From positions 1 to 64,000 of the forward strand of contig NZ_JASAMB010000001.1 of the NCBI RefSeq assembly GCF_029948125.1: a stretch of 64,000 bases of DNA. The letters are read 5' to 3'. The notes below the pieces were generated by a model that saw only the letters and a program-made list of their open reading frames with translations, searched no databases and was not told the DNA's origin. Of the stretch, positions 1 to 64,000 are shown piece by piece. Position numbers and translations under genes: made by a program. How positions within the stretch are numbered: position 1 is the stretch's first letter; every line of letters begins with the position of its first letter. This DNA comes from Catellatospora sp. KI3. GTDB lineage: Bacteria > Actinomycetota > Actinomycetes > Mycobacteriales > Micromonosporaceae.

Positions 1-68
1 TCGGGAAGCTCATGCAACCTCGGAACCCGACACCGATCAAGTGCCGAACTCCCTTACATGACCCGGAA

Positions 69-129
69 GTCGATCAGGAAGCCGTGCCCACGACACGCCG
101 TCGAGCTGTGCCATAAGTTCATGATCGAC
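69..129. repeat. Palindromic repeat, family D, copy 1 (degenerate)
   Basis: A 61 bp element bounded by GTCGATCA and ATGATCGAC. It lines up over its whole length with the reverse complement of the better preserved copy at 10547-10607, sharing the central CGACAC.CCGTCGA block and the right arm CCATAAGTTCATGATC. The left arm has decayed, so the hairpin is weaker here. It lies just past the 3' end of the spo0M-like gene. Confidence 0.6.
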
Positions 130-143
130 GCCGAAGAGAGGGG

Positions 144-932
144 CTACAGGAGGGGGCCGCGGCGGGGAGTGGTGGACTGGGTGAGCCAGTCGCCGAGGAG
201 GCCCTTCCAATCGGTGTCGGCGAGGGTGGCGGGGTCGACGGTGAAGCGGCCGAAGATGTCGCGGTCCGCGAGGAGGCCTACCCGGCGGTCCAGTTCCAGG
301 ACCACGTGGAGCTTGCGGTCCGTGGTGACGAAGGTGGCTTCCAGGTGGCGCAGGTGCTGGGCGTACGCGGGGCCGGGCAGGAACTCGATCTCCTGGTAGA
401 ACGGCAGGGTCTGGGGCAGGCTGCGCAGGCGCCCGCGCTCCAGGTCGGCCTTGACGAACTGGAAGCCCAGCTTCACCAGGGTGTCCAGGATGTGCTGCTG
501 GGCGGGGGTCGGGTCGATCTCGACCGGGTCCTCGTCGGTACGGTCGACCTCCCGCGCCACCTCCAGCTCGGTCCGCAGCCCCACCTTCATGCCGGCCAGC
601 TGCTGGCCGAAGGCGCGGGTCAGCGGGGTCTCCAGGGGTACGTCGCAGACGACGTCGAACACCCGCCGCTCCCGCGCGGCCAGCGTGAAGCCCTCCACCA
701 CCCGCTGCCGGTGGAACTCCACGGCGGACACCCGCCCCGGCAGCCCGCCCTCGACGCCCACGTCGGCGACCAGCGCCAGGGCCACGTACCCGATGGCGAC
801 CTGGTGGTCGCCGCCGGTCACCTCGACCGTGCCCTTGAACCTGCCGCCGGGCTTGGCCCGCGACACCGACAGCTCCGTCCGAACCGTCGGACCACCCACT
901 CCGAACAACCGCATCAGGCGCTTCACGACCAC
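144..932 (-). CDS. spo0M: Spo0M-like sporulation-control (arrestin-fold) protein
   Basis: 262 aa, soluble, with no signal peptide. The N-terminus ([17 protein letters not shown]...) followed by a beta-rich domain with a [13 protein letters not shown] segment matches the Spo0M/SpoOM family, whose members have an arrestin-like fold and modulate sporulation or cell-surface processes in Bacillus and actinomycetes. Length is normal for the family (about 250-260). The ATG at 932 is the first credible start and the coding runs uninterrupted to the stop at 144. It is divergent from the sigma-factor gene. The exact function in actinomycetes is not settled; the family call is firm, the sporulation role is inferred. 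Confidence 0.85.
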
Positions 933-1062
933 ACGTCCTCCCCGAGTCTGTGTCCGCCGAATCCGAGAATCGTCTCACCGCCGCCTCACGCGCCATGCAC
1001 CAAGCTGTCAAACAGTTGCCAGTACGGCACAGCGGTGCAAGGGAACACGGGGAGGAACGGCA

Positions 1063-2058
<996 letters not shown>

Positions 2059-2116
2059 CCCGCGGCGCCCCCTGCTCCGGCAGGGTGCCGCCCCGGCCGC
2101 CCCGGCCCCACCTAGC

Positions 2117-2181
2117 ATTGACGCTGGCCTATCTAGAGGACGGATTTCCGAAAATCGTCCACTAGATAGGCCAGCGTCAAT
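2117..2181. repeat. Palindromic repeat, family A, copy 1
   Basis: A nearly perfect 65 bp inverted repeat: arm ATTGACGCTGGCCTATCTAG...GGACG, a short A/T-rich loop, then the complementary arm. It sits between the convergent sigma-factor and acetyltransferase genes. It probably forms a strong hairpin in RNA from either strand and could act as a bidirectional terminator. Other copies are at 12081-12152 and 56973-57029. Confidence 0.85.
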
Positions 2182-2218
2182 TTAAGGACGGGGCGGGCAG
2201 CGGGCTGGAGGGGTCCGG

Positions 2219-4702
2219 TCAGCGCAGGTGGCGGGGGCCGGTGTCGGGGCGGGGCTGGGGGTCGGCGAGTTCGCCGCTCGCGTGCAGCACCGACAGCCCC
2301 GTGGGCCGGACCAGCACCGGGTTCAGCGTCAGCCGCCGCAGCCGCGGCGCCTCCTCGGCCAGTTGCCCCACCCGCACCAGCAGCTCCGCCAGCGCGTCCA
2401 GATCAGCGCCGTGCAGCAGCGGAAACGCCCTCGGCGCCCGTACCAGCGCCGCCGCGTCGGCGTCGGTCAGCGGCGCCGCCCGCCAGGCCCGGTCCCCCAC
2501 CAGCTCGGTAACCGGCCCGCCCAGCCCGAACCCGACCACCGGCCCGAACGCCGGATCGTCGGCCACCTCGACCACCACCGCCACGCCCGGCGCGACCATC
2601 GGCTGCACCAGCGCCTCGACCCCGGCCCCGAACAGCTGCTCCAGGTCGGCGTACGCGCGGCGCGCCTCGTCCGGCCCGGCCAGGTTGAGCCGTACCGCGC
2701 CGAGGTCGATCCGGTGCGGCCGGTCGGCCACCTTCAACGCCACCGGCCCCGCGGCCGCCTCGACCGCCGCGGCCACGGCCCCGGCTCCGACGGCCCGCAC
2801 CGAGCCGACCACGTCCACGCCGTACGACGCGAGCAGGGCCTCGACGGTGGGCGCGTCCGGGTCGGCGCCGGGGGGCGGGGGCGGCAGGACGCCCGGGGGC
2901 ACCCGCAGCCAGGCGGCGCGCCGGATCACCTGGGCCAGCGCCCGCACCGCCTCCTCGATGGACCGGAACGACGGCACCCCGGCGGGCCCCTGCCCGGCCA
3001 GGAAGCTCGCCACCACCGGCTTGTCCGCCTCGGCCACCGCCCGCGCCAGCGCCGCCGCGTACGGCGCGAGCAGCTCCGTCTCGGCGCTCTGGTCGGCGGC
3101 CAGCGGCCCGGTCGGCAGCGGCGGCGCCACGACCACCACCAGCGCGTCCACGTCGTCGCTGCGCACCACGTCGCGCACCGCCGCTCCGAACTCGGCCGGG
3201 TCCGCGCCGGGGCCGACCGAGCCGGCGCGCCCGACCGGCAGCCCGCTCGCGCGGATCTCGGCGGCGGCCAGCGCGGCCAGCGGGTACGCGTTGGCGATGA
3301 CGCCGATGCGCTCGCCGGTGGGCACGGGCTGGCCGGCCAGCACCACCGCCACGTCGAACAGCTCGCCGACGGTGCCGACCTCGATCACGCCGGAGTGGGC
3401 GCGCAGCGCCTGCATGGCGGCGTCGTCCAGCGCCGAGCCGCCGATGCCGGTGTGCCCGGCGAGCATCACGATCGGCTTGTGCCGCCCGACGGCGCGGGCG
3501 ATGCGGGCGAACTTGCGCGGGTTGCCGAACGTCTCCAGGTACGTCGCGATGACGTCGGTGTGCGGGTCCTGGGCCCAGAACTGGAGCAGGTCGTTGCCGG
3601 AGACGTCGGCGCGGCGCCCGGCGCTGACGAACGACGAGACGCCCAGCCCGCGGCGGTCGGCCTCGGCGAGCAGCAGCAGGCCCAGCGTGCCGGAGTGGCA
3701 GAACAGGCCGACCCGGCCCGGCGGCGCGGGCGGGGCGGGCCAGGGCAGGCGGGGCACGAGCGTGGCGTTGAGCCGTACCGTCGCGTCGGCGACGCCGAGG
3801 CTGCCCGGCCCGATCACCCGCATGCCCGCGGCCCGGGCCGCCCGGACCAGTTCGCGCCGGGCGGCCGGGTCCAGCTCGGTGAGGACCAGCAGGCCGTGCA
3901 CGCCCCCGGCGGCCGCGTCGGCGACGACGTCCGCGATGGCCGGGGGCGGCACCGCGACCACGGCCAGGTCGACCGGACCGTCCACCTGCGACACGGTGGT
4001 GACCGGGCCCTTCGGGTGGATCTCGTGGACCGGTCCGGCGAACCCGGCGCCGCGCAGGTGGGCCAGGACCGCCGCGCCGACGCCGTGCCCGGCCGAGCTG
4101 GCGCCGTAGACCGCGACCGCGCCGGGGCGCAGCAGCCGCGCCACGGAGCGGGCCTCGGTGCGCTGCTCGCGGTCGGCCTGCACGGCCCGGGACCGCTCGG
4201 TCGGGGCGACCGGGAACGTCAGCGCCACCACGCCGTCGGCGAACTTGCGGCTCACCTCGTACCCGGCGTCGGTGAACACGCGCAGCATGGCGCCGTTCTC
4301 CGGCAGCACCTCGGCCACGAACCGGCTGATGCCGACCTCGCCCGCGGCGGCGGACAGGTACTCCAGCAGCACCGAGCCGACGCCCCGGCCCTGGTAGGCG
4401 TCCTCGACCACGAACGCGACCTCGGCCACGGGCGCGCCCTCGCCCAGGCGCTCGTAGCGGCCGACCGCGATCAGCCGGTCGCCCGCCGCGACCACGAACG
4501 CCTCGCGGTCGACGTGGTCGACGTTGACGAACCGGTGCAGGTCGCGGGCGGGAATCCGGGGGTACGGCGAGAAGTAGCGCAGGTAGCGGGTGCGCTCGGA
4601 GAACCGGGCGTGCATCGCCACCACCGCGTCGGCGTCGCTCGGCTCCACCTGGCGCAGGTGGACCGCGGTGCCGTCGGCGAGCAGGACGTCCGCGCTGCGC
4701 AC
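2219..4702 (-). CDS. Bifunctional GNAT / acyl-CoA synthetase (ADP-forming)-like protein acetyltransferase (Pat type)
   Basis: 827 aa. Residues 1-170 form a GNAT domain with the acetyl-CoA loop EDAYQGRGVGSVLL. It is followed by a CoA-binding Rossmann domain (about 185-290, with VAVYGASS), a succinyl-CoA-ligase-like region (about 320-460) and a C-terminal ATP-grasp domain (about 590-800). Members with this architecture (Pat/AcuA type) acetylate lysines, classically that of acetyl-CoA synthetase. The SHTGALAG-like motif of true ADP-forming synthetases is replaced by GHTGIGGSALDD, which suggests a regulatory rather than catalytic synthetase module. GTG start. It lies 3 bp downstream of acuC and is probably co-transcribed with it and the rhodanese gene, pairing writer with eraser. 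Confidence 0.9.
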   Translation of the reverse strand: MRSADVLLADGTAVHLRQVEPSDADAVVAMHARFSERTRYLRYFSPYPRIPARDLHRFVNVDHVDREAFVVAAGDRLIAVGRYERLGEGAPVAEVAFVVEDAYQGRGVGSVLLEYLSAAAGEVGISRFVAEVLPENGAMLRVFTDAGYEVSRKFADGVVALTFPVAPTERSRAVQADREQRTEARSVARLLRPGAVAVYGASSAGHGVGAAVLAHLRGAGFAGPVHEIHPKGPVTTVSQVDGPVDLAVVAVPPPAIADVVADAAAGGVHGLLVLTELDPAARRELVRAARAAGMRVIGPGSLGVADATVRLNATLVPRLPWPAPPAPPGRVGLFCHSGTLGLLLLAEADRRGLGVSSFVSAGRRADVSGNDLLQFWAQDPHTDVIATYLETFGNPRKFARIARAVGRHKPIVMLAGHTGIGGSALDDAAMQALRAHSGVIEVGTVGELFDVAVVLAGQPVPTGERIGVIANAYPLAALAAAEIRASGLPVGRAGSVGPGADPAEFGAAVRDVVRSDDVDALVVVVAPPLPTGPLAADQSAETELLAPYAAALARAVAEADKPVVASFLAGQGPAGVPSFRSIEEAVRALAQVIRRAAWLRVPPGVLPPPPPGADPDAPTVEALLASYGVDVVGSVRAVGAGAVAAAVEAAAGPVALKVADRPHRIDLGAVRLNLAGPDEARRAYADLEQLFGAGVEALVQPMVAPGVAVVVEVADDPAFGPVVGFGLGGPVTELVGDRAWRAAPLTDADAAALVRAPRAFPLLHGADLDALAELLVRVGQLAEEAPRLRRLTLNPVLVRPTGLSVLHASGELADPQPRPDTGPRHLR

Positions 4703-4705
4703 CGC

Positions 4706-5881
4706 TCAGTCCCTCGGGTCGTGCGGGTCGAGCCCGTGCAGCGGGTACACCGCGCGCCGGGTCGCCATTATCGCCCGGTCCAGCGGATCGGCCTCGGCCT
4801 CGGGCTGCCACGGCGTGTACGTCGGCGTCGCGCCGTCGCCCAGCGTCGCGGGCACCGCCCGGTCGGGGCGCAGCCGCTGCGCCAGGTCCCGCCAGGCCTG
4901 CGGGGTGGGCGTGGCCGGGTCCAGCGGGTCGCCGGTGATCATCGCCAGCAGGTGGGTCCAGGTCCGGGGCACCACCTCGACCAGGGCGTACCCGCCGCCG
5001 CCGGTGGCGACCAGGCGCCCGTCGCACAGCTCGTCGGCCAGCTCGCGCACGGCCAGCTGCGCCGCCCGCTGCCCGTCCACGCTCAGGCGCAGGTTGGCCA
5101 GCGGGTCGAGCCGATGGCTGTCCGCCCCGGCCTGCAGCACGATCAGCTGCGGACCGAACGCCCGCAGCACCGAGGGCACCACCGCGTGGAACGCGCGCAG
5201 CCAGCCGCTGTCGCCGGTGCCGGCGGGCAGGGCCACGTTGACCGCGCTGCCCTCGGCGTTGGGGCCGCCGGTCTCGTCGGGGAAGCCGGTGCCCGGGAAG
5301 AGGGTCAGCGGGGTCTCGTGCAGGCTGACCGTGAGCACGCGCGGGTCGTCGTAGAAGATCTCCTGCACGCCGTCGCCGTGGTGCACGTCGATGTCGACGT
5401 AGGCGATCCGCTGCGCGCCCTGGGCGAGCAGGTCGGCGATGGCCACGGCCGGGTCGTCGTACACGCAGAACCCGGCGGCGCGGGCGGGCATGGCGTGGTG
5501 CAGGCCGCCGGCGACGTTGACCGCGCGCTGGACCTGGCCCGACCACACCGCCCGCGCGGCGGCCAGGGTCGCGCCGCAGACCAGCGCGGACGCCTCGTGC
5601 ATGCCGTCGAAGACCGGGTTGTCGGGGGTGTTGAGGCCGTACCCGCGGAAGAACGGGTCCTCCGGCGCCGCCCGGACCGCCTCCAGGTAGTCACGCCGGT
5701 GCACCCGCAGCAGCTCGTCGTCGGTCGCGGGCTCGGGCGTGACGGTGCGCACCCCCGGCCGGTCGAGCACGCCCAGCTCCCGGGCCAGCGCCATGGTCAA
5801 CCGGACCCGGACCGGGTCCAGCGGGTGGTCGCCGAGGTCGTACGACAGGAGCTGGTCGCTCCACACCACCAGTGCGTTCAT
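4706..5881 (-). CDS. acuC: Acetoin utilization protein AcuC, class I/II HDAC-like lysine deacetylase
   Basis: 391 aa, one histone-deacetylase fold domain. Active-site signatures are GGLHHAM, DIDVHHGDGVQEIFY (catalytic His pair and zinc-binding Asp/His) and LQAGADSH. AcuC removes acetyl groups placed by Pat/AcuA-type enzymes on acetyl-CoA synthetase. The ATG at 5881 overlaps the TGA of the upstream rhodanese gene (ATGA), indicating translational coupling, and the acetyltransferase gene starts 3 bp after the stop. The longer open frame running to 6529 is antisense-type extension into the rhodanese gene and was not used. Length fits the family. Confidence 0.93.
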   Translation of the reverse strand: MNALVVWSDQLLSYDLGDHPLDPVRVRLTMALARELGVLDRPGVRTVTPEPATDDELLRVHRRDYLEAVRAAPEDPFFRGYGLNTPDNPVFDGMHEASALVCGATLAAARAVWSGQVQRAVNVAGGLHHAMPARAAGFCVYDDPAVAIADLLAQGAQRIAYVDIDVHHGDGVQEIFYDDPRVLTVSLHETPLTLFPGTGFPDETGGPNAEGSAVNVALPAGTGDSGWLRAFHAVVPSVLRAFGPQLIVLQAGADSHRLDPLANLRLSVDGQRAAQLAVRELADELCDGRLVATGGGGYALVEVVPRTWTHLLAMITGDPLDPATPTPQAWRDLAQRLRPDRAVPATLGDGATPTYTPWQPEAEADPLDRAIMATRRAVYPLHGLDPHDPRD

Positions 5882-6696
5882 GCGCCCGTCCCGATCGGGC
5901 GGGCCGGATCGGTGATCCAGTGGCTCCACGAGCCGACGTACAGCGCGGCGTCGTCGCGCCCGGCCGCGTGCAGCGCCAGCACGGTGTGCGCCGCGGTCAC
6001 CCCGGAGCCGCAGTACGCCCCGACCGGCTCGCCCTCGAACCCGGCGAAGATCTCGGCCAGGTCGCCGCGCAGCGTGCCGTCGGCGTTGACCAGCTCGCCG
6101 TAGAACAGGTTGCGCGCCCCCGGGATGTGCCCGGCGACCGCGTCGATCGGCTCGGTCTCGCCCCGGAACCGGGCCGCGGCGCGCGCGTCGAGCAGCACCC
6201 CGTCCCGGGCCAGCGCGGCGGCGTCGTCGGCGTCGAGCACCGGCAGGCCGCCCGGCCGCACCACCAGGTCGCCCCGGGCCACCGAGGGCTGGCCGGTGTC
6301 GACCGCACCGCCCGCGGCGGTCCAGGCCGGGAAGCCGCCGTCGAGCACGCGTACGTCGGCCACGCCCGCCCAGCGCATGGTCCACCAGGCGCGGGCCGCG
6401 GCCAGGCCGTCGCCGCCGTCGTAGACCACCACGGGGTCGCCCTCGCGCAGCCCGGCGGCGCGCAGCGCGCCCTCCAGCGCCTGCGGGTGGGGCAGCGGGT
6501 GCCGGCCGCCGGCCCCGGGCGGGCCGCACAGGTCCCGGTCCAGATCCACGAAGACCGCACCGGGCACGTGTCCGGCGTCATAGTCGTCGCGCCCGGGCGG
6601 CCCGGCCAGTCGCCAGCGCAGGTCGAGGACGGTCGGCGGCTGGGCGCCGCGCAGCAGCTCGGAGAGGTCCGCCGCACTGATCAGAGGTGTACCCAC
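5878..6696 (-). CDS. Sulfurtransferase with two rhodanese domains
   Basis: 272 aa, two tandem rhodanese domains. The N-terminal domain lacks the catalytic cysteine. The C-terminal domain has the active-site loop CGSGVTA with Cys229. That loop is typical of the thiosulfate/3-mercaptopyruvate sulfurtransferase family, which moves sulfane sulfur from thiosulfate or mercaptopyruvate to a thiol acceptor. The length is standard. It is the first gene of a probable rhodanese-acuC-acetyltransferase operon (4 bp overlap with acuC). No signal peptide, so cytoplasmic. Substrate preference cannot be read from the sequence. Confidence 0.9.
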   Translation of the reverse strand: MGTPLISAADLSELLRGAQPPTVLDLRWRLAGPPGRDDYDAGHVPGAVFVDLDRDLCGPPGAGGRHPLPHPQALEGALRAAGLREGDPVVVYDGGDGLAAARAWWTMRWAGVADVRVLDGGFPAWTAAGGAVDTGQPSVARGDLVVRPGGLPVLDADDAAALARDGVLLDARAAARFRGETEPIDAVAGHIPGARNLFYGELVNADGTLRGDLAEIFAGFEGEPVGAYCGSGVTAAHTVLALHAAGRDDAALYVGSWSHWITDPARPIGTGA

Positions 6697-6902
6697 GTAG
6701 CCAAGTCAACACCATCGGGCCGGACCCACGCGTGTCGGCGCGAACCGTCGGCCCCACCTGCCACACTGCGGCGGGCGCACTGCGCTCTCCCCGAGATGAC
6801 GGATCCGGCCGGACACCGCATGATCAACCGGTTGCACCTCGAAGGTGTCGCCGCGGTGACGCGCAATAGAATCGCTTCCAGCGACTTGGAGAGGACCATT
6901 TC

Positions 6903-7589
6903 ATGTCCGACCTCATTGACACCACCGAGATGTACCTGCGCACGATCCTCGAACTCGAGGAGGAGGGCGTGCCTCCGCTGCGCGCCCGCATCGCCGAACG
7001 GCTGCACCAGAGCGGCCCGACGGTGAGCCAGACGGTGGCCCGGATGGAGCGCGACGGGCTGCTCACCGTCGTGGAGACCGACCGCCACCTGCAGCTGTCC
7101 GAGTCCGGCCGGGCACACGCCGTCGCCGTCATGCGCAAGCACCGCCTCGCCGAGCTGCTGCTGGTCAACGTCATCGGCATGCCGTACGAGGAGGCCCACG
7201 AGGAGGCCTGCCGCTGGGAGCACGTGATGAGCGACGCGGTCGAGAAGCGGGTCTACGACCTGCTCAACCGGCCGACGCGCTCGCCGTACGGCAACCCGAT
7301 CCCGGGCCTGGACGCGCTGGACACCAGCCCGCGCGAGTCGGTCGGCGACGACCCGGAGCGCAACCTGGCCTTCCCCGGCCTGACCGGCCAGGTCGTGGTG
7401 CGGCGGATCTGCGAGAGCGTGCAGACCGACTCCGAGGTGCTGCGCCAGCTGCACCACGCCGGGGTCGACCCGGGTGCCACGGTCACCGTGGCGCAGGAGC
7501 GCGACGGCGTGGCCATCGACCACGGCGGCGAGCCGGTGCGCCTGCCCCGCGAGGTCGCCTCGCGGGTGTTCGTCTCGACGTCGCGCTGA
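6903..7589 (+). CDS. ideR: DtxR/IdeR-family metal-dependent transcriptional repressor
   Basis: 228 aa. Winged-helix DNA-binding domain at 1-65 (MYLRTILELEEEGV...RIAERLHQSGPTVSQTVARME). A dimerisation and metal-binding domain at 66-140 contains the ligand segment EEACRWEHVMSD (Cys, Glu, His), and a C-terminal SH3-like domain lies at about 150-225. This is the layout of iron-responsive IdeR/DtxR rather than the shorter MntR. It represses iron-uptake genes when Fe(II) is bound. GAGAGGA lies just upstream of ATG 6903. No 19 bp iron box was recognised in front of any gene in the window. The stop is 10 bp from the convergent lipoprotein gene. Confidence 0.92.
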   Translation: MSDLIDTTEMYLRTILELEEEGVPPLRARIAERLHQSGPTVSQTVARMERDGLLTVVETDRHLQLSESGRAHAVAVMRKHRLAELLLVNVIGMPYEEAHEEACRWEHVMSDAVEKRVYDLLNRPTRSPYGNPIPGLDALDTSPRESVGDDPERNLAFPGLTGQVVVRRICESVQTDSEVLRQLHHAGVDPGATVTVAQERDGVAIDHGGEPVRLPREVASRVFVSTSR

Positions 7590-7598
7590 ACCGATCGG

Positions 7599-8132
7599 TC
7601 AGATGCCGGCCCGGTCGATCTCGCGCGCGAGGTCGACCAGCTTCGGGGCGAGCGCGGCCGAGTCGCCGCCCGCGGGCAGGGTCACCTTGAGCAGGATCAG
7701 CCGGGCGTTGCCCGCCAACCACCCGATCTCCACGGACGGCCCGCGGCCAGAGGCCGCGGGCCGTACCGATTGGTAGGCGACCCGGCCCAGCTCGGTGACG
7801 GTGCTGGCCCCGTCCGGCGGGATGGTGTCCTTGAACACGGCCACGTCGGCGGTGGTGGGGGTGACCGACAGGCTCAGCTCGGGCAGCGGGGTGTCGGTGC
7901 GGCGCGCCACGCAGGTGTTGGTCTTGCCCTTCTTGGCCGACCCGGCGACGCTCAGGTCCAGCCCGAGGCTGCGCGTGATCAGCTCGTGGTCGAGCAGGCG
8001 GCAGGCGCCGCCCGCGGCCGCGGTGGCGCGCACCGGCGCCGACGGGGCGGCTTCGGGCTCGCCCTCGGCCGGGCCGGAGCAGCCCGCGAGCAGACTCGCG
8101 CCGATCACCAGGGTCAGGACCGTCGTTCGCAC
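7599..8132 (-). CDS. Small lipoprotein of unknown function
   Basis: 177 aa. The signal peptide ends in a lipobox (LLAGC, Cys near residue 18), so it should be a lipid-anchored exported protein. After a short Ala/Pro/Glu-rich linker it has one compact domain containing two cysteines (CRLLDHE and NTCVAR) that could form a disulfide. This resembles the actinobacterial DUF3558-type lipoproteins, but that match is tentative. Convergent with ideR, with only 10 bp between stops. Confidence 0.75.
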   Translation of the reverse strand: MRTTVLTLVIGASLLAGCSGPAEGEPEAAPSAPVRATAAAGGACRLLDHELITRSLGLDLSVAGSAKKGKTNTCVARRTDTPLPELSLSVTPTTADVAVFKDTIPPDGASTVTELGRVAYQSVRPAASGRGPSVEIGWLAGNARLILLKVTLPAGGDSAALAPKLVDLAREIDRAGI

Positions 8133-8205
8133 CGGAACAACCTAGCCGCCGGGCCGGTCGGCCGAAAGTCGCACCCGACGGCGCCGACCTGCCTAGCCTG
8201 GTCCC

Positions 8206-8583
8206 ATGACCGGCAAAGTGGTGCATTTCGAGGTGCCCGTCGACGATGTGGAGCGGGCCCGCAGCTTCTACACGGACGCCTTCGGCTGGCAGCTCGACGC
8301 CATGCCGGGGTTCGACTACATCTGGGCGCGGACCACGCGTACCGACGACCGGGGCATGCCCGCCGAGCCCGGGGCCATCAACGGCGGCATGACCCGGCGC
8401 GAGGCGCCGGTGACCCAGCCGACGATCACGATCGAGGTCGACGACATCGACACCGCGCTGGCCAAGGTCGTCGCGCTGGGCGGCACGGTGCTGCAGGAGC
8501 GGCAGGCGGTGGGCGAGATGGGGTTCACGGCGTACATCGCCGACACCGAGGGAAACCCGCTCGGGCTGTGGCAGAACGCCTGA
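8206..8583 (+). CDS. VOC (glyoxalase/bleomycin-resistance fold) family protein
   Basis: 125 aa, a single vicinal-oxygen-chelate domain: KVVHFEVPVDDVERARSFYTDAFGW at the N-terminus and GFTAYIADTEGNPLGLW at the C-terminus. The conserved His6 and a late Asp/Glu could bind a metal. Members range from glyoxalases to antibiotic-binding proteins and the substrate cannot be inferred. ATG 8206 is only weakly preceded by a ribosome-binding site. Stand-alone, followed by a bidirectional terminator. Confidence 0.85.
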   Translation: MTGKVVHFEVPVDDVERARSFYTDAFGWQLDAMPGFDYIWARTTRTDDRGMPAEPGAINGGMTRREAPVTQPTITIEVDDIDTALAKVVALGGTVLQERQAVGEMGFTAYIADTEGNPLGLWQNA

Positions 8584-8605
8584 CCCGGGGTGCGCCCCGG
8601 ACACG

Positions 8606-8642
8606 GCGATGCCCGGCCGGACGCGGTCCGACCGGGCATCGC
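8606..8642. terminator. Bidirectional intrinsic terminator
   Basis: A 37 bp inverted repeat (GCGATGCCCGG.CGGAC / GGTCCG.CCGGGCATCGC) with a 2-3 nt loop between the convergent VOC and membrane-protein genes. No U-tract, as is usual in high-GC actinomycetes. Confidence 0.75.
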
Positions 8643-8648
8643 GGTGGG

Positions 8649-9380
8649 TCAGCCGACCTTCTCGACCTCGCCGCGCAGCGTCACGAACTCCGACTTGATG
8701 TCGTCGACGGACTTGAAGTACCAGACGAGCATGCCGAGGCTGCCGTTGTCGGCCCACGCGCAGACGGCGAGCTTGACGCCGGAGGTGGTGGCCGTGCCGC
8801 ACTTGGCCGAGCCGCCCAGCGGGCCCGGGTTGATCTCGGCGATGCCGGTGGCGTTCAGGCCGGAGGTGCCCATGCCCTTGAAGGCGTCGTCGAGCTCCTT
8901 CTCCGGGTTGCCCATCTTCGCCGCCGCGGCGAACAGCATGACCAGGTCCTGCTTGACCGGGTCGCCGTAGAAGCCGGCCACCACGTTCGAGGCGCCGGGG
9001 ACCGCGGACGACAGGCCCGACTTCATGGTCTCCGCCAGCGACTTCAGCTCAGCCTGCTCGACCGGGTCGCGGCCGCCCAGCGTGGCCGGGGTCACGATGG
9101 TGATCTTCTTGGTCGGCAGCTGCGCCTGGGCCGAGGCCACCGCGTTGTTGACCTCGTCGACGGCGTCCTTGACATCGTCCTTCACCAGGAAGAACACGCC
9201 GACGACGCCGCCGATGCACAGCAGCAGCACCACGCCGATGATGCCGAGGATCAGGCCCGCCTTCGACTTCTTCGGCGGCGCGACCGGGGCCAGGGGCTGG
9301 GTCGGGTAGGGCTGCTGGCCCGGGTACTGCGGCTGGGCCGGGTACGGCGGGGGGTAGTCCGGGGTGGGAGGCTGGGACAC
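8649..9380 (-). CDS. Membrane-anchored protein with proline/tyrosine-rich cytoplasmic N-terminus
   Basis: 243 aa. Residues 1-45 are rich in Pro, Tyr and Gln (PDYPPPYPAQPQYPGQQPYP). One membrane helix (about 46-70, LILGIIGVVLLLCIGG) follows, then an extracytoplasmic domain of about 170 aa containing two cysteines (KCGTATT, AVCAWAD). This type II topology, with a PY-rich cytoplasmic tail, is common in actinobacterial proteins of unknown function. No enzymatic motif is seen. Convergent with the VOC gene and divergent from the aldo/keto reductase. Confidence 0.8.
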   Translation of the reverse strand: MSQPPTPDYPPPYPAQPQYPGQQPYPTQPLAPVAPPKKSKAGLILGIIGVVLLLCIGGVVGVFFLVKDDVKDAVDEVNNAVASAQAQLPTKKITIVTPATLGGRDPVEQAELKSLAETMKSGLSSAVPGASNVVAGFYGDPVKQDLVMLFAAAAKMGNPEKELDDAFKGMGTSGLNATGIAEINPGPLGGSAKCGTATTSGVKLAVCAWADNGSLGMLVWYFKSVDDIKSEFVTLRGEVEKVG

Positions 9381-9524
9381 GCGAACGCTCCTGAGTCATG
9401 CGTCTATGGGGTTGAGCCGCATCGTAACCAGGGCTGGCGACAGTGTCGCAGCGGGTTTCGCGTTCAGTGACGACTTCGGCGCGCAAAAGACGAGATCACG
9501 AGCACCGACAGTGAGGAGACGGCC

Positions 9525-10526
9525 ATGAGCACCACCCGGCGTATCGGCGCGAACGGGCCCGAGGTCAGCGCGATCGGCCTGGGCTGCATGGGCATGAGTT
9601 TCGCGTACGGCCAGCGCGACGACGAGCAGTCCGCGGCCACCCTGCGGCGCGCCCTCGACCTGGGCGTGACCCATCTGGACACCGCCGACATGTACGGCTT
9701 CGGCCACAACGAGGAGCTGATCGGACGGACCCTCGGCAACCGCCGTGACGAGTACATCCTGGCCACCAAGTTCGCCAACCGCGCCGAAACGGATGACCAG
9801 GGCCAGCCGGTACGCCGCTTCGTGGACTCCTCGGCCGCCTGGGCGCGCCAGGCGCTGGAGGATTCACTCCGGCGGCTGAACACCGACGTGATCGACCTCT
9901 ACTACATGCACCGTCGCAATCCCGACACTCCGATCGAGGAGACCGTCGGCGCGATGGCGGAGTTCGTCGCCCAGGGCAAGGTCCGGCACCTCGGCCTGTC
10001 CGAGGTGAGCCCGCAGACGCTGCGCACCGCCCACGCGATCCACCCCATCGCCGCCGTGCAGATGGAGTACTCGCTGTTCACCCGGTTCGTCGAGGACGAG
10101 ATGCTGGCGACGTGCCGCGAACTCGGGGTCAGCCTGGTCGCGTACTCACCGGTCGGGCGCGGCTGGCTGACCGGCAAGGTGACCTCGCGCGAGGACCTCG
10201 CCGACGACGACTTCCGGCGCAGCGTGCCCCGCTTCGCCGAGGAGAACTTCGCCCACAACCTCGCCCTGGTGCAGGCGGTACGCGAGGTCGCCGACGAGGT
10301 CGGCGCCACTCCCGCCCAGGCGGCACTGGCCTGGCTGCTGGCCCAGGGCGACGACATCCTCCCGATCCCCGGCACCAAGCACGTGTCGTACCTGGAGGAG
10401 AACACCGCCGCCGCCCAGCTGACCCTCACCCCCGCCCACCTCGCCCGCCTCTCCGCCGCCGTCCCCGCCGACGCCGTAGCCGGCGCCCGCTACAACCCCC
10501 AGGGCATGCACACCGTCGGCCACTGA
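9525..10526 (+). CDS. Aldo/keto reductase (AKR, YdjG/Tas-like)
   Basis: 333 aa NADPH-dependent oxidoreductase with a TIM-barrel fold. Catalytic tetrad regions visible: [17 protein letters not shown] (Asp and Tyr), ILATKFA (Lys) and [16 protein letters not shown] (His). The [13 protein letters not shown] segment near the C-terminus binds the cofactor phosphate. Start ATG 9525 follows GAGGAG. Close to the 327-333 aa AKRs annotated as pyridoxal reductases or general aldehyde reductases. Monocistronic and followed by repeat D2. Confidence 0.9.
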
Positions 10527-10546
10527 CCACCCCCTCCCCCCGCCTC

Positions 10547-10607
10547 GTTGATCATGAACTTATGGGCGGGTTCGACGGTGTGTCGCGCCCATAACTTCAT
10601 GATCAAC
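10547..10607. repeat. Palindromic repeat, family D, copy 2
   Basis: A 61 bp inverted repeat with arms GTTGATCATGAACTTATGGGCG and CGCCCATAACTTCATGATCAAC around a GACGGTGTGTC centre. The match between arms is nearly complete. It begins 20 bp after the aldo/keto reductase stop and may end that transcript. The degenerate relative is at 69-129. Confidence 0.8.
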
Positions 10608-10623
10608 GGGGCGGGGGCGGTTG

Positions 10624-10637
10624 TGGGAACGCTCCCA
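10624..10637. promoter_or_regulatory. CebR-like operator upstream of the cellulose-binding protease
   Basis: TGGGAACGCTCCCA differs at one position from the 14 bp palindrome TGGGAGCGCTCCCA, the CebR box that controls cellulose utilisation genes in Streptomyces and relatives. It lies 112 bp upstream of the chosen start of the CBM2-metalloprotease gene, a natural place for a repressor site. Binding is inferred from the motif only. Confidence 0.65.
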
Positions 10638-10748
10638 GTCGTATAGGATTCGTGGCGCTCAATGCGTGCCGCCGAGACCGGGTACTCGTCCACGCGGATC
10701 ACCCGTCAGCGCGCAGCTAGCGCGCCCGAATCCGCTCCGGGAGTCACC

Positions 10749-12014
10749 TTGTCCCCCATCAGAAGGCGCCTCGTCGCGTCCCTCGTCGCCGCCACCGCGG
10801 GCCTGGCCACCATGGCCTGGGGCATGTTCGTGCCCACCGCACATGCGGCCGCCGCCGGCTGCCAGGTCACCTACCGCGTCTCGTCCCAGTGGGGCGGCGG
10901 CTTCACCGGCGACGTCGCCCTCACCAACCTCGGCGACCCGGTCACCGCCTGGACCCTCAAGTGGACCTTCCCGGCGGCGGGCCAGACCGTCAGCCAGGGC
11001 TGGAACGCCACCTTCAGCCAGAGCGGCGCCCAGGTCACCGCCGTCAACCTCGGCTACAACGGCAGCCTCGGCACCGGCGCCAGCACCTCCATCGGCTTCA
11101 ACGGGGCGTGGACCGCGGCGAACCCCGTACCGACCGCGTTCACCCTCAACGGCGTCACCTGCACCGGAACGACGACCCCGGCCTCCCCGTCGGCGTCGCC
11201 CTCGCGCAGCACCGCCCCGTCGGCGTCGCCGTCCCGGTCGGCCGGCCCCAGCCCGTCCACCAGCCCGAGCAGCAGCGCCTGGAACCCGCCCGCGAGCCTG
11301 GTCCAGCCGCTCAACGAGGTCTGGGCGCACTACGAGAGCACGTACAACCAGCTCTACACGTTCCGCAACTACGGCTGGGACCAGGTCATGGCCGGGGGCG
11401 GCCAGATCAACTACTGCGTACGCTGGGACTCCAGCGCCCACGTCACCGCCGCCCAGCGCGACCAGATCCACGCCGCGCTCGGTCGGCAGTTCAAGAAGTG
11501 GATCGACGTGATGGCGGGCCACAACGGCTGGCCGTACCCGAACGTGCCGGTCAAGGTCGTCGGCTGGGCCGTGCGCGACCGGTCGACGCTGGAGTGGACC
11601 GACAGCTCCGTCGACGTCTACGTCAACAACATCCGCGAGAACGCGCCCCAGTGCAGTGAGCCGTGCGGGCGCTTCTTCCACCAGGACGGCAACTACTCCG
11701 GCTGCCCGGGCGGCACCGCGCACCACTACGACATGTCGCTGTGGCTGACCGCGGGCATGAGCGGCGGAGCCGGCGGCGACTGGGGGCAGCGGATCGGCAG
11801 CGAGTACTACACGAGCAACCTGAACAGCGACAACATCCACATCCTGCTGCACGAGATAGGGCACACGTTCGGTCTGGACGACTTCTACGACTGGACGCCG
11901 ACCGGCCAGTGCTGCTTCATCATGAAGGCGGGCAGCGCCACGTCGATCACCGACTTCGACAAGTGGATGCTGCGCGACTGGTGGCGCCACCTGAAGTCCC
12001 GCTGGGGCTACTGA
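10749..12014 (+). CDS. Secreted CBM2-linked snapalysin-like zinc metalloprotease
   Basis: 421 aa from a TTG start at 10749, preceded by GGGAG; an ATG at 10662 would add 29 residues in front of the signal peptide. A signal peptide (1-36, ending TAHA-A) is followed by a family 2 cellulose-binding module (about 40-138, two flanking Cys, SQGWNATF). A Pro/Ser linker (about 140-178) leads to a catalytic domain of about 240 aa. That domain holds HEIGHTFGLDDFY (His368, Glu369, His372, likely third ligand Asp378) and a later CCFIMKAG that looks like a Met-turn. The HExxHxxGxxD pattern is that of snapalysin (M7). A cellulose-targeted protease is unusual. Probably regulated by the upstream CebR-like site. 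Confidence 0.8.
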   Translation: MSPIRRRLVASLVAATAGLATMAWGMFVPTAHAAAAGCQVTYRVSSQWGGGFTGDVALTNLGDPVTAWTLKWTFPAAGQTVSQGWNATFSQSGAQVTAVNLGYNGSLGTGASTSIGFNGAWTAANPVPTAFTLNGVTCTGTTTPASPSASPSRSTAPSASPSRSAGPSPSTSPSSSAWNPPASLVQPLNEVWAHYESTYNQLYTFRNYGWDQVMAGGGQINYCVRWDSSAHVTAAQRDQIHAALGRQFKKWIDVMAGHNGWPYPNVPVKVVGWAVRDRSTLEWTDSSVDVYVNNIRENAPQCSEPCGRFFHQDGNYSGCPGGTAHHYDMSLWLTAGMSGGAGGDWGQRIGSEYYTSNLNSDNIHILLHEIGHTFGLDDFYDWTPTGQCCFIMKAGSATSITDFDKWMLRDWWRHLKSRWGY

Positions 12015-12080
12015 CCCCCGTCCCCGTCCCCGCTCCCCCGGGGACCCCAGGCGGGATCTCGGGGTGCGCCCCGCCCCGCC

Positions 12081-12152
12081 TTGAATAGACGCTGGCCTAT
12101 CACATCGACTTCGATCTTCCCCCAGTCGATGTAATAGGCCAGCGTCGATCAA
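12081..12152. repeat. Palindromic repeat, family A, copy 2
   Basis: A 72 bp inverted repeat sharing the core GACGCTGGCCTAT / ATAGGCCAGCGTC with the copies at 2117 and 56973, but with a different inner stem (ACATCGACT / AGTCGATGT). The inner stem has changed in both arms together, which keeps the pairing. It lies between the convergent protease and EamA transporter genes. Confidence 0.8.
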
Positions 12153-12259
12153 AGGTCGCCCCGTGATCGCCGGTTGCGGTCGAGTCGGCCGCTTGGCGAG
12201 GGCCGGGTGACCCCAAACGGCGATCACCGCGCGGCAGCGCAGCCGCAGCCGCAGCGCAG

Positions 12260-13159
12260 TCAGCGGCGGGACAGCCCCGCCACCGCGGCCAGCATCAGTC
12301 CGGCCCCGGCGGCCGCCGCCACGGTCAGCCGCTCCCCCAGCAGCCCGACCGCGATCAGCACCCCCGCCACCGGCTCCAGCAGCGTCACCACCGCCGTCAC
12401 CGTCGCCGGAACAGCCGCCACACCCGCGAAGAACAGCCGGTACGCCAGTGCCGTCGGCACAGCCCCCAGGTACAGCAGCCACACCCCGGTCACGGCGACC
12501 GTCCCGGCCGCGGGCAGCAGCCCCTCCCACGCCGCCAGCGGCGCCACGCACACCGCGGCGACGACGAACGCGGCCGAGGTGACCGAGGACAGGTCGCCCC
12601 CGGCCCGCCGCGAGTAGATCGTGACCACCGCGTACCCGGCCGCCGACAGCACCCCGAACGCCGCCCCGAGTAGCGGATCAGGACCCGCCGCACCCGCCGC
12701 CCCGACCAGCAGCACCAGCCCGGCCAGCGCGGCGCCGATGTAGCCCGCCCGCGCGAAACTCAGCGTCTCCCGCAGCACCACCCGGGCCGCGAGCGCGATC
12801 ACCACCGGGCACGCCCCGAGGGTCACCACGGTGCCCACGGCGAGCCCCGCGTACGCGATGGAGCCGTAGTAGGCGGTCTGGTAGACGGCCAGCCCGATCC
12901 CGAGGACGAGGGCGTCGCGGGGGCGGACCGGGGTGCGGTCGCGGGTGAGCGCGCGCAGGCCGTACAGCATGGCGATGCCGCAGACCAGGCGCCAGAACGA
13001 CACCGCGAGCGGGCCGAGGCCGCTGGTGCGGTAGAGGACCGAGGCGACGGCGCCGCCGGTGCCCCAGGCGACCGCGGCGGTGCCGACGAAGAACAAGCCG
13101 CGCCCGTACGACGCGGTGGTGCTCGCGCGATCGAGCGCGAGCCCGGTTGAGGACTCCAT
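12260..13159 (-). CDS. EamA/DMT-family metabolite transporter
   Basis: 299 aa, ten predicted membrane helices in two EamA repeats, the pattern of drug/metabolite exporters (RhaT/YdcZ group). Hydrophobic segments begin at about residue 18 (GLFFVGTAAVAWGTGGAVASVLY) and continue to the C-terminus. The second repeat contains LEPVAGVLIAVGLLGERL, a typical EamA signature. Start ATG 13159 has GGAGAAGCAGGAAA just upstream; the open frame extends 15 codons further without support. Substrate unknown. Divergent from the TPR gene. Confidence 0.88.
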   Translation of the reverse strand: MESSTGLALDRASTTASYGRGLFFVGTAAVAWGTGGAVASVLYRTSGLGPLAVSFWRLVCGIAMLYGLRALTRDRTPVRPRDALVLGIGLAVYQTAYYGSIAYAGLAVGTVVTLGACPVVIALAARVVLRETLSFARAGYIGAALAGLVLLVGAAGAAGPDPLLGAAFGVLSAAGYAVVTIYSRRAGGDLSSVTSAAFVVAAVCVAPLAAWEGLLPAAGTVAVTGVWLLYLGAVPTALAYRLFFAGVAAVPATVTAVVTLLEPVAGVLIAVGLLGERLTVAAAAGAGLMLAAVAGLSRR

Positions 13160-13322
13160 TTTCCTGCTTCTCCACTGTCTCGATGGCCGTCGGTATCCGC
13201 GCATGCGGACGGGCCACCGCGGCGCGACGGGTCAGGCCGTCACGGCAGTGGGGCGACGCCGTCCGCTCAGCGGACCGGCGGGGAGATGATGGAGTGCGCC
13301 ATGGCGTCGATGCTGCCCCGGA

Positions 13323-13667
13323 ATGCCGCGAACCGCCAAACGGTTACACCACATCGTGAGAATCCTGGAGGAGTACGAGCGCGGCCGCCTGTTCTTCGAC
13401 TACGGCGACTACATCACCGCGGCCGGTATCCTCGCCGACGTCGTCGCCGAGGTGCCCGAGGACGTCGCCCCGCGCCTGCTGCTGGCGCGCGCCTACTACC
13501 ACTCGGCCCAGCTGCACCGGGCCGAGGAGCAGCTGCGGGTGATCATCGAACGCGACCCCGCCGAGCACTACGCCCACCTGATGCTGGGCCGTACCCTGCA
13601 ACGCCAGAGCCGCCACGACGAGGCCCGCCGCCACCTGCGCATCGCCGAGGCCATGGGCGCCTGCTGA
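13323..13667 (+). CDS. Small tetratricopeptide-repeat protein
   Basis: 114 aa, all helical, with about two and a half TPR units (LEEYERGRLFFDYGDYITAAGILADVV; RLLLARAYYHSAQLHRAEEQL; AHLMLGRTLQRQSRHDEARRHL). TPRs act as protein-binding scaffolds. Soluble, with no signal peptide or second domain. The start is uncertain: ATG 13323 has a weak ribosome-binding site and a GTG about 33 bp downstream is possible. Its partner is unknown. Followed by repeat B1. Confidence 0.8.
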   Translation: MPRTAKRLHHIVRILEEYERGRLFFDYGDYITAAGILADVVAEVPEDVAPRLLLARAYYHSAQLHRAEEQLRVIIERDPAEHYAHLMLGRTLQRQSRHDEARRHLRIAEAMGAC

Positions 13668-13715
13668 CGCCCCGCCCGCGCCGTCGCCCAGCCGCGCGCC
13701 GCGCCGCGCGGTGGC

Positions 13716-13777
13716 TGCAGTTTCGGGGAAAGTGCTGGAATCTCGGCCCGAGTTCGTGCAGTTTCCCCGAAACTGCA
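13716..13777. repeat. Palindromic repeat, family B, copy 1
   Basis: A 62 bp element: TGCAGTTTCGGGGAAAGTGC, a variable middle of about 20 bp, then TGCAGTTTCCCCGAAACTGC. It lies between the convergent TPR and epoxide hydrolase genes. Confidence 0.85.
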
Positions 13778-13823
13778 CGAACTCACCGCGCGGCCCGCGC
13801 CCGCGCTCACGCCCGCCGCGCGT

Positions 13824-14966
13824 TCATGCCTCGCCGCGCAGCGGGCGGAAGAACTCGCGCATGTCCTCGGCTACCTGCTCGGGCTCCTCGAACGCGACGA
13901 AGTGCCCACCCGACCCCAGCGGGTGGAAGAAGCGCAGGTCGGTGTAGGTGCGCTCGGCCAGCTCACGCGGCATGCCCTGGTCGGCCAGGCTGACGCTCAC
14001 CCCGGCCGGCACCTTGACCTGCGGCAGCACCGGCTCGTGGTGCTCGTCGAAGTACGGCCGCATCGCGGTGCCGACCGTCTCGGTCACCCAGTACAGCGTG
14101 ATCACGGTGAGCAGGTCGTCCTTGCTCCAGCGGCGCTCGAGCTCGCCGCCGCAGTCGCTCCACGCCCGGAACTTCTCCACCAGCCACGCCGCCAGTCCCG
14201 CGGGCGAGTCCAGCAGCGCCGCCGCGAGCGTGTCCGGGCGGGTGGCCTGCAACTCGGCGTATGCCTCCCCACCGGCCCACTTGGCCTTCAGCCAGTCCAG
14301 GAACGCGTCCTCGGCCGGGGTCAGGTCGGTGCGGCGGGAGCGGGGCGGGTAGGCGGCGTGTGCCGCGTACAAGCCGATGATCTTCTCGGGGTGGCGGACC
14401 GCGAGCCAGTCGCTCACGCCCGCGCCGACGTCCTCGCCCGACGTCCCGAACCTGCGGTAGCCGAGGCCGGTCATCAGCTTCGCCCACACGTCGGCGGTCC
14501 TCGGTTTGGTCGACGGGCCGGTGAACGGCAGGTCGCTGAACCCGTACCCGGGCAGCGACGGGATGACCACGTCGAACGCGTCTGCCGGGTCGGCGCCGGA
14601 CGCGGCCGGGTCCGTCAGCAGCGGCACCAGTTTCAACATCTCGATGAAGGAGTACGGCCAGCCGTGCGTCACGATCACCGCCAGCGGCGGCGGCCCGCCC
14701 TCGACTCGCTTCCCGCGCACGTGCACGAAGTGGACGGTCTGCCCGTCGATCTCCGCCAGGAACTGGGGGTACGCGTTGAGCCGCTGCTCCTGCGCCCGCC
14801 AGTCGAACTCCTCGGCCCAGTAGTCCAGCAGCTCGGCCAGGTAGTCCGGGTCGGCCCCGGCGTCCCACGGCTGCGCCCCGCTACGCCTCCCGAACCGGGT
14901 CCGCACCACCCGCTCCCGCAGGTCGTCCAAAACCCCGTCAGGCACCTCGATAAGGAATGGTCGCAC
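13824..14966 (-). CDS. Epoxide hydrolase family alpha/beta hydrolase (EHN domain)
   Basis: 380 aa. The N-terminal EHN (epoxide hydrolase N-terminal) segment at about 1-100 is followed by an alpha/beta-hydrolase domain. HGWPYSF (101-107) supplies the oxyanion hole. The nucleophile elbow reads SGEDVGAG with Asp179; the GxDxG frame is kept but is not the common GGDWG. The C-terminal GGHF provides the catalytic His. The family opens epoxides to diols; juvenile-hormone-type and microbial relatives have this length. The true substrate is unknown. No operon partner; the gene ends beside repeat B1. Confidence 0.85.
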   Translation of the reverse strand: MRPFLIEVPDGVLDDLRERVVRTRFGRRSGAQPWDAGADPDYLAELLDYWAEEFDWRAQEQRLNAYPQFLAEIDGQTVHFVHVRGKRVEGGPPPLAVIVTHGWPYSFIEMLKLVPLLTDPAASGADPADAFDVVIPSLPGYGFSDLPFTGPSTKPRTADVWAKLMTGLGYRRFGTSGEDVGAGVSDWLAVRHPEKIIGLYAAHAAYPPRSRRTDLTPAEDAFLDWLKAKWAGGEAYAELQATRPDTLAAALLDSPAGLAAWLVEKFRAWSDCGGELERRWSKDDLLTVITLYWVTETVGTAMRPYFDEHHEPVLPQVKVPAGVSVSLADQGMPRELAERTYTDLRFFHPLGSGGHFVAFEEPEQVAEDMREFFRPLRGEA

Positions 14967-15004
14967 CCGCCGATTCTGCCACCACGCCGTGTGCGCTCAG
15001 CTGC

Positions 15005-15253
15005 TCACAACCCGCAAAGCCAAGCACGAATCTGGTTGTCGTCAGCCGCAGTCACCATTTCGACAAGACCGAGGTTGTCCGAGTGGTTCGGCGCCTGAAA
15101 CAGGCGATCGACCCAGTCTCTGGCGTAATCACGCAGCGCATCAACCGCCTCGTCCAGGGCTTCCTGCAACGTAGCTCCATCGGCAGCGACGGGTGTTCCG
15201 CAAACAAGGACGGACCAACCTCTGCCTTCCGCAACGATTAGAGCCGCTGCCAT
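15005..15253 (-). CDS. Small antitoxin-like protein, third gene of a PIN cassette
   Basis: 82 aa. An alpha/beta start (GRGWSVLVCGTPVAADGATLQEALDEAVDALRDY) resembles HicB-like or other antitoxin folds common in actinobacteria, and the remainder is helical. I do not recognise a named family with certainty. Its ATG overlaps the stop of the PIN gene by one base (TGATG), so it is translationally coupled to the toxin. This supports a role in the cassette, as a second antitoxin or accessory factor, but that is inference. Confidence 0.6.
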   Translation of the reverse strand: MAAALIVAEGRGWSVLVCGTPVAADGATLQEALDEAVDALRDYARDWVDRLFQAPNHSDNLGLVEMVTAADDNQIRAWLCGL

Positions 15254-15687
15254 CAGACGTGCACCACGACCACGCGGTGCTCCTTGGGGCAGTCAGGTTC
15301 CTCCACGAGGCGACTCAGGTCATCTGGGTCGCTTGTAAGCAGGACGACAGGCCGCGCCATCTCCAAGGCCGTGGCGGCCACGATGGCGTCTATGGCGTAT
15401 CGATGCCCTGAAAGACCGGTCTTTCCTAAGAGTTCACCTGCCCGGCGCCCCAACTCGGCCGATATCGGGATCACGACAACTCGCGACAGGGCTCGATGCA
15501 CTTTGGCGTCACGCGGAACGCCACGAAGCACCTCGGTCAGCGTGATGGCGCTGACCGCGACCCGGGCACGCCTCGCACGTGCTTTCTCGAAGTGCGCACG
15601 AACACTGCTGTGCCCGTCAGCGAGCTTTGACAGTCCCTCACTGTCGAGCATCAAAGTGCCGGTGGCGGTGATCAGACGTCCGGCCAC
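15253..15687 (-). CDS. PIN-domain ribonuclease toxin (VapC-like)
   Basis: 144 aa from GTG 15687, whose first codons overlap the antitoxin gene. A start at ATG 15651 (LDSEGLSKLA) would give 132 aa and fits other PIN proteins better. Acidic residues expected for the Mg-dependent RNase site are visible: Asp in MLDSEG, Glu in TLTEVLRG, Asp in YAIDAIVA and Asp in TSDPDDL. VapC-type PIN toxins cleave tRNA or rRNA. Context with an upstream ribbon-helix-helix protein makes a type II toxin-antitoxin system very likely. Confidence 0.82.
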   Translation of the reverse strand: MAGRLITATGTLMLDSEGLSKLADGHSSVRAHFEKARARRARVAVSAITLTEVLRGVPRDAKVHRALSRVVVIPISAELGRRAGELLGKTGLSGHRYAIDAIVAATALEMARPVVLLTSDPDDLSRLVEEPDCPKEHRVVVVHV

Positions 15688-16049
15688 GCGGCACCCGCCT
15701 CGGCCAGCGCTTCCTCGGATACCGGACCGTACTCGGCTTCAAGTAGCGCAGACAGTTCCGCGAGAAGGTCCAACTCCAGTTGCTTGGAGACCGCCTCGGT
15801 GACGTACTGACTGAATTCGCCGCGCCCTACCCGGCGTTGGACAGCGGCCGTCAGTTCCTCTGGCATCGACACGCTCACCTTGCGAGCTTTGCCCAGCGGC
15901 CGGACGTTATCCGGCAGGCGGAGCACCTGATCAAGGCGATCGCGCAGCTCAGGTGAGGCACTTGCCAGCTCGCGATAGAGAGCGAGCAACCGTATGAGGT
16001 CGCCGTCCCCGATGTCATCGGGGAGAGCCTGATGAGCGTCTGCGGTCAC
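15672..16049 (-). CDS. Ribbon-helix-helix (CopG-like) antitoxin
   Basis: 125 aa from GTG 16049. The DNA-binding RHH motif is in the middle (KARKVSVSMPEELTAAVQRRVGRGEFSQYVTEAVSKQ), with a helical N-terminal half and a C-terminal acidic helix likely to bind the toxin. It overlaps the start of the PIN gene by 16 bp, the usual antitoxin-toxin arrangement. It should repress its own promoter, alone or with the toxin. It is longer than most VapB/CopG antitoxins because of an extra N-terminal segment of about 55 aa. Confidence 0.8.
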   Translation of the reverse strand: MTADAHQALPDDIGDGDLIRLLALYRELASASPELRDRLDQVLRLPDNVRPLGKARKVSVSMPEELTAAVQRRVGRGEFSQYVTEAVSKQLELDLLAELSALLEAEYGPVSEEALAEAGAAWPDV

Positions 16050-16148
16050 CCCACCATGCTACCGCCGGTGGCAACATCTTGGAACCCGAGCGCGCGCTTA
16101 CGGAAAGGGCGGAGCGACAAACCGCCACCCTGCCCTTTGTAGCTGCTG

Positions 16149-16541
16149 TTACTTCTTGGGCAGCGCCAGCAGGTTGTTAGTCCAGACACCGTCGGCACGC
16201 GTCTGAAGATACTTCGGACCACGGGAAGGCGTGACCACGAGCACAGCCACCCGGCTGGCCCCATCGCCAACGCATGCTTCGACGCCATAGCTCTCGATCA
16301 AACTGACGACCTCCCCCCGGCTGCCGTTCCGGTGCGTTGAGGTATAGAGGTCAGTCCACCAGAGCCACCCGATGTGCTCATGCCCGCTTCCGCCAACGAG
16401 GCGAATTGCATCGATACGAATCACTGCTGTAAGCTCATTTCTGCTAGTTGGAGGCATCCTGAAATCTTTTCGGCTAGCGAGAAGCCCTCGTTCCAGCGGG
16501 GGCTTCTGCTTTTGTTGCGGTACGGGCCCGTCTCGGACCAT
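16149..16541 (-). CDS. DUF3892-type protein with short N-terminal leader
   Basis: 130 aa from ATG 16541, preceded by AAGGAGG at good spacing. The conserved part starts near residue 32 (TAVIRIDAIRLVGG...HEHIGWLWW) and ends PSRGPKYLQTRADGVWTNNLLALP, the pattern of DUF3892 proteins. The first 28 residues (Lys/Gln/Pro-rich) are encoded over a strong hairpin (16480-16507). An ATG at 16457 would give the bare 102 aa domain but lacks a spaced ribosome-binding site. Function unknown; such genes are often found near mobile or toxin-antitoxin loci, as here. Confidence 0.65.
   Translation of the reverse strand: MVRDGPVPQQKQKPPLERGLLASRKDFRMPPTSRNELTAVIRIDAIRLVGGSGHEHIGWLWWTDLYTSTHRNGSRGEVVSLIESYGVEACVGDGASRVAVLVVTPSRGPKYLQTRADGVWTNNLLALPKK
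16480..16507. other. Strong hairpin in the leader of the DUF3892 gene
   Basis: AGAAGCCC(T)CG, loop TTCCAG, CG(G)GGGCTTCT: an 11 bp stem with one wobble pair. It lies 35-60 nt downstream of the best ribosome-binding site and upstream of an alternative start. It could act as an attenuator or be a leftover terminator from a mobile element; no U-tract is present. Confidence 0.55.
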
Positions 16542-16572
16542 GCGAACTCCCTCCTTAGTTAACTTCGACGAT

Positions 16573-16603
16573 GGGGGTGCGATCTACGCAAGATCGCACC
16601 CCC
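16573..16603. terminator. Intrinsic terminator downstream of nrdJ
   Basis: Perfect 13 bp stem GGGGGTGCGATCT / AGATCGCACCCCC with a 5 nt loop, 13 bp beyond the nrdJ stop in the direction of nrdJ transcription. Confidence 0.8.
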
Positions 16604-16615
16604 AATCGTTCTGGT

Positions 16616-19435
<2,820 letters not shown>

Positions 19436-19509
19436 GTCAGCCCCCTAAGGTTCATCCGTTACAACAACAACTTCAACTTCAACTGCTAAAACACGTTCTG
19501 GTACGGGCC

Positions 19510-20040
19510 TCAGCCCGCGACCTGCCCGGCCCTGGCGCCCGCGTCGGCGTCCTCGTCGACGTCCGGCACGGCAGCCTCTTGCCCCGGGACGGGCTGGTTA
19601 TGCCGCCGCAGCGACTCGATCTCGCGGATGAAGTCGTCGGCGGACTGGAAGTCCTGGTACACGGAGGCGAACCGCAGGTACGCCACCTCGTCGAGCTCGC
19701 GCAGCGGGCCCAGGATGGCCAGACCGACCTCCTGGCTGGGCACCTCGGCGGCGCCGCGCCCCCGCACGACGTCCTCGACCCGCTGGGCCAGCAGCGCGAT
19801 CGCGTCCTCGGCGACCGGGCGGCCCTGGCAGGCCTTGCGCACCCCGTTCATGATCTTCGAGCGGCTGAACGGCTCGGTCACGCCACTGCGCTTGACCACC
19901 GACAGCACCGTCTCCTCGACCGTGGTGAACCGCTTGCCGCACTCGGGGCAGTGCCGCCGCCGCCGGATGAGCGCGCCGTCCTCGGCCTCGCGGGAGTCGA
20001 CCACACGTGAATCGGGGTGTCGGCAGTACGGGCATCGCAT
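19510..20040 (-). CDS. nrdR: Transcriptional repressor NrdR
   Basis: 176 aa. An N-terminal zinc ribbon (MRCPYC...HCPECGKRF) binds DNA, and an ATP-cone domain (about 48-140, [20 protein letters not shown]) senses ATP/dATP. It represses ribonucleotide reductase genes. The C-terminus has a variable acidic/Ala tail. Start ATG 20040 follows GGAGGTGACAGCG; the five-codon upstream extension is not supported. First gene of the nrdR-nrdJ operon and divergent from lexA. Confidence 0.95.
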
Positions 20041-20184
20041 CGCTGTCACCTCCACGTCGTCGTCACCGTCCGGGTGGTGCGGGCACTGCTCCGGGCATGA
20101 CTTCGCCGACGGTCGCGAATGCGGCCGCCAACGGGTACAACGACGGAGAGTGACTCGGCCGTACCCCCACGAGACGGGCCCTTA

Positions 20185-20228
20185 ACCCAATCTGTGGGCG
20201 GTCGGCTCGACACCACCACAAGATGTGG
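20185..20228 (-). promoter_or_regulatory. Paired NrdR boxes in front of nrdR-nrdJ
   Basis: Two imperfect palindromes, ACCCAATCTGTGG (20185-20197) and CCACAAGATGTGG (20216-20228), with centres 31 bp apart. NrdR sites in many bacteria occur as such pairs spaced by three helical turns. The second site resembles actinobacterial boxes of the ACTACATCTTGTGG type when read on the other strand. Confidence 0.65.
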
Positions 20229-20359
20229 GGTTGAACTTATGCCCCAGGGGCCCCGGTCGCAAGTTGACGCGCCCGAATTTGGGACGTGTCGCGAGCAACA
20301 ACACGCACCGTCACCCGCAGGGGGCACAGCGGTGATCATGCATCGACACGAATGATGGA

Positions 20360-20375
20360 TCGTACAGATGTTTGA
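20360..20375 (+). promoter_or_regulatory. LexA (SOS) box upstream of lexA
   Basis: TCGTACAGATGTTTGA matches the actinobacterial SOS consensus TCGAAC(N4)GTTCGA at 10 of 12 defined positions. It lies 110 bp before the lexA start, consistent with autoregulation. Confidence 0.7.
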
Positions 20376-20484
20376 AACTGACACCAAGTCGCATTAAGGT
20401 GTCCGGTAAGAACCACTCGTAACGTTCACCGCCACCGATGCACAACTTGGTGGCTGCGCATATGCGACATCACCGGAGGTCCGA

Positions 20485-21228
20485 ATGTCCCCCAATGAGC
20501 GAGCGTCGCGACCTGGTAGGCCGCCGACCGCGCCCGCCGGAGCGGGACCCCTGCGCGCGGTGGCGGCGACCAGCGGCTCCGCCGCCGACCTGCAGAGCAG
20601 TGACCTCAGCAGCCGGCAGCGGCGCATCCTCAGCGTGATCAAGGAGTGGGTGGAGCAGCACGGCTACCCGCCCACCGTGCGCGAGATCGGCGAAGCGGTC
20701 GGCCTGGTCTCCCCCTCGTCGGTGGCCTACCAGCTCAAGGAGCTGGAGCGGAAAGGCTTCCTGCGCCGCGACCCGTCGCGCCCGCGCGCCGTCGACGTGC
20801 GCACCCCGAACGACACCGCCGACACCGACGAGACCACCCTGGCCGCCCGCCCCACCCCGGTCTACGTGCCGCTGCTGGGCCGAATCGCCGCCGGTGGCCC
20901 GATCCTGGCCGAGGAGTCGATCGAGGAGGTGCTGCCGCTGCCGCGCGAACTCGTCGGCCAGGGCACGCTCTTCTCGCTCCAGGTCAAGGGCGACTCGATG
21001 ATCGAGGCCGCCATCTGCGACGGCGACTGGGTCGTGGTGCGCCAGCAGCAGGTCGCCGAGAACGGCGACATCGTCGCCGCGATGATCGACGGCGAGGCCA
21101 CGGTGAAGGTCTACCGGCTGCGCGAGGGGCACGTCCAGCTCATGCCGCGCAACCCGGCCTACGACCCCATCCCCGGCGACGCCGCCGTCATCCTCGGCAA
21201 GGTCGTCTTCGTGATGCGCCGCGTCTGA
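20485..21228 (+). CDS. lexA: LexA repressor, SOS response
   Basis: 247 aa. Winged-helix DNA-binding domain at about 38-105 ([28 protein letters not shown]) after a Pro/Gly/Ala-rich N-terminal extension. The S24 self-cleavage domain carries cleavage site Ala136-Gly137 (RIAAGGPI), nucleophile Ser171 (GDSMI) and Lys208 (ATVKVY). RecA filaments trigger self-cleavage after DNA damage. ATG 20485 follows GGAGG with good spacing. A LexA-type box lies upstream and another lies upstream of recA. Confidence 0.97.
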
Positions 21229-21231
21229 GGT

Positions 21232-21281
21232 AAGGAAGGGCCCCTTCTTATCGCTTTCCGTAGTAGAGGGGCCCCTTCTCA
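21232..21281. repeat. Palindromic repeat, family C, copy 1
   Basis: About 50 bp: AAGGAAGGGGCCCCTTCTTA, the conserved core TCGCTTTCCGTAGTAG, then GGGGCCCCTTCT. Both ends carry a GGGGCCCC palindrome. It lies between the convergent lexA and beta-propeller genes. Copies in the opposite orientation are at 31675 and 40055. Confidence 0.8.
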
Positions 21282-21299
21282 ACCCGGTTCGAACAGCGA

Positions 21300-21330
21300 A
21301 CGGCCCCGGCAGGACTCCTGCCGGGGCCGT
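21300..21330. terminator. Bidirectional intrinsic terminator
   Basis: Perfect stem ACGGCCCCGGCAGG / CCTGCCGGGGCCGT with a 3 nt loop (ACT), between the convergent lexA and beta-propeller genes, 14 bp from the stop of the latter. Confidence 0.8.
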
Positions 21331-21343
21331 GTCATGTCGTGCG

Positions 21344-22969
21344 TCAGCGGTACTGCTGGTAGCCCTGGTCGCCGTACTCCTGGCCATAGCCCTGGTTGCC
21401 GTACTGGCCGCCCTGCTGACCCTGCTGTCCGTAGCCCGGCTGCTGGCCGTAGCCGTCCTGCTGCTGGCCCGCGTACGGGTCGTAGCCGGAGTCGCCGCCG
21501 TAGCCCTGCTGCTGGCCGTACTGCTGGCCCGCGTACGGGTCCGCGCCGTAGCCGCCGCCCTGCTGGCCGTAGCCCTGCCCGGCGTACACCTGCTGGCCGC
21601 CGCCGTACTGGTCGTAGCCGCCCTGGCCGCCGTACTGCTGCCCGGCGTACTGCTGGCCGCCGTGCTGGTCGTAGCCGCCCTGCCCGTAGCTCTGCTGCTG
21701 GCCGTAGGCGTCGGCGTAGTAGCCCGACTGCTGGTAGCCGCTGACGGGGGCGAGCATCGCGGTGGCGGAGTTGTCGGCCGGCGCCAGGTCGTCCAGCGGT
21801 TCGTCGCCGCCCTTGCGGGCCGCCCTGCGCTTGCGCGACTTGACGATGCCGAACACGCCCAGCAGCACCAGCAGCACGCCGAAGACGCCGACGCCGCCCA
21901 GGGCCAGGTACAGGTCGTCGACGCTGCCGAAGAGGCTGAGGTACCAGGCCTTCTCGGCCTTCTTGGGGCCCGACTGCGGGGCCGCCTCGACGAACTTCTC
22001 GACGCTGGGCGTGTAGCTCCAGATGACGGGCTTGCGGGCCGCGTCGCCGGACTTGAGGTGGTCGGTCTCCGAGACGGTGAGGAACTTGGTGCCGTCGGCG
22101 GTGTAGGTGATCGCCTCGCCGCGGCGCGGGTCGTCGGGGACCGAGGTGACCCGGGGCTTGCCCTTGGTCAGCGCGCCGATGATGTCGCCGTTCGCGACGT
22201 CGAACTCGAGCGCGTCGCCGTAGGTGCGCAGCACCACCTTCTTGCCGTCGGGCGAGGCCGCCGCGCCGGTGACCATGCGGCGGGCCACCGAACCACCGAT
22301 GACCTCGGTCTGGGTGACCGGCAGCTTGATCGTGCCGACTTCTTTCAGTTCCGTGGTCGAGCCGACGGCGCCGAGCGGAGCGGCGGTCGTGAAGATGTGG
22401 GTGGTTCCGGCGGCGGTGAAGTCCCAGTTCTTGGTGACGATGATCGGGTTGCCGTCTTTGTCGATCAACAGCGCCTCGGCGTCGTACTTCTTCTCCGGGT
22501 ACTTCAGCCGGTACGGCCCGGTGACCTTGTCGTTGACCATCTTCCACAGCGCGACCGTCTGCCGGGTCTGCTTGTAACTGGCGTTGTTGTCGCCGGTGTC
22601 GGCGATCCAGATGGTCCTGCCGTCAGGCGCGAGCGCCATGTCCTCAGGATCGGCGGCGCCGTTGCCCGCGTAGTTGATGGCGCTGCCCACGATCCCGCAC
22701 TGCTTGTTCAGCTTGAAGATCCGGGTGCGGCCGGCGATGTCCGAGCCGTCGTTCATCACGTAGTAGAAGTTGCCGACGGCGACCATGCCGGACAGCTCGG
22801 TCAGGCGGGTGTCGTTGATCGTGCACACCTTCGTGCCCGGGACCGCCGCGGGCGCCGCGTTCGGGGACGGGCTGGGTTCCGCCCCTGCAGGGGCGCTGAC
22901 CAGCCCGGCTCCGAGCGCGACGCCGAAGGTGGCCGCGCATGCCTTGACCAGGAATCCCGTTAACCGCAT
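21344..22969 (-). CDS. Exported beta-propeller membrane protein with Gly/Tyr/Gln-rich cytoplasmic tail
   Basis: 541 aa. A signal peptide (1-30) leads to an extracytoplasmic domain of about 320 aa. Its propeller-like blades ([42 protein letters not shown]-type strands) resemble SdiA-regulated/esterase-like phytase propellers. One membrane helix (about 365-388, [19 protein letters not shown]) ends in the stop-transfer [10 protein letters not shown]. The last 110-120 residues are a low-complexity cytoplasmic tail of repeated YGQQ/GGYDQ/YAGQQ units, prion-like in composition. No catalytic site is evident. Similar genes occur in actinomycetes as hypothetical proteins. Role unknown. Confidence 0.8.
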
Positions 22970-23020
22970 CCGGACAGTTTGCCACGACCGGATGCAGTCC
23001 TGTGTAACGCGATTAAACCG

Positions 23021-24457
23021 TCACGATGCGTCTGAGGCCCAGTCACTTTCGGTGATTGCGAATCGGTCCAGCTCAGCTGCCAGTTCCCGATCCACCCGCA
23101 CCTTGAGCTGCGTACCGGCGGCGGTGTGACCCGACGCGAGCACCTCACCCCTTCGGTGGACCTTCGCCACCAGATCGCCCCGGTCGTACGGCACGCACGC
23201 CGTCACCTCGACCGCCGGGACCGGCAGCTTCGACTCGATCACCTCGCGCAGCTCGTCGATGCCCGCGCCGGTGCGCGCCGAGACGAACACCGCCTCGGGC
23301 CACTCGCGCTTGAGCCGCAGCAGCGTCTCGGCGGGCGCCGCGTCGGCCTTGTTGACCACCAGCAGCTCGGGCAGCCGGTCGGCGCCGACCTCGGCCAGCA
23401 CCTCGCGCACCGCCCGCACCTGCTCGGCCGGGTCCGGGTGGGCCCCGTCGACCACGTGCACGACCAGGTCGGCGTGGGCGACCTCCTCCAGCGTCGAGCG
23501 GAACGCCTCGACGAGCTGGTGCGGCAGGTGGCGCACGAACCCGACGGTGTCCGACAGCGTGTACTGCCGGCCGTCGCGGGCCGTGGTGCGCCGCGTCGCC
23601 GTGTCCAGCGTCGCGAACAGCGCGTCCTCGACCAGCACCCCGGCTCCGGTGAGCCGGTTGAGCAGGCTGGACTTGCCCGCGTTGGTGTAGCCCGCGATCG
23701 CGACCGAGGGCACCTCGGCGGCCAGGCGGCCCTGCCGCTTGGTGTCGCGGATGGTGCCCATCGCGACGATCTCGCGCTTGAGCTTGGCGATCCGGGTACG
23801 GATGCGCCTGCGATCGGTCTCCAGCTTCGTCTCACCGGGACCGCGCAGACCCACGCCGCCGCCCGCGCCGCCGCCGCGACCGGAACCACCGGTCTGCCGG
23901 GACAGCGCCTCACCCCAACCGCGCAGCCTGGGGACCAGGTACTGCAGCTGGGCGAGCTCGACCTGGGCCTTGCCCTCCTTGCTCTTGGCGTGCTGGGCGA
24001 AGATGTCCAGGATCAGGGCGGTCCGGTCGACCACCTTGACCTTGATCTTCTGCTCCAGGTTGCGCAGCTGGCTGGGCGACAGCTCGCCGTCGCAGATCAC
24101 GGTGTCGGCGCCGGTCGACTCGACCGCCGCCCGCAGCTCGTCGACCTTGCCGCGGCCGATGAACGTGGCCGCGTCGGGCTGGCTGCGCCGCTGGATCAGG
24201 CCCTCCAGCACCTGCGACCCGGCCGTCTCGGCCAGGGCCGCGAGCTCGGTGAGCGAGTTCTCGGCGTCGGTGACGGTGCCGGAGGTCCAGACGCCTACCA
24301 GCACCACCCGCTCGAGCCGCAGCTGCCGGTATTCGACCTCGGTGACGTCGGTGAGCTCGGTCGAGAGTCCGGCCACCCGGCGCAGCGAGTGCCGCTCGGC
24401 AAGCTCCAGGTCACCGGTGGTCTCGTCGGCCACCAGCGTGTCGGGAAATGTAGGCAA
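23021..24457 (-). CDS. hflX: Ribosome-associated GTPase HflX
   Basis: 478 aa. The N-terminal HflX domain (about 60-180, VGVWTSGTVTDAENSLTELAALAETAG) is followed by a helical linker and a glycine-rich loop (GGSGRGGGAGGG). The GTPase domain has G1 GYTNAGKSSL, G3 DTVGF and G4 NKAD. HflX rescues or splits stalled ribosomes, notably after heat stress. The frame stays open for another 1.7 kb antisense to malic enzyme. I chose TTG 24457 because GGAGGA sits 6 nt upstream and conservation begins after it. In related genomes it follows miaA/dapF; here malic enzyme intervenes. Confidence 0.93.
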   Translation of the reverse strand: MPTFPDTLVADETTGDLELAERHSLRRVAGLSTELTDVTEVEYRQLRLERVVLVGVWTSGTVTDAENSLTELAALAETAGSQVLEGLIQRRSQPDAATFIGRGKVDELRAAVESTGADTVICDGELSPSQLRNLEQKIKVKVVDRTALILDIFAQHAKSKEGKAQVELAQLQYLVPRLRGWGEALSRQTGGSGRGGGAGGGVGLRGPGETKLETDRRRIRTRIAKLKREIVAMGTIRDTKRQGRLAAEVPSVAIAGYTNAGKSSLLNRLTGAGVLVEDALFATLDTATRRTTARDGRQYTLSDTVGFVRHLPHQLVEAFRSTLEEVAHADLVVHVVDGAHPDPAEQVRAVREVLAEVGADRLPELLVVNKADAAPAETLLRLKREWPEAVFVSARTGAGIDELREVIESKLPVPAVEVTACVPYDRGDLVAKVHRRGEVLASGHTAAGTQLKVRVDRELAAELDRFAITESDWASDAS

Positions 24458-24625
24458 ATCTGCTCCTCCATCGTTCAGGTGTACGGCTTCAAGGTTGGCA
24501 CGCTCGAAGCAGGAGCGCACCTCCATTCGCCGTAGCGTGGTTACCCATGAGTCACGGGGCCGTAAAACCCTCCGTTCCAACGAGTGGGAAAATCTAGGCC
24601 GAATCTCGACCCGAAAGGCGACATC

Positions 24626-26062
24626 GTGCCCACAACCCGCCTGCCCAGCGCCGGATACTCCATCACCGTACGAGTGGCGGTCGTCGCCGACTCCTCGGCG
24701 ATCGGACGACTCACCACGGCGGTAGGCGAGGCCGGAGCGATCGTCACCGCCGTCGACGTGGTCGACTCCGACCACGTACGGGTGGTCGCCGACGTCACCT
24801 GCGACACCGCCGACAGCGCCCACGCCGACCAGGTCGTCAAGGCCCTGGAGGCGATGGACGGGGTCGAGGTGCGCAAGGTCTCCGACCGCACCTTCCTGCT
24901 GCACCTCGGCGGCAAGATCGAGGTGACCTCGAAGGTGGCCCTGCGCACCCGCGACGAGCTGTCCCGGGCGTACACCCCGGGGGTCGCCCGCGTCTGCCAG
25001 GCCATCGCCGACAACCCCGACGACGCCCGCCGCCTGACCATCAAGCGCAACACCGTCGCGGTCGTCACCGACGGCTCGGCCGTGCTCGGCCTGGGCAACC
25101 TCGGCCCGGCCGCCGCGCTGCCGGTGATGGAGGGCAAGGCCGCCCTGTTCAAGCGCTTCGGCGGGGTCGACGCCTGGCCGGTCTGCCTCGACACCCAGGA
25201 CACCGAGGAGATCATCCAGATCGTCAAGGCGATCGCCCCGGTGTACGGCGGCATCAACCTGGAGGACATCGCCGCCCCGCGCTGCTTCGAGATCGAGGCG
25301 CGGCTGCGCGAGCTGCTGGACATCCCGGTCTTCCACGACGACCAGCACGGCACCGCGATCTGCGTACTCGCCGCGCTCACCAACGCGCTGCGCGTCGTCG
25401 GCAAGAAGATCGAGGAGGTCAAGGTCGTGGTCTCCGGCGCGGGCGCCGCCGGTACGGCGATCATGAAGCTGCTGCTGCGCCAGGGCGTCGGCGACGTCAT
25501 CGCGTACGACCGCCGCGGCGCCCTGAACCGCGACATGGCCGGCCTCGGCCCCGACTGGCAGTGGCTGGTCGAGCACACCAACCGCGACAACTACTCCGGC
25601 GACCTGCCCGGCGCCATCGCGGGCGCGGACGTGTTCATCGGCGTCAGCGCGCCGAACCTGCTCACCGGGGACGACATCGCCCGGATGGCCCCGAACTCCA
25701 TCGTGTTCGCGCTGGCCAACCCCGACCCCGAGGTCGACCCGCGCGAGGCCCGCAAGCACGCCGCCGTCGTCGCCACCGGCCGCTCGGACCAGCCCAACCA
25801 GATCAACAACGTGCTGGCCTTCCCCGGCGTGTTCCGCGGCATGCTCGACGCCCAGGCCCGCGAGTTCACCGCCGAGATGGCCCTGGCCGCCGCGATGGCC
25901 ATCGCGGACGTGGTCGGCGAGGAGAAGCTCAACCCGAGCGTCATCGTCCCGAGCGTCTTCGACGCCCGCGTCGCGCCCGCGGTGGCCGCCGCCGTGCGCG
26001 CCGTAGCCCAGCAGGCCACCACCACCCCCACCCTGGACACCGACCCCACCGCCACCGCCTGA
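24626..26062 (+). CDS. NAD(P)-dependent malic enzyme with N-terminal ACT domain
   Basis: 478 aa from GTG 24626, preceded by AAAGG. Residues 10-85 form an ACT-type ligand-sensing domain ([21 protein letters not shown]). The malic domain (about 95-270) contains the catalytic Tyr segment [25 protein letters not shown] and the metal-binding [10 protein letters not shown]. The Rossmann domain (about 280-450) has [11 protein letters not shown] and QPNQINN. It decarboxylates malate to pyruvate. The ACT domain implies allosteric control by an amino acid or similar metabolite. Divergent from hflX and convergent with dapF across repeat B2. Confidence 0.94.
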
Positions 26063-26120
26063 CCCACCCCCCGGCCGCCCCAGAAGCGGGGCGCTCGGGG
26101 CGCGGGGCGCCATGATCGAC

Positions 26121-26182
26121 TGCAGTTTCGGGGAAAGTGCTGGAATCTTGGGCATCTTTCGAGCACTTTCCCCGAAACTGCA
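26121..26182. repeat. Palindromic repeat, family B, copy 2
   Basis: 62 bp with arms TGCAGTTTCGGGGAAAGTGC and GCACTTTCCCCGAAACTGCA, exactly complementary over 20 bp. It lies between the convergent malic enzyme and dapF genes. Confidence 0.88.
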
Positions 26183-26230
26183 CCGATCTTGACCCGCACG
26201 ACGCGTGGTATGGCGGTGCGGTGATCGGGG

Positions 26231-27019
26231 TCAGGCGGGCGGGAGGGTGACGTCGCCCGTGTAGGTGAGGACGGCGGGGCCGGCCAGCCAGCTGGTGTGC
26301 GCGTCGAGGGTGACGGCGAGGCGGCCGCCGGGGACGTCCACGGTGACCGTGCCCGCGTCGCGGCCCGAGGTGTACAGCGCCGCGACGCCGACCGCGGTCG
26401 CGCCGGTGCCGCAGGACATGGTCTCGCCGGAGCCGCGCTCGTACACCCGCATGCGCCGGTGGTCGTCGGCGACCTTGAGCGAGAACTCGACGTTGACCAG
26501 AGCCGGGAACATCCCGGCGTCGGTCTTCGGCGCCCGGCTCAGGTCGACCGTGGCCAGCGCGTCGGCGTCGACGTCGCAGACCAGGTGCGGGTTGCCCATG
26601 GAGATGCCCAGACCCCGGTACTCGACCCCGTCCACGATCGCGGTGGACTCGCCGAGAATCACCGGCGCGGCCATGTCGACCCGGATCCAGTCGCCCTCGA
26701 CGTACGCCGTGCGCAGGCCGCCGCGGGTGGAGACCGGGATCACCTCGCCGGCCAGGCCGCGGGTGTGCAGGTAGCGGGCGAACACCCGGACCCCGTTGCC
26801 GCACATCTCCGACAGGGAGCCGTCGGAGTTCCAGTAGTCCATGAAGAACTCGGCAGCCGGGTCGGTGGACCGCTGCACCCGCAGCACCCCGTCGCCGCCG
26901 ATGCCGAAGCGCCGGTCGCAGAGGGCGGCGACCTGGGCCGGGGTCAGCTCCACCGTGCCGTCGAGATCCTCGATGATCACGAAGTCGTTGCCGGTGCCGT
27001 GCCCTTTGGTGAACCTCAT
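26231..27019 (-). CDS. dapF: Diaminopimelate epimerase
   Basis: 262 aa. It converts LL- to meso-diaminopimelate for lysine and peptidoglycan. The two catalytic cysteines are in SEMCGNGVR and MSCGTGATA, and the N-terminus has the hallmark KGHGTGNDF. Start ATG 27019 follows GGGAG; the 35-codon upstream extension overlaps miaA and was rejected. It lies downstream of miaA (82 bp) on the same strand, the conserved actinobacterial order. Confidence 0.97.
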   Translation of the reverse strand: MRFTKGHGTGNDFVIIEDLDGTVELTPAQVAALCDRRFGIGGDGVLRVQRSTDPAAEFFMDYWNSDGSLSEMCGNGVRVFARYLHTRGLAGEVIPVSTRGGLRTAYVEGDWIRVDMAAPVILGESTAIVDGVEYRGLGISMGNPHLVCDVDADALATVDLSRAPKTDAGMFPALVNVEFSLKVADDHRRMRVYERGSGETMSCGTGATAVGVAALYTSGRDAGTVTVDVPGGRLAVTLDAHTSWLAGPAVLTYTGDVTLPPA

Positions 27020-27101
27020 GCCACTCCCAACACGCTCGCCTGCCACCGCGGCCTTGCCCGACGCCATCCTCCGCTGCGCCGCGGACGGCGTCGAGCGGCC
27101 G

Positions 27102-28064
27102 CTACCGCAGGCGGGGCGCAACATCGTCGATGATCTTCACCGCCTGCTCGACGAGGTCGGGCGCGGCGCCGTCGAGCCAGCGTACCGAGGGGTCGCGGCG
27201 CAGCCAGGAGCGCTGCCGCCGGACGAACCGGCGGGTGCCGGTGACCGTGTCCCGGTGCGCCTCATTCTCCTCGCACTCGCCCCGCAGGAAGGCCAGGACC
27301 TGCTGGTACCCCAGGGCGCGGGAGGCGGTGAGGCTGCCGTCGAGCCCGTACGGCAGCAGCCCGCGCACCTCGTCGACGAACCCCGCCGCCCACATCCGGT
27401 CCACCCGCCGCTCGACGCGTACGTCGAGGTCGGCCCGGTCGACGGCGAGCTGCAGGCACCGGTACACCGGGACCGGATCGGGCAGCGAGGCGGTGAACGG
27501 CTGCCCGGTGATCTCGATCACCTCCAACGCGCGGACGATCCGCCGACCGTTGCTGGCCAGGATCTTCGCGGCGGCCACCGGGTCGGCCTGGGCCAGCCGG
27601 GCGTGCAGCGGCGCCGGGCCGCGGGCCTCCAGCTCGGCCTCCAGGCGCGCGCGTACGCCCGGATCGGTCCCCGGGAACTCGAAGTCCTCCAGCACCGCCC
27701 GCTGGTACAGCCCCGAGCCGCCGACGAGCAGCGGCACCCGCCCCCGCGCCCGGATGTCGTCGATGGCGGCGCGGGCCAGGCGCTGGAACTCGGCCACGCT
27801 CGCGGGCGCGGTCACCGGCCAGATGTCGAGCAGGTGGTGCGGCACGCCCTCGCGCTCGGCCTCGGTGAGCTTGGCGGTGCCGATGTCCATGCCCCGGTAG
27901 ACCTGCATCGAGTCGCAGTTGACGATCTCGCCGCGCAGCGCGTGCGCCAGCGCGATGGACAGCGCGGACTTCCCGGCGGCCGTCGGCCCGACGACGGCGA
28001 CCACCTCGGGCGCGGCGCGGTCGGGGGCGAGTATGGGGCCGCTACCGGGCCGGACGGGGTTCAC
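27102..28064 (-). CDS. miaA: tRNA dimethylallyltransferase
   Basis: 320 aa. It transfers a dimethylallyl group to A37 of tRNAs reading UNN codons, the substrate later methylthiolated by MiaB. P-loop VGPTAAGKSAL, DSMQVYRGMDIGTAK and GGSGLYQRAVL are all present. GTG start at 28064; typical length. Upstream of dapF. miaB, usually beside it, lies about 12 kb away here at 40115-41662. Confidence 0.97.
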   Translation of the reverse strand: MNPVRPGSGPILAPDRAAPEVVAVVGPTAAGKSALSIALAHALRGEIVNCDSMQVYRGMDIGTAKLTEAEREGVPHHLLDIWPVTAPASVAEFQRLARAAIDDIRARGRVPLLVGGSGLYQRAVLEDFEFPGTDPGVRARLEAELEARGPAPLHARLAQADPVAAAKILASNGRRIVRALEVIEITGQPFTASLPDPVPVYRCLQLAVDRADLDVRVERRVDRMWAAGFVDEVRGLLPYGLDGSLTASRALGYQQVLAFLRGECEENEAHRDTVTGTRRFVRRQRSWLRRDPSVRWLDGAAPDLVEQAVKIIDDVAPRLR

Positions 28065-28299
28065 GCGGACAACCGTAACCGGATCGTGCCCTGCCGGCCG
28101 GGGTACACCAGGTGCGGTGCGGGCGCGGACCCCGTAAGGTCACCTTGTCCTGGGCGCGCGACACGTGCCCGGCAGGACCTGTGACAATGCTTCTGGGAGC
28201 GGCGTACTCTCCCACGGGATCACGGGTTTGACTGCGCTATGGCGGCGACCTCGGCACGGACGTGACGGGGTTCGGTCGGGAAGAACGAGGATGGACATC

Positions 28300-29508
28300 A
28301 TGAGCGACTGGGCATCGTACGGCCGGGTGGACGCCGACGGCACGGTCTGGGTGAAGTCGGCCGCGGGCGAGCGCGCCGTCGGATCATGGCAGGCCGGCAC
28401 GCCCGAGGAGGGCCTGGCCCACTTCGTCCGGCGGTACGAGGATCTCGTCACCGAGGTCGACCTGATCGAGACCCGGCTCAACTCGGGCGCGGCCGACGCC
28501 GCACAGAGCGTGAGCACGGTCAAGCGCCTGCGGGCGAGCCTGGACGAGGCGCACGTGGTCGGCGACATCGACGGCCTGGCCGCGCGCCTGGACCGGCTGT
28601 CCGCGCTGGCCGACGAGAAGGCGGGTGCCGCCAAGGCGGCCCGCGACGCCGCTCGCGCCGAGGCGGTCGCCCGCAAGACCACCCTGGTCGAGGAGGCCGA
28701 GAAGCTGGCCGCCGAGTCGACCAGCTGGAAGGCGACGGGCGACCGGTTCAAGGAGATCCTCGACGAGTGGAAGACCATCCGCGGCGTCGACAAGAAGACC
28801 GACGGCGACCTGTGGAAGCGCTTCTCCGTCGCCCGGGACAGCTTCACGCGCCGTCGTGGCGGCCACTTCGCCACCCTGGACGCGGCCCGCAAGCAGGCCC
28901 AGACCGTCAAGGACGACCTGGTGGCCGAGGCTGAGGCGCTGGCCGAGTCGACGGACTGGGCGGCCACCGCGGCCCGGCTCAAGGAGCTGATGGCGGACTG
29001 GAAGACCGCGCCGCGCGCCTCCAAGGAGGCCGAGCAGAAGCTGTGGGACCGTTTCCGGGCCGCGCAGGACGCCTTCTTCTCGCGCCGCAGCGAGGTCTTC
29101 TCCGCCCGCGACAACGAGCAGAAGGCCGCGCTGGTGCGCCGCCAGGAGCTGCTGTCGCAGGCCGAGGCGATCGACGTGGACGCCGACCCGAAGGCCGCGC
29201 AGAACGTGCTCCGCGAGATCCTGGGCCAGTGGCACGACACCGGCCGGGTCCCCCGCGAGGCGGTCGCCGGGCTCGACCGGCGCCTGCGCGCGGTCGAGGA
29301 CAAGGTCCGCGAGGCGATGGACGCGGCGTGGCGGCGTACCGAGCCGTCGGCCAACCCGCTGCTGGCGCAGATGCGCGAGCAGGTGGCCGAGGCCGAGGCG
29401 CGGCTGGAGCGGGCCCAGGCGGCCGGCGACGCCAAGCGCATCAAGGAGGCCGAGCAGGCCCTGGCGGGCAAGCGAAACTTTCTTGCCCTGGCTGAGAAGG
29501 CCAGCTGA
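28300..29508 (+). CDS. DUF349 coiled-coil protein
   Basis: 402 aa, highly charged and Ala-rich, almost all helical, made of repeated DUF349 units (for example TSWKATGDRFKEILDEWKTI; TDWAATAARLKELMADWKTA; LREILGQWHDTGRVPREAV). The C-terminal segment predicts a coiled coil. Function unknown; the family is found across actinobacteria next to miaA/hflX. ATG 28300 is 9 nt from an AGG and fits better than ATG 28291. Divergent from miaA and followed by a strong terminator. Confidence 0.88.
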   Translation: MSDWASYGRVDADGTVWVKSAAGERAVGSWQAGTPEEGLAHFVRRYEDLVTEVDLIETRLNSGAADAAQSVSTVKRLRASLDEAHVVGDIDGLAARLDRLSALADEKAGAAKAARDAARAEAVARKTTLVEEAEKLAAESTSWKATGDRFKEILDEWKTIRGVDKKTDGDLWKRFSVARDSFTRRRGGHFATLDAARKQAQTVKDDLVAEAEALAESTDWAATAARLKELMADWKTAPRASKEAEQKLWDRFRAAQDAFFSRRSEVFSARDNEQKAALVRRQELLSQAEAIDVDADPKAAQNVLREILGQWHDTGRVPREAVAGLDRRLRAVEDKVREAMDAAWRRTEPSANPLLAQMREQVAEAEARLERAQAAGDAKRIKEAEQALAGKRNFLALAEKAS

Positions 29509-29525
29509 GTTTCAGCAGATCAACG

Positions 29526-29559
29526 AAGAGGGGCGGGCGCTGCGGCGCCCGCCCCTCTT
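29526..29559 (+). terminator. Intrinsic terminator of the DUF349 gene
   Basis: AAGAGGGGCGGGCGC / GCGCCCGCCCCTCTT, a perfect 15 bp stem with a 4 nt loop, followed by TGCTGT. It starts 17 bp after the stop codon. Confidence 0.85.
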
Positions 29560-29659
29560 GCTGTGTACCGCATGGACGGTGCACGATGTCTCCGGAGCCA
29601 GGGCAGGCACGCGCATTTCCCGATCAGCAGAAGTCCGTTATGGATGGAGCACACCCGAA

Positions 29660-31327
29660 ATGCGTTTCAAGTCTCGTCCGGCTGCCCTCGTGGCCGCCGT
29701 CTCGGCCGCGCTCGCCGCAGCGGCCACCGCCCTCGTCGCGGTAACCCTCAGCGCCGGCCCGGCCAGCGCCGACACCGGCACCGGTTACCTGCGCACCAGC
29801 GGTCGCAACATCGTCGACAGCGCCGGCAAGGTCGTCCGGCTGACCGGTATCAACTGGTTCGGCATGGAGACCGACAACAAGACCTTCCACGGCCTGTGGG
29901 CGGGTGCCCCGGCCACCTGGAAGGGCCAGCTCGACCGGATGGCGTCGCTGGGCTTCAACACCCTGCGCGTGCCGTACTCCGGTGACGCGCTCAAGCCCGG
30001 CGCGGCCGCCACCGGCATCAACGACTTCACCAACCCGGACCTGGTGGGGCTGTCGCCCCTGCAGATCCTGGACAAGGTGGTCGCGTACGCCGGGACCAAG
30101 GGGATGCGCGTCATCCTGGACCGGCACCGGCCGACCGCGGCCGGGCAGACCCCGCTGTGGTACACCGCCACCGTCTCCGAGGCCAGCATGATCGCCGACT
30201 GGCAGATGCTGGCCGCGCGGTACGCGGGCAACCCGACGGTGATCGGCGCCGACCTGTTCAACGAGCCGCACGCCGAGGGCACCGACCCGAACGCGACCGG
30301 CGCCTGCTGGGGCTGCGACGTGCAGGCCCGCGACTGGCGGCTGGCGGCCGAGCGGATCGGCAACGCGGTGCTGCAGACCAACCCGAACTGGCTGATCTTC
30401 GTCGAGGGCGTGAGCTGCCTGTCCGGCGGCGTGGCCAACGTCTGGGACAACATCCCGGACGACCCGATGGCCTGCGACTGGTGGGGCGGCAACCTGTCCG
30501 CCGCGATCGACAAGCCGGTCCGGCTGAACGTGGCCAACCGCCTGGTCTACTCGCCGCACGAGTACGGCATCTCGGTCTACGACCGGCAGTCCTGGTTCAA
30601 CGACCCCAACTTCCCGAACAACCTGCCGGCTGTCTGGGACTCCTTCTGGGGCAAGATCGCGAAGCAGAACGTGGCCCCGATCATGATCGGCGAGTTCGGC
30701 AGCACCCTGGCCAACCCGCTCGACGTGCAGTGGCTGACCAAGCTGATGGCCTACATCGGCGACAACGGGCTGTCGTTCACGTACTGGTCGTGGAACCCCA
30801 ACTCGGGTGACACCGGGGGTATCGCACTCGACGACTGGTACTCGATCAACCAGACGAAGTACAACATCCTGCAGCCGTACCTGAACCCGCCCACCACCAA
30901 CCCGTCGCCGACCTCGTCGGCCAGCCCGTCGCCCTCGCGGTCGGCCTCGCCCTCGCCGTCGGTGTCCCCGTCGCGGTCGGCCTCGCCGTCCCCGTCGGCG
31001 TCGCCCAGCGGCAACGGCGGCTGCACCAAGCTCGTGACCATCACGAACGCGTGGCAGGGCGGCTACCAGGCCGAGGTGAAGGTGACCAACACCAGCACCA
31101 GCACCATCAGCCCGTGGACGGTCACCTGGACCGTGCCCAGCGGGGTGACGCTCACGAACGGCTGGAACGCCACGGTGACCCAGAGCGGCACCACCATCAC
31201 GGCGGCCGCGCCGAGCTGGGCCCAGTCGCTGGCGCCCGGCAACTTCGTGACGATCGGCTTCACGGCCACCGGGCCGTCCAGCCCCGGGCCGAGCAACGTC
31301 AAGCTCAACGGCGTCACCTGCCTGTGA
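29660..31327 (+). CDS. Secreted endoglucanase, GH5 catalytic domain with C-terminal CBM2
   Basis: 555 aa. Signal peptide 1-38 (ends AGPASA-D). The GH5 domain (about 40-410) has acid/base Glu202 in FNEPHA and nucleophile Glu345 in IGEFGS, plus YWSWNPNSGDTGG near its end. A Pro/Ser linker with PSPS repeats (about 415-455) leads to a family 2 carbohydrate-binding module (about 455-555) with two flanking cysteines and LTNGWNATV. It should hydrolyse internal beta-1,4 bonds of cellulose outside the cell. ATG 29660 has GGAG 11 nt upstream. No CebR-like box was seen here, unlike the protease at 10749. Confidence 0.93.
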   Translation: MRFKSRPAALVAAVSAALAAAATALVAVTLSAGPASADTGTGYLRTSGRNIVDSAGKVVRLTGINWFGMETDNKTFHGLWAGAPATWKGQLDRMASLGFNTLRVPYSGDALKPGAAATGINDFTNPDLVGLSPLQILDKVVAYAGTKGMRVILDRHRPTAAGQTPLWYTATVSEASMIADWQMLAARYAGNPTVIGADLFNEPHAEGTDPNATGACWGCDVQARDWRLAAERIGNAVLQTNPNWLIFVEGVSCLSGGVANVWDNIPDDPMACDWWGGNLSAAIDKPVRLNVANRLVYSPHEYGISVYDRQSWFNDPNFPNNLPAVWDSFWGKIAKQNVAPIMIGEFGSTLANPLDVQWLTKLMAYIGDNGLSFTYWSWNPNSGDTGGIALDDWYSINQTKYNILQPYLNPPTTNPSPTSSASPSPSRSASPSPSVSPSRSASPSPSASPSGNGGCTKLVTITNAWQGGYQAEVKVTNTSTSTISPWTVTWTVPSGVTLTNGWNATVTQSGTTITAAAPSWAQSLAPGNFVTIGFTATGPSSPGPSNVKLNGVTCL

Positions 31328-31549
31328 CGCCCCGACCGGCGGCGACAGCCGCCAGCCCGCCGCCGCGCACCGCGCGTGACCTCCGCGGCGGCGGGTAACC
31401 CTCTCCTGGCGCTGCATCGATCCACCGGTGACCACCGGACCAGCGCGCCAGGCTCGTCGGCCCGGACCATGCCTCGTCCGGGCCGACGAGTACTCCCCTC
31501 CGCGCCGCCGCCCCGCCGCCCCGCCGCCGCGCCGCCGCGCCGCCGCACC

Positions 31550-31611
31550 TGCAGTTTCGGGGAAACTGCACGAATCGCGGCCAAGATTCCAGCACCTTCC
31601 CCGAAACTGCA
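31550..31611. repeat. Palindromic repeat, family B, copy 3
   Basis: 62 bp; left arm TGCAGTTTCGGGGAAACTGC and right arm GCACCTTCCCCGAAACTGCA. The inner portion contains AATCGCGGCCAAGATTCC. Between the convergent cellulase and aldo/keto reductase genes, 64 bp from repeat C2. Confidence 0.85.
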
Positions 31612-31674
31612 CGACCCCCGGACCGCACCCGGCAGGCGTGCCCTGCGCACCCCGCCCCGCGCACGCGGGCAGGC

Positions 31675-31728
31675 GTTAGGAAGGGGCCCTTCTACTACGG
31701 AAAGCGATAAGAAGGGGCCCTTCCTTAC
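31675..31728. repeat. Palindromic repeat, family C, copy 2
   Basis: 54 bp: GTTAGGAAGGGGCCCTTCTA, core CTACGGAAAGCGATAA, GAAGGGGCCCTTCCTTAC. Opposite orientation to copy 1. It ends 7 bp before the aldo/keto reductase stop (that gene reads leftward). Confidence 0.85.
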
Positions 31729-31734
31729 TCCGAA

Positions 31735-32649
31735 CTACCCGAGCGCGCCGAGCGCGGCAAGGGTGGCGAGGGTGGCGGGGCTGAGGCGGACGGCGCCGGC
31801 GGCGACGTTCGCCGCCAGGTGGGCGGCGTCGCCGGTGCCGGGAATCGCGAGCACGTGCGGGCCCTGGTGCAGGGTCCAGGCCAGGCGGAGCTGGTGCGGG
31901 GTCATGTCGTGGGCGCGGGCGAGTTCGGCCAGGGTGGCGCCGTGGTCGGCGGAGGCGCCCGCCTCGCGGCCGCCGCCCGCCAGGGCGAAGAAGGGGGTGT
32001 ACGCCACCCCGCGCCGCCCGCACTCCCGCAGCAGCTCGTCATCGGCGCGGTTGAAGTCCAGCGCGTACCCGTTCTGCACGCAGGCGACGGGGGCGATGGC
32101 CTGCGCCTCGTCCAGGTGGTCGAGCCGGACGTTGGACAGGCCGAGGTTGCGGATCAGGCCCTCGTCGCGCATCCGGGCCAGCGCCCCGAACCGCTCGCCG
32201 ACCGAGTCCCGGCCGGGCCGCTTGACGATCCGGAGGTTGACCAGGTCGAGTTCGTCCCGGCCGAGGCGGCGGAGGTTCTCCTCCACCTGGGCGCGCAGCT
32301 GGGCGTACGTGGTCGCCTCGCCCCACTCGCCGTGCTGGTCCAGCCCCGGGCCGACCTTGGTGGCGATGAAGAGGCCGGCGGGGTAGGGCGCGAGGGCTTC
32401 CCTGATCAGCTCGGTCGCGTAGCGCACCGGGCCGGGCGGGCCGTCGATGATGCCGCCGGGCGAGAAGTAGAAGGCCGCCGTATCGATGTGGTCGACGCCC
32501 AGCTCGACCGCCCGGCGCAGCACGGCGATCGCGCGCTCGCGGTCGGGGTTGGCCGTCAGGCGCATCGAGCCGAAGCCCATCCGGTGGACGGTGCGGTCGC
32601 CGAGGAGCCAGGTGCCCGCGGCGGCCGCGGTGATCTCACGCGTAGGCAT
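31735..32649 (-). CDS. Aldo/keto reductase
   Basis: 304 aa NADPH-dependent oxidoreductase. DHIDTAAFYFSPGG holds the catalytic Asp and Tyr, and LFIATKVGPG the Lys. The C-terminal IPGTGDAAHLAANVAAGA motif binds the cofactor. It differs from the AKR at 9525 and resembles short actinobacterial oxidoreductases with this N-terminus (TWLLGDRTVHRMGFGSMRLT). It lies 81 bp downstream of the ebo-like operon on the same strand, so it could be a late member, but the gap leaves this open. Confidence 0.88.
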   Translation of the reverse strand: MPTREITAAAAGTWLLGDRTVHRMGFGSMRLTANPDRERAIAVLRRAVELGVDHIDTAAFYFSPGGIIDGPPGPVRYATELIREALAPYPAGLFIATKVGPGLDQHGEWGEATTYAQLRAQVEENLRRLGRDELDLVNLRIVKRPGRDSVGERFGALARMRDEGLIRNLGLSNVRLDHLDEAQAIAPVACVQNGYALDFNRADDELLRECGRRGVAYTPFFALAGGGREAGASADHGATLAELARAHDMTPHQLRLAWTLHQGPHVLAIPGTGDAAHLAANVAAGAVRLSPATLATLAALGALG

Positions 32650-32730
32650 CGGGCGAACGTAGTCGCAGCGTGGCAGGGTGCGCAGCCGGTCGGTCGCCCG
32701 ATACCGCGAAACCGTGTGCTCTGTTAGCTT

Positions 32731-34128
32731 TTATGGCAGAGGGGTCGAGCCGGACAGTCGCAGCATCAGGTCCTTGACCTCGGTGGCGGCGAAGCCGTCG
32801 CGGGCCGCCGAGGCGTCCGAGCAGATCAGCAAGGGTCCGTCGGCCGGGTCGTCGGGCAGCCGTCCGTGCGTGCCGCGTACCGCCGCCGCTCCGGCGTCCA
32901 GGCCCACGACCTGCATCAGATACCGCATGCCGAGCTTCTTGCGCAGCAGTGCGGTCGCCGCGCGCCGCTTGGCCGCGCCCGGCCCGGCCGGGTCGAACAG
33001 CAGCTCGGCGGGGTCGTAGCCGGGCTTGCGGTGGATCTCCACGAGGCGGGCGAAGTCGGGCGCGCGGTCGTCGTCGAGCCAGTAGTAGTAGGTGAACCAG
33101 GCGTCGGGCTCGGCGACGAGGACGAGTTCGCCGGCGCGCGGATGGTCCAGGCCGTGCCCGCGCTTGCCGTCGGCGTCCAGAACCTGGCCCACCCCGGGCA
33201 GTCCCGCGCAGACCTTCTGGACCAGCGCGAGGTCGGCGGGGTCGCGGACGTACACGTGGGCGAGCTGGTGGTCGGCGACGGCGAAGGCGCGGGAGGTCCA
33301 CGGGTCGAGGTACTCCATGCCCGCCTGGGTGTGCACGCGCAGCAGGCCCTCGGCGCGCAGGGCGCGGTTGACGTCGACGGGGCGCCGGGCGGGCGTGATG
33401 CCGTACTCGGACAGGGCCAGCACGGTGGCGCCCCGGGCGGCGGCCGCGTCCAGGAGCGGGCCGACGACGGTGTCCAGTTCGGCGGCGGCGGTCGCGGCGC
33501 GCGGATCGTCGGGGCCGTACCGCTGCAGGTCGTAGTCGAGGTGCGGCAGGTAGACCAGGGTCAGGTCGGGGGCGTGCGCGGACATGATCCGCCGGGCCGC
33601 CGCGCCGATCCAGCGGGACGAGGCGAGGCCCGCCCCCGGGCCCCAGAACTGGAACAGCGGGAACGTGCCCAGTTCGGCGGTGAGCTGGTCGCGCAGCGCG
33701 GGCGGGTCGGTGTAGCAGTCGGGCTCCTTGCGGCCGTCGGCGCGGTAGACCGGGCGCGGCGTGACGGTCCAGTCGACGTCGGCGCCCATGGCGTACCACC
33801 AGCACACGTTGGCGACGGTGTAGCCGGGGTGGGCGCGGCGGGCGGCCTGCCACACCTTCTCGCCGCCGACCAGCGCGTGGTGCTGCCGCCACAGCAGCAC
33901 CTCGCCGAGGTCGCGGAAGTACCAGCCGTTGCCGACGACGCCGTGCGCCGACGGCGGCGCCCCGGTGAGCAGCGTCGCCTGCACCGAGCAGGTGACGGCC
34001 GGCAGCACCGGGTCCAGCCGGGCGGCGAACCCGGCCTGGGCCAGCGCGTTCAGCCGGGGCATGTGCGGCAGCAGGCGCGGCGTCAGGCCGACGGTGTTCA
34101 GCACGACGAGCGGCGTCACCTGGCCCAT
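32731..34128 (-). CDS. Alkaline phosphatase/nucleotide pyrophosphatase-like phosphodiesterase (EboF-like)
   Basis: 465 aa, type I phosphodiesterase/nucleotide pyrophosphatase fold. The nucleophile Thr is likely in LPAVTCSVQATLLTG. Metal ligands are suggested by LVYLPHLDYDLQRYG (Asp/His), LALSEYG, and ADHQLAHV. No signal peptide, so presumably cytoplasmic. Its start overlaps the eboE stop by 13 bp, making it the last gene of the ebo-like operon, where a phosphatase of this family also occurs in other bacteria. It probably removes a phosphate or nucleotidyl group from the pathway product; substrate unknown. Confidence 0.85.
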   Translation of the reverse strand: MGQVTPLVVLNTVGLTPRLLPHMPRLNALAQAGFAARLDPVLPAVTCSVQATLLTGAPPSAHGVVGNGWYFRDLGEVLLWRQHHALVGGEKVWQAARRAHPGYTVANVCWWYAMGADVDWTVTPRPVYRADGRKEPDCYTDPPALRDQLTAELGTFPLFQFWGPGAGLASSRWIGAAARRIMSAHAPDLTLVYLPHLDYDLQRYGPDDPRAATAAAELDTVVGPLLDAAAARGATVLALSEYGITPARRPVDVNRALRAEGLLRVHTQAGMEYLDPWTSRAFAVADHQLAHVYVRDPADLALVQKVCAGLPGVGQVLDADGKRGHGLDHPRAGELVLVAEPDAWFTYYYWLDDDRAPDFARLVEIHRKPGYDPAELLFDPAGPGAAKRRAATALLRKKLGMRYLMQVVGLDAGAAAVRGTHGRLPDDPADGPLLICSDASAARDGFAATEVKDLMLRLSGSTPLP

Positions 34129-35378
34129 GGCGCGCCTCCGGCGACGAAGCGGGCCGGGGCGGGTTCGCCCGGGACCGTGTCGACCAGGCCGAGGCCGCGC
34201 AGCTCCTCGCGGGCGAAGGCCAGCTCGGCGGCGATGCCCGCGGCCAGCTGCTCCGGGGTGTCCGGGCGCTGGCCGGGCGGCAGCACGCTCCACGTGTACG
34301 TCTCGACGTCGACGTGGTCGCAGGCCATGGTCGGGCCGCCGTACAGCTCGCGCAGCGCGGTCCGCAGCACGGGCAGGGTCGAGGCGAGCGGCGGGGCGGG
34401 TTCGACGTGCAGCGGCACGTGGAAGTGCACCCGCCAGCCCTGCCCCGGCACCTGCGCGGCCCGGACGGACCGGTGCGACGGGCGGTGCGCCGCCACGTGC
34501 GCGGGCGCGTGCAGCAGGTCCAGGGCCTGGTCGAGGTCGTCGGCGGCCTCACCGGCGGCGCTGCGGGTCTGGTGCAGGAACTTCGGCTCGGCGTACCCCC
34601 GCAGCACCGACGCGGCCGCGACCGGGTCCTCGGCCGCCAGCGCCGCCGACACCTGCACCTTGACCACCGGCAGCCCGGCGCGGGCCAGCCGGGCCAGCGC
34701 CGCCGCGGGCTCCTCCCAGGCGCAGGCCAGGTGCGCCAGGTCCAGGCAGACGCCCAGCCAGTCGCCGTCCATGCCCGACCACAGCCGGGCCGCCTGGTGG
34801 GTGTTCTCGACGACGCAGCCCGGTTCGGGCTCGAACCCGACCTGCACGGTCCGGCCGGTACGCCCGGCGATCTCGGCCAGCCCGTCGGCCAGCTCGGCCA
34901 GCGCCCGGTCGACCGCCCCGGCCCGCTCCGGACCCCACGGCTGGCGCCAGGCCACCGGCAGCGTCGAGATCGAGCCGCGCGCCGCGTCGTCGGGCAGCAG
35001 GTCGGCCAGCACCCGGGCCAGGTCCAGGGTGTACGTCAGCCGCTCGCGGGTGGTCCAGTCCGGGTGGTAGACGTCGTGCTTCACCACGTCGGCGTGGAAC
35101 GCCTGATACGGGAACCCGTTGAGCGTCACCACCTCCAGCCCCCGGGCGTCCAGTTCGGCCCGCAGCCTGCGCCGCAGCACCGGCTCGTGGGCCAGCGCGG
35201 CGGCCACCGGCGCGGCCAGCCACAGCCCCAGCCCCAGCACGTCCGCGTCGAGCTTCTTGCGCACCGCCAGCCCGTACGTGTCCAGCTGCGCCACGATCCC
35301 GTCGAGGTCCTCGGCCGGGTGCACGTTGGTGCAGTAGCTCAGGTGGACCGTCTGCCCGTCCCGATGGGCCAGCCGCAT
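34116..35378 (-). CDS. eboE: Metabolite traffic protein EboE (xylose-isomerase-like TIM barrel)
   Basis: 420 aa. A sugar-phosphate isomerase/epimerase-type TIM barrel: HLSYCTNVHPAEDLDGIVAQL at the start, VTLNGFPYQAFH, GFEPEPGCVVEN and VCLDLAHLAC supply possible metal ligands (Glu, Asp, His). The start HLSYCTNVHPAE is characteristic of EboE. In cyanobacteria and proteobacteria the ebo genes are needed to export or assemble a periplasmic metabolite. Start ATG 35378 overlaps the preceding stop by one base (TGATG). Confidence 0.88.
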   Translation of the reverse strand: MRLAHRDGQTVHLSYCTNVHPAEDLDGIVAQLDTYGLAVRKKLDADVLGLGLWLAAPVAAALAHEPVLRRRLRAELDARGLEVVTLNGFPYQAFHADVVKHDVYHPDWTTRERLTYTLDLARVLADLLPDDAARGSISTLPVAWRQPWGPERAGAVDRALAELADGLAEIAGRTGRTVQVGFEPEPGCVVENTHQAARLWSGMDGDWLGVCLDLAHLACAWEEPAAALARLARAGLPVVKVQVSAALAAEDPVAAASVLRGYAEPKFLHQTRSAAGEAADDLDQALDLLHAPAHVAAHRPSHRSVRAAQVPGQGWRVHFHVPLHVEPAPPLASTLPVLRTALRELYGGPTMACDHVDVETYTWSVLPPGQRPDTPEQLAAGIAAELAFAREELRGLGLVDTVPGEPAPARFVAGGAPWAR

Positions 35379-36226
35379 CAGGCACCCCCGCGCATGATCG
35401 AGTTCCCCGCGTACGTGGCCTGCTCCGCGACGCTGTCGAGGTCGAGCCGCTGCGACTGCCCGTAGAACTCCACCGGGTTGCGCCACAGCACCCGGTCCAC
35501 CTCGTCGGAGTCGAACCCGGCCGCCAGCATCGCCTCACCGGTACGCAGCGTGAGCAGCGGATCCGACCTGCCCCAGTCGGCGGCCGAGTTGACCAGCATC
35601 CGCTCGGTGCCGTACTCGCGCAGGATCGCCACCATCCGCTCCGGCGACATCTTCGTGTCCGGGTAGATGGAGAAGCCCAGCCAGCAGCCGGTGTCGCGGA
35701 CCAGCCCGACGGTGACCTCGTTCAGGTGGTCGATGACCACCGCGGCCGGGTCCAGGCCCGACTCGGCCACCACGGCCAGGCTGCGCCGGGTGCCGGTGAC
35801 CTTGTCCCGGTGCGGGGTGTGCACCAGCGCGGGCAGGCCGTGCGCCAGCGCCAGCGCGAGCTGCGCGGCGAACACCTCGTCCTCGGCGGGGGTCATCGCG
35901 TCGTACCCGATCTCGCCGACCGCGACCACGCCGTCCTTGTCCAGGTAGCGCGGCACCAGGTCCAGCACCTCGCGGCAGCGCGGGTCGTTGGCCTCCTTCG
36001 GGTTCAGCGCGATCGTGGCGTAGTGCCGGATGCCGAACTGCCCGGCCCGGAACGGCTCCCAACCGATCAGGGCGTCGAAGTAGTCGGTGAACGAGCCCGC
36101 GCTGGTCCGCGGCTGGCCCAGCCAGAACGCGGGCTCCACCACCGCCCGCACCCCGGCGGCGGCCATCGCCGCGTAGTCGTCGGTGGTGCGCGAGGTCATG
36201 TGGATGTGCGGGTCGAAGATGCGCAT
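35378..36226 (-). CDS. TatD-like metal-dependent hydrolase (EboB-like)
   Basis: 282 aa amidohydrolase-fold protein. Metal ligands: MRIFDPHIHMTSR (HxH motif), Glu in AVGEIGYDA, His in PALVHTPHRDK and VVIDHLNE, and Asp in NSAADWGRSD. TatD proteins are usually DNA or phosphate-ester hydrolases, but the ebo members form a separate branch with unknown substrate. Coupled to both neighbours by one-base TGATG overlaps. Normal length. Confidence 0.88.
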   Translation of the reverse strand: MRIFDPHIHMTSRTTDDYAAMAAAGVRAVVEPAFWLGQPRTSAGSFTDYFDALIGWEPFRAGQFGIRHYATIALNPKEANDPRCREVLDLVPRYLDKDGVVAVGEIGYDAMTPAEDEVFAAQLALALAHGLPALVHTPHRDKVTGTRRSLAVVAESGLDPAAVVIDHLNEVTVGLVRDTGCWLGFSIYPDTKMSPERMVAILREYGTERMLVNSAADWGRSDPLLTLRTGEAMLAAGFDSDEVDRVLWRNPVEFYGQSQRLDLDSVAEQATYAGNSIMRGGA

Positions 36227-37761
36227 CAGTTCCCCTTCTCCAGGCGTTCCAGCAGCCGGGCCGCGTCGTCGGGCAGGGTCCGCCCGGCCGCGTGCCGCTC
36301 GGCCGACAGGCCCGCCAGCATCGCGGCCAGCTCCCGGTCGGCGCGGCGGTCCAGCCCGTCCACGGCGGACAGGGCGATGCCCATGAACACGCACTTGAGC
36401 ACCGCCTGCCGCCAGGCGGCGGCGTCCAGGTGCCGGGCGTACGGCCCCAGCGCCGCCGCCACCAGCCGGGTGTCGTTGGTACGGATCGCGTCGTGCAGCA
36501 GGTCCACCGCGTCGGGGCCGACCGGCAGCAGCGGCAGCGCCCGCAGCACCGCCCGGCGCTCGGCGGCGTCGCCGTGCCGGTACAGCTCCCGGGCCTGCCC
36601 GGCGACCTCGGCGGCGGGCAGCGCCGACAGCAGCAGCGCGCGGGCCGCCTCGTCGGCGCTCCAGCCGGGCACGGCGGCCAGCGGTTCCCGCCCGCACCGG
36701 CGCCCGGCCGCGGCGAAGAAGGCGCCGATGCGCGCGGGCTCGGCGGCCACCCCGGCCAGCGCCCCGCGCAGCCAGGCCGGACCCTCCGCCCGCAGCCCCG
36801 GCGCCGGGTGCAGCAGCGCGGCCCGCAGCTCGGCCAGCCCGGCCCGGCGCGGCTGCCGGTCGGGTCGGCGCTGGCCGGGCGGCCCGACCGGCTGCCCCAC
36901 CGGCTGCCCTGCCGGCTGCCCGGAGGCGGCCCGCAGGAACGCCAGCGACCGGGCCGCCACCTCGGGCGCGGCGTGCGCGTGCCGGGGCAGCTCGACGGCG
37001 ACCAGCCCCCGGTAGCCGCACTCGGCCAGGGCCCGCAGCACCGGCGGGAAGTCGATCTCGCCCGCGCCGAACTCGAGGTGCTCGTGCACCCCCCGCCGCA
37101 TGTCCTCTACCTGCACGTTGACCAGGTACGGCGCCGCCTGCCGGACGCACTCGGCGACCTCGGCGGACTCGTTGGCCCGGCAGTGGCCGAGGTCCAGGGT
37201 CAGCCCGAAGCCGTCCGGGCTGCCCAGGCCGCGGTGCAGCGCGTGCCAGCCCGCGAGGTCGGCGACGAGCATGCCCGGCTCCGGCTCGAAGCCCAGCGGC
37301 ACCCCGGCCGCCTGCGCGGCCTTGACGACCTGCTCGCAGCCGTCGAGCAGCCGGTCCCAGCCCTGCCGGCGGGACACGTGGCCGGGCAGCACGCCCGACC
37401 AGCACGACACCGCCTCGGCCCCCAGGTCGGCGGCGATCGCCACGGCCCGGCGCAGGAAGTCCAGCCGCACCTCGCGGTCGTCGTCCAGCAGCGTGGGCGA
37501 GTGCTTGCGGTACGGGTCGAGCAGGTAGCGGGCGCCGGTCTCGACCACCACCGACAGGCCCAGCGCGGACAGCCGCGCGGCGGTCCCGGCGACCCGCCGG
37601 GCCAGCGCGGGGGCGTACGGGTCGAGGTGGTGGTGGTCCAGGGTCAGCGCCACCCCCGTGTAGCCGAGCCCCGCGATGACGTCGAGAGCGTCGGTGAGGC
37701 GGTGGTTGGTGAAGCCGTTGGTGCCGTAGCCCCAGCGGATACTGCCGGAACGCGGGTTCAT
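36226..37761 (-). CDS. Fusion of sugar-phosphate isomerase/epimerase TIM barrel with EboA domain
   Basis: 511 aa. Residues 1-280 form a xylose-isomerase-like TIM barrel (GYGTNGFTNHRLTDALDVIAGLGY; GFEPEPGMLVADL; LTLDLGHCRANES; LVNVQVEDMRRGVHEHLEFG) with metal-ligand candidates Glu, Asp, His and Glu. A Pro/Gly/Gln-rich linker (about 285-305, repeats of GQPV) leads to a helical EboA domain (about 310-511; LPVGPDAVDLLHDAIRTND; VLKCVFMGIAL). The two functions are separate genes in many ebo clusters, so the fusion implies they act together. Start overlaps the UbiA stop (ATGA). Catalytic role unproven. Confidence 0.87.
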   Translation of the reverse strand: MNPRSGSIRWGYGTNGFTNHRLTDALDVIAGLGYTGVALTLDHHHLDPYAPALARRVAGTAARLSALGLSVVVETGARYLLDPYRKHSPTLLDDDREVRLDFLRRAVAIAADLGAEAVSCWSGVLPGHVSRRQGWDRLLDGCEQVVKAAQAAGVPLGFEPEPGMLVADLAGWHALHRGLGSPDGFGLTLDLGHCRANESAEVAECVRQAAPYLVNVQVEDMRRGVHEHLEFGAGEIDFPPVLRALAECGYRGLVAVELPRHAHAAPEVAARSLAFLRAASGQPAGQPVGQPVGPPGQRRPDRQPRRAGLAELRAALLHPAPGLRAEGPAWLRGALAGVAAEPARIGAFFAAAGRRCGREPLAAVPGWSADEAARALLLSALPAAEVAGQARELYRHGDAAERRAVLRALPLLPVGPDAVDLLHDAIRTNDTRLVAAALGPYARHLDAAAWRQAVLKCVFMGIALSAVDGLDRRADRELAAMLAGLSAERHAAGRTLPDDAARLLERLEKGN

Positions 37762-38777
37762 GTGGGCGAGATCCTCCGAGCCAGGCGCCGGGCCAGCGGC
37801 GCGGCGGCGGACAGCACGAGGGCGGTGACGCCCGCGCCGTGCCGGGCGGTGAGCGCGGCCTGCAGCGTCGGCAGCCCGGTGATCCCCGAGCCGACCGCGG
37901 CCCGCACCTGTGCCGCCGCCGGCTGCCGCGCCGCCCGCACCTGCGGACGGCCGTAGTGGTTGAGGTAAAGCCCGGCCAGGGCCACGGGCAGCACCGCCCG
38001 CCAGCCCCGCCGCCCCCGGTCCTGGCGGCACTGCGCGCCGGCTGCGGTGGCGGCGACGGCCAGCGTCCCGGCCAGCGTCGCCACCGGCAGCCGGCGGTCG
38101 GCGCCGTCCATCTCCCGCCGCGACAGCGCGGTCACCGTGTAGGTGTGCGCGGCGACCGTCGCCGCGGCGGGCAGGGCCCGGCGGACTGAGCCGCCGGTGG
38201 CGCCGAGGAGCACGTCCAGTCCCCGGCAGGCGGCCATCGCAGCCGGCCCGGCGGGTCCGTTCTTGGCGAGCAGGTCGTACGCCCAGACCGCCCCGGCCAG
38301 CGGCGCCGCCACGGCCAGCGCCCGCCTGCCGCCCGCCCACGCGGCCAGCGCGAGCCCGGCCCCGGTCAGCCCGGCGGCCAGCCCCAGGGCGGTGTTCGGG
38401 CTGACCCGGCCGCTCGGGATGGGCCGCTGCGGCCGCTCGACCGCGTCGACCTCCCGGTCGGCCCAGTCGTTGGCGGCCATCCCGGCCAGGTAGAAGCAGA
38501 CCGACGCGGCGGCCAGCCCCGGCGTACGCCGCCCCAGCGTGCCCGCCGTGGCCGCCCCGACCAGCACGTCCCCCGGCACCGACAGCGCGGCCGGGGCCCG
38601 CACGAGTTCCGCGAGATCGCCCAGCCGGGGCAGGCCGCCGCGGCGCGGACGGCCGCCCGGATGCGGTGCGGCTCGCTGCGCCGGCGCGCCCGGCCGTGCC
38701 GCTTCGGCCGTCCGCGCCGCGATCGTCGCCACCCGGTTCGCGCCGCCGCGCCGGGACAGGTCGTCCGACCAGCTCAC
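37758..38777 (-). CDS. UbiA-family prenyltransferase (EboC-like)
   Basis: 339 aa, integral membrane, about eight or nine helices after an Arg/Ala/Pro-rich N-terminal segment of about 55 aa. The prenyl-diphosphate/Mg site is visible in the first motif ANDWADREVDAVERPQRPIPSG (NDxxDxxxD). The second Asp-rich motif is weak (YDLLAKNGP ... CRGLDVLLG). UbiA enzymes attach isoprenoid chains to small acceptors. GTG start forms a GTGA overlap with the cyclase gene. In this operon the acceptor may be the cyclitol or sugar made by the neighbouring enzymes; that is inference. Confidence 0.85.
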   Translation of the reverse strand: MSWSDDLSRRGGANRVATIAARTAEAARPGAPAQRAAPHPGGRPRRGGLPRLGDLAELVRAPAALSVPGDVLVGAATAGTLGRRTPGLAAASVCFYLAGMAANDWADREVDAVERPQRPIPSGRVSPNTALGLAAGLTGAGLALAAWAGGRRALAVAAPLAGAVWAYDLLAKNGPAGPAAMAACRGLDVLLGATGGSVRRALPAAATVAAHTYTVTALSRREMDGADRRLPVATLAGTLAVAATAAGAQCRQDRGRRGWRAVLPVALAGLYLNHYGRPQVRAARQPAAAQVRAAVGSGITGLPTLQAALTARHGAGVTALVLSAAAPLARRLARRISPT

Positions 38778-39907
38778 GCCAGCCCCGCGACGAAGGCGCG
38801 CAGAACCTCGAACTGGCCGCTCAGGTCGTGGCCGACCGTACCGATCGGGTCCTTGAAGAAGAACGCCAGCTCCGGCAGCGGCCCACTGCGGCCGGCCGCG
38901 TGCGCGGCGGCGGTGATCCGGGCCAGGTCCAGCACCAGCGGCGCGGCCAGCGCCGAGTCGCACCCGTGCCAGGTGAACTCCAGCCGCATCGGCGTGCCGA
39001 GGAACCCCCGGAAGGTGACCAGGTCCCAGGCGGCCTTGAAGTCGCCCAGGTCCGCGACGTACTCGATCCGGGTGTGGCCCTCCGGCTGGTAGCCCAGCGT
39101 CTCGGCGAGCACCCGCTGCTTGCTGGCCGCCTTGGCCGCGTTGGCATCCGGCCGGGCCAGGTTGGCGCCGTCCCCGCCCCCGAGCAGGTTGGTGCCCGAC
39201 CACGACCGCACGGCCAGGTTGCGCTGCGCGAACATCGGCGCGAGCACCGACTTGACCAGCGTCTCCCCCGTCTTGCCGTCGTGCCCGCCGTACGGGACGC
39301 CCGCCCGCAGCGCCAGCTCGTGCAGCGCGGGCAGCCGCGCCCCGGTCGACGGCGTGAAGTCGACGTACGGACACCCCGCCGCGAAGGCCGCGTACGCGTA
39401 CAGCGAGCTCGGCGGCAGCACCTCGCCCTCGCCGTCCAGCGCCGCGGCCAGCGCGTCGGCGTCGGTGTGGGCCGGGTGCGGCACGGCGGCGGCCTCGGTC
39501 GAGGACAGGTTCACCACGATCACGCGGGCCAGGCCGTGCCGGTCACGGAAGTCGGCGAGGTCGGCGGCGGTCTGGGCGGCGGTGGCGGCCTGGGTGTGCC
39601 CGCGCGGCGCCGGGCGCAGCTCCGACTCGACCGCGGCCAGGTCGGGCTGCAGGGCCGCGACCAGGCGGGCGGGCAGCACCCCCGCCTCGGCCAGCTCGTC
39701 GGCCCGCTTGAGCAGCGGCGTCGACACCTGGTCGTGGCCGCCGAAGACGAGGTCGGCCAGGGCCGGCAGCGCGGAGCTGCGCAGTTGCGGGAGTTCGGTG
39801 ACGCATCCGGTCGGCTCGGCCAGCCCGGCACGCAGCCCGGCGGCCCCGACGATGGTGGTGACGGCGACAGACCCCCGCCCACCGACCAGCCAGACACCTG
39901 TTCGCAT
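38774..39907 (-). CDS. Inositol-3-phosphate synthase-like NAD-dependent cyclase
   Basis: 377 aa. An N-terminal Rossmann domain (GVWLVGGRGSVAVTTIVGA) and the Ino1 core HDGKTGETLVKSVL, followed by SGTNLLGGGDGANL and the NAAKAASKQRVL block. Ino1 cyclises glucose-6-phosphate to inositol-3-phosphate. This is a divergent paralogue type tied to ebo-like operons, so it may make another cyclitol phosphate. It occupies the place where other ebo clusters carry the dehydroquinate-synthase-like EboD, also a sugar-phosphate cyclase. First gene of the operon; ATG 39907 follows GGGAG. Confidence 0.85.
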   Translation of the reverse strand: MRTGVWLVGGRGSVAVTTIVGAAGLRAGLAEPTGCVTELPQLRSSALPALADLVFGGHDQVSTPLLKRADELAEAGVLPARLVAALQPDLAAVESELRPAPRGHTQAATAAQTAADLADFRDRHGLARVIVVNLSSTEAAAVPHPAHTDADALAAALDGEGEVLPPSSLYAYAAFAAGCPYVDFTPSTGARLPALHELALRAGVPYGGHDGKTGETLVKSVLAPMFAQRNLAVRSWSGTNLLGGGDGANLARPDANAAKAASKQRVLAETLGYQPEGHTRIEYVADLGDFKAAWDLVTFRGFLGTPMRLEFTWHGCDSALAAPLVLDLARITAAAHAAGRSGPLPELAFFFKDPIGTVGHDLSGQFEVLRAFVAGLA

Positions 39908-40054
39908 TGTGGTCTCCCGGGGAGATTGAGGAGAAACCAAGCCAGATTACTTGATTTCGCCACAATACCCGGAAGAACACCCTATGTCCGTTTGCTGGCC
40001 ATCCCCCCAGCTCACCACCGCGTGTTCCCGGGAGCGAAGATCGCCGACGAGAGC

Positions 40055-40109
40055 GTTAAGAAGGGCCCCTTCCGCTACGGATAGCGATAAGAAGGGGCCC
40101 TTCCTTCGC
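40055..40109. repeat. Palindromic repeat, family C, copy 3
   Basis: 55 bp: GTTAAGAAGGGCCCCTTCCG, CTACGGATAGCGATAA, GAAGGGGCCCTTCCTTCGC. It starts 6 bp beyond the miaB stop, between miaB and the head of the ebo-like operon, so it may also stop miaB transcription from entering that operon. Confidence 0.82.
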
Positions 40110-40114
40110 CTGAG

Positions 40115-41662
40115 TCAGCAGGTGGAGCAGGCGCTGTCGGTGGGGGTGGGCTGGGTGGGGGGCTTGCCGATGGTGGGGAGGCCGAGCATGACGCCGGGGG
40201 TGCGGACGGCGCGGCCCGCCTCGTACGCGTCGCCGGCGCGGGTGCGGCGGTGCGACAGCAGCGGACCGTCGGCGTTGAGGTGGTGCGGGGCGGCGTAGCT
40301 GACCTCGGTGTGCACCACGTCGCCGGGGCGCACGGCGGCCGCCTGCTCGGGCGTGACCGCGAAGTGGACCAGGCGGCCGTCGCGCGCGCGTCCGGACATA
40401 CGCCCGGTGGCCTCGTCCTTGCGGCCCTCGCCGACCGCGACCAGGACCTCCAGCTCGCGCCCGACCTGCTTTCTGTTCTCCGCCCAGGTGATGTCCTCCA
40501 GCGTGGCCACCAGGCGCTCGTAGCGCTCCTGGACCACCTGCTTGGGCACCTGCCCGTCCATGGTCGCCGCGGGCGTGCCGGGCCGCTTGGAGTACTGGAA
40601 CGTGAACGCCGAGGAGAAGCGCGACTCGCGCACCACGCGCAGCGTCTCCTCGAAGTCGGCGTCGGTCTCGCCGGGGAAGCCGACGATGATGTCGGTGGTG
40701 ATCGCCGCGTCCGGCATGGCCGCGCGCACGTTCTCGATGATCGACAGGTACCGGTCGGACCGGTACGACCGCTTCATCGCCCGCAGCACGGCGTCGGAGC
40801 CGGACTGCAGCGGCATGTGCAGCTGGTGGCACACGTTGGCGGTCTCGGCCATCGCCTCGATCACGTCGTCGGTGAAGGCGGCCGGGTGCGGGCTGGTGAA
40901 CCGCACCCGCTCCAGCCCGCGCTCCTGCAGCTGCCCGCAGGCGCGCAGCAGCTTGCCGAAGGCGAGCCGGTCGCCGAACTCCACGCCGTACGTGTTGACG
41001 TTCTGGCCGAGCAGGGTCACTTCGAGCACGCCCGCGGCGACCAGCGCCTCGACCTCGGCCAGGATCTCGCCGGGGCGGCGGTCCTTCTCCTTGCCGCGCA
41101 GGCTGGGCACGATGCAGAAGGTGCAGGTGTTGTTGCACCCCACGGAGATGGACACCCAGCCGGAGTAGGTCGACTCGCGCCGGGTGGGCAGGGTCGAGGG
41201 GAAGACCTCCAGCGACTCCAGCAGCTCGACCTGGGCGGACTCGTTGTGCCGTGCGCGCTCCAGCAGCACCGGCAGCGAGCCGATGTTGTGGGTGCCGAAC
41301 ACCACGTCGACCCAGGGCGCCTTCTTGACGATGTCGCCCTGGTCCTTCTGCGCCAGGCAGCCGCCGACCGCGATCTGCATGCCCGGGTTCTTGTCCTTCA
41401 CCGGGCGCAGGTGGCCGAGGTTGCCGTAGAGGCGGTTGTCGGCGTTCTCGCGGACGGCGCAGGTGTTGAAGACGACCACGTCGGGCACCCGGCCGGGCTC
41501 GGCGGCCGGGTCGAGCCGCACGTAGCCGGCGCCGTCGAGCAGCCCCGAGATGCGCTCGGAGTCGTGCACGTTCATCTGGCAGCCGTACGTGCGGACCTCG
41601 TAGGTGCGCACCGGCATGGCCTCGCCGTCTGCGGCGGTCTGGGTGTCAGGCAGGGTAGTCAT
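40115..41662 (-). CDS. miaB: tRNA-2-methylthio-N6-dimethylallyladenosine synthase
   Basis: 515 aa radical-SAM methylthiotransferase acting on the MiaA product. The N-terminal auxiliary cluster Cys are in [15 protein letters not shown] and VGGCLAQ. The radical SAM motif is CNNTCTFC, and a C-terminal TRAM domain follows. An extra tail of about 60 aa ends in CSTC, which could bind metal. Start ATG 41662. Convergent with nothing; its 3' end meets repeat C3. Divergent from gluA. Confidence 0.96.
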
Positions 41663-41808
41663 CTCAACCGAAAAGGGTATCCGGTCGGGCGTGGATCGGC
41701 CGAACCGAGGGAAGTTACCCGGATGTGACCCGCCGGGGGCGCCACTTTCACTTCCGTCCCTCTAGTCTCACTAGTCAGACGATGTACCGACACCGAAAGG
41801 ACGGTGGC

Positions 41809-42552
41809 ATGTCCGACGAACCGCTGATCGTGCTGGACTCCGTGAACAAGTGGTTCGGAGAGCTGCACGTGCTGCGCGACGTGAACCTCACGGTCGAGCG
41901 GGGCGAGGTCGTCGTGGTGGTCGGCCCGTCGGGTTCGGGCAAGTCCACCCTGTGCCGCACCATCAACCGGCTGGAGACCATCAACTCCGGCACCATCCGC
42001 TTCGACGGCCGCGACCTGCCGGCCGAGGGCCGCGCGCTGGCGCGCCTGCGCAGCGAGGTCGGCATGGTCTTCCAGTCGTTCAACCTGTTCGCGCACATGA
42101 GCGTGCTCGACAACGTGATGCTCGGCCCGGTGAAGGTGCGCAGCGAGTCGCGCACCGCCGCCCGCGACCGCGCGCTGCAGCTGCTCGACCGGGTCGGCAT
42201 CGCCGACCAGGCGGGCAAGCTGCCGGTGCAGCTGTCCGGCGGCCAGCAGCAGCGTGCCGCGATCGCCCGCGCCCTGGCCATGCAGCCTAAGGCGATGCTG
42301 TTCGACGAGCCCACCAGCGCGCTGGACCCGGAGATGGTCGGCGAGGTCCTCGACGTGATGACCTCCTTGGCCCGCGACGGCATGACCATGATCGTGGTCA
42401 CGCACGAGATGGGCTTCGCCCGCCACGCCGCCCACCGGGTCGCGTTCATGGCCGACGGCCAGTTGGTCGAGCAGGCCGCGCCCGCGGAGTTCTTCGCCAA
42501 CCCGCGCAGTGACCGGGCCCGCGAGTTCCTGTCGAAGGTCCTCCAACACTGA
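41809..42552 (+). CDS. gluA: Glutamate ABC transporter ATP-binding protein
   Basis: 247 aa ABC ATPase. Walker A GPSGSGKST, Q-loop MVFQSFNLF, signature LSGGQQQR, Walker B MLFDEPTSALD and H-loop VVTHEMGFA. It energises polar amino acid uptake with gluBCD. ATG 41809 follows AAAGGACGG. First gene of a four-gene operon; the order gluABCD matches the corynebacterial glutamate system. Confidence 0.95.
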   Translation: MSDEPLIVLDSVNKWFGELHVLRDVNLTVERGEVVVVVGPSGSGKSTLCRTINRLETINSGTIRFDGRDLPAEGRALARLRSEVGMVFQSFNLFAHMSVLDNVMLGPVKVRSESRTAARDRALQLLDRVGIADQAGKLPVQLSGGQQQRAAIARALAMQPKAMLFDEPTSALDPEMVGEVLDVMTSLARDGMTMIVVTHEMGFARHAAHRVAFMADGQLVEQAAPAEFFANPRSDRAREFLSKVLQH

Positions 42553-42662
42553 GGGCGCCGATCGACGACCTGGATGAGACTCCGTCGCCGGACCGGCGGC
42601 GGCAGGAAACGCCCCGGCGTCGCTCACCGTGACGAGGGCGTTGAACGAGGAGGGACGAATCA

Positions 42663-43517
42663 ATGCGTTTCACGCGTATGGCGGCGGTCGCCGCGGTCGC
42701 GCTGCTCGCACTCGGCACGGCTGCCTGCGGCAGCGACGAGCCCGCGACACCGGCCGGTGGCACGCCGCTGACGGCCAAGGCCGCCGCGGGTGACCTCAAG
42801 TTCGGCGTCAAGGCCGACCAGCCGGGCCTCGGCCTGCAGACGGGCAGCAACTACGAGGGCTTCGACATCGAGATCGCGAAGATCATCGCGAAGGGCCTCG
42901 GCGGCGACCCGGCCAAGAACAAGTACGTGACCACGGTCTCCGCCAACCGTGAGCCGTTCCTGCAGCAGGGCACGGTCGACGTGGTCGTCGCGACGTACAC
43001 CATCAACGACGACCGCAAGAAGAAGGTCAACTTCGCCGGGCCGTACTACACCGCCGGGCAGGACCTGCTCGTGAAGGCCGACTCGACGATCACCGGACCG
43101 GAGCAGATCGACGGCAAGAAGGTCTGCTCGGTGACCGGCTCGACCCCGGCCAAGCGCATCGCGGAGAAGTACCCGAAGGCGCAGCTGCAGCTGTTCGACA
43201 ACTACTCCAAGTGCGTGACGGCGCTGAACGACGGGACCGTCGACGCGGTGACCACCGACGACATCATCCTCGCCGGCTACGCCGCGCAGCCCGACTTCGC
43301 AGGCAAGCTGAAGCTGGTCGGCAAGCCGTTCTCGTCCGAGCCGTACGGCATCGGCGTGAAGCTGGAGGACAAGGCGGGCTGCAACAAGATCAACGAGATC
43401 CTGAAGGCCGCCGTGGCCGACGGCTCGTACGCGGCGGCGTGGAACGCCACGCTCGGCAAGAGCGGCACGCCGGCCCCGACGCTGGACACGACCAAGCTCA
43501 CCAACTGCCCCGCGTGA
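42663..43517 (+). CDS. gluB: Glutamate ABC transporter substrate-binding lipoprotein
   Basis: 284 aa. Lipoprotein signal with lipobox LGTAAC (Cys21), then a family 3 solute-binding domain: LKFGVKADQPGLGLQ, FDIEIAKIIAKGLGG, VDVVVATYTINDDRKKKVNFAGPYY. It captures glutamate or a related amino acid outside the membrane. GAGGAGG lies upstream of ATG 42663. Length typical. Confidence 0.95.
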   Translation: MRFTRMAAVAAVALLALGTAACGSDEPATPAGGTPLTAKAAAGDLKFGVKADQPGLGLQTGSNYEGFDIEIAKIIAKGLGGDPAKNKYVTTVSANREPFLQQGTVDVVVATYTINDDRKKKVNFAGPYYTAGQDLLVKADSTITGPEQIDGKKVCSVTGSTPAKRIAEKYPKAQLQLFDNYSKCVTALNDGTVDAVTTDDIILAGYAAQPDFAGKLKLVGKPFSSEPYGIGVKLEDKAGCNKINEILKAAVADGSYAAAWNATLGKSGTPAPTLDTTKLTNCPA

Positions 43518-43593
43518 CCGCAGCCGGTGGGGCGGGAGGTCCGGCTGCCCGCCCCACCGGACCCGCGACCACGGGCCACCCAGAGGAAACACG

Positions 43594-44268
43594 ATGGACG
43601 TCTTCTCCGATCCGGTGAACCGGCAGGCCTTCCTGGACGGCTTCGCGATGATCCTGAAGCTGACCGCCGCGTCGGCACTGCTGTCACTGGCGCTCGGGCT
43701 GCTGCTGGCCGCCTGCCGGGTGTCCCCGGTGCCGGTGCTGCGCGCGGTCGGCGCGGGCTGGGTGCACCTGTTCCGCAACACCCCGCTGACGCTGATCATC
43801 ACGTTCTGCTTCTTCGGGCTGTACAGCGCCATGGGCGTGAAGTTCTCCGACGACATCGCCGTCAACAACTACTGGCTGGCGGTGGTGGGGCTCTCGGCGT
43901 ACACGGCGGCGTTCGTGTGCGAGGCGATCCGCTCGGGCATCAACACCGTGCCGATCGGGCAGGCCGAGGCGGCCCGCGCGCTCGGACTCACCTTCTCGCA
44001 GAACCTGCGCCTGATCATCCTGCCGCAGGCGATGCGCTCGGTGGTGGCGCCGCTGGGCAGCATCCTCATCGCGCTGACCAAGAACGCGACCATCGCCGGG
44101 GTGATCGGCGTCATGGAAGCGTCGTCGCAGATGAAGCAGCTGATCAACGACAACGGCGACGCCGCCGTGGAGATCTTCGCGGTCTTCGCACTCGCCTTCG
44201 TGGTCCTGCTCGTCCCCGTCGGGTACGGCTTCAGCGCCCTGGCCAACCGCCTGGTGGTGCGCCGATGA
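43594..44268 (+). CDS. gluC: Glutamate ABC transporter permease GluC
   Basis: 224 aa, about five membrane helices, His/Glu/Gln/Opine permease family. The EAA loop, which docks the ATPase, reads EAARALGLTFSQNLRLIILPQAMR. Partner of GluD. Starts 76 bp after gluB behind AGAGGAAAC. Confidence 0.94.
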   Translation: MDVFSDPVNRQAFLDGFAMILKLTAASALLSLALGLLLAACRVSPVPVLRAVGAGWVHLFRNTPLTLIITFCFFGLYSAMGVKFSDDIAVNNYWLAVVGLSAYTAAFVCEAIRSGINTVPIGQAEAARALGLTFSQNLRLIILPQAMRSVVAPLGSILIALTKNATIAGVIGVMEASSQMKQLINDNGDAAVEIFAVFALAFVVLLVPVGYGFSALANRLVVRR

Positions 44269-44296
44269 CCCGCCGCCCCGACACTCTGGAGATGCG

Positions 44297-45202
44297 ATGA
44301 GCGCGAGCGTCCTCTACGACCACCCCGGCCCCCGCGCGCGCCTGCGCAACCGGGCGCTCAGCGTCGTCGTCGTCGCCCTGCTGCTCGCCGGCGCCTACTG
44401 GGTCTACCGGGCCTTCGACGCCAAGGGCCAGTGGGACTGGAAGAAGTGGCAGCCCTTCTTCCAGGAGATGCCCAACCCCGGCGGCGCCCCGGTCAACGTG
44501 TGGACCGACTACATCGTGCCCGGTCTGGTCGGCACGCTGACCGCCGCCGCCACCGCGATGGTGCTGGCGCTGGCGTTCGGCCTGCTCTTCAGCGTGGCGC
44601 GGCTGTCCGAGCACGCCTGGATCCGGGTGCCGTCGGGCATGGTGGTCGAGTTCTTCCGGGCCGTGCCGCTGCTGCTGATGATCTTCTTCCTGGTGTACGG
44701 CGGCTACTACGTCTTCGGCACCGCCGTGCCCGCCTTCTGGGCGGTCGTCATCGGGCTGACGCTCTACAACGGCTCGGTGCTGGCCGAGGCGTTCCGCGCG
44801 GGCATCCGCGCAGTGCCGGGCGGGCAGGCCGAGGCGGCGTACAGCCTGGGGCTGGTCAAGAGCCAGGTCATGCGGCTGATCCTGATCCCGCAGGCCGCCC
44901 GCAGCATGCTGCCGGTGATCGTGAGCCAGCTGGTGGTGGTGCTCAAGGACACCGCGCTGGGCTACATCGTGGCGTACTCGGAGCTGATGCTCGAAGGCAG
45001 CAAGATCTACGCCAACTACAACAACGTGGTCCCGGTGTTCCTGGTCCTCGCCGCGATCTACATCGTGATCAACGCGACGCTGACCCTGATCGCACACCTG
45101 CTGGAGCGGCGCGCCAACCGCCGCGGCGTGGCCACCCCGGCCGCCCGCCTCGGCGCGGCGAACGCGGCCGCCTCGGGCGTCGGCGGCGGTGGCGGCGCCT
45201 GA
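44297..45202 (+). CDS. gluD: Glutamate ABC transporter permease GluD
   Basis: 301 aa, a membrane permease of the same family as GluC, with EAA loop AEAAYSLGLVKSQVMRLILIPQAAR. It is longer by about 75 residues, with an extra N-terminal helix and a periplasmic segment (WDWKKWQPFFQEMPNP) and a Gly-rich C-terminus. Ends the operon at a strong terminator. Confidence 0.94.
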   Translation: MSASVLYDHPGPRARLRNRALSVVVVALLLAGAYWVYRAFDAKGQWDWKKWQPFFQEMPNPGGAPVNVWTDYIVPGLVGTLTAAATAMVLALAFGLLFSVARLSEHAWIRVPSGMVVEFFRAVPLLLMIFFLVYGGYYVFGTAVPAFWAVVIGLTLYNGSVLAEAFRAGIRAVPGGQAEAAYSLGLVKSQVMRLILIPQAARSMLPVIVSQLVVVLKDTALGYIVAYSELMLEGSKIYANYNNVVPVFLVLAAIYIVINATLTLIAHLLERRANRRGVATPAARLGAANAAASGVGGGGGA

Positions 45203-45203
45203 C

Positions 45204-45242
45204 CTGCGAAAGGCGCCGCCCCGCAGTTCGGGGCGGCGCCTT
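45204..45242. terminator. Bidirectional intrinsic terminator
   Basis: Perfect 17 bp stem CGAAAGGCGCCGCCCCG / CGGGGCGGCGCCTTTCG with a 5 nt loop between the convergent gluD and rny genes. Confidence 0.88.
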
Positions 45243-45251
45243 TCGACTCCG

Positions 45252-47108
45252 TCAGCGGGCGATCTCGGTGGTCCGCGACTCGCGCACGACCGTGATCCGG
45301 ATCTGACCCGGGTAGGTCAGCTCCTCCTCGATCTGCTTGGCCACGTCCCGGGCCAGCACCGCGGCACCGATCTCGTCGACCTCCTCCGGGCGCACCATCA
45401 CCCGGATCTCCCGACCGGCCTGCATCGCGAACACCTTGTCGACGCCCGACTTGGCCCCGGCGATCTCCTCGATCCGCTCCAGCCGCTTCACGTACGCCTC
45501 CAGCGACTCCCGGCGCGCGCCGGGACGGCCGCCCGAGCAGGCGTCCGAAGCCTGGGTCAGCACCGCCTCGATCGTCTGCGGCGGCACCTCGTTGTGGTGC
45601 GCCTCGATCGCATGCACGACCTCCTCGCTCTCCCCGAACCGGCGGGCCACGTCCGCGCCGATGAGCGCGTGCGAACCCTCCACCTCGTGGGTGAGCGCCT
45701 TGCCGATGTCGTGCAGGAACGCCGACCGCTTGATCAGCTCCGGGTCCAGCTTCAGCTCGGCGGCCATGATCCCGGCGATGTGCGCCGTCTCCACCAGATG
45801 CTTCAGCACGTTCTGCCCGTACGACGTCCGGTAGCGCAGCCGCCCCAGCAGCGTGACCAGCTCCGGATGGATGTCGGTGATCCCGACCTCGACCAGCGCG
45901 TCCTCCGCCGCGCGCTGGCACATCCGCTCCACCTCGAACCGGGCCACGTCGTAGACCTCTTCGATGCGGTGCGGGTGGATGCGCCCGTCGAGCACCAGCT
46001 TCTCCAGCGTGAGCCGCCCCACCTCCCGGCGCACCGGGTCGAAGCAGGACAGCAGCACCGCCTCCGGGGTGTCGTCGATGATCAGGTTCACGCCGGTGAC
46101 GGTCTCGAAGGCGCGGATGTTGCGGCCCTCGCGGCCGATGATGCGGCCCTTCATCTCGTCGCTGGGCAGGTGCAGCACGCTGACCACGCTCTCGGCGGTC
46201 TGCTCGCTGGCCACCCGCTGGATCGCGTCGACCACGATGTGCCGGGCCCGCTGCTCACCGGTGGCGCGGGCGTCGGCCTCGATGTCGCGCACCAGCAGCG
46301 CGGCCTCGCGCTTGGCCTGGTTCTCGATCGTCTCCACCAGCTCGGACTTGGCCGCGTCGGCGGTCAGCCCGGCGACCCGCTCCAGCTCCCGGCGGCGCAC
46401 CTCCTGCGCCTGGGCCAGCTCCTGCTCCTTGGCCTGCAGGGCCAGGTCCCACTTGGCCAGCTCGGTCTCGGCGGCGGCGATCCGGCGGTCCCGCTCGGCC
46501 AGCCGCTCCGCCTCCTCGACGTTCTGCCGCTCCCGCTCGGCCAGTCGCTCCGCCTCCGCGGCGTGCAGCCGCTCGCGCTCGTCCAGCCGCTGCAACCGGC
46601 GCTCGGCCTCGGCGGCCTGCTCCTTCGCGGTCGAGGTCAGCATCGCGATCTCCCGCTCGCCGGTCCGGCGGGCGGTGCTGCGCACCTGCTCGGCGTCCTC
46701 CTCGGCCTGGCGGTGCGCGCGCTGGAGCACGGTGTCGGCCTCGGCGTGCGCCGCGTCCAGCACCCGCTGCGCCTCGGCCCGGGACGTGGCCACCTCGGCC
46801 TTGGCCGCGGCGTTCTCGGCGCGTACGGCGGTGGCCTCCGCGCGGGCAGACGCCACCGAACGGCGCTCGCTCTCCAGCGCGGCCTGCGCGTCGGAGACGG
46901 AGTTCTGCAGCTCGACCAGGGTCTGGCGCTGCCGCTCGCGCTCGGCGACCGCCTCCGGGTCGTCCACGACCACACTCAGCGGCAGCCCGGTCGGCGCGGT
47001 GGGCGCGGCCAGCCGGCGCATCAGCCGCGAGCCCAGCACCAGCACCAGGGCGACGAGCAGCGTGAGCACGACGATCGCCGCGAGCAGCGCTGTCTCCACA
47101 ACGCTCAT
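45252..47108 (-). CDS. rny: Ribonuclease Y
   Basis: 618 aa. It is a membrane-anchored endoribonuclease that starts mRNA decay. N-terminal membrane helix at about 5-28 (ALLAAIVVLTLLVALVLVL), then a very long coiled coil (about 60-310), a KH domain with GRIIGREGRNIRAFE and an HD domain with LHDIGKALTHEVEGSHA. It is about 100 residues longer than the 520 aa Bacillus enzyme, all in the coiled coil. Start ATG 47108; the upstream 43-codon extension is unsupported. Convergent with gluD. Confidence 0.93.
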   Translation of the reverse strand: MSVVETALLAAIVVLTLLVALVLVLGSRLMRRLAAPTAPTGLPLSVVVDDPEAVAERERQRQTLVELQNSVSDAQAALESERRSVASARAEATAVRAENAAAKAEVATSRAEAQRVLDAAHAEADTVLQRAHRQAEEDAEQVRSTARRTGEREIAMLTSTAKEQAAEAERRLQRLDERERLHAAEAERLAERERQNVEEAERLAERDRRIAAAETELAKWDLALQAKEQELAQAQEVRRRELERVAGLTADAAKSELVETIENQAKREAALLVRDIEADARATGEQRARHIVVDAIQRVASEQTAESVVSVLHLPSDEMKGRIIGREGRNIRAFETVTGVNLIIDDTPEAVLLSCFDPVRREVGRLTLEKLVLDGRIHPHRIEEVYDVARFEVERMCQRAAEDALVEVGITDIHPELVTLLGRLRYRTSYGQNVLKHLVETAHIAGIMAAELKLDPELIKRSAFLHDIGKALTHEVEGSHALIGADVARRFGESEEVVHAIEAHHNEVPPQTIEAVLTQASDACSGGRPGARRESLEAYVKRLERIEEIAGAKSGVDKVFAMQAGREIRVMVRPEEVDEIGAAVLARDVAKQIEEELTYPGQIRITVVRESRTTEIAR

Positions 47109-47702
47109 GGCGCGTTCCCGTCGTGCTCGGTCATGGCCCGCCTCCTGACGCTCGGTCCCGGCCGGCACGGTGGTGCCGGTGCGGAGGCACCCGACCAGGG
47201 TGGGGGGTGACGGCACCGCACGGTCATCGCTGCACACAGCGCGTTGTGACGAGACTACATTCCGCTTCGGTCAGCGGGTAGCCTCGTCCCGTCGCGCTGC
47301 CCAACCGGCGCCAAGGCGCGTCGGAGCTGCGACTTCGTGTGGTCGGCCGCGCTGGGGTGTCGGCGGCCGAGTGTGTTCACCAGGCAAAACTGTTGTCGTA
47401 CTGTTACGCGTTCTATGTTGTGTGGTTTAACACGAGCTGGTCGGTGATACCTCTTCATGCGAGGCTAGGTTGCCGGAGGCGGTCCGGTCAAGAACTCATG
47501 ATCGGACACCAACTCGCACGCATCGCCCATTGTGTCCGGATGCCAAGCGATGCGACCTGTCCGTAACGGTTCTGAATCCCGGCGTGTCGCGCGTGTCCGC
47601 GCTTCCACCCCGCCACCTGGCCCGCCCCGCCCGAACCCCGCACCCCAGGAACGCCCCACTCCCCAGAAAACGTTGTCATCCCACCCAGCCCCGGACCGCC
47701 GG

Positions 47703-47801
47703 CCACCGCGGCCGCCAGCCGGCGCGGCCCGCCGACCACCGCGGCCGCCAGCCGGCGCGGCCCGCCGGCCACCGCGGCCGCCAGCCGGCGCGGCCCGCCG
47801 A
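47703..47801. repeat. 33 bp tandem repeat, three copies
   Basis: Three head-to-tail 33 bp units (starting CCACCGCGGCCGCCAGCC), identical except for the last base, flanked by partial units on both sides. Extremely G/C-rich. Likely a variable-number tandem repeat; no coding support. Confidence 0.85.
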
Positions 47802-47960
47802 CCGGTGCGGACCGCCGACGGCCACCCGCTTCTTCGCCATGATCAACCTTACGGGTCGGAAAGTGGCCCTGAACCAGACCCCCTGCCCCAAAACGCCGAT
47901 CATCGTGAACTTCGCCACCCACGCGGCCCGCTTGCCCACTCCCCACCCTCCGGAGCAGCG

Positions 47961-48022
47961 TGCAGTTTCGGGGAAACTGCAGGAATCGCGAGCCGAATTC
48001 GTGCACCTTCCCTGAAACTGCA
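47961..48022. repeat. Palindromic repeat, family B, copy 4
   Basis: 62 bp with arms TGCAGTTTCGGGGAAACTGC and GCACCTTCCCTGAAACTGCA; one mismatch spoils the perfect stem. It lies 78 bp beyond the recX stop. Confidence 0.82.
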
Positions 48023-48099
48023 CGAAGAAGGCCGCCCTCGTCCCTGCAGGTGACGAGAACGGCCGGGTGCGATCAGCCCCCCGAGATGTCAGGGTGTGA

Positions 48100-48765
48100 T
48101 CAGTCGTCGAAGGTGTCGGGGTCGATCAGTTCGGCGAGTTCGGCGTCGGCGGCGCTGCGGGCCGCGAGTGCCTCCTTGACCGCGCGAACCGCCACCCCGC
48201 CCGGGTACCCCTTGCGCGCAAGCATGCCCACCACCCGCCGGAACACCGCGTCGGGCTCGCCGCGCACCGTCCGCAGCTTGCGCTCGGCCAGCTCGTACGC
48301 GGTGCGCTCCTGGGTCTCGTCGTCGAGCTCCGACAGGGCCTCGGTGACGGTCTCCTGATCCACGCCGCGGCGCCGCAGCTCCTGCCCCAGCGCCCGAGCG
48401 GCCAGACCGCGCCCATGGTGCCGACTGTTCACCCAGGCTCGGGCGAACGCCGCGTCGTCGATCATCCCGACTTCGTCGTAGCGGTCGAGCACCGCCGCCG
48501 CGACCTCGTCCTCCACCCCACGGGTACGCAGCGCCGCGGCCAGCTCCGACCGGGTACGCGGGCGTACGGCGAGCTGGCGCAGGCAGATCTCCCGCGCCAG
48601 CTCGTACGGATCACGGGGAGCCGGTTGCGGTCGGGTCGCCGCCGTCGGGTCGTCCGACGGCTCCCGCTCCCGCTCCGCAGGCTCCCCGGTGCGCGGCGCC
48701 CGGGGCGGGGCGGGTGGCTTGGCGTCCCAGCCCCTTCCGGTACGCGCGCGCCGACGTCCTGCCAT
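48100..48765 (-). CDS. recX: RecX, regulator of RecA
   Basis: 221 aa. A low-complexity N-terminal 45 aa (Arg/Pro/Ala) is followed by three RecX three-helix repeats (AREICLRQLAVRPRTRSELAAALRTRGV; VAAAVLDRYDEVGMIDDAAFARAWVNSR; RRRGVDQETVTEALSEL). It binds RecA filaments and limits recombinase activity. It lies 26 bp downstream of recA in the same direction, so the two are co-transcribed and shut down together. Confidence 0.94.
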   Translation of the reverse strand: MAGRRRARTGRGWDAKPPAPPRAPRTGEPAEREREPSDDPTAATRPQPAPRDPYELAREICLRQLAVRPRTRSELAAALRTRGVEDEVAAAVLDRYDEVGMIDDAAFARAWVNSRHHGRGLAARALGQELRRRGVDQETVTEALSELDDETQERTAYELAERKLRTVRGEPDAVFRRVVGMLARKGYPGGVAVRAVKEALAARSAADAELAELIDPDTFDD

Positions 48766-48791
48766 CGTGGCGTCTCAGCCGGTCAGGCGGC

Positions 48792-49844
48792 TCAGAAGTC
48801 CACCGGCGGCAGCGCCGGGCCGCCCGCGGCGTCCGAGGCGCTGGACACACCGACGCCGAGCTTCTCGAGGATCTTCTTCTCGATCTCGGCGGCGACGTCC
48901 GGGTTCTCCTTGAGGAACTCGCGGGCCTTCTCCTTGCCCTGGCCGAGCTGGTCACCCTCGTACGTGTACCAGGCACCCGCCTTGCGGATGATGTTCTGCT
49001 CCACGCCGACGTCGATCAGCGAGCCCTCGCGCGAGATGCCCTTGCCGTACATGATGTCGAACTCGGCCTGCTTGAACGGCGAGGCGACCTTGTTCTTGAC
49101 GACCTTGACGCGGGTGCGGTTACCCACGACCTCGGTGCCGTCCTTCAGGCTCTCGATGCGGCGGATGTCCAGGCGCACCGAGGCGTAGAACTTCAGCGCC
49201 TTACCACCGGTGGTGGTCTCCGGGCTGCCGAACATGACGCCGATCTTCTCGCGCAGCTGGTTGATGAAGATCGCGGTGGTGTTGGAGTTGCTCAGACCGC
49301 TGGTCATCTTGCGCAGCGCCTGGCTCATGAGGCGGGCCTGCAGACCGACGTGGCTGTCGCCCATCTCACCCTCGATCTCGGCGCGCGGCACCAGGGCGGC
49401 CACCGAGTCGATCACGATCAGGTCCAGCGCGCCCGAGCGCACCAGCATGTCGGCGATCTCCAGCGCCTGCTCACCGGTGTCGGGCTGGGAGACCAGCAGG
49501 GCGTCGGTGTCGACACCGAGGGCCTTGGCGTACTCCGGGTCGAGGGCGTGCTCGGCGTCGATGATCGCGGCGATGCCGCCGGAGCGCTGCACGTTGGCGA
49601 TCGCGTGCAGGGCCAGCGAGGTCTTACCGCTGGACTCCGGGCCGTAGATCTCGACGATGCGGCCGCGCGGGAGGCCGCCGATGCCCAGCGCCACGTCGAG
49701 CGCGATGGAGCCGGTCGGGATGATCATCATCTGCACCTGGGGACGCTCGCCCAGGCGCATCACGGAGCCCTTGCCGAACTGCTTGTCGATCTGTGCCAGC
49801 GCCAGATCCAGCGCCTTTGTCTTGTCGGGATTCGTCGTCGCCAT
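48792..49844 (-). CDS. recA: Recombinase RecA
   Basis: 350 aa from ATG 49844, which follows AGAGGTGG. It drives strand exchange and LexA self-cleavage. Walker [11 protein letters not shown], the MAW-like segment [12 protein letters not shown], Walker [16 protein letters not shown] and L2 [22 protein letters not shown] are present. No intein is present. An in-frame GTG at 49901 would add 19 Lys/Thr-rich residues (369 aa). It coincides with the expected transcription start of the proximal promoter at 49908-49930, so a leaderless longer form is possible. A LexA box lies further upstream. Confidence 0.96.
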
Positions 49845-49907
49845 CTTCGTCGCCACCTCTGTCAGTGCACTGTCAGTCGACTTCGCAGCCTTTTTCGTCA
49901 CGCGGTC

Positions 49908-49930
49908 ACGCTAGGCGCTGGGTCCGACAA
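49908..49930 (-). promoter_or_regulatory. RecA-independent DNA-damage (PafBC-type) promoter of recA
   Basis: On the minus strand: TTGTCGGAC, 8 nt, TAGCGT. This matches the mycobacterial RecA-NDp pattern TTGTCRGTG-N8-TAnnnT except for the TG to AC change at the end of the first block. The predicted transcription start falls at about 49901. Confidence 0.65.
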
Positions 49931-49982
49931 AGCGATACGGGCACGCCGCGCCTGTGGACAAGCGCACGGGACTGGAGATTAG

Positions 49983-49998
49983 CCGAACACTTGTACGA
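49983..49998 (-). promoter_or_regulatory. LexA (SOS) box upstream of recA
   Basis: TCGTACAAGTGTTCGG on the recA strand, matching TCGAAC(N4)GTTCGA at 10 of 12 positions. It shares the TCGTAC half with the lexA box at 20360. Confidence 0.7.
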
Positions 49999-50037
49999 GC
50001 GCCATCCTGCCACGCCGTAGTCGTGCCCACACCCGCG

Positions 50038-50238
50038 TCAGCGAAGTCGGGCAGGCACCCGATCGGAGTACTGCTCGCAGACGGCGCGCCAGACCACGTG
50101 CACTTCCTCACCCTCGGCCAGCGCGGTGTCGATGGTGCGCCCGCCGAGCCTGGCAAGCACCTGGTCCTTGGCCACGCTGGTCGCGTAAACCGGGCCGAAC
50201 ACCTCACGCAGGCGTTCCCAGAAGTCCGTCCGTCGCAT
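50038..50238 (-). CDS. DUF3046 protein
   Basis: 66 aa. The pattern MRRTDFWERLREVFGPVYA...VLARLGGRTIDTALAEGE...VWRAVC is that of DUF3046, a small actinobacterial protein encoded just upstream of recA in many genomes. Its function is unknown. It lies 194 bp upstream of recA on the same strand, and the recA LexA box is in the gap 40 bp beyond its stop. Confidence 0.85.
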   Translation of the reverse strand: MRRTDFWERLREVFGPVYATSVAKDQVLARLGGRTIDTALAEGEEVHVVWRAVCEQYSDRVPARLR

Positions 50239-50309
50239 CCGGCCAGTCTGCCACTACCGGCCGATCTCCGCCCGTCCCCACCTGCATGATCACCCCGCAC
50301 CGCGGTTCC

Positions 50310-50370
50310 TGCAGTTTCGGGGAAAGTGCACGAATCCCGCCCAAGATTCCTGCACTTTCCCCGAAACTGC
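50310..50370. repeat. Palindromic repeat, family B, copy 5
   Basis: 61 bp; left arm TGCAGTTTCGGGGAAAGTGC, right arm TGCACTTTCCCCGAAACTGC. It lies between the 3' end of the MFS gene and the start of DUF3046. Confidence 0.85.
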
Positions 50371-50440
50371 CCGCCCCGCCCCGCCCCGCTCCGCGCGCCC
50401 CGCGCGGCGGGGCGCGGCGGCGCGGTGCGGGGGGCGCGGG

Positions 50441-51832
50441 TCAGGGGGTGGCAGGGGTGGGGGTGAGGGCGGCGAGGGTTGAGGGGCGCAGGGCCAGGGC
50501 GATCAGCGGGAGCGTCGCCAGCACCGCCAGCAGGGCCAGCACGCGGTATCCGGACAGCTCGACGATCACCCCCGACACCGCCCCGGACCCCGCCGCCGCC
50601 AAGCCCATGACCAGGTCGGACACGCCCTGCGCGCGGGCTTTCACCGCGACCGGCACCGATTCGGCGAACAGGGTCGACCCGCCGACCATCGTCCCGGACC
50701 AGCCGAGCCCGAGCAGCACCAGCGCCACGGTGATCAGGTCGGTGCGGTCCCCCGCCGAGGCCGCCGTGATGCCGGCCGCGATCAGCAGCGCGACGCCGCC
50801 GAGGATCACCCGCAGCCGGCCGAGCCGGTCGGTGAGCCAGCCGACGACCGGCGCCAGCGCGTACATGCCGGCGATGTGGGCGCTGAGCACGAGGCCGACC
50901 AGGCGCAGCGTGTCGGGGCCGGAGTGGGTCGCGCCGATGTGCACCGGTGTCATGGACATCACGCCGACCATGACCAGGTGCCCGAGCGCCATGGAGGCCA
51001 TGCCGAGCCGCGCGGCGGGCGAGGCGAGCACCGCCCGCATCACGTCCGCGAACCGCGGCCGCCCGCCCGCCGAGCCGCCGGACGCCACCGGCTCCAGGCT
51101 GCTATTCCGGGGAACCTGCTCGAATTCCGTCCCCGATTCCTGCACTTTCCCCGAAACTGCACCCTCGCCGCCGGGCGCGAGGCGGCCGGGCGCGGGCGTC
51201 GTGGACGCGAGGCGGGTGGACAGGAGGAGGGGGTCGGGGCGCAGGAGGAGGGTGAGCAGGGTGGCGGCGAGTACGAAGGACAGGGCGCAGAAGGCGAACG
51301 GCCCTGCCAGCAGCGGTATGCCGTACGGCTCCAGCAGGCGGCCGAGCGGCGCGGCGAGGTTGGGCCCGGCCAGTGAGCCGAGCGTGGTGGACCAGACCAC
51401 CAGCGACAGCTGCCGCCCGCGCCGGTGCGGTTCGGCCAGGTCGGCGGCGGCGTAGCGGGACTGGAGCTTGGCCGCGCTGCCCGCCCCGAACAGGAAGAAC
51501 CCGACGAACAGCAGCGGTGCCGAGTGCAGCAGCACGGAGCCGAGCACGCCGGCCGCGCCGAGGGTGCCGACGAGGTAGCACGCGGCGATGCCGGGGCGGC
51601 GGCCGTACCGGCTCATCAGGCTCGTGGCCGGGATCGCCCACAGCGCGCCGCCCACCACGGACGCGCTCTGGGCCAGGCCGGACAGCGCCGCGGTGCCGGT
51701 GATGTCCTGGGCGAGCAGCGCGCCGATGGAGATGCCCATCGCGGTGCCGAGCCCGCTGATGATCTCCGCGCCCATCAGCACCCGGACGGTGCGGGCCTGG
51801 ACGGGGGCGTAGTCGGCCAGGGTGGCGCTCAC
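50441..51832 (-). CDS. MFS transporter (SetA/drug-exporter like) carrying an internal palindromic repeat
   Basis: 463 aa, twelve predicted membrane helices. N-terminal half about 15-205 (MGAEIISGLGTAMGISIGALLAQD; signature YGRRPGIAACYL), C-terminal half about 265-455 (LTDRLGRLRVILGGV). The central cytoplasmic loop contains a 21-residue insert (about 224-245: SGKVQESGTEFEQVPRNS) encoded by a family B palindrome (51100-51161), kept in frame. The protein should still be functional because the insert is in a loop. Substrate unknown. Confidence 0.87.
   Translation of the reverse strand: MSATLADYAPVQARTVRVLMGAEIISGLGTAMGISIGALLAQDITGTAALSGLAQSASVVGGALWAIPATSLMSRYGRRPGIAACYLVGTLGAAGVLGSVLLHSAPLLFVGFFLFGAGSAAKLQSRYAAADLAEPHRRGRQLSLVVWSTTLGSLAGPNLAAPLGRLLEPYGIPLLAGPFAFCALSFVLAATLLTLLLRPDPLLLSTRLASTTPAPGRLAPGGEGAVSGKVQESGTEFEQVPRNSSLEPVASGGSAGGRPRFADVMRAVLASPAARLGMASMALGHLVMVGVMSMTPVHIGATHSGPDTLRLVGLVLSAHIAGMYALAPVVGWLTDRLGRLRVILGGVALLIAAGITAASAGDRTDLITVALVLLGLGWSGTMVGGSTLFAESVPVAVKARAQGVSDLVMGLAAAGSGAVSGVIVELSGYRVLALLAVLATLPLIALALRPSTLAALTPTPATP
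51100..51161. repeat. Palindromic repeat, family B, copy 6, inside the MFS coding sequence
   Basis: 62 bp. The right arm TGCACTTTCCCCGAAACTGCA is intact; the left arm TGCTATTCCGGGGAACCTGC has decayed. It encodes part of the central loop of the MFS protein in frame. Confidence 0.8.
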
Positions 51833-51923
51833 GAAGGCTCCCGGAGGGGTCGGGGGTAAGGGGTGGTGCCGCTTTCTCTACCTTGCCTCATGGTGCCGGT
51901 CGGCACCGGCCCCGGGCTAGTCG

Positions 51924-51945
51924 AAGACGATTCGGGTATCGTCTT
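51924..51945. promoter_or_regulatory. Inverted repeat between the MFS and dioxygenase genes, possible operator
   Basis: AAGACGAT TCGGGT ATCGTCTT: perfect 8 bp arms around a 6 bp spacer, 92 bp from the MFS start and 248 bp from the dioxygenase start. This size suits a dimeric regulator. No adjacent regulator gene is evident. Confidence 0.5.
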
Positions 51946-52038
51946 GGCCGCAGCAGGAAAACGCATGCCACCTGGGGTCCCTCCACGGCACACGCACGTG
52001 GTGCGGGCCGTGACCCCGGCGGCGCGCACAACTGAACC

Positions 52039-52085
52039 GACCGGATTGCCTCGGACGTCCGGTCAGATCTTGATCCCTGAGGCAA
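52039..52085 (+). promoter_or_regulatory. Candidate pseudoknot in the 5' leader of the dioxygenase gene
   Basis: Stem 1 GACCGGA (52039-52045) pairs with TCCGGTC (52058-52064). The loop of stem 1 contains TTGCCTC (52046-52052), which can pair with GAGGCAA (52079-52085) to form an H-type pseudoknot. The remaining part of the 360 bp gap (51833-52192) holds no credible gene. Found by eye only. Confidence 0.35.
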
Positions 52086-52192
52086 CGTCGCTCCCGACCA
52101 GCACGTCCAGTGCGCAAAGGGCAGCGTCGCTGCCCCGCAAGAGCCACTGGGCGACGCCGCGCGCCACCCAGCCGATCGGGGAAGGACAACCC

Positions 52193-53080
52193 GTGACCAT
52201 CACCCCCGTCACGCCGCGCGCGATGACTGCCGAACAGCGTGAGCAGTTCGAGCGCGACGGCTATCTGATCATCCGCAACGTGCTCACGCCCGACGAGGTC
52301 GCGCACTACGCCGCCGCCGTCGACCGGGTGTACGCCGAGCACGAGGCGGTCGGCAAGCTGGGTGCGGACGCGTCGCTGCACAAGCTGAGCGCGGTCGCCA
52401 GCTGCCCCGAGCTCAACGGCCTGGTCGACCACCCGGCGGTGTTCCCGCTGGTCTGGTCGATGATCGGCTGGAACGTGCACGTCTACCACTCGCACCTGGA
52501 CGTGCACCCGCCGATCCGCCAGCCCAAGCCGTACCGGTTCGAGTGGCACCAGGACGGCGGCCGCCAGAACGGCGAGCTGGAGACCGACCCGCGCCCGCGC
52601 CTGTCGGTGAAGCTGGCGTTCTGGCTGTCGGACGTGTCCGAGCCGGGCCGCGGCAACTTCAAGGTCGTGCCGGGCAGCCACAAGATGAACCGCATCGACG
52701 GCCCGCCGAGCCGCGACATCGAGTGGCCCGACCCCGCCGGCGCCATCGAGGTGTGCGTGCACCCCGGCGACGCGGTCTTCTTCGACCGCCGCATCTGGCA
52801 CGCGCGCTCGAACAACTTCTCGGAGATCACCCGCAAGGCGGTCTTCTTCGGGTACACGTTCCGCTGGATCGCCACCCGCGACCAGAAGCCCGCCCCGCAG
52901 GACGTGGCCCGGCTCAGCCCGGTGCAGCGCCAGCTGGTCGGCGCGCTCGAGGGCCGCATCGACGACCCGGTGGACGGCGGCGACCACGCGTGGGGCTACT
53001 TCCCCGACGAGGTTCCGCTCTACACCGAGCTGAAGGAGCAGGGTCAGCTCGACTCCTCCTTCCCCTGGCTGCGTCGCTGA
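52193..53080 (+). CDS. Phytanoyl-CoA dioxygenase (PhyH) family Fe(II)/2-oxoglutarate oxygenase
   Basis: 295 aa from GTG 52193, preceded by GGAAGG. Double-stranded beta-helix oxygenase: N-terminal AEQREQFERDGYLIIRNVL, iron ligands His and Asp in FEWHQDGG, distal His in RRIWHARSNN. The fold hydroxylates small molecules or acyl-CoAs; relatives include ectoine hydroxylase and secondary-metabolite oxygenases, so the substrate is open. A stand-alone gene with a long, possibly structured leader. Ends at a terminator. Confidence 0.87.
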   Translation: MTITPVTPRAMTAEQREQFERDGYLIIRNVLTPDEVAHYAAAVDRVYAEHEAVGKLGADASLHKLSAVASCPELNGLVDHPAVFPLVWSMIGWNVHVYHSHLDVHPPIRQPKPYRFEWHQDGGRQNGELETDPRPRLSVKLAFWLSDVSEPGRGNFKVVPGSHKMNRIDGPPSRDIEWPDPAGAIEVCVHPGDAVFFDRRIWHARSNNFSEITRKAVFFGYTFRWIATRDQKPAPQDVARLSPVQRQLVGALEGRIDDPVDGGDHAWGYFPDEVPLYTELKEQGQLDSSFPWLRR

Positions 53081-53092
53081 CGGAGCGCCCGC

Positions 53093-53130
53093 GCGAGAGG
53101 CCGTCCCCGGTTGCGGGGGCGGCCTCTCGC
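53093..53130. terminator. Intrinsic terminator of the dioxygenase gene
   Basis: GCGAGAGGCCGTCCCC / GGGGGCGGCCTCTCGC, 16 bp stem with one mismatch and a 6 nt loop, 12 bp after the stop. Confidence 0.82.
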
Positions 53131-53171
53131 CGTACGGGGCCGGTTTGGCGAGCCTGGCTAGGCTCGGGCGC

Positions 53172-53606
53172 ATGGACATGACCTGCCCCAAATGCCATGC
53201 CCCGATGCGGCAGTACGAGCGCAACAGCGTGACCATCGACCAGTGCACCGAGTGCCGGGGCATCTTCCTCGACCGCGGTGAGCTGGAGCGCCTGGTCGAC
53301 GCGGAGAACGCCTGGCACGGCGCGCGCGCCCAGCAGCACGCCCAGCCGCAGCACGGCCAGCCCGGCCAGTACCCGCCGCCCGCCCCGGGCCACGCCCAGC
53401 CGGGCTACCCGCAGCAGCACGGCTACGGGCAGCCGCAGCAGCACGGGTACGGGCAGCCGCAGCAGCACGGGTACGGGCAGCCGCAGCACGGGCAGCACGG
53501 ATGGCGCGACTACGACTCCGACGAGTACCCGAAGTACGGCCACGGGCAGCACGGCCACCACAAGAAGCACAAGAAGGAGAGCTTCCTGGAGGAGCTGTTC
53601 GACTGA
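53172..53606 (+). CDS. TFIIB-type zinc-ribbon protein with His/Gly/Tyr/Gln-rich repeats
   Basis: 144 aa. An N-terminal zf-TFIIB ribbon (MTCPKCHAPM...IDQCTECRGIFLDRGELE) is followed by a low-complexity tail of three or four QQHGYGQP repeats. A charged C-terminus follows (HHKKHKKESFLEELFD, a common ending in this family). Zinc binding is expected from the four cysteines; the His-rich tail may bind more metal. Function unknown. The next gene, on the opposite strand, ends on the very next base. Confidence 0.82.
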   Translation: MDMTCPKCHAPMRQYERNSVTIDQCTECRGIFLDRGELERLVDAENAWHGARAQQHAQPQHGQPGQYPPPAPGHAQPGYPQQHGYGQPQQHGYGQPQQHGYGQPQHGQHGWRDYDSDEYPKYGHGQHGHHKKHKKESFLEELFD

Positions 53607-54941
53607 TCAGCGCGTGATCGGGGCGGGGCCGCCGGCCAGCGCGGCCGCGACCGCGGCGGCCAGCGGCTCCACCTCGTCCAGCCCGAGGGTCGCCGCGGTC
53701 AGCCGGATGCCGGGGCCGGTGGCGGTGCGGTAGACGTGGCCGGGGGTGACCGCGTATCCGGCGTCGCGCAGCGACGCGACCGCGCGGGTCTCGTCGGGCA
53801 CCGGCACCCACACGTTGATCCCGGTGCGCCCGCTCGCCGCGACACCGTGCCGGGCCAGGGCGGTGACCAGGGCGGACCGGCGCTGGTCGTACGCCCGGCC
53901 GGCAGCCTCGATCCCGGCGCCGATCCCCGGATCGCGCCACAGCCGCAGCAGGGTGCGCTGCAGCACGGTCGAGACCCAGCCCGCGCCCAGCCGCAGCCGG
54001 CCCTCGACCCGCGACACCGTCTCGGCGTCCCCGGCCAGCACCGCGCAGCGCAGGTCCGGCCCGTACGGCTTGGCCGCGCTGCGCAGGAACGCCCAGGTCG
54101 CGCCGCCGCCGACCGGGTGCAGCGGCACATCGGCCAGCTCCCCGGCGTGGTCGTCCTCGATCACGAACACGTCGCGCAGCAGCGGCCGCAGCTCAGCGGC
54201 CCGGTCCGCGCTCACCGCGCCGCCGGTGGGGTTCTGCGCCCGCGCGGTGACGACCGCGGCCCGCGCCCCGGCGGCCAGCGCGGCGCGCACCCCGGCGACC
54301 GTCGGTCCCTGGTCGTCCACCGGCATCGACACCGGCACCAGGCCCTGGGCCGCGACGAGGTCGAGCAGCGCGGCCCAGCCCGGATCCTCGACCGCCACCC
54401 GGTCGCCGGGCCGCAGCCTGGCCGCGAGCAGCCGGTCCAGGCCGTCGAGCGCGCCCGAGACCAGGGTGTACGACGCGTCGCCGGGCAGTTCCGGCAGCCG
54501 CTGCCGGGCCAGTGCCAGCAGCTCGGGCAGCGGCTCGCCCTCGGCGTAGCCGACGGCGCCGTCGCGGGCGGCCAGCTCGTCGGCGACCTCCCGCAGGATC
54601 GGGCCGAGGTTGGGCAGCAGCCTCGGGTCGGGATCGCCCGCAGCCAGGTCGCGCAGGCCGGACGGCACCGGCATCGAGGCCCGCGCCGCGCGGGTGGCCG
54701 CGATCGGGGTGACCGCCCGCACCCGCGTGCCGTGGCGGCCCGCGGTGACCACGATGCCCCGGTCGCGCAGCCGCTGGTACGCCGCCGCGACGGTGGCCGG
54801 GCTCACCGCCAGCTCTGCGGCCAGGGCCCGCACGCTGGGCAGCGCCGCACCGGGGGCGAGCGCCCCGTGGCGCACCCCCGCCTCGACCGAGTCGCTGATC
54901 GCGATTGCCGAGTTCCCAGTGATCAGATATTGTGCTGTCAC
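53607..54941 (-). CDS. MocR-type transcriptional regulator (GntR HTH plus aminotransferase domain)
   Basis: 444 aa. GntR winged helix at 1-75 (LPSVRALAAELAVSPATVAAAYQRLRDRGIVV). A fold-type I aminotransferase domain at about 95-440 has PLP-site features VIEDDHAGEL and SAAKPYGPDLRC (candidate Schiff-base Lys). MocR proteins sense PLP or a related ligand and control vitamin B6 or amine genes. It is divergent from an FMN-barrel protein related to pyridoxamine phosphate oxidase, which makes a B6-linked regulatory pair plausible. GTG start 54941. Confidence 0.9.
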   Translation of the reverse strand: MTAQYLITGNSAIAISDSVEAGVRHGALAPGAALPSVRALAAELAVSPATVAAAYQRLRDRGIVVTAGRHGTRVRAVTPIAATRAARASMPVPSGLRDLAAGDPDPRLLPNLGPILREVADELAARDGAVGYAEGEPLPELLALARQRLPELPGDASYTLVSGALDGLDRLLAARLRPGDRVAVEDPGWAALLDLVAAQGLVPVSMPVDDQGPTVAGVRAALAAGARAAVVTARAQNPTGGAVSADRAAELRPLLRDVFVIEDDHAGELADVPLHPVGGGATWAFLRSAAKPYGPDLRCAVLAGDAETVSRVEGRLRLGAGWVSTVLQRTLLRLWRDPGIGAGIEAAGRAYDQRRSALVTALARHGVAASGRTGINVWVPVPDETRAVASLRDAGYAVTPGHVYRTATGPGIRLTAATLGLDEVEPLAAAVAAALAGGPAPITR

Positions 54942-54963
54942 AAAACAGAGAATGTACTAGTAC
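54931..54963. promoter_or_regulatory. Palindromes in the MocR divergent promoter
   Basis: TGTGCTGTCACA (54931-54942) and GTACTAGTAC (54954-54963) lie in the 49 bp gap and the first codons of the regulator gene. Either may be an operator for the MocR protein. The assignment is positional only. Confidence 0.4.
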
Positions 54964-54990
54964 GAACCTCGAACCGCAAGGAGCCGGGCC

Positions 54991-56238
54991 GTGACCGAGT
55001 ACCCGCAGACCGAGCGCACCACCGCCCTGCGGATGCGCGAGCGCATGTCGTACGACCGGGAGGCCGCGCACGCCATCCTCGACGAGGGCTGGCACTGCTC
55101 GCTGGCGTTCGTCCGGGACGGGCTGCCGCAGGTGCTGCCCACTTTGCACGTCCGCCTCGACGACACGCTCTACCTGCACGGCTCGACCGGCGGCCGGATG
55201 GGCCTGGAGGCGCGGGGCGGCGGCCTGCCGGTGGCCGTCACCGTCACCCACCTCGACGGCCTGGTGCTGGCCCGCTCGCAGTTCCACCACAGCGCCAACT
55301 ACCGCTCGGTGATCGCCCACGGCACCGCCACCCTGGTCACCGACCCGCAGGAGAAGCTGCGGGTGCTCACCGCGCTGACCGAGAAGGTCGCCGCCGGACG
55401 CGCCGCGCAGACCCGCGGCCCCAACGACCGCGAGCTGGCCCAGACCGCCGTGCTGGCGCTGCCCCTGGCCGAGGTCTCGGTGCGCAGCCGCACCGGCACC
55501 GCCGGGGACGACGACGAGGACCTCGACCTGCCGTACTGGGCCGGGGTGGTGCCGCTGCGCCTGGCCGCCGGCCTGCCCGACCCGGCTCCCGGCGTGCGCG
55601 TGCCGGTCCCCGACCACCTGCGGCCCGCCGCCTCGCCCTGGCTCACCCCCACCCCGCTGCGCGGCACCCACGTGCACCTGGAGCCGCTCGACCTGGCCCA
55701 CACCGACGGGCTGTTCGCCGCGCTCGGCGGCGACGAGCAGGTCTGGGAGCACCTGCCCAGCCACTGCCCGCAGACCCGCGAGCAGATGGAGACCGTCGTC
55801 CGCGCCATCCTGGCCGAGTACGCGGCCGGCCGCCGCGTGCCGTACGTGCAGCGCGACGCGGTCACCGGCGAGATCCTCGGCACCACCTCCCTCTACCCGG
55901 AGGAGCGGGTGCGGGCGCTGGAGATCGGCGGCACCATCGTGGCCCGGCCGCGCTGGCGTACGGCGGTCAACACCGAGGCCAAGCTGCTGCTGCTCACACA
56001 CGCCTTCGAGGTGCTCGGGACGCGGCGGGTCACCTGGCAGACCGACGTACGCAACCTGCGCTCCCGGGCGGCGATCGAGCGGCTCGGCGCGGTGCCCGAG
56101 GGCGTCCTGCGCGGCAACCGCAACCGCAAGGACGGCTCGGCCCGCGACTCGGCGCTGTACAGCATGCTCGCCGATGAGTGGCCGGCCGCACAAAAGCAGC
56201 TGACCAGCCGACTTCTGCACGGGGTCGCGGCACGGTAA
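54991..56238 (+). CDS. Fusion of FMN-binding split barrel (pyridoxamine-oxidase-like) with GNAT acetyltransferase
   Basis: 415 aa from GTG 54991 behind AAGGAG. Residues 1-210 are a split-barrel flavin-binding domain (YDREAAHAILDEGWHCSLAFV; TLYLHGSTGGRM; HHSANYRSVIAHGTATLV), the group that includes NimA-like nitroreductases. Residues 225-405 are a GNAT domain of the RimJ/RimL type (LRGTHVHLEPLDLAHTDGLFAAL; EILGTTSLYPEER; WQTDVRNLRSRAAIERLGA). The two activities on one chain, next to a MocR regulator, suggest a detoxification or modification pathway. Substrates unknown. Confidence 0.85.
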   Translation: MTEYPQTERTTALRMRERMSYDREAAHAILDEGWHCSLAFVRDGLPQVLPTLHVRLDDTLYLHGSTGGRMGLEARGGGLPVAVTVTHLDGLVLARSQFHHSANYRSVIAHGTATLVTDPQEKLRVLTALTEKVAAGRAAQTRGPNDRELAQTAVLALPLAEVSVRSRTGTAGDDDEDLDLPYWAGVVPLRLAAGLPDPAPGVRVPVPDHLRPAASPWLTPTPLRGTHVHLEPLDLAHTDGLFAALGGDEQVWEHLPSHCPQTREQMETVVRAILAEYAAGRRVPYVQRDAVTGEILGTTSLYPEERVRALEIGGTIVARPRWRTAVNTEAKLLLLTHAFEVLGTRRVTWQTDVRNLRSRAAIERLGAVPEGVLRGNRNRKDGSARDSALYSMLADEWPAAQKQLTSRLLHGVAAR

Positions 56239-56247
56239 GGATTAGAC

Positions 56248-56898
56248 ATGCTCGGCGTCACTGACATCTGGACCTACGTCCTCGGCACCGTCGCCATCGT
56301 GCTCCTGCCCGGACCCAACTCGCTGTATGTGCTCTCCACCGCCGCCTCCCGCGGCGTACGGCAGGGCTACCGGGCCGCCTTCGGCGTGTTCGCCGGGGAC
56401 AGCGTGCTCATGTTCGCCTCGGCGGCGGGCGTGGCGTCGCTGCTGCGCACGTACCCGCCGGTCTTCCTGGTGATCAAGTACGCCGGTGCGGCGTACCTGG
56501 GGTATCTCGGGGTGCGGATGGTGGCCTCGGCGGTGAGCCGGTGGCGCTCGCGCGGCGTACCCGCCGAGACCGTCGCCGACACCGAGCCGGACACGACGAA
56601 CCCGTTCCGCAAGGCGTTCACGATCAGTCTGATGAACCCGAAGGCGATCCTGTTCTTCGTCTCGTTCTTCATCCAGTTCGTCGACCCCGGGTACGCCTAC
56701 CCCGCCGTCACGTTCCTGCTGCTGGCGACCATCGCGCAGCTGTTCAGCGCGGCGTACCTGAGCGTGCTGATCTTCAGCGGGAACCGGCTGGCCCAGGCGT
56801 TCCGCCGCCGTCGGCGGCTGGCCGCCGCCGGCAGCACCACCATCGGCGCCCTGTTCCTCGGCTTCGGCCTGAAACTGGCCACCGCCTCCCTCAACTGA
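56248..56898 (+). CDS. LysE/LeuE-family amino acid exporter
   Basis: 216 aa, six membrane helices. LysE hallmarks: VLLPGPNSLYVLSTAASRG, GDSVLMFASAAG and SLMNPKAILFFVSFF. It probably exports leucine or another neutral amino acid (LeuE branch). Only 9 bp after the FMN-GNAT gene, so likely co-transcribed and possibly the exporter of its acetylated product. Confidence 0.9.
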   Translation: MLGVTDIWTYVLGTVAIVLLPGPNSLYVLSTAASRGVRQGYRAAFGVFAGDSVLMFASAAGVASLLRTYPPVFLVIKYAGAAYLGYLGVRMVASAVSRWRSRGVPAETVADTEPDTTNPFRKAFTISLMNPKAILFFVSFFIQFVDPGYAYPAVTFLLLATIAQLFSAAYLSVLIFSGNRLAQAFRRRRRLAAAGSTTIGALFLGFGLKLATASLN

Positions 56899-56972
56899 CC
56901 ACCGCCGCCGACCCGCCCAGCCCCCGTCGACCCGCCTCACGCGGCGCCGCACGCGGCGGCACCCTTACATAA

Positions 56973-57029
56973 ACAGTGGCCTATCTAGAGGACGAATCTC
57001 GAAATTCCGTCTTCTAGATAGGCCACCGT
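56973..57029. repeat. Palindromic repeat, family A, copy 3
   Basis: 57 bp: ACAGTGGCCTATCTAGAGGACG and the complementary arm ending CTAGATAGGCCACCGT, with an A/T-rich loop. Its outer arm has GTGGCC where copies 1 and 2 have GCTGGCC. It sits 26 bp before repeat B7, in the gap between the convergent LysE and hypothetical genes. Confidence 0.82.
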
Positions 57030-57054
57030 CGAAGTCAAACGCGGGGGTCGGTCG

Positions 57055-57116
57055 TGCAGTTTCGGGGAAAGTGCTGGAATCTTGGGCCCCTTTCGTGCAG
57101 TTTCCCCGAAACTGCA
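57055..57116. repeat. Palindromic repeat, family B, copy 7
   Basis: 62 bp: TGCAGTTTCGGGGAAAGTGC, middle GGAATCTTGGGC.., TGCAGTTTCCCCGAAACTGC. Adjacent to repeat A3. Confidence 0.87.
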
Positions 57117-57189
57117 CGACCCCGCCCCGCCCCGCACGAGCCCCGCACGAGCCCGCCCGGCCAGGGCGGCGTCGCTCGGCGGGCCGGGT

Positions 57190-57525
57190 TCAGCTCAGTG
57201 CCGGTTCCGGGATCAGCAGGTCCAGGCGGCCCAGGTCGCGGATGATGTCGTTGACGACCCACACGTCCACATGGGCCGGTCGGGCGTGCCGGGCGTCGCG
57301 CCCGCGCATCACCACGTAGTGCACTGCCGCCCGCACCCGGGCGCGGTCCACCGCGCTGGCGCGTACCGTCTCGCGGATCAGCTGGCGCAGGTGCGCCGCG
57401 ATGCGCTCGAAGAGGGCGATCTCGTGGCTGGACTGGGGCTCTCCGGCCTGCAGCCGGGCCAGGTGACCGTCGAGCTGCCGCAGCAGCACGTCCGATTCGT
57501 GGCGGAAGCTCCGTCGCTCAACCAT
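57190..57525 (-). CDS. Hypothetical helical protein
   Basis: 111 aa, no signal or membrane segment. It is helical and Arg/His-rich (HESDVLLRQLDGHLARLQAGEPQSSHE; ERIAAHLRQLIRETV), with a beta-containing C-terminus (HVDVWVVNDIIRDLGRLDLLIP). I do not recognise a family. The coding pattern is normal for the genome and a GAGAGGTAG stretch lies upstream of ATG 57525. Divergent from lhr. Confidence 0.65.
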   Translation of the reverse strand: MVERRSFRHESDVLLRQLDGHLARLQAGEPQSSHEIALFERIAAHLRQLIRETVRASAVDRARVRAAVHYVVMRGRDARHARPAHVDVWVVNDIIRDLGRLDLLIPEPALS

Positions 57526-57701
57526 TGCGTCCTACCTCTCGCGACGTATTCGTTGCGCTACTTACCGTGAGCAAGACGGTACGTGATTCGGACTACTCCG
57601 GGCAACCCCGGCAAGCCCTCTGTCCCACTCGACAGGAGCTACCCGTTAGAACCTAGCCGTACACCTGAATCTTCCATCGTCCGTTCGGCCGATGTCGGCG
57701 G

Positions 57702-57724
57702 TTGTCGTACCTGGCGGGCAGGAT
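57702..57724 (+). promoter_or_regulatory. Candidate DNA-damage (PafBC-type) promoter of lhr
   Basis: TTGTCGTAC, 8 nt, CAGGAT. The spacing is identical to the recA element at 49908-49930; the second block deviates at its first base. The predicted transcription start is about 57730, at the GTG/ATG of lhr, so the transcript could be leaderless. Confidence 0.45.
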
Positions 57725-57732
57725 GGTCGGTG

Positions 57733-62199
<4,467 letters not shown>

Positions 62200-62278
62200 C
62201 TCCGGCAACCGACGACTCAGGGAACAATCCGGGGAACAACGGTCGGATTACGGCTGGCGGGCCGGGTGGCACGGTGGC

Positions 62279-63469
62279 ATGCTGCGGTTCATGACCAGCG
62301 CAACACCCGCCCGCCGGGACACCTATGTGGACTTCCTCCGGGCGTTGAGCCTGATCGTGGTCGTGGTGTGGCACTGGGCCTTCACCATCCTCGACTGGCG
62401 CGCGGACGGCCCGCACGCCACCAGCCCGCTCGGCTTCACCCGGGGGCTGTGGCTGGCCACGTGGCTGTTCCAGGTCATGCCGCTGTTCTTCTTCATCGGC
62501 GGCTACGTGCACCTGCGCAGCTGGGAACGGGCCCAGGTCCGCGGCGTCACCATGGGCTCCTTCGTGTGGCGGCGGGTGCGGCAGCTCACCATCCCGGCCG
62601 GGATCGTGCTGCTGGTATGGATCGCGCTCGGCTCCCTCATCGGCACGTACTTCAACCTCACCGGCGTCGGCCGGGCGGTGAAACTCGTGGTCAGCCCGCT
62701 GTGGTTCCTGGCGGTGTACCTGATGCTGATCGCGCTGCTGCCGATCGGCCTGTGGCTGCACCGCAAGGCGGGCCTGCTCGCCCTGGTCTGGCTGGCCGGG
62801 GCGGCGATGGTCGTGGACGTGCTGCGCTTCGACCGGGGCTGGGAGGACATCGGCTGGCTCAACATGGTGCTGGTCTGGGGCCTGTGCCACCAGGCGGGAT
62901 TCTTCTACCAGAACGTGGTCGACTCGCCCCGCCGCAACGACTGGGCCCTGCTGTGGCTGGGCCTGTTCGGCCTCACCGGCCTGGTCGGCTCCGGCCTGTA
63001 CCCGGGCTCGATGGTCGGCGTGCCCGGTGAGCGCTTCTCGAACATGGCCCCGCCGACCTTCGTCATCGTGGCCCTGCTCATCTTCCAGATCGGAGTCGTC
63101 GAACTCCTGCGCCCCCGCATGCAGATCCTGCTGCGGCGCCCCCGCTGGAAGCGCGCCAACGAGCTGATCAACGAATTCTCGCTGCCGCTGTACCTGGTGC
63201 ACACCACCGGGATGGCGCTGTTCCTGTTCCTGACCTGGCTGCTGTTCCAGTTCGACATGGACAAGCCGGCCGATGTGGACGCGGGCTGGTGGCTGACCCG
63301 GCCGCTGGCCATCATCGGCCCACTGATCTGCACCGTGCCGGTGCTGCTGCTCTTCCGCCGCCTGCAGCGCCGCCGCCCGAAGCCATCGACGCAGGTCACC
63401 GTGCCAGCGCAGGGCGGACCGGCCTCGATCGACACTCCGCAGGAGCTCGGCACGCCCGGAAAGCCGTGA
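62279..63469 (+). CDS. Membrane acyltransferase 3 family protein
   Basis: 396 aa with about ten membrane helices. The N-terminal signature VDFLRALSLIVVVVWHWAF supplies the conserved His. This family O-acylates surface sugars, peptidoglycan or antibiotics on the outer face of the membrane. The last 45 residues are an Arg/Pro-rich cytoplasmic tail. ATG 62279 and ATG 62291 are both possible starts. Acceptor unknown. Confidence 0.87.
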   Translation: MLRFMTSATPARRDTYVDFLRALSLIVVVVWHWAFTILDWRADGPHATSPLGFTRGLWLATWLFQVMPLFFFIGGYVHLRSWERAQVRGVTMGSFVWRRVRQLTIPAGIVLLVWIALGSLIGTYFNLTGVGRAVKLVVSPLWFLAVYLMLIALLPIGLWLHRKAGLLALVWLAGAAMVVDVLRFDRGWEDIGWLNMVLVWGLCHQAGFFYQNVVDSPRRNDWALLWLGLFGLTGLVGSGLYPGSMVGVPGERFSNMAPPTFVIVALLIFQIGVVELLRPRMQILLRRPRWKRANELINEFSLPLYLVHTTGMALFLFLTWLLFQFDMDKPADVDAGWWLTRPLAIIGPLICTVPVLLLFRRLQRRRPKPSTQVTVPAQGGPASIDTPQELGTPGKP

Positions 63470-63491
63470 CAGCGCCGCTAAATTGATGCGT

Positions 63492-64000
63492 ATGGCCGGA
63501 TACGACTGGATCTCGTTCACCACCGACTACGGGCTGTCGGACGGGTTCGTGGCGTCCTGCCACGGCATGATCGCCCGCACCGCGCCGCAGCTGCGCGTCA
63601 TCGACGTCAGCCACCAGATCCCACCGGGCGACATCACCCGGGGCGCGGCCGTGCTCGCCCAGACCGTGCCCTACCTGCCTCCGTCGGTGCACCTGGCCGT
63701 CGTCGACCCCGGCGTCGGCACGGTGCGCCGCGCCGTCGTGCTGCAGACCCCGAACGGGCTGCTCGTCGGCCCTGACAACGGGCTGCTCGTCTGGGCCGCG
63801 CAGGCCCTGGGCGGCATCGAGCGGGCGGTCGAACTGTCCAGCACCGACTGGTTCGCCCCCACCGTCTCGCGCACCTTCCACGGCCGCGACGTGTTCGCCC
63901 CCGCCACCGCGCGGCTCGCGCTCGGCGCGGACCTGGGCGAGGCCGGGCCCGACCTGGCCGCCGACAGCCTGGTGCGGCTGCCCGATCCGGTGGTCGCGCT
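63492..64000 (+). CDS. SAM hydroxide adenosyltransferase (DUF62), cut by the window end
   Basis: At least 169 aa, running off the right edge. SFTTDYGLSDGFVASCHGMI at the start, VDPGVGTVRR and GPDNGLLVWAA are the signatures of the SAM-dependent hydroxide adenosyltransferase (chlorinase/fluorinase) superfamily. The common member hydrolyses SAM to adenosine and methionine. The halogenase-specific insertion cannot be judged from this part. ATG 63492 is used; ATG 63486 is an alternative. Confidence 0.88.
   Translation, partial: MAGYDWISFTTDYGLSDGFVASCHGMIARTAPQLRVIDVSHQIPPGDITRGAAVLAQTVPYLPPSVHLAVVDPGVGTVRRAVVLQTPNGLLVGPDNGLLVWAAQALGGIERAVELSSTDWFAPTVSRTFHGRDVFAPATARLALGADLGEAGPDLAADSLVRLPDPVVA

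Follow-up and report, generated by a model that had tools for sequence, protein, structure and literature searches.

The ebo genes assist bacteria in exporting small molecules. The window analysed here (the whole stretch of 64,000 nucleotides from Catellatospora sp. KI3) contains an ebo-like operon that encodes an Ino1-type cyclase, a member of the myo-inositol-phosphate synthase (mIPS) family, where an EboD would be expected, which raises the question of what such an operon makes. The reading that we favour, and to which we give about an even chance, is that the operon encodes a variant ebo pathway, whose product is probably a prenylated inositol or inositol phosphate that serves metabolite export. 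The idea of a prenylated cyclitol is not new: an isoprenoid-cyclitol product has been in print since 2016 for the canonical ebo operon (PMC5133447).

As the earlier note had described, six genes follow one another on the minus strand from 39907 to 32731 (Table 1) and overlap at every junction, in gene order by 4 bp (GTGA), 4 bp (ATGA), 1 bp (TGATG), 1 bp (TGATG) and 13 bp. This copy of the operon sits among housekeeping-like genes. The adjoining aldo/keto reductase gene was considered as a conserved seventh gene and rejected, no counterpart above 46 bits being found at the other operon loci searched; it is possibly a read-through passenger. None of the six was recognised by Pfam or NCBIfam profiles as a gene of aromatic-ring synthesis, and no scytonemin genes were recognised in the window.

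Table 1. Features of the operon and its flanks in the window
Feature	Position	Strand	Remarks
Ino1-type sugar-phosphate cyclase, myo-inositol-phosphate synthase family	38774..39907	-	377 aa; PF07994/PF01658 above cut-off
UbiA-superfamily prenyltransferase, SCO3242 family	37758..38777	-	339 aa, GTG start; NF045897
Fusion of TIM-barrel sugar isomerase/epimerase-like N-part and EboA C-part	36226..37761	-	PF01261, NF035938
EboB, TatD-like metal-dependent hydrolase	35378..36226	-	PF01026
EboE, xylose-isomerase-like TIM barrel	34116..35378	-	NF035939
EboF, type I phosphodiesterase fold, altered metal-ligand positions	32731..34128	-	PF01663
Aldo/keto reductase	31735..32649	-	PF00248, 148 bits; same strand, 81 bp downstream of operon
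Terminator-like hairpin, dispersed repeat	40060..40103	.	Between radical-SAM (MiaB-like) gene and operon start
Terminator-like hairpin, same dispersed repeat as 40060..40103	31680..31723	.	Past aldo/keto reductase

The operon Ino1 has both Pfam domains of mIPS (PF07994, 162 bits; PF01658, 108 bits), and its closest solved relative by sequence is the mIPS of Archaeoglobus fulgidus (1U1I; 234 bits). Its catalytic residues are also those of mIPS: N255, K274, K278, K306, D332 and K367 of 1U1I are kept in 88 of 88 aligned rows, the reference counted in. An apparent change of K278 to Arg was rejected as a misalignment, the lysine being present in all 88. Because the tested active-site residues are conserved, the operon Ino1 is predicted from its sequence to convert glucose 6-phosphate to inositol phosphate. 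It is not of the mycothiol type, scoring 37 bits against TIGR03450 (cut-off 638) and lying far from that class in the tree. The earlier note had seen a danger to its reading in the operon Ino1 being the genome's sole inositol-phosphate synthase; this is not so here, the host encoding another Ino1, of the mycothiol type (657 bits, cut-off 638). The host genome also has a second copy, of the conserved unit or its Ino1 gene, besides that of the window. Another Ino1 accompanies that of the operon in 15 of 17 genomes with Ino1-type operons, and 11 of 12 genomes lacking EboE have one Ino1. The operon Ino1 is the only Ino1 in two relatives, G268 and G318 (the latter genome 82% complete).

EboD, a cyclase resembling dehydroquinate synthase, has no counterpart in the window: EboD queries found no match there, which agrees with the earlier proposal that an Ino1-type cyclase holds its slot. 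In the host genome, DHQ_synthase matches one gene above cut-off, located on a different contig, and gives one further weak match. When EboE neighbourhoods were tabulated for the two cyclases, the check that the earlier note had suggested, EboD and Ino1 never occurred together in the samples read. Among the matches listed, 51 plasmid records (several being strains of one species) comprise 16 with EboD, 32 with Ino1, three with neither and none with both; seven further records of the initial 58 were left out as TatD proteins at 24-28% identity, and the Ino1 search covered 40 of 49 Ino1 records, so that a distant Ino1 may be present in one of the other records at loci outside those retrieved. One actinobacterial family, f42, includes two genomes with each type. 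An exchange of cyclases within f42 was rejected, the two types there differing across the whole operon (EboB 209 and 230 versus 400 and 406 bits).

The operon is conserved as a unit; the earlier note would have counted a lack of such conservation against its reading. Ino1 is present in 33 of 40 EboE neighbourhoods from actinobacterial genomes and, with fixed gene order, in 58 of 80 loci of a second set; the remaining 22 comprise 12 at contig edges, two irregular loci and eight, all of Streptomyces, that genuinely lack Ino1. A local Ino1 is likewise absent from one locus of the first set, from one haloarchaeon and, among the matches listed, from two Streptomyces plasmid records, while three EboE genes are orphans, without further ebo genes near them, and EboB was not seen at one locus (L150). 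The genome sample included 16 of 44 genomes over the cut-off, picked for different genera, and all four new genomes of another search. Haloarchaea contain an Ino1-UbiA-TIM-EboB-EboF cluster, which is newly recognised here. Genes adjoining the operon include one for a Tat-signal protein or homologue in five loci, an aromatic prenyltransferase gene in S. camelliae and, at a single Streptomyces locus among 124 searched sequences, ScyD/ScyE-family and multicopper oxidase genes; the ScyD/ScyE name is the record's annotation, that protein having no Pfam match at 1e-6. A gene of the inositol-monophosphatase family was rejected as a regular partner: it occurs only at four Ino1-lacking loci (three Streptomyces and one other genome), upstream and separated by a gap, and is nearer to a histidinol-phosphatase model. 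These four loci are a weak hint.

The operon UbiA (PF01040, 68 bits) belongs to the SCO3242 prenyltransferase family (NF045897, 392 bits, cut-off 260) and carries a NDWADREVDAVERPQRPIPSG motif, variants of which occur across the aligned rows. It scores 130 bits against the EboC model NF035940, below the cut-off of 250; this cut-off is strict, since eight of nine other EboD-type or haloarchaeal UbiA proteins tested also miss it. A split by cyclase type in the UbiA tree is supported at only 55/74.

The fusion protein consists of a TIM barrel (about residues 1-285; PF01261, AP_endonuc_2, residues 27-278, 127 bits) and an EboA domain (about residues 320-511; NF035938, residues 370-503, 155 bits, cut-off 50). 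Such fusions were already noted in Actinobacteria in 2016 (PMC5133447). What is new is that the extra TIM barrel goes with Ino1: it is present at four of four haloarchaeal loci and in Gemmatirosa, and missing from each of 10 EboD loci. The EboA part is helical throughout in its AF2 model (mean pLDDT 97). A fold search returned no PDB match at E<=0.001, with HEAT-like helical repeats among the better matches, and so the function of EboA cannot be deduced from it.

The last three proteins are shared with EboD-type operons. EboB has a TatD domain (PF01026, 45 bits) and is 58, 51, 41 and 41% identical to the EboB proteins of four EboD-type loci, which identifies it as EboB; in a 16-row alignment H9, E105, H136, H139, H167 and D217 are invariant and H7 almost so. 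EboE matches NF035939 at 406 bits (cut-off 250) and a barrel Pfam family at 56 bits; a scan of viral contigs for EboE gave no match. EboF (PF01663, Phosphodiest, 218 bits) matches the EboF proteins of four EboD-type loci at 488-564 bits, has the same altered motif columns and is identified as EboF. Its AF2 model (mean pLDDT 81) has NPP and phosphonoacetate hydrolase as best Foldseek matches. Its metal site is not of the phosphonoacetate hydrolase type: at positions that we take to be metal ligands in that enzyme, the His is replaced by Gln in 103 and Leu in two of 105 EboF rows and the Asp-His pair by Glu-Tyr in all 105, Thr and one Asp being retained in all 105. The earlier note suggested that the phosphodiesterase removes a phosphate; with three metal-ligand positions altered in a protein common to both operon types, EboF as a specific remover of the cyclitol phosphate is not supported.

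A mixed locus in Gemmatirosa (Gemmatimonadota), a new observation, separates the operon into two parts: the cyclase, TIM barrel and prenyltransferase are of the Ino1 type, and EboB and EboF are of the EboD type. In trees of selected rows from the loci, 42 to 50 per tree, forcing the Gemmatirosa proteins with the actinobacterial rows was rejected for EboB (AU p 4e-5) and EboF (AU p 0.035). For UbiA, a 98/97 branch puts the Gemmatirosa protein on the side of the actinobacterial ones, and a forced grouping with its EboB neighbours was rejected (p 3e-5). A single Ino1-type clade was not rejected for EboF (p 0.058), and a position of Gemmatirosa among EboD rows has no more than 39/13 support in the EboE tree. 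Such a mixture would be predicted were the cyclase product the substrate of the prenyltransferase.

From these data we infer the following chemical steps and export role. Ino1 would convert glucose 6-phosphate to inositol phosphate, and the extra TIM barrel may act on the cyclitol as an isomerase or epimerase. The SCO3242-type UbiA, whose gene travels with the cyclase type in the one informative case, would add a polyprenyl group to the cyclitol, a step comparable to that of digeranylgeranylglyceryl-phosphate synthase, which prenylates a phosphorylated polyol. EboB, EboE and EboF, common to EboD-type operons, would complete the compound, and EboA, a helical-repeat protein and perhaps a scaffold, is tethered here to the TIM enzyme. 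The prenylated cyclitol would probably be bound to the membrane and assist or carry small molecules in their export, as proposed in print for canonical ebo. A bolder generalisation is tentative and, in our judgement, more doubtful: both ebo types would make prenylated cyclitols through an exchangeable cyclase and prenyltransferase cassette (EboD with EboC, or Ino1 with TIM and SCO3242) and fixed finishing enzymes, in a lipid-carrier system that spans Bacteria and haloarchaea and was previously unrecognised in the latter. The case for such a cassette comes from a single record, of Gemmatimonadota.

Other readings draw on the same data. The two operon types may yield different products, their hydrolases being shared by descent and the exclusivity of the cyclases reflecting lineage rather than replacement. 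Exclusivity does mostly follow clades, and the types in f42 differ over the whole operon; Gemmatirosa, which combines EboB and EboF of one type with the cyclase, TIM barrel and UbiA of the other, speaks against it, and we regard it as somewhat doubtful. It is unlikely that the operon makes a prenylated aromatic or quinoline-like metabolite with Ino1 as a side branch or cofactor supply. In PMC9235831, EboC homologues of EboD-type operons (Maribacter, Zobellia, Algoriphagus) are reported to transfer a farnesyl group to 8-hydroxyquinoline-2-carboxylic acid in vitro, and section 4 of that paper names no cyclitol among the EboC acceptors; the neighbouring gene in S. camelliae points the same way. 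However, those farnesylating enzymes belong to EboD clusters, whereas the window enzyme is of the SCO3242 type, and none of the six genes was recognised as aromatic-ring-making.

Least probable is that the operon Ino1 is an ordinary inositol supply (for mycothiol, phosphatidylinositol or an osmolyte), placed there by chance or for regulation. All tested active-site residues are indeed those of ordinary mIPS, and G268 has no other Ino1, but the adjacency is conserved across many genera and haloarchaea, most of the genomes with the operon have another Ino1, the operon protein is far from the mycothiol-type class, and among the matches listed it was never seen with EboD.

If the operon is an alternative ebo pathway, the well understood Ino1 class reduces the candidates for the first intermediate, otherwise an undefined cyclitol, to inositol phosphate, which could then be followed by means of labelled glucose or inositol. 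Ino1-type gene sets in many actinobacteria and some haloarchaea make the shared ebo chemistry easier to test, the haloarchaeal relatives providing a second domain of life for this purpose, and the prenyl acceptor can be predicted from the cyclase type, to which the prenyltransferase type seems to be tied.

The operon shares EboB, EboE, EboF, the EboA domain, a UbiA protein and tight organisation with the canonical eboABCDEF of eustigmatophyte plastids, Bacteroidetes and Cyanobacteria (PMC5133447). It differs in having Ino1 instead of EboD, an additional TIM barrel, which in this operon is fused to EboA, and a UbiA of the SCO3242 family that falls under the EboC cut-off. The scytonemin-associated ebo cluster of Nostoc punctiforme and the EDB clusters of Pseudomonas (PMC6282210) have EboA, EboB, EboE, EboF and UbiA in common with it and use another cyclase; scytonemin genes were not recognised in the window, and the Streptomyces Ino1-type copy adjoining a ScyD/ScyE-annotated gene recalls the scytonemin-associated arrangement. 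SCO3242 and SCO3243 of the Streptomyces coelicolor CDA region, the former giving its name to the family of the window prenyltransferase (NF045897), are annotated in an excerpt of PMC3610822 as a transferase and a myo-inositol phosphate synthase, like the window pair; the likeness is one of annotation, and the window copy has housekeeping-like genes as its neighbours. The A. fulgidus mIPS (1U1I) resembles the operon Ino1 in catalytic residues and overall sequence, and it is the operon context that sets the window enzyme apart.

The six-gene, ebo-like operon described in the earlier note is sound, and Pfam and NCBIfam matches bear out all six family assignments: an Ino1 cyclase of the myo-inositol-phosphate synthase (mIPS) family, a UbiA prenyltransferase, a TIM barrel fused to EboA, the TatD-like EboB, EboE and EboF. 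At 392 bits against a cut-off of 260, the prenyltransferase falls into the NCBIfam equivalog 'SCO3242 family'; the EboC model gives it 130 bits, below its cut-off of 250. Five of the ten neighbouring frames lack a Pfam match. The recognised neighbours, which encode a GTPase and a radical SAM protein that we take to be HflX-type and MiaB-like, a DUF349 protein, a cellulase and a solute-binding protein, are housekeeping-like or unrelated. The core of the hairpin repeat found in the window, GAAGGGGCCCTTC, has 272 matches in the genome versus none for the reversed control and is frequently paired 31 bp apart.

Features of the window operon and of other fetched loci
Feature	Sequence	Position	Strand	Remark
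Six-gene operon	window	39907 to 32731	minus	junction overlaps 4, 4, 1, 1, 13 bp
Third protein, TIM barrel	window operon	residues 27-278		single open frame; linker follows
Third protein, EboA domain	window operon	residues 370-503		same frame
Dispersed-repeat hairpin	window	31680-31723		flanks operon; terminator-like at gene end
Dispersed-repeat hairpin	window	40060-40103		flanks operon on other side; terminator-like at gene end
Dispersed hairpin repeat	window	21235		
Short EboE-like barrel	L013, other contig of host genome	4992-5891		299 aa frame, below cut-off
Short 2Fe-2S protein	L137, fetched locus	16469-16792		PLSDB-predicted tetracycline-resistance gene; looks like false call

The host genome (8.2 Mb) carries a second operon copy on a different contig, five of whose proteins are 65-82% identical over the matched parts. 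EboE scores above cut-off in 18 of 396 genomes sampled across the phylum and in 44 of 200 genomes of the order. Among 40 such neighbourhoods (20 from the phylum sample and 20 from further surveys including the order), 33 contain Ino1, counting one (L150) on a 49-bit Ino1 stretch without an EboB match and another (L028) by the Ino1 position from the genome-wide Ino1 survey. EboD, the dehydroquinate-synthase-like cyclase of canonical ebo operons, is present in two (L021, L142), neither cyclase in one (L018), and a contig end cuts one (L155); in the remaining three (L140, L151, L156) EboE is above the NCBIfam cut-off with no other recognised ebo gene in the fetched stretch. The best 80 of 583 confirmed named actinobacterial loci include 58 with Ino1, 12 in which a contig edge precedes the Ino1 position, 2 irregular ones and 8, all from Streptomyces, without Ino1 despite a flank of more than 7 kb; EboD queries match none of these 80. 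Four Ino1-lacking operons (L018, L097, L124, L128) have an inositol-monophosphatase-family gene and an FAD oxidoreductase gene upstream. Of 76 loci, 14 encode TIM barrel and EboA in a single open frame; they come from Catellatospora, Glycomyces, Amycolatopsis, Kibdelosporangium, Saccharothrix, Saccharomonospora, Actinocrispum and Qaidamihabitans. In the other 62 the best matches to the two fall in separate frames. A 2016 paper mentioned this fusion for Actinobacteria without showing the data (PMC5133447).

In the suggested tabulation of EboD against Ino1 the two cyclases never occur together, either in the 40 EboE neighbourhoods or in 51 plasmid records selected for an EboB at least 40% identical to a haloarchaeal query. 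In these records, several of which are strains of one species so that the counts are not independent, EboB lies near EboD in 16, near Ino1 in 32 and near neither in 3 (Haladaptatus, Streptomyces NBC_01340 and NBC_01562). Plasmids of Halobaculum, Halocatena and Natronococcus cluster Ino1 (42-46% identical), EboF, EboB, two TIM-barrel genes and UbiA, and Haladaptatus has the same cluster minus Ino1; no gene named EboE or EboA is among the genes listed at these loci. None of the four clusters (L040, L045, L046, L130) is annotated as ebo.

The operon Ino1 is very probably functional and would yield inositol phosphate, judging from its residues. Among solved structures, the best match by sequence is the mIPS of Archaeoglobus fulgidus, for which K274, K306, K367, N255 and D332 are reported to be important (cited in PMC5614600). 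All 88 aligned rows keep these five as well as the KxxxK motif's second lysine; besides the A. fulgidus reference and the window protein, the alignment holds 84 rows from other loci, haloarchaea among them, and two non-operon Ino1 of the host. That the operon copy might be the host's sole inositol-phosphate synthase, which would speak against the prenylated cyclitol lipid proposed earlier, is not the case, as the host also has a mycothiol-type Ino1 of a different class (TIGR03450 score 657 bits versus 37 for the operon Ino1; the tree agrees). A further Ino1 lies outside the operon in 15 of 17 genomes with EboE above cut-off and an Ino1-type operon; the operon copy is the only one in G268 and G318 (82% complete). 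Twelve genomes without EboE have one Ino1 (11) or two (1), and the EboD-type genome G381 has one.

The proposal is partly right: it stands as to a conserved unit with Ino1 in the EboD slot, and falters on EboF as the enzyme that removes the phosphate. The EboF AF2 model (mean pLDDT 81) matches the folds of NPP and phosphonoacetate hydrolase, and of the presumed metal-ligand positions of the latter a threonine and an aspartate are kept in all 105 aligned rows. Where the next histidine would stand, 103 rows have Gln and 2 have Leu; Glu-Tyr replaces the Asp-His pair in all 105. With these changes, which Ino1-type, EboD-type and haloarchaeal members share, removal of an inositol phosphate by EboF is doubtful. 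In a 16-row alignment EboB retains the metal ligands that we take to be typical of the amidohydrolase superfamily. EboA is modelled as an all-helical repeat (AF2, mean pLDDT 97); its nearest PDB folds, HEAT-like ones among them, all fall short of significance.

The Gemmatirosa locus (Ino1, UbiA, TIM, EboF, EboB, EboE; no match to EboD queries) is mixed. Its EboB groups with two EboD-type rows and its EboF nests within EboD-type rows (both 100/100), and forcing them among actinobacterial rows is rejected (AU p 4.2e-5 and 0.035). A 98/97 branch separates its UbiA and the actinobacterial rows from EboD-type and haloarchaeal rows; forcing this UbiA with its EboB neighbours (p 2.9e-5) or with all EboD-type rows (p 0.024) is rejected, and with the NCBIfam models it scores 167 for SCO3242 versus 134.5 for EboC. 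A single clade of all Ino1-type rows is rejected for EboB (p 0.0006) and not for EboF (p 0.058); the EboE tree gives no decision. In this single case, where branches are long, cyclase, TIM barrel and prenyltransferase thus act like a cassette apart from EboB and EboF.

Each of the four haloarchaeal loci has the extra TIM barrel, as do Gemmatirosa and the Streptomyces relatives that lack Ino1, whereas ten EboD loci, one of them (L131) a partial cluster, show none. Away from ebo genes, Ino1 also has a similar TIM barrel (214-238 bits) beside it in Hymenobacter and Roseomonas, where the two adjoin YcaO, Gfo/Idh and PIG-L genes, and in a Methylobacterium record that carries no annotation. This co-occurrence even without ebo genes supports a functional pair. 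The setting in these loci (L041, L042, L048; L042 unannotated), with YcaO, Gfo/Idh and PIG-L deacetylase genes and in Roseomonas also a glycosyltransferase, resembles a thiol- or thioamide-cofactor pathway.

Prenylation of the cyclitol by the SCO3242-family enzyme is conceivable, with the balance slightly against it. An isoprenoid-cyclitol proposal is already in print (PMC5133447). The word 'inositol' appears nowhere in the body of PMC5133447, PMC9235831 or PMC6282210 (main text), and among the matches listed, with few subscription journals covered, no paper joins ebo genes with an inositol synthase or SCO3242/SCO3243. Beside the S. camelliae copy lie genes whose annotations read ScyD/ScyE family, aromatic prenyltransferase and multicopper oxidase; among the 124 sequences searched, no other one yields a relative of the ScyD/ScyE or the oxidase protein at more than 40 bits. 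An NRPS condensation-domain gene and an MFS transporter lie near the NBC_01243 copy, a Tat-signal protein or homologue adjoins Ino1 in five loci (four named Streptomyces), and SCO3242 and SCO3243 of S. coelicolor are placed under the CDA cluster (PMC3610822). A role in metabolite export is likewise a tentative reading: the ScyD/ScyE, NRPS, Tat-signal and CDA contexts of other loci are in line with the view, already published, of ebo genes as aids to metabolite export for extracytoplasmic finishing (PMC6282210), and lend it weak support for the window copy.
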